A stretch of DNA of 9,538 bases from Candidatus Alcyoniella australis (lineage in GTDB: Bacteria; Lernaellota; Lernaellaia; JAVCCG01; Alcyoniellaceae): assembly GCA_030765605.1 (NCBI GenBank), contig JAVCCG010000086.1, positions 1-9,538 on the forward strand, given 5' to 3'. The notes under the pieces are model-generated. The model did no database searches, had not been told where the DNA came from, and worked only from the letters and a program-made list of their open reading frames with translations. Shown piece by piece: positions 1-9,538 of the stretch. Every line of letters begins with the position of its first letter. Positions within the stretch are counted from its first letter, which is position 1. Both the position numbers and the translations under genes were made by a program.

Positions 1-93
1 AAGATGCAGTTGGCTTCGCTTTTAGGCATGCCTGACGACCTCGTAGCCAGTGTTGGATTTACGAAGGTCACATTCTACTGGCCTGCGATTTAA
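1..93 (+). CDS. possible 3' end of an unidentified gene (partial)
   Basis: Frame 1 is open from the first base to a TAA at 91-93, giving 30 residues ending FYWPAI. The peptide is not recognisable and its codons are less GC-rich than those of the genes that follow, so this may be chance. In mild support, a hairpin (114-131) lies about 20 bases after the stop, and the next gene begins 90 bases downstream on the same strand. Upstream sequence would settle it: a long frame continuing to the left would confirm a gene. Confidence 0.25.
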   Translation, partial: KMQLASLLGMPDDLVASVGFTKVTFYWPAI

Positions 94-113
94 AAAAGAA
101 GGGCATACTTTGC

Positions 114-131
114 ATTGCCGGCCGCGGTAAT
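114..131 (+). terminator. weak hairpin, possible terminator of the fragment ending at 93
   Basis: The sequence can fold as a 7-bp stem (ATTGCCG paired with CGGTAAT, with one G-U pair) around a GCCG loop. It is followed by a poor T-tract (TGTTGC), so at most it is an inefficient terminator. Its position just after a possible stop codon and before the PilZ gene also argues against using TTG 115, which lies inside the hairpin, as the start of the PilZ gene. Confidence 0.25.
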
Positions 132-133
132 TG

Positions 134-163
134 TTGCATCCCCACTGAACATACTGCTAGGTT
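134..163 (+). promoter_or_regulatory. weak candidate promoter for the PilZ gene
   Basis: TTGCAT (134-139) and TAGGTT (158-163) are 18 bases apart, and the -10 is preceded by TG one base away (155-156), an extended -10 arrangement. The -10 matches the TATAAT consensus at only 3 of 6 positions. Initiation near 169-171 would leave a short leader containing GGGATTGGGA before ATG 184. This is inference from motif reading only. Confidence 0.22.
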
Positions 164-183
164 CAACTGGGATTGGGATCGAT

Positions 184-888
184 ATGGATAATGAAAAAAG
201 AGAAGAACAGCGATTGAGACTGCGCGTATCACGCCAGTTGCTTGCCATGGTCAGCTACGCCGACGAGCGCTTCGCGGTCTATATCCAAAACATGACCGAA
301 AAGGGAATCGGCATCAGCGGCAACCGCAACCTCGAGATCGGCGTGGAGCTGGGTGTCGAGGTGAACATCCCGCAGAACCCGACGCTGCAGCTGGGCGGAG
401 TGGTGAGTTGGAGCCGCTCGCTGCCGGTGATCGCCACGCACAAGTTCATGATGGGTGTGCGCCTGATCGAGCCGCCGCTGACGTATATCGACTACGTCGC
501 GCAGCTGACAAAGCGTGATTTCGAGCGTCGCGAGCATCCGCGCTACAGCGACATCCTCGAGATCTATAGCGACGACGTTCTCGACCTGCTGGAGGCGGCC
601 ACTGCGGACGTGGCGGCCAAGGGGCTCTACGTGCGCACGCGGCGGATGCTGCAAGTCGGCCAGCACCTTGAGATGAAGCTCTGCGGCAAAAATCTCGATC
701 CGCTGTACTGCCTGGCCGAGGTGATGACCAGTTTTCAGTGCGACGAGGACAGCCTCGACCACCCCTTTGGCGCCGGAGTGCGCATCCTGTCCTTCGCCGG
801 CTCCAACGAGGCCCGCTTCCTGGACTACTTGAAGTACCTCAAGCACCTCTACGAGTTCCACTGGCCCGATAAGAGCGGATCCGAATAA
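184..888 (+). CDS. tandem PilZ-domain protein, likely c-di-GMP-responsive
   Basis: The product is a soluble 234-residue protein with no signal peptide or membrane segment, predicted to be cytoplasmic. It appears to contain two PilZ-like modules. Module 1 (about 9-97) has R10-xxx-R14, then N36-M-T-E-K-G41 in place of (D/N)xSxxG, and closes with a GVRL strand near 91-94. Module 2 (about 112-215) has the classical arginine motif RREHPR (R116xxxR120), then D142-V-A-A-K-G147 and a closing GAGVRIL strand. PilZ domains bind cyclic di-GMP through the arginine motif and the (D/N)xSxxG motif. Here the serine is Thr in module 1 and Ala in module 2, so affinity may be altered or one module may be degenerate. 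The start at ATG 184 is preferred over TTG 115, which lies within a hairpin and would add unconserved-looking residues. GGGA lies upstream of ATG 184. The downstream exopolysaccharide operon suggests a role in controlling polysaccharide output, but this is inferred from neighbourhood only. Confidence 0.8.
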   Translation: MDNEKREEQRLRLRVSRQLLAMVSYADERFAVYIQNMTEKGIGISGNRNLEIGVELGVEVNIPQNPTLQLGGVVSWSRSLPVIATHKFMMGVRLIEPPLTYIDYVAQLTKRDFERREHPRYSDILEIYSDDVLDLLEAATADVAAKGLYVRTRRMLQVGQHLEMKLCGKNLDPLYCLAEVMTSFQCDEDSLDHPFGAGVRILSFAGSNEARFLDYLKYLKHLYEFHWPDKSGSE

Positions 889-891
889 TTG

Positions 892-926
892 ATGCGGGGG
901 GAATCAAAATAAAGGAAGCCCCGCAT
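892..926. repeat. inverted repeat ATGCGGGG / CCCCGCAT
   Basis: Two perfect 8-base arms (892-899 and 919-926) flank a 19-base purine-rich loop that contains AAAGGAAG. It starts four bases after the PilZ stop codon. There is no T-tract on either side, so it is not a standard intrinsic terminator. It could be an mRNA 3'-end stabiliser, a Rho-associated structure or a protein binding site. Confidence 0.45.
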
Positions 927-1157
927 GTGTCGTGTGGCGAGGAGATTGCGAACTGACTGTTACAAATAGGTTGTCCAGGCCAGCAGTTCCATCTGGTGGA
1001 TGCTCGGGCCTCGGACTTAGGAGTTTGTGTTGTCAATCGATCGTTATCGCCATCACGATCACTGCAGGACTCAGGTCCAACATACCATAGTGCCCAGGCG
1101 GATCAAGCAGGTTTATTACAGCGGCTGATGCCATTGCCGTACAACGGTTATTGCGGG

Positions 1158-1186
1158 TTGCCAAAGACTTATATCGAGCATAACCT
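1158..1186 (+). promoter_or_regulatory. weak candidate promoter of the exopolysaccharide operon
   Basis: TTGCCA (1158-1163) and TAACCT (1181-1186) are separated by 17 bases. The -35 matches TTGACA at 4 of 6 positions and the -10 matches TATAAT at 3 of 6. Transcription would start around 1193, roughly 24 bases before the chosen ATG at 1217, which also argues against ATG 1196 being the start. The location is sensible but the -10 is poor. Confidence 0.25.
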
Positions 1187-1216
1187 AGATTATTTATGAG
1201 ACAGAGGGAGTGCTCG

Positions 1217-2218
1217 ATGGCGGTTACAGGGAAATATCGGCCGCAAATCACAGCGATCATACTGGTCGTGTTGCTGACCCTGTGTTCCTGCGCCAAGAAC
1301 GTCGGCCCCGACTCCCAGACCGCGGAGCAACCGTTGATCAGCGTCGAGCGTCCGGGTGCTTCCGCCCTGCCCCCGACCCAGGCCGGGCCGTATACCCTGG
1401 GCTTGGATGACCTGCTGCTGATCACGGTTTACGGACGCGAGGAATTGCTCAAAGAGGGACCGATCGACCCGGACGGCGCGATCTTCGTGCCGTTGGTCGG
1501 CAGGGTGCCCGCAGCGGGATTGACCGTGGTCGAGTTGCAGATCGAGCTGACCGCTCTGCTCGCCCATTTTCTCCGCGATCCGCAGGTGGACGTGCAGATT
1601 ATCGAATATCGCTCGCGCAAGTTTTTTGTGCTCGGCGAGGTGTTGCAGCCCGGGGTGTTCGCCGGTCGTGGCGAAACCACCTTGATTGAGGCCGTGGGTC
1701 TGGCCGGCGGCCTGACGCAGGACGCCAACCTCTCCGAGGCCTTTTTAGTGCGCGAGGACAGCGTGGTTCCGGTCGATTTTCGTGCGCTGTTTCGCGGCGG
1801 CGAGACCGGACGGAATCTGCCGGTTCAGCGCGGCGACCTGATCTACGTGCCCTCGGCCAGCACATTGCGGGTCTACGTGCTGGGCGAGGTCAACCTGCCG
1901 ACCGTGGTGGTAATGCGCCACGGCAGGCTGACGCTGGCCGAGGCGATCGCCGAGGCCGGGGGCTTCAACGAGAACTACGCCTATAAAAGCGGTGTCCAGG
2001 TTGTGCGCGGAGGCCTGGCCGAGCCCACGGTCTATACCGTCAACTTCCGCGACGTACTGCGCGGACGGCAGCTCGACCGCTTCGATCTCGAGCCGGGCGA
2101 CATCGTCTTTGTGCCGGCCACCGGGCTGACCAAGTGGGAGCGCGCCATGCAGCAGCTGCTGCCCAACCTCTCGCGGATCATCGTCGATGCCGCGGCAGCA
2201 CAATCCCTGGTCCAGTAG
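1217..2218 (+). CDS. Wza-type outer-membrane polysaccharide export lipoprotein (Poly_export + SLBB domains)
   Basis: The product is 333 residues and would form the outer-membrane channel through which capsule or exopolysaccharide leaves the cell. An N-terminal hydrophobic segment (about 11-24) ends in LCSC, giving a lipobox with Cys25 as the acylated residue. A Poly_export domain follows (about 57-135, starting YTLGLDDLLLITVYG). Two SLBB beta-grasp repeats come next, each opening with the signature VLGEV (near 138-142 and 221-225). The C-terminal segment from Trp307 (WERAMQQLLPNLSRII) resembles the amphipathic outer-membrane helix of Wza/GumB-like proteins. ATG 1217 is chosen because GGGAG (1206-1210) sits six bases upstream; ATG 1196 lacks a site and would add a charged extension before the signal sequence. 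The gene stops 20 bases before the Wzc-type gene, so the two are very likely co-transcribed. The specific polysaccharide cannot be deduced. Confidence 0.93.
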   Translation: MAVTGKYRPQITAIILVVLLTLCSCAKNVGPDSQTAEQPLISVERPGASALPPTQAGPYTLGLDDLLLITVYGREELLKEGPIDPDGAIFVPLVGRVPAAGLTVVELQIELTALLAHFLRDPQVDVQIIEYRSRKFFVLGEVLQPGVFAGRGETTLIEAVGLAGGLTQDANLSEAFLVREDSVVPVDFRALFRGGETGRNLPVQRGDLIYVPSASTLRVYVLGEVNLPTVVVMRHGRLTLAEAIAEAGGFNENYAYKSGVQVVRGGLAEPTVYTVNFRDVLRGRQLDRFDLEPGDIVFVPATGLTKWERAMQQLLPNLSRIIVDAAAAQSLVQ

Positions 2219-2238
2219 GTGAGGGATTGAATCGCGGC

Positions 2239-4572
2239 ATGCCCTACCCCACGGCTCATAGCGGGCGCAGCGAGGCCGCAAGCCTGGCCGACTACCTGCG
2301 GATCATCTATCGCCGACGGCTGATCGCCGCGCTGACCTTTGCCGTGGTTTTCATCGGGACCGCAATTTGGACGATTCTCGCCACTCCGCTGTACGAGGCG
2401 TCGAGCACTGTACAGGTCCTTGAGGAGGGCGGACAGGATACGCTGCTCTCCGACCTGGCCAAGCTCGGTAAGGGCAGCCCGGTGGCGGACGAAATGGAGA
2501 TCATCCGCAGCCGCACCGTGGCCGAGGGGGTCGTGGGCGAGCTGCAGCTGGACCGGCGGATCATCGGCAACGGCGACGCCTACGCCCAGCTGGTCGAGCT
2601 CAACGTGCCGCCCGAGCAAATGGGACGTCCCTACGAGCTGCGCTTTGTCGACGAGAACGGCGCCTTCGAGATCAGCGATCCGGACGGCGGGACGATGGGC
2701 ACGGCCCGGTCCGAAGAACTGTTCAAGACGCCGATACTGACGCTGCGGATCGACAATGTGCGCGCCAAGCGGGGCGACCTGCTCTCGATCGTTCAGGTCC
2801 CGTTCGAGCAGGCGGTGTGGGAGGTCCAGGACAACACCCGCGTGCGGCAGGTCGGCGAGAAGACCAACATCATCGGCGTAAGCTACACCAGCCGCGATCC
2901 GTTGTTGGCCGCGCGGGTCGTCAACGCCTTGGTGACGATCTACCGTCGGCAGAACATCGAGCAGAGGTCGGCCGAGGCCAGCCAGACGCTGAGCTTTATC
3001 CAGGCCTCGCTGCAAGTGGTTCAGGAGCAACTGGACAGCAGCGAGGACGAGCTGCAGCGCTTCAAGTCCGAGAACGGCGTGATGCTGCTCTCCTCCGAGG
3101 CCGAGGCGTTGATCGAGCAGCTGGCGCGCTTCGAGGCCCAACTCTACGAAGTACGGATGCGCGCGACGGAGGTGCAGCAGGTGCTTGACCACCTGCTCGC
3201 CGGCCGGGCCGAGCAGGCGCTGACCATGCTGCCGGCGGTCCAGCGCGAGGACGTGGTGCTCTCGACCCACGGGATCGAGCTGGCCGAGCTGGTCAAGCAA
3301 CGCCGCGGCCTGCTGTCGGTTCTGACCGAGAACCACCCCGAGGTGCGCGCGGTCCAGGCGCAGATCGAACAAGTCCAGGACAACATCGAGCAGGTGTTGC
3401 TCTCTAGCCGTGCCACGCTGTTGGGCCGCGCCCAGAGCCTGCAGGGGGTGGTCGACGACTATTTGGCGCAGCTGGGGCAATTGCCCAGCACCGAGCGCGA
3501 TCTGGCGTCGCTGGCGCGCACCAGGCAGGTCAACGAAGGGATCTACACCCTGCTGCTGCAGAAGCGCGAGGAGGCGCGGATCGCCAAGGCGGCCACAGTG
3601 GGCAATATCCGCGTGATCGACAGCGCCATCGTACCCAAGGTGCCGGTGCGGCCCAAGGTCAAGCTCAACCTACTGATGGGCCTGATCGTCGGGCTGCTGG
3701 CGGCCCTGGGCGCGGCGTTCCTGCTCGAGTTCGTCGACGACTCGATCCGTACCGTCGAGGAGGTCGAGCGGCTGACCGGCAAGCCCAGCTACGGCACGAT
3801 TCCGCGCATCGCCGATTCGCGTCGCGGAGCAGAGGCTCCGCCGGGCATCTCGCCGCAATTGGTGACCAGGCTCAACCCCAAGAGTCCGGCCAGCGAGGCC
3901 TTCCGCTCGCTGCGCACCAACCTGCAGTTCGGCGACCCGGACCACAAGCTGCACACATTGCTGGTCACCAGCGCCGGACCCGGCGAGGGTAAAAGCACGA
4001 TCTCGGCCAACCTGGCGGTGACGATAGCCGCGGCCGGACGGCGCGTGTTGCTGATCGACGCCGACCTGCGCAAGCCGAGCATCAACCGCATTTTCCAGAT
4101 CGAGCGCGAGCCTGGATTGACCAACGTGCTCACCGGCCAGAACGCATGGCGCGATGTGGTCCGCTCCACGCAGATCGAGGGGCTGGACGTGCTCGCCTCC
4201 GGTCCGATTCCGCCCAATCCCACGGAGATCATGTACAGCAAGGCGATGCGCGGCCTGCTAGACGAGCTGCGCCAGGAATACGAGATGTTGATTTTCGACT
4301 CGCCGCCGGTGATCGCCGTGACCGATGCCGCGATTTTGGGGGCGATGCTCGACGCCACACTGCTGGTGGTTGAGCTGGGCCGGGCCCGGGCCGATGCGGT
4401 GCAGCGGGCGATCAGCCTGTTGGCAAACGTCGACGCCAACCTGCTGGGTGTGGTGAGCAACAACATCAGCATGGCCGGCGGCGGGCACTACGGCTACTAT
4501 TACTATTACCAAGACGACGAGGGGTCCGTGAAGCGCAAGCGCAGCCGCAGGGCCCGCAGCAAGCGACCCTGA
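2239..4572 (+). CDS. Wzc-type polysaccharide co-polymerase with fused bacterial tyrosine kinase (BY-kinase)
   Basis: The 777-residue inner-membrane protein should control chain length and export of the polysaccharide by cycles of tyrosine autophosphorylation. TM1 spans about 28-47, followed by a Wzz-type periplasmic region with coiled-coil stretches. The NHPEVRAVQ segment and a proline-containing motif (PKVPVRPK) lead into TM2 (about 476-497). The cytoplasmic kinase has Walker A GPGEGKST (580-587, Lys585), Walker A' VLLIDADLRKPS (603-614, Asp607/Asp609) and Walker B MLIFDSPP (683-690). The tail carries a tyrosine cluster (Tyr751, 753-757), the usual autophosphorylation site, then a strongly basic end (K765 to P777). 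ATG 2239 is chosen since the region upstream in frame overlaps the preceding gene and encodes no conserved sequence; the nearest Shine-Dalgarno (AGGGA, 2222-2226) is about 12 bases away, rather far. Wzc from Escherichia coli is about 720 residues, so this protein is slightly long. No phosphatase gene is adjacent in the window. Confidence 0.95.
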   Translation: MPYPTAHSGRSEAASLADYLRIIYRRRLIAALTFAVVFIGTAIWTILATPLYEASSTVQVLEEGGQDTLLSDLAKLGKGSPVADEMEIIRSRTVAEGVVGELQLDRRIIGNGDAYAQLVELNVPPEQMGRPYELRFVDENGAFEISDPDGGTMGTARSEELFKTPILTLRIDNVRAKRGDLLSIVQVPFEQAVWEVQDNTRVRQVGEKTNIIGVSYTSRDPLLAARVVNALVTIYRRQNIEQRSAEASQTLSFIQASLQVVQEQLDSSEDELQRFKSENGVMLLSSEAEALIEQLARFEAQLYEVRMRATEVQQVLDHLLAGRAEQALTMLPAVQREDVVLSTHGIELAELVKQRRGLLSVLTENHPEVRAVQAQIEQVQDNIEQVLLSSRATLLGRAQSLQGVVDDYLAQLGQLPSTERDLASLARTRQVNEGIYTLLLQKREEARIAKAATVGNIRVIDSAIVPKVPVRPKVKLNLLMGLIVGLLAALGAAFLLEFVDDSIRTVEEVERLTGKPSYGTIPRIADSRRGAEAPPGISPQLVTRLNPKSPASEAFRSLRTNLQFGDPDHKLHTLLVTSAGPGEGKSTISANLAVTIAAAGRRVLLIDADLRKPSINRIFQIEREPGLTNVLTGQNAWRDVVRSTQIEGLDVLASGPIPPNPTEIMYSKAMRGLLDELRQEYEMLIFDSPPVIAVTDAAILGAMLDATLLVVELGRARADAVQRAISLLANVDANLLGVVSNNISMAGGGHYGYYYYYQDDEGSVKRKRSRRARSKRP

Positions 4573-4574
4573 CT

Positions 4575-5777
4575 TTGTCCCAAGCCACCTGCCTCTACAG
4601 CATCGCCGCGCACCTCAACGGCGGAGGCATCGGGCGCATTGCCAAGTACGCGGCCCTGGGGCTTTTCCGGGCGGGCCTACTCGGCGAGTTGGCGTGCCAA
4701 GGGGTGCAACGGGGAATCCTGCCCGACGAGCTGGTGCAGCGCCGCCCGTTTCGTCTGCCGCGCCGCCTGGTGCGGCCGCTGTCGGACCAGAGTTACTACT
4801 ATCTGAAGAACCTCGATTTCGACCGCTGGCAGCGCAGGATGGTCGACAACGACCACCCGCTGTACCACGGCTGGACCGCCCAGGCCCCACGCTCGCTGGA
4901 ACTGGCGCAACGCGCTGGCAAGCGCACAATCCTAACCCGTGGATCCACGCACATTCTCAGCCAGGCGCGGCTGATCGCCGAGGCCGGCCTCGAGGTCGGC
5001 GTGAAGCGCGAGCCGATCATGCCCGCGGTGGTGGCGCGCTGCCTCGATGAGTACCGGATCGCCGACCTGATCGTGGTGCCCAGCGAGTTCGTCAAACGCA
5101 GTTTCGAGGAAAACGGCCACTCGCGGGACAACCTGATCGTGGTCCCGTTCGGCGTGGACCCGCTGGTCGATTGGCCGCACCCCGAGTTCAACGTCAGGCC
5201 GTCCGGACCGTATCGGCTGCTGTTTGTCGGCCAGGTCAGCCTACGCAAGGGCGTGGTGCCGCTGCTCAAAGCGATCAAAATTTTGCACCAGCGCGGAAGC
5301 GATCTGATCCTGAACATGGCCGGCGTCGTTGACGCTCAGGCCAGGCAGATCATCGATCGGCTGGACTTTCCCCGCGACAAGGTGGTCTTCCTCGACTTCG
5401 TGCCCCACCCCGCGGGCTATATGTCGGTTGCCGACGCCTTTGTCTTTCCGACCTATGAGGAGGGTTCGGCCTTGGTGACCTACGAGGCGATGGCTGCGGG
5501 CGCGCCGATGATCACCACGGCCAACGCCGGGTCGATCGCCCGCCACGAGCAGGAGGCGCTGCTGGTGCCGCCCGGAGACGCGCAGGCGATTGCCGATGCC
5601 GTGCAACGCTTGATGGACGATCCGCAGCTGGCAACGCAACTGGGACAAGCTGCCAGAGCGCGAGTGGCCCCCTATTCCTGGGACCTGTACGGCGCGCGCA
5701 TCGCCCTGGTCCATCGGCTGGCTGCACAGGGGCTGGATCGGGCGGAAATACAGCGGCAAATAGATGACATGGTATAA
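4575..5777 (+). CDS. GT4-like (GT-B fold) glycosyltransferase of the exopolysaccharide operon
   Basis: The 400-residue cytosolic enzyme is predicted to transfer a sugar from a nucleotide-sugar donor onto the growing polysaccharide or its lipid-linked repeat unit. The N-terminal acceptor domain has a glycine-rich loop (NGGGIGRIAKY, 15-25). The C-terminal donor domain opens with LLFVGQVSLRKG (215-226) and contains the retaining-GT E-x7-E motif (Glu296 and Glu304 within YEEGSALVTYEAMAAG), followed by the typical LLVPPGD and a C-terminal helix (AIADAVQRLMDDP). These are hallmarks of CAZy family GT4, but donor, acceptor and linkage are unknown. TTG 4575 is the only near-cognate start that preserves the first beta-strand (CLYSIAAH). 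It lies two bases after the kinase stop and has no clear Shine-Dalgarno, so translation is probably coupled to the kinase gene. No other transferase, flippase or polymerase gene follows in the window. Confidence 0.88.
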   Translation: MSQATCLYSIAAHLNGGGIGRIAKYAALGLFRAGLLGELACQGVQRGILPDELVQRRPFRLPRRLVRPLSDQSYYYLKNLDFDRWQRRMVDNDHPLYHGWTAQAPRSLELAQRAGKRTILTRGSTHILSQARLIAEAGLEVGVKREPIMPAVVARCLDEYRIADLIVVPSEFVKRSFEENGHSRDNLIVVPFGVDPLVDWPHPEFNVRPSGPYRLLFVGQVSLRKGVVPLLKAIKILHQRGSDLILNMAGVVDAQARQIIDRLDFPRDKVVFLDFVPHPAGYMSVADAFVFPTYEEGSALVTYEAMAAGAPMITTANAGSIARHEQEALLVPPGDAQAIADAVQRLMDDPQLATQLGQAARARVAPYSWDLYGARIALVHRLAAQGLDRAEIQRQIDDMV

Positions 5778-5809
5778 AAACAAATAGATACAGTAACGTT
5801 GCTAATGAA

Positions 5810-5836
5810 ATGCTTTAGCTATTGTGCTGTAAGCAT
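5810..5836. terminator. imperfect hairpin between convergent genes, possible bidirectional terminator
   Basis: ATGCTT (5810-5815) pairs with AAGCAT (5831-5836), and AGC (5817-5819) with GCT (5826-5828), around a six-base loop with a small internal bulge. It lies in a 76-base AT-rich spacer between the + strand glycosyltransferase and the - strand carbonic anhydrase-like gene, where both transcripts must end. The stem is short and AT-rich, and neither side has a pure T-run, so the call is tentative. Confidence 0.35.
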
Positions 5837-5853
5837 ATAATAACAATAAGTAA

Positions 5854-6378
5854 TCAAGATTTAGGAAGCGCGATTTCAGCGTGTTCCGCTGAGGTCTCGA
5901 CGTAGTGAGCTGCGGAGAGCCTAAGCCATTGCAGGTCGCGCTCAGTGAGTTCGCGCACCACTTTGGCCGGATGGCCCACTGCCAGCACACCAGCGGGAAT
6001 CTGCTGCCCCTGAAGCACCAGCGATCCGGCGCCGATGATCACGTCCGATTCGATCTGCGCGTTGTCCAGGATCACCGCTCCCATGCCGACCATCACCCGG
6101 TCCCCGATCTTGCAGCCATGGACGATCACGCGATGCCCGATCGTCACCTCGTCGCCGATGCACAGGTCGGCCAGGTCGCGCGTGACGTGCACCATGCTCA
6201 AATCCTGGATATTGCTGCGTGCGCCGATACGGATGCGGTTGACGTCGCCGCGCACCACGGAGTTGTACCAGACACTGGACTGCGCGCCGATGCACACGTC
6301 GCCGAGCACCAGAGCGCTGTGCGCGATCCAGGCCGAGGGATCGATCTGCGGCGTGATTCCCTTGAAATCAACGATCAT
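5854..6378 (-). CDS. gamma-class carbonic anhydrase-like protein (left-handed beta-helix, YrdA/CamH type)
   Basis: The 174-residue soluble protein is built of hexapeptide repeats (for example VIIGAG, VMVGMG, CKIGDR) typical of a left-handed beta-helix trimer. Three histidines match the metal ligands of gamma carbonic anhydrases: His64 (SMVHV), then His82 and His87 (IGHRVIVHG), with the 5-residue spacing of His117/His122 in Cam from Methanosarcina. The supporting residues are also present: Arg43-Gly-Asp45 (VVRGD) and Gln58 (NIQD). The acidic proton-shuttle loop of Cam appears absent, as in short family members such as YrdA or PaaY, several of which show little hydratase activity. The function could therefore be CO2 hydration or metal-dependent but unassigned. 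GAGGAA (6382-6387 on the complement) lies just upstream of the ATG. The stop TGA is at 5854-5856. An intrinsic terminator lies only 34 bases upstream of the start codon, so its promoter is unclear. Confidence 0.9.
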   Translation of the reverse strand: MIVDFKGITPQIDPSAWIAHSALVLGDVCIGAQSSVWYNSVVRGDVNRIRIGARSNIQDLSMVHVTRDLADLCIGDEVTIGHRVIVHGCKIGDRVMVGMGAVILDNAQIESDVIIGAGSLVLQGQQIPAGVLAVGHPAKVVRELTERDLQWLRLSAAHYVETSAEHAEIALPKS

Positions 6379-6412
6379 GGTTTCCTCGTTTTAATTTCAT
6401 GCGCAAAGCACG

Positions 6413-6440
6413 AAAAAGGCCCCGGAGAGGTCCGGGGCCT
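6413..6440 (-). terminator. strong intrinsic terminator of the poly-Asp lipoprotein gene
   Basis: Read on the - strand, a perfect 10-bp stem (AGGCCCCGGA with TCCGGGGCCT, 6417-6440) with a four-base loop runs straight into five T residues (complement of A6413-6417). It begins 21 bases after the stop codon of the lipoprotein gene. This is a textbook Rho-independent terminator and fixes the transcription direction of that gene. Confidence 0.9.
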
Positions 6441-6461
6441 GTGGAATAATTGCATCATCGG

Positions 6462-7139
6462 CTACATGCAGATGTCGCCCATTCCCGGAGGATAGGAGGC
6501 GATTCCGCACTCGAGGTGTCCTAACTGCATCAGGGCTTTGCGCCCTTCGGGCATCACTTGGATCGCCATGTTGCCGCCGCCTTGGTCGACCAGCATTACC
6601 TCGATCATCTGCGCGTCGAGGGCAGAGGCGCTGAAGTAGGCGCCGATATCGCCGGTCGAGGCCACATCGAAGGTGCCGTTGTAGCACATGAACGCCTTCT
6701 CGTAGGTGAAGGTCATGTCCATGTTGATCGTCATATTGTGGATATAAATGACCATGATCGCGGGCTGCGTGGACGTATCGTTATAGTCCCAGGTCAGGTC
6801 GTACTGGCCTGCCGTGGGCGCAGCCGAGGGCTGGAACATAAACATGATGTGGCTGCCGGACAGGGCGATGGAATCCTGGCCGTCGGCCTGCATCTGTCCG
6901 CCGTAGAGCACCACGAAGGTCATTGCCGGGACGAACCCGTCGATAACCATGTCGTAGTCCACCGGGTCGTCGTCGTCGTCGCCAATATCGTCGTCGTCGC
7001 CCGTATCGTCGTCGTCATCGTCGTCGACAAGGTCGTCGTCGTCATCGTCGTCGCCCTGGTCGCACGACACTGCCAGCCCGAGCACTAGGCCCAGAGAACA
7101 CAGCAGGATCAGCAGATAGAGGACCCTGAATCTCTTCAT
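6462..7139 (-). CDS. poly-aspartate-linker lipoprotein of unknown function
   Basis: The 225-residue product begins MKRFRVLYLLILLCSLGLV, a signal sequence ending in a lipobox (LAVSC) with Cys26 as the predicted lipidated residue. Directly after it lies a low-complexity linker (30-58) of four aspartate runs of 7, 7, 4 and 5, separated by LV, TG and IG. The remaining roughly 165 residues look beta-rich (repeated YDLTWDYN, MVIYIHNMTINMDMTFTY) with cysteines near the C terminus, and match no family I know. Asp27 sits at the +2 position; in E. coli this would favour inner-membrane retention, but the rule may not apply here. The start at 7139 is chosen for AAGGAGA eight bases upstream and for the signal sequence; longer in-frame starts lack both. 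A strong terminator follows. The linker may bind cations such as Ca2+ or act as an extended charged spacer, which is inference. Confidence 0.85.
   Translation of the reverse strand: MKRFRVLYLLILLCSLGLVLGLAVSCDQGDDDDDDDLVDDDDDDDTGDDDDIGDDDDDPVDYDMVIDGFVPAMTFVVLYGGQMQADGQDSIALSGSHIMFMFQPSAAPTAGQYDLTWDYNDTSTQPAIMVIYIHNMTINMDMTFTYEKAFMCYNGTFDVASTGDIGAYFSASALDAQMIEVMLVDQGGGNMAIQVMPEGRKALMQLGHLECGIASYPPGMGDICM
6966..7052 (-). repeat. GAC/GAT trinucleotide tract encoding the poly-Asp linker
   Basis: Almost every codon in this 87-base stretch is GAC, with occasional GAT, seen as repeated GTC on the + strand. Near-pure trinucleotide runs are prone to slippage, and in-frame length changes would alter linker length without breaking the frame. 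The interruptions (LV, TG, IG) and mixed GAC/GAT use suggest the tract is maintained and not a freshly expanded one. Confidence 0.8.
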
Positions 7140-7204
7140 TGGAAATTCTCCTTTCGCGACCAAACCCAATCGCAGGCAATCTGTATCGAACTGTAACCAG
7201 CCAT

Positions 7205-7234
7205 GTATTACCCTCCGCAATCCAGTGTTGTCAA
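7205..7234 (-). promoter_or_regulatory. promoter of the poly-Asp lipoprotein gene
   Basis: On the - strand a perfect TTGACA (complement of 7229-7234) is followed, after 18 bases, by TAATAC (complement of 7205-7210), a 3 of 6 match to the -10 consensus. Transcription would start near 7198, about 58 bases before the lipoprotein ATG. The perfect -35 and its correct position make it a reasonable call despite the weak -10. Confidence 0.5.
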
Positions 7235-7281
7235 GCGTCCGCCCATCGAGCGCACGAAGTCCCTTTTCTTGCATATGCACT

Positions 7282-7309
7282 TTGCAACTGCGCAAGCCGC
7301 GGTTAGAAT
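7282..7309 (+). promoter_or_regulatory. promoter of the HAD phosphatase gene, predicting a leaderless transcript
   Basis: TTGCAA (7282-7287, 4 of 6 matches) and TAGAAT (7304-7309, 5 of 6 matches) are spaced 16 bases apart. The initiation codon A lies only 10 bases after the end of the -10, so initiation would fall at about 7316-7319, at or next to the ATG. No Shine-Dalgarno is present between, which fits a leaderless mRNA. Confidence 0.5.
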
Positions 7310-7318
7310 CTGCGGCCA

Positions 7319-7978
7319 ATGAAACCTACCCTGTTATTCGACCTCGACGGCACTTTGGTTGACTCGCGAATGGACATCGCCCAGGCGATCAATCACGCGA
7401 TCGAGCTCTACGGCGGCATCAAGGCACCCATCGAGTCGGTTCTGCCCTACATCGGCACGACCCTCGAGGCGACGTTCCAGGGGCTGATGCACGAGCCCTC
7501 GCCCGAGACGATCGAGGCCTGTACCGACGAGTATAAGAGCTACTACTTTGACCACTGCGACGTCTACTCCAAGCCGTTTGCCGGGGTGAAGCAAACTCTG
7601 ACGCAGCTACGCGGACATCGGATGGCAGTGGTCACCACCAAGCGCTCGTACATGGCTCAGCAGCTTTTACAGAAGATGGACCTGGCCGAGCACTTCGAGC
7701 TGATCCTCGGCACGGATCCCGACATTTTACCCAAGCCCGATCCGGCGTTGATCCTGCGGGCCTGCGATCTGCTGGAGTGCGAGCCGCGCCGCAGCGTGCT
7801 GATCGGCGACACGGAGTACGACATCCGAGCGGCCCACGCGGCAGGTTGCAAGGTGATCGCCGCACTCTACGGATTCGGCGATCCACAGCAGCTTGAACAG
7901 CTGGACCCCGATGCCGTGGCCCAAAGTTTTGACCAGATTTCCGGCCTGATCCGACGGCTGTTCAGCGACCAACCCTGA
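7319..7978 (+). CDS. HAD-superfamily phosphatase, phosphoglycolate phosphatase (Gph)-like
   Basis: The 219-residue cytosolic hydrolase carries all four HAD motifs. Motif I is FDLDGTLVDS, with nucleophile Asp8 and acid/base Asp10. Motif II is VVTTK (Thr106). Motif III is the lysine in LPKPDP (Lys139). Motif IV is IGDTEYD (Asp164 and Asp168, Mg2+ binding). An alpha-helical cap lies between motifs I and II (about residues 15-80), a C1-type cap as in Gph, PGMB and related enzymes. Gph dephosphorylates 2-phosphoglycolate, but substrate preference in this subfamily cannot be read from motifs, so pyrophosphatase, beta-phosphoglucomutase or other sugar phosphatase roles remain open. The start ATG 7319 begins two residues before the core strand (TLLFDLDG) and has no Shine-Dalgarno, but sits just after a promoter. 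It converges with the repeat-protein gene, stop to stop, with 18 bases between. Confidence 0.9.
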   Translation: MKPTLLFDLDGTLVDSRMDIAQAINHAIELYGGIKAPIESVLPYIGTTLEATFQGLMHEPSPETIEACTDEYKSYYFDHCDVYSKPFAGVKQTLTQLRGHRMAVVTTKRSYMAQQLLQKMDLAEHFELILGTDPDILPKPDPALILRACDLLECEPRRSVLIGDTEYDIRAAHAAGCKVIAALYGFGDPQQLEQLDPDAVAQSFDQISGLIRRLFSDQP

Positions 7979-7996
7979 TCGATAATTCGGACCGGT

Positions 7997-8404
7997 CTAT
8001 TTAACGGCCTTGTAGGGCAGCTTCTTGCCGCTGCGGCACAGGGAGCGCAAATCGGCGTCCGTGACGAATCCGCAGTCGCCGCGGCACAGGTTGCGCAGGT
8101 TCGAATCCTTGATGATCCCGCATTCGCCGCGGCAGAAATTACGCAGGTCCGAGTCCTGGATGAACCCGCAGTCCTTACGGCAGTAATTGCGCAAGTCCGA
8201 ATCGTTGATAAATCCGCAATCGCCGCGACACAGATTGCGCAGGTCCGAATCATCGATGAACCCGCAATCGCCGCGGCAGTAGTTGCGCAGGTCCGAATCG
8301 GCGATCAGTCCGCAGTCGTCGCCCCGCGCATTTTGCACAGTGGCAAGCAGCAGCATCGAGGCGGCCAGGCAGACGATCACCAACGCCAAGGATATTCTTT
8401 TCAT
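7997..8404 (-). CDS. secreted protein of six 16-residue two-cysteine repeats, function unknown
   Basis: The 135-residue product has a Sec-type signal peptide (MKRISLALVIVCLAASMLLLA, cleavage around residues 26-28). The mature protein is almost entirely six back-to-back repeats (30-125) of consensus DCGFIxDSDLRNxCRG, with a short basic tail (GKKLPYKAVK). Each repeat has cysteines at positions 2 and 14, so the mature chain has 12 cysteines, an even number that suits disulphides or metal binding in the oxidising envelope. The DSDLRN core is nearly invariant; position 6 varies (A, D, N, Q, K, T) and position 13 is Y, L or F. I do not recognise the family. The start at 8404 is chosen because the signal peptide begins there; GGGGG (complement of 8413-8417) is the nearest upstream purine block. 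Longer in-frame starts add 16 unlikely residues before it. Confidence 0.82.
   Translation of the reverse strand: MKRISLALVIVCLAASMLLLATVQNARGDDCGLIADSDLRNYCRGDCGFIDDSDLRNLCRGDCGFINDSDLRNYCRKDCGFIQDSDLRNFCRGECGIIKDSNLRNLCRGDCGFVTDADLRSLCRSGKKLPYKAVK
8030..8317 (-). repeat. six tandem 48-bp coding repeats
   Basis: Six contiguous units of exactly 48 bases encode the 16-residue repeats. Compared as DNA they differ at many third positions (for example GCCGCGGCAGTAG versus CTTACGGCAGTAA on the + strand) while keeping the same protein consensus. That implies old duplications held by selection and no recent array expansion. Confidence 0.9.
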
Positions 8405-8423
8405 TGGGCTTACCCCCAAACCT

Positions 8424-8452
8424 GAAATATCAGAGTGCGTCGCATGCCACAA
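8424..8452 (-). promoter_or_regulatory. candidate promoter of the hexa-repeat protein gene
   Basis: On the - strand TTGTGG (complement of 8447-8452) and TATTTC (complement of 8424-8429) are 17 bases apart. The -10 is preceded by TGA, fitting an extended -10 promoter. Initiation near 8417 would leave a leader of about 12 bases, which is short but includes the G-rich ribosome-binding-like block. Confidence 0.35.
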
Positions 8453-8481
8453 GCCGTGCAGACCGCGAAGCGCTTTTAATG

Positions 8482-8487
8482 TAAAAT
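8482..8487 (+). promoter_or_regulatory. candidate -10 element for the truncated secreted-protein gene
   Basis: TAAAAT matches TATAAT at 5 of 6 positions and lies 36 bases before the start codon, in the 119-base divergent spacer. No good -35 is visible 16-18 bases upstream, so the promoter may rely on an activator or another sigma factor. Initiation near 8494 would give a leader of about 30 bases that includes the GGAGGA site. Confidence 0.3.
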
Positions 8488-8523
8488 CCGACGAGCTTAA
8501 CGCACCCGTAGTGGAGGATGCCG

Positions 8524-9538
8524 ATGAGTCTGTTAATGCGTCTGTTGATCAGCGTCGCCCTGTTGCTGCTGCCCGCGGCGGCCGTGGCTGTGGACGATCA
8601 GTATCTTGAGGACAAGGCCGTTGAGTACGACCAGTGGTTTCAGCAGTGGTGTTCCACGGGTTACGGCGGTGCGAGCGAGGTCCATTTCACCGACGAGACG
8701 CTGAGCGCGATCCAGTCTCTGGGAGGCACCGGCGATTCGACGATTTGGACCGGAACCTACCTTGCGGGCGAAGCGTACCGCTACGCGGTGACCGGCGACC
8801 AGCAGGCCTTTGACAACGCGGTCAAGGCCGTGCAGACCTTGCATACCCACCTCAAAATTACCGGCAGCCCGGGCTACATCGCACGCTACGCCGGTCCGGA
8901 CGAGGCGCCCTACAACAGCGGCTACGTCGGGGGGCACAGTCGCTACCATCAGGGCGAAGGCGAATACGAGGGGAGCTTTTGGGTCGGCGAGACCAGCCGC
9001 GATCAGTACACCGGCTGGTTCCTGGGAATGGCCGTGGCCTACGATCTGCTCGACGACGAGGAGATTCGCCAAATGATCCGCGAGGACATCGTCGAGGTGG
9101 TCGACACCGCGCGCTTCTACTATTGGTTCATCATCAAAGAGACCGGCACGCCGAGCACCGTGGCCGCGCAGATTACGCCGACCATGCAACTGGACTGGTC
9201 GTTGATCGAGGCCCACGTCACCGACGATCCCTACTACTGGAAACTCTACGAAGAGCGCTTTGAAAAGGTGGCTCCGATGCTGCCGATCGATGCAAAGATC
9301 GGCTTCTTCAACCGCTACTACGAGCATTACGGGCTCAATCTAAGCCACGAGACTTGGTTCAACATTCTACGTCTCGAGCGCGACCCCAACCGTCTGGCGT
9401 TCTACAGGCAGGTCTTTGACGAAAACGTCCGCCCCACGGTCCACAAAGCGCACAACGTCTGGTACGACTACATCTATTTGGCCAACTTCGGCCAGGCGGC
9501 GCGCGATTACCAGTGGACGATCGAGGACGACCTGCGCC
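8524..9538 (+). CDS. secreted protein with possible alpha/alpha-toroid (glycosidase-like) domain, 3' end beyond the window
   Basis: An open frame runs from ATG 8524 to the window edge with no stop (338 codons visible). GGAGGA (8513-8518) lies five bases upstream; in-frame ATG 8518 overlaps this site and is less likely. A signal peptide (MSLLMRLLISVALLLLPAAAVA) probably ends at Ala22, followed by VDDQYL, with no lipobox. The visible mature part is rich in Trp, Tyr and acidic residues. It contains segments like IWTGTYLAGEAYRYAVTGD (74-92) and GSPGYIARY (114-122), which resemble the helix-hairpin-helix pattern of (alpha/alpha)6 glycosidase-type toroids where each hairpin ends near a TGD turn. 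I cannot name a family, and catalytic residues are not evident. The role could be carbohydrate binding or hydrolysis in the envelope, but this is an inference from the fold pattern alone. It is divergent from the hexa-repeat gene. Confidence 0.8.
   Translation, partial: MSLLMRLLISVALLLLPAAAVAVDDQYLEDKAVEYDQWFQQWCSTGYGGASEVHFTDETLSAIQSLGGTGDSTIWTGTYLAGEAYRYAVTGDQQAFDNAVKAVQTLHTHLKITGSPGYIARYAGPDEAPYNSGYVGGHSRYHQGEGEYEGSFWVGETSRDQYTGWFLGMAVAYDLLDDEEIRQMIREDIVEVVDTARFYYWFIIKETGTPSTVAAQITPTMQLDWSLIEAHVTDDPYYWKLYEERFEKVAPMLPIDAKIGFFNRYYEHYGLNLSHETWFNILRLERDPNRLAFYRQVFDENVRPTVHKAHNVWYDYIYLANFGQAARDYQWTIEDDLR

Follow-up and report, generated by a model that had tools for sequence, protein, structure and literature searches.

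Closed toroidal repeat proteins with Velcro closure, such as the beta-propellers, have a fixed number of repeats, end fragments that jointly complete one repeat, and circular permutants. The twin CX3C proteins, of the small Tim and CHCH type, are a second point of comparison for the gene described here, which lies in the window (the whole stretch of DNA that was analysed, 9,538 nucleotides of a contig of Candidatus Alcyoniella australis). As in beta-propeller-type toroids, the N- and C-terminal fragments of permuted members of this family complete one repeat (seven relatives, at the sequence level). The differences are that the modules would be helical, 13 residues long and held by one disulfide each in an array of about 96 residues, that the closing contact would be a disulfide, and that there is no sequence relationship. 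Like the twin CX3C proteins, the short-linker members have C-x3-C and C-x11-C spacings. Unlike them, the family does not keep C-x3-C (linkers of 7-12 residues in most others), and it is bacterial, probably Sec-exported and built of six modules.

A six-unit protein with a signal peptide

The features of the gene are listed in Table 1. The 135-aa translation of 7997-8404 on the minus strand consists of MKRISLALVIVCLAASMLLLATVQNARGD, followed by six 16-residue units and a short basic tail, in agreement with the preliminary description, which had proposed an exported protein made almost only of repeats. The units start at residues 30, 46, 62, 78, 94, and 110. Each of the 12 cysteines in the repeat region occupies one of two unit positions, and one extra cysteine is found in the signal peptide. 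The ATG is at 8404 with a Shine-Dalgarno-like GGGGGT upstream, and a scan for a promoter and a terminator found neither. TRF reports a 48-nt period (8058-8299, score 274) and a 96-nt period with a higher score (8066-8322, score 304). Tails resembling that of the window protein, e.g., G[RK]x[YW]PG, are present in L002, L026, L028-L030, L034, L098, L099, L111-L113, and L115.

Table 1. Features of the repeat-protein gene in the window
Feature	Position	Strand	Basis
CDS, six-unit exported protein (135 aa plus stop)	7997..8404	-	ORF translation
Signal peptide and first mature residues, 1-28 (KR, 18 hydrophobic residues, VQNA)	8321..8404	-	Sequence; cleavage site inferred
Unit 1, DCGLIADSDLRNYCRG	8270..8317	-	
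Unit 2, DCGFIDDSDLRNLCRG	8222..8269	-	
Unit 3, DCGFINDSDLRNYCRK	8174..8221	-	
Unit 4, DCGFIQDSDLRNFCRG	8126..8173	-	
Unit 5, ECGIIKDSNLRNLCRG	8078..8125	-	
Unit 6, DCGFVTDADLRSLCRS	8030..8077	-	
C-terminal tail GKKLPYKAVK, ten residues, basic	8000..8029	-	Compared with tails of relatives

The conserved unit is 13 residues long

Over all unit pairs of the window protein, pS is 0.55 and pN is 0.18, giving a ratio of 0.33. This synonymous divergence at a low pN/pS indicates that selection keeps the unit at the protein level while the DNA copies drift apart, which had been claimed before and is borne out by these values. A low-complexity or slippage artefact was ruled out by the same ratio together with the existence of distant homologues.

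Among 61 distinct proteins or fragments that were parsed, the conserved core comprises 13 residues, C-x2-I-x-[DN]-x-D-x-R-x2-C; the parser demanded the C1-C13 spacing, which by eye is also kept in nearly all units of the printed sequences. C1, I4, D/N6, D8, and C13 are constants of the family, and R10 is common. The linker from C13 to the next C1 ranges from 3 to 16 residues overall: the window protein belongs to a class with 3, and the other class has 7-12 and in one case 16. Linkers of 7-12 residues or more occur in about half of the relatives, with C1-C13 constant at 13. Given a fixed core and varying linkers, the unit is therefore the 13-residue core and not the 16-residue period. The DSDLRN core, previously described as nearly invariant, is real in the window repeats, but the family varies here (DLSD, DLAD or DLQD in L003 and L004).

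For the window protein and its relatives, nothing in Pfam-A exceeded the gathering score. NCBIfam gave no match above the cut-off, PHROGs and PADLOC none with E <0.005, and a sequence search of PDB chains nothing with E <0.5. The repeat thus has no match over the cut-off in these five collections, as expected from the earlier remark that it belongs to no named family. The best Pfam match of the window protein, PF21785 Bflower_2, had an E of 0.0016 and, at 18.7 bits, stayed below its cut-off of 38; the relatives do not match it. A literature search returned no text on these repeat strings or on such a cysteine-rich ring, and its one chance match concerned peanut nodulation genes.

Cysteines are lost in pairs

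In the complete six-unit relatives with 3-residue linkers (n = 17), 83 of the 102 units contain both cysteines, 19 contain neither and none contains a single one, although few independent events stand behind these counts, since the cysteine losses (and the permutations considered below) are partly shared by descent within clades. The units without cysteines retain the remaining motif (YGSISNNDLRYYG, TGFIQNADLRSYA). Counted from the first unit onward, the number of cysteines is even in all intact proteins, half units included. Because the cysteines vanish pairwise, C1 and C13 of one unit are most likely bonded to each other. Unit 3 has T/A in place of the pair in L002 and Y/G in others; in L025 the pair of unit 3 is intact and only that of unit 5 is missing. 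More than one loss step is therefore likely. The preliminary description had suggested a disulphide ladder and had named homologues without conserved cysteines as evidence against its reading. Disulfides are likely, but the pairwise losses point to one staple inside each unit instead of a ladder, and cysteines were indeed found missing from homologues, only as whole pairs.

Half-unit permuted relatives

Seven relatives (L027, L031, L032, L033, L036, L116, and L119) consist of a half unit, five units and another half unit, for a total of six. At the N terminus they carry a second half (..SD.R..C, e.g., SSSDMRYMC) and at the C terminus a first half (CGSI or similar), right at which the chain stops in five of the seven. 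With a PWM built on uncut proteins, the N-terminal half scored 14 to 23 bits in six of these relatives and -13 in L033, compared to about -32 to -60 in the uncut proteins, and the C-terminal half was set apart in all seven. L003, L004, L012/L014, L015, and L013/L016 have a similar N-terminal segment in which the cysteine is replaced, and have no C-terminal half. The N-terminal C13 and the C-terminal C1 are both present in the seven relatives and both absent in these five lineages (P = 0.0013, Fisher's exact test, uncorrected for relatedness).

The two end cysteines are about 90 residues apart in the sequence. If pairing is within units, the lone N-terminal C13 therefore meets the lone C-terminal C1 and the array closes. 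If pairing is across the linker, it is the uncut proteins, that of the window included, which need an end-to-end bond, and the units without cysteines strand their partners. Under either assumption at least one class, cut or uncut, would have its ends together, unless the pairing register switched between the classes. This pattern suggests that the six modules close into a ring.

Six is the commonest number of units

Six is the commonest unit count in both linker classes; the exceptions are L012/L014/L015 with about four units, L013/L016 with five, and L042 with two. Unit identity peaks at a separation of 3 in the long-linker class, many members of which have linkers of 10,10,12,10,10, and at a separation of 2 in the short-linker class; these periodicities are modest (0.056 and 0.048 of random unit orders score equally well). 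The layout of the long-linker proteins resembles 2 x 3, as would result from the doubling of a three-unit protein, and that of the short-linker proteins is closer to 3 x 2. Free two-unit and three-unit relatives occur. That six is reached by two routes is as a closed ring would require; the four- and five-unit exceptions are nevertheless real.

Predicted fold

AF2 modelling of the window protein from a four-sequence alignment (three homologues) gave a pLDDT of 32, too low to support either a ring or a helix for this protein. L137, a two-unit phage relative of 46 aa (14 sequences), gave five models, of which the best had pLDDT 93.9 and pTM 0.71 and two exceeded a pLDDT of 90; its linkers have 10 residues, unlike the 3-residue linkers of the window protein. 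The L137 model contains helices only, a short one holding C1 and a longer one that starts at the D-x-D cap, includes C13 and extends into the linker. Because this model is all-helical, a beta solenoid is unlikely for the unit. The regular solenoid anticipated earlier is probably a closed helical ring instead.

Foldseek found no match with E <4 for the two-unit model in PDB and BFVD; a very weak match was to the copper-binding periplasmic protein 7vw1 (E 4.3). VIA structural comparison of the same model gave a best Z of 3.0, too weak for a neighbour. This top hit, the Euplotes pheromone ER-10 (1erp, rmsd 1.5 over 32), is also small, disulfide-rich and helical, but the Z is far too low for claiming a shared fold and there is no sequence relation. 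Bflower_2, a 5-fold beta-flower protein, is alike in being, by its name, a small repeat fold with rotational symmetry; its beta blades contrast with the helices predicted for the two-unit relative, the window protein itself having only the low-confidence model given above.

Distribution and gene neighbourhood

Sources of the 61 distinct relatives and fragments are a single bacterial phylum (probably Myxococcota), megaplasmids of Pseudomonas, phages of ~90 kb, and plasmids of E. coli (two) and Atlantibacter (one). Scanning GTDB contigs with tblastn turned up three near relatives (E 1e-41 to 3e-34). The window gene is single copy within its own genome. Two profile or protein searches of the six further genomes in its small phylum found no relatives, and a third search found weak, frame-broken matches only, in one of these six. 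In the phylum of L004 (probably Myxococcota), a profile built from near relatives matched in 28 of 188 genomes, and a second profile detected relatives in 52 of 377. The family is nearly absent from a random sample of 386 bacterial genomes, where a DNA pattern matched three beyond the window's own, isolated single matches being near the noise level. A scan of a viral collection using the window-type alignment found no relatives.

Pseudomonas megaplasmids carry six-unit forms (L007, L008) and three-unit forms (L051, L053), three-unit relatives being present on about 115 of these megaplasmids, many of clinical-isolate origin. Across them, the three-unit relative (L051 3935-4204) usually lacks an entry in the plasmid gene table. 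On the L052 plasmid, an IS5-family transposase gene sits where the repeat reading frame breaks off. Two-unit forms are found in phages of about 90 kb (Touem01, Jeremy, and IMG/VR contigs L136-L157), and relatives of these phage forms occur on individual small plasmids from Atlantibacter and E. coli. L120, L121, and L124 are large proteins in which the motif C-x2-[IL]-x-D-x3-R-x2-C recurs many times, at intervals of about 30 residues. They possibly represent a wider superfamily with the same core; their membership is uncertain, and these longer, roughly 30-residue repeats were excluded from the counts.

No neighbour, except the family protein itself, is common to four or more of 26 loci, and the protein therefore appears to act alone. 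Several relatives have lipobox-like leaders, and the window protein has a signal peptide. About 20 phage contigs, many of them ~90 kb (L136-L157, L109 3962-4159, L110 3938-4144), share a conserved small gene for an exported two-unit relative. In nearly all of them it lies directly upstream of the genes for the prohead protease and the major capsid protein and, wherever a contig has both, between the prohead protease gene and a head gene that we take from our own reading of the sequence to be MuF-like. Two phage two-unit relatives tested against PHROGs gave no match. On one plasmid, a six-unit relative is located near an LprI-family lysozyme-inhibitor gene.

Elsewhere in the window, an exopolysaccharide locus occupies 115-5777 (+), with a PilZ protein, a polysaccharide export protein (SLBB), a Wzz/Wzc-type tyrosine kinase and a glycosyltransferase. 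A putative lipoprotein at 6462-7319 (-) has a long Asp-rich stretch (DDDDDDD...) behind a lipobox-like cysteine and matches no Pfam or NCBIfam family above the cut-off. The divergent neighbour at 8518-9537 (+) has a signal peptide, is open at the contig end, and has no Pfam or NCBIfam match over 340 aa.

Discussion

The explanation we favour, to which we give about an even chance, is that the gene product is an envelope scaffold of six helical modules, stapled by disulfides and closed on itself, that binds some partner. It would be a Sec-exported protein of six 13-residue modules, each an N-capped helix (D/N6-x-D8-x-R10-x2-C13) with its own C1-C13 disulfide to the preceding segment. The modules would close into a small ring in which the N and C termini touch, and the ring would serve as a rigid scaffold without enzymatic activity, located in the periplasm or on the envelope, with partner binding as its putative role. 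Sequence shows the repeats, the half-unit permutation and the lack of a known family, and also that six units predominate and that cysteines disappear pairwise. The all-helical fold comes from the prediction on the two-unit relative. What we infer is that the signal peptide is cleaved, that the disulfides form, that the ring closes and that the protein functions by binding.

Intra-unit pairs could instead staple an open helical solenoid that does not close; arrays of six would then reflect a preferred length, and the half-unit forms a simple shift of the repeat frame. Unit counts of two, three, four, and five do exist, and the two-unit AF2 model is compact and confident without a ring partner. 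However, the half-unit forms of such a solenoid would leave lone end cysteines in an oxidising compartment, yet both are retained in all seven and both are gone from five related lineages. The unit count of an open array should also vary freely, but six dominates both linker classes. We consider the open form rather unlikely. If the cysteines instead bridged the 3-residue linker (C13 to the next C1, CX3C) to give beads on a string, every cysteine of the seven permuted relatives would be paired without closing a ring. The conserved spacing argues otherwise, in that C1-C13 is fixed at 13 while about half of the relatives have longer linkers, of 7-12 residues or more. Moreover, the 19 of 102 units without cysteines would strand two partners, and the uncut forms, window included, would still require an end-to-end bond, which makes linker bridging a quite improbable arrangement.

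The 12 cysteines and many acidic residues within 96 residues could also point to an envelope protein with a repeated site for a metal or cofactor, as the preliminary description had offered, and the two-unit model has its very weak match to copper-binding 7vw1. That match is not significant, no histidine or methionine is conserved, and the number of cysteines is even throughout the intact proteins, half units included. Cysteines are lost pairwise from units that otherwise persist, and linkers of 3-16 residues leave no fixed multi-unit cluster; we regard this proposal as very unlikely and give it the least credence of the explanations considered. On a different level, the protein may have been captured by chromosomes from phage or plasmid competition, e.g., as an exported blocker of phage entry or a binder of cell-wall enzymes. 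Such an origin would suit the exported two-unit relatives that neighbour the genes for prohead protease and major capsid protein in nearly all of about 20 phage contigs, the three-unit relatives on the Pseudomonas megaplasmids, and the six-unit relative near the lysozyme-inhibitor gene. PADLOC gave no match, however, and the Myxococcota-type and window genes have no widely shared neighbours, so that we regard a role in competition as unlikely.

Returning to the closed six-module scaffold, we tentatively extend it to the family as a whole, as a possible, though not the probable, case: an undescribed superfamily of exported mini-modules (C-x2-I-x-[DN]-x-D-x-R-x2-C) that would assemble six to a ring, as one chain whose ends fall at one of two positions within the unit, and perhaps also as oligomers of three two-unit or two three-unit chains. 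If this is right, a new, unnamed disulfide-stapled repeat module is now recorded as "hypothetical protein" or left unannotated in chromosomes, megaplasmids, and phages of ~90 kb. The ring would be among the smallest closed repeat rings known, with some members sealed by an end-to-end disulfide, and would be carried by bacteria, megaplasmids, and phages alike. A ring of about 100 residues with natural permutants and two- and three-unit forms would provide a test system for the evolution of rings from shorter oligomers, and would offer a very small stable scaffold for protein design.
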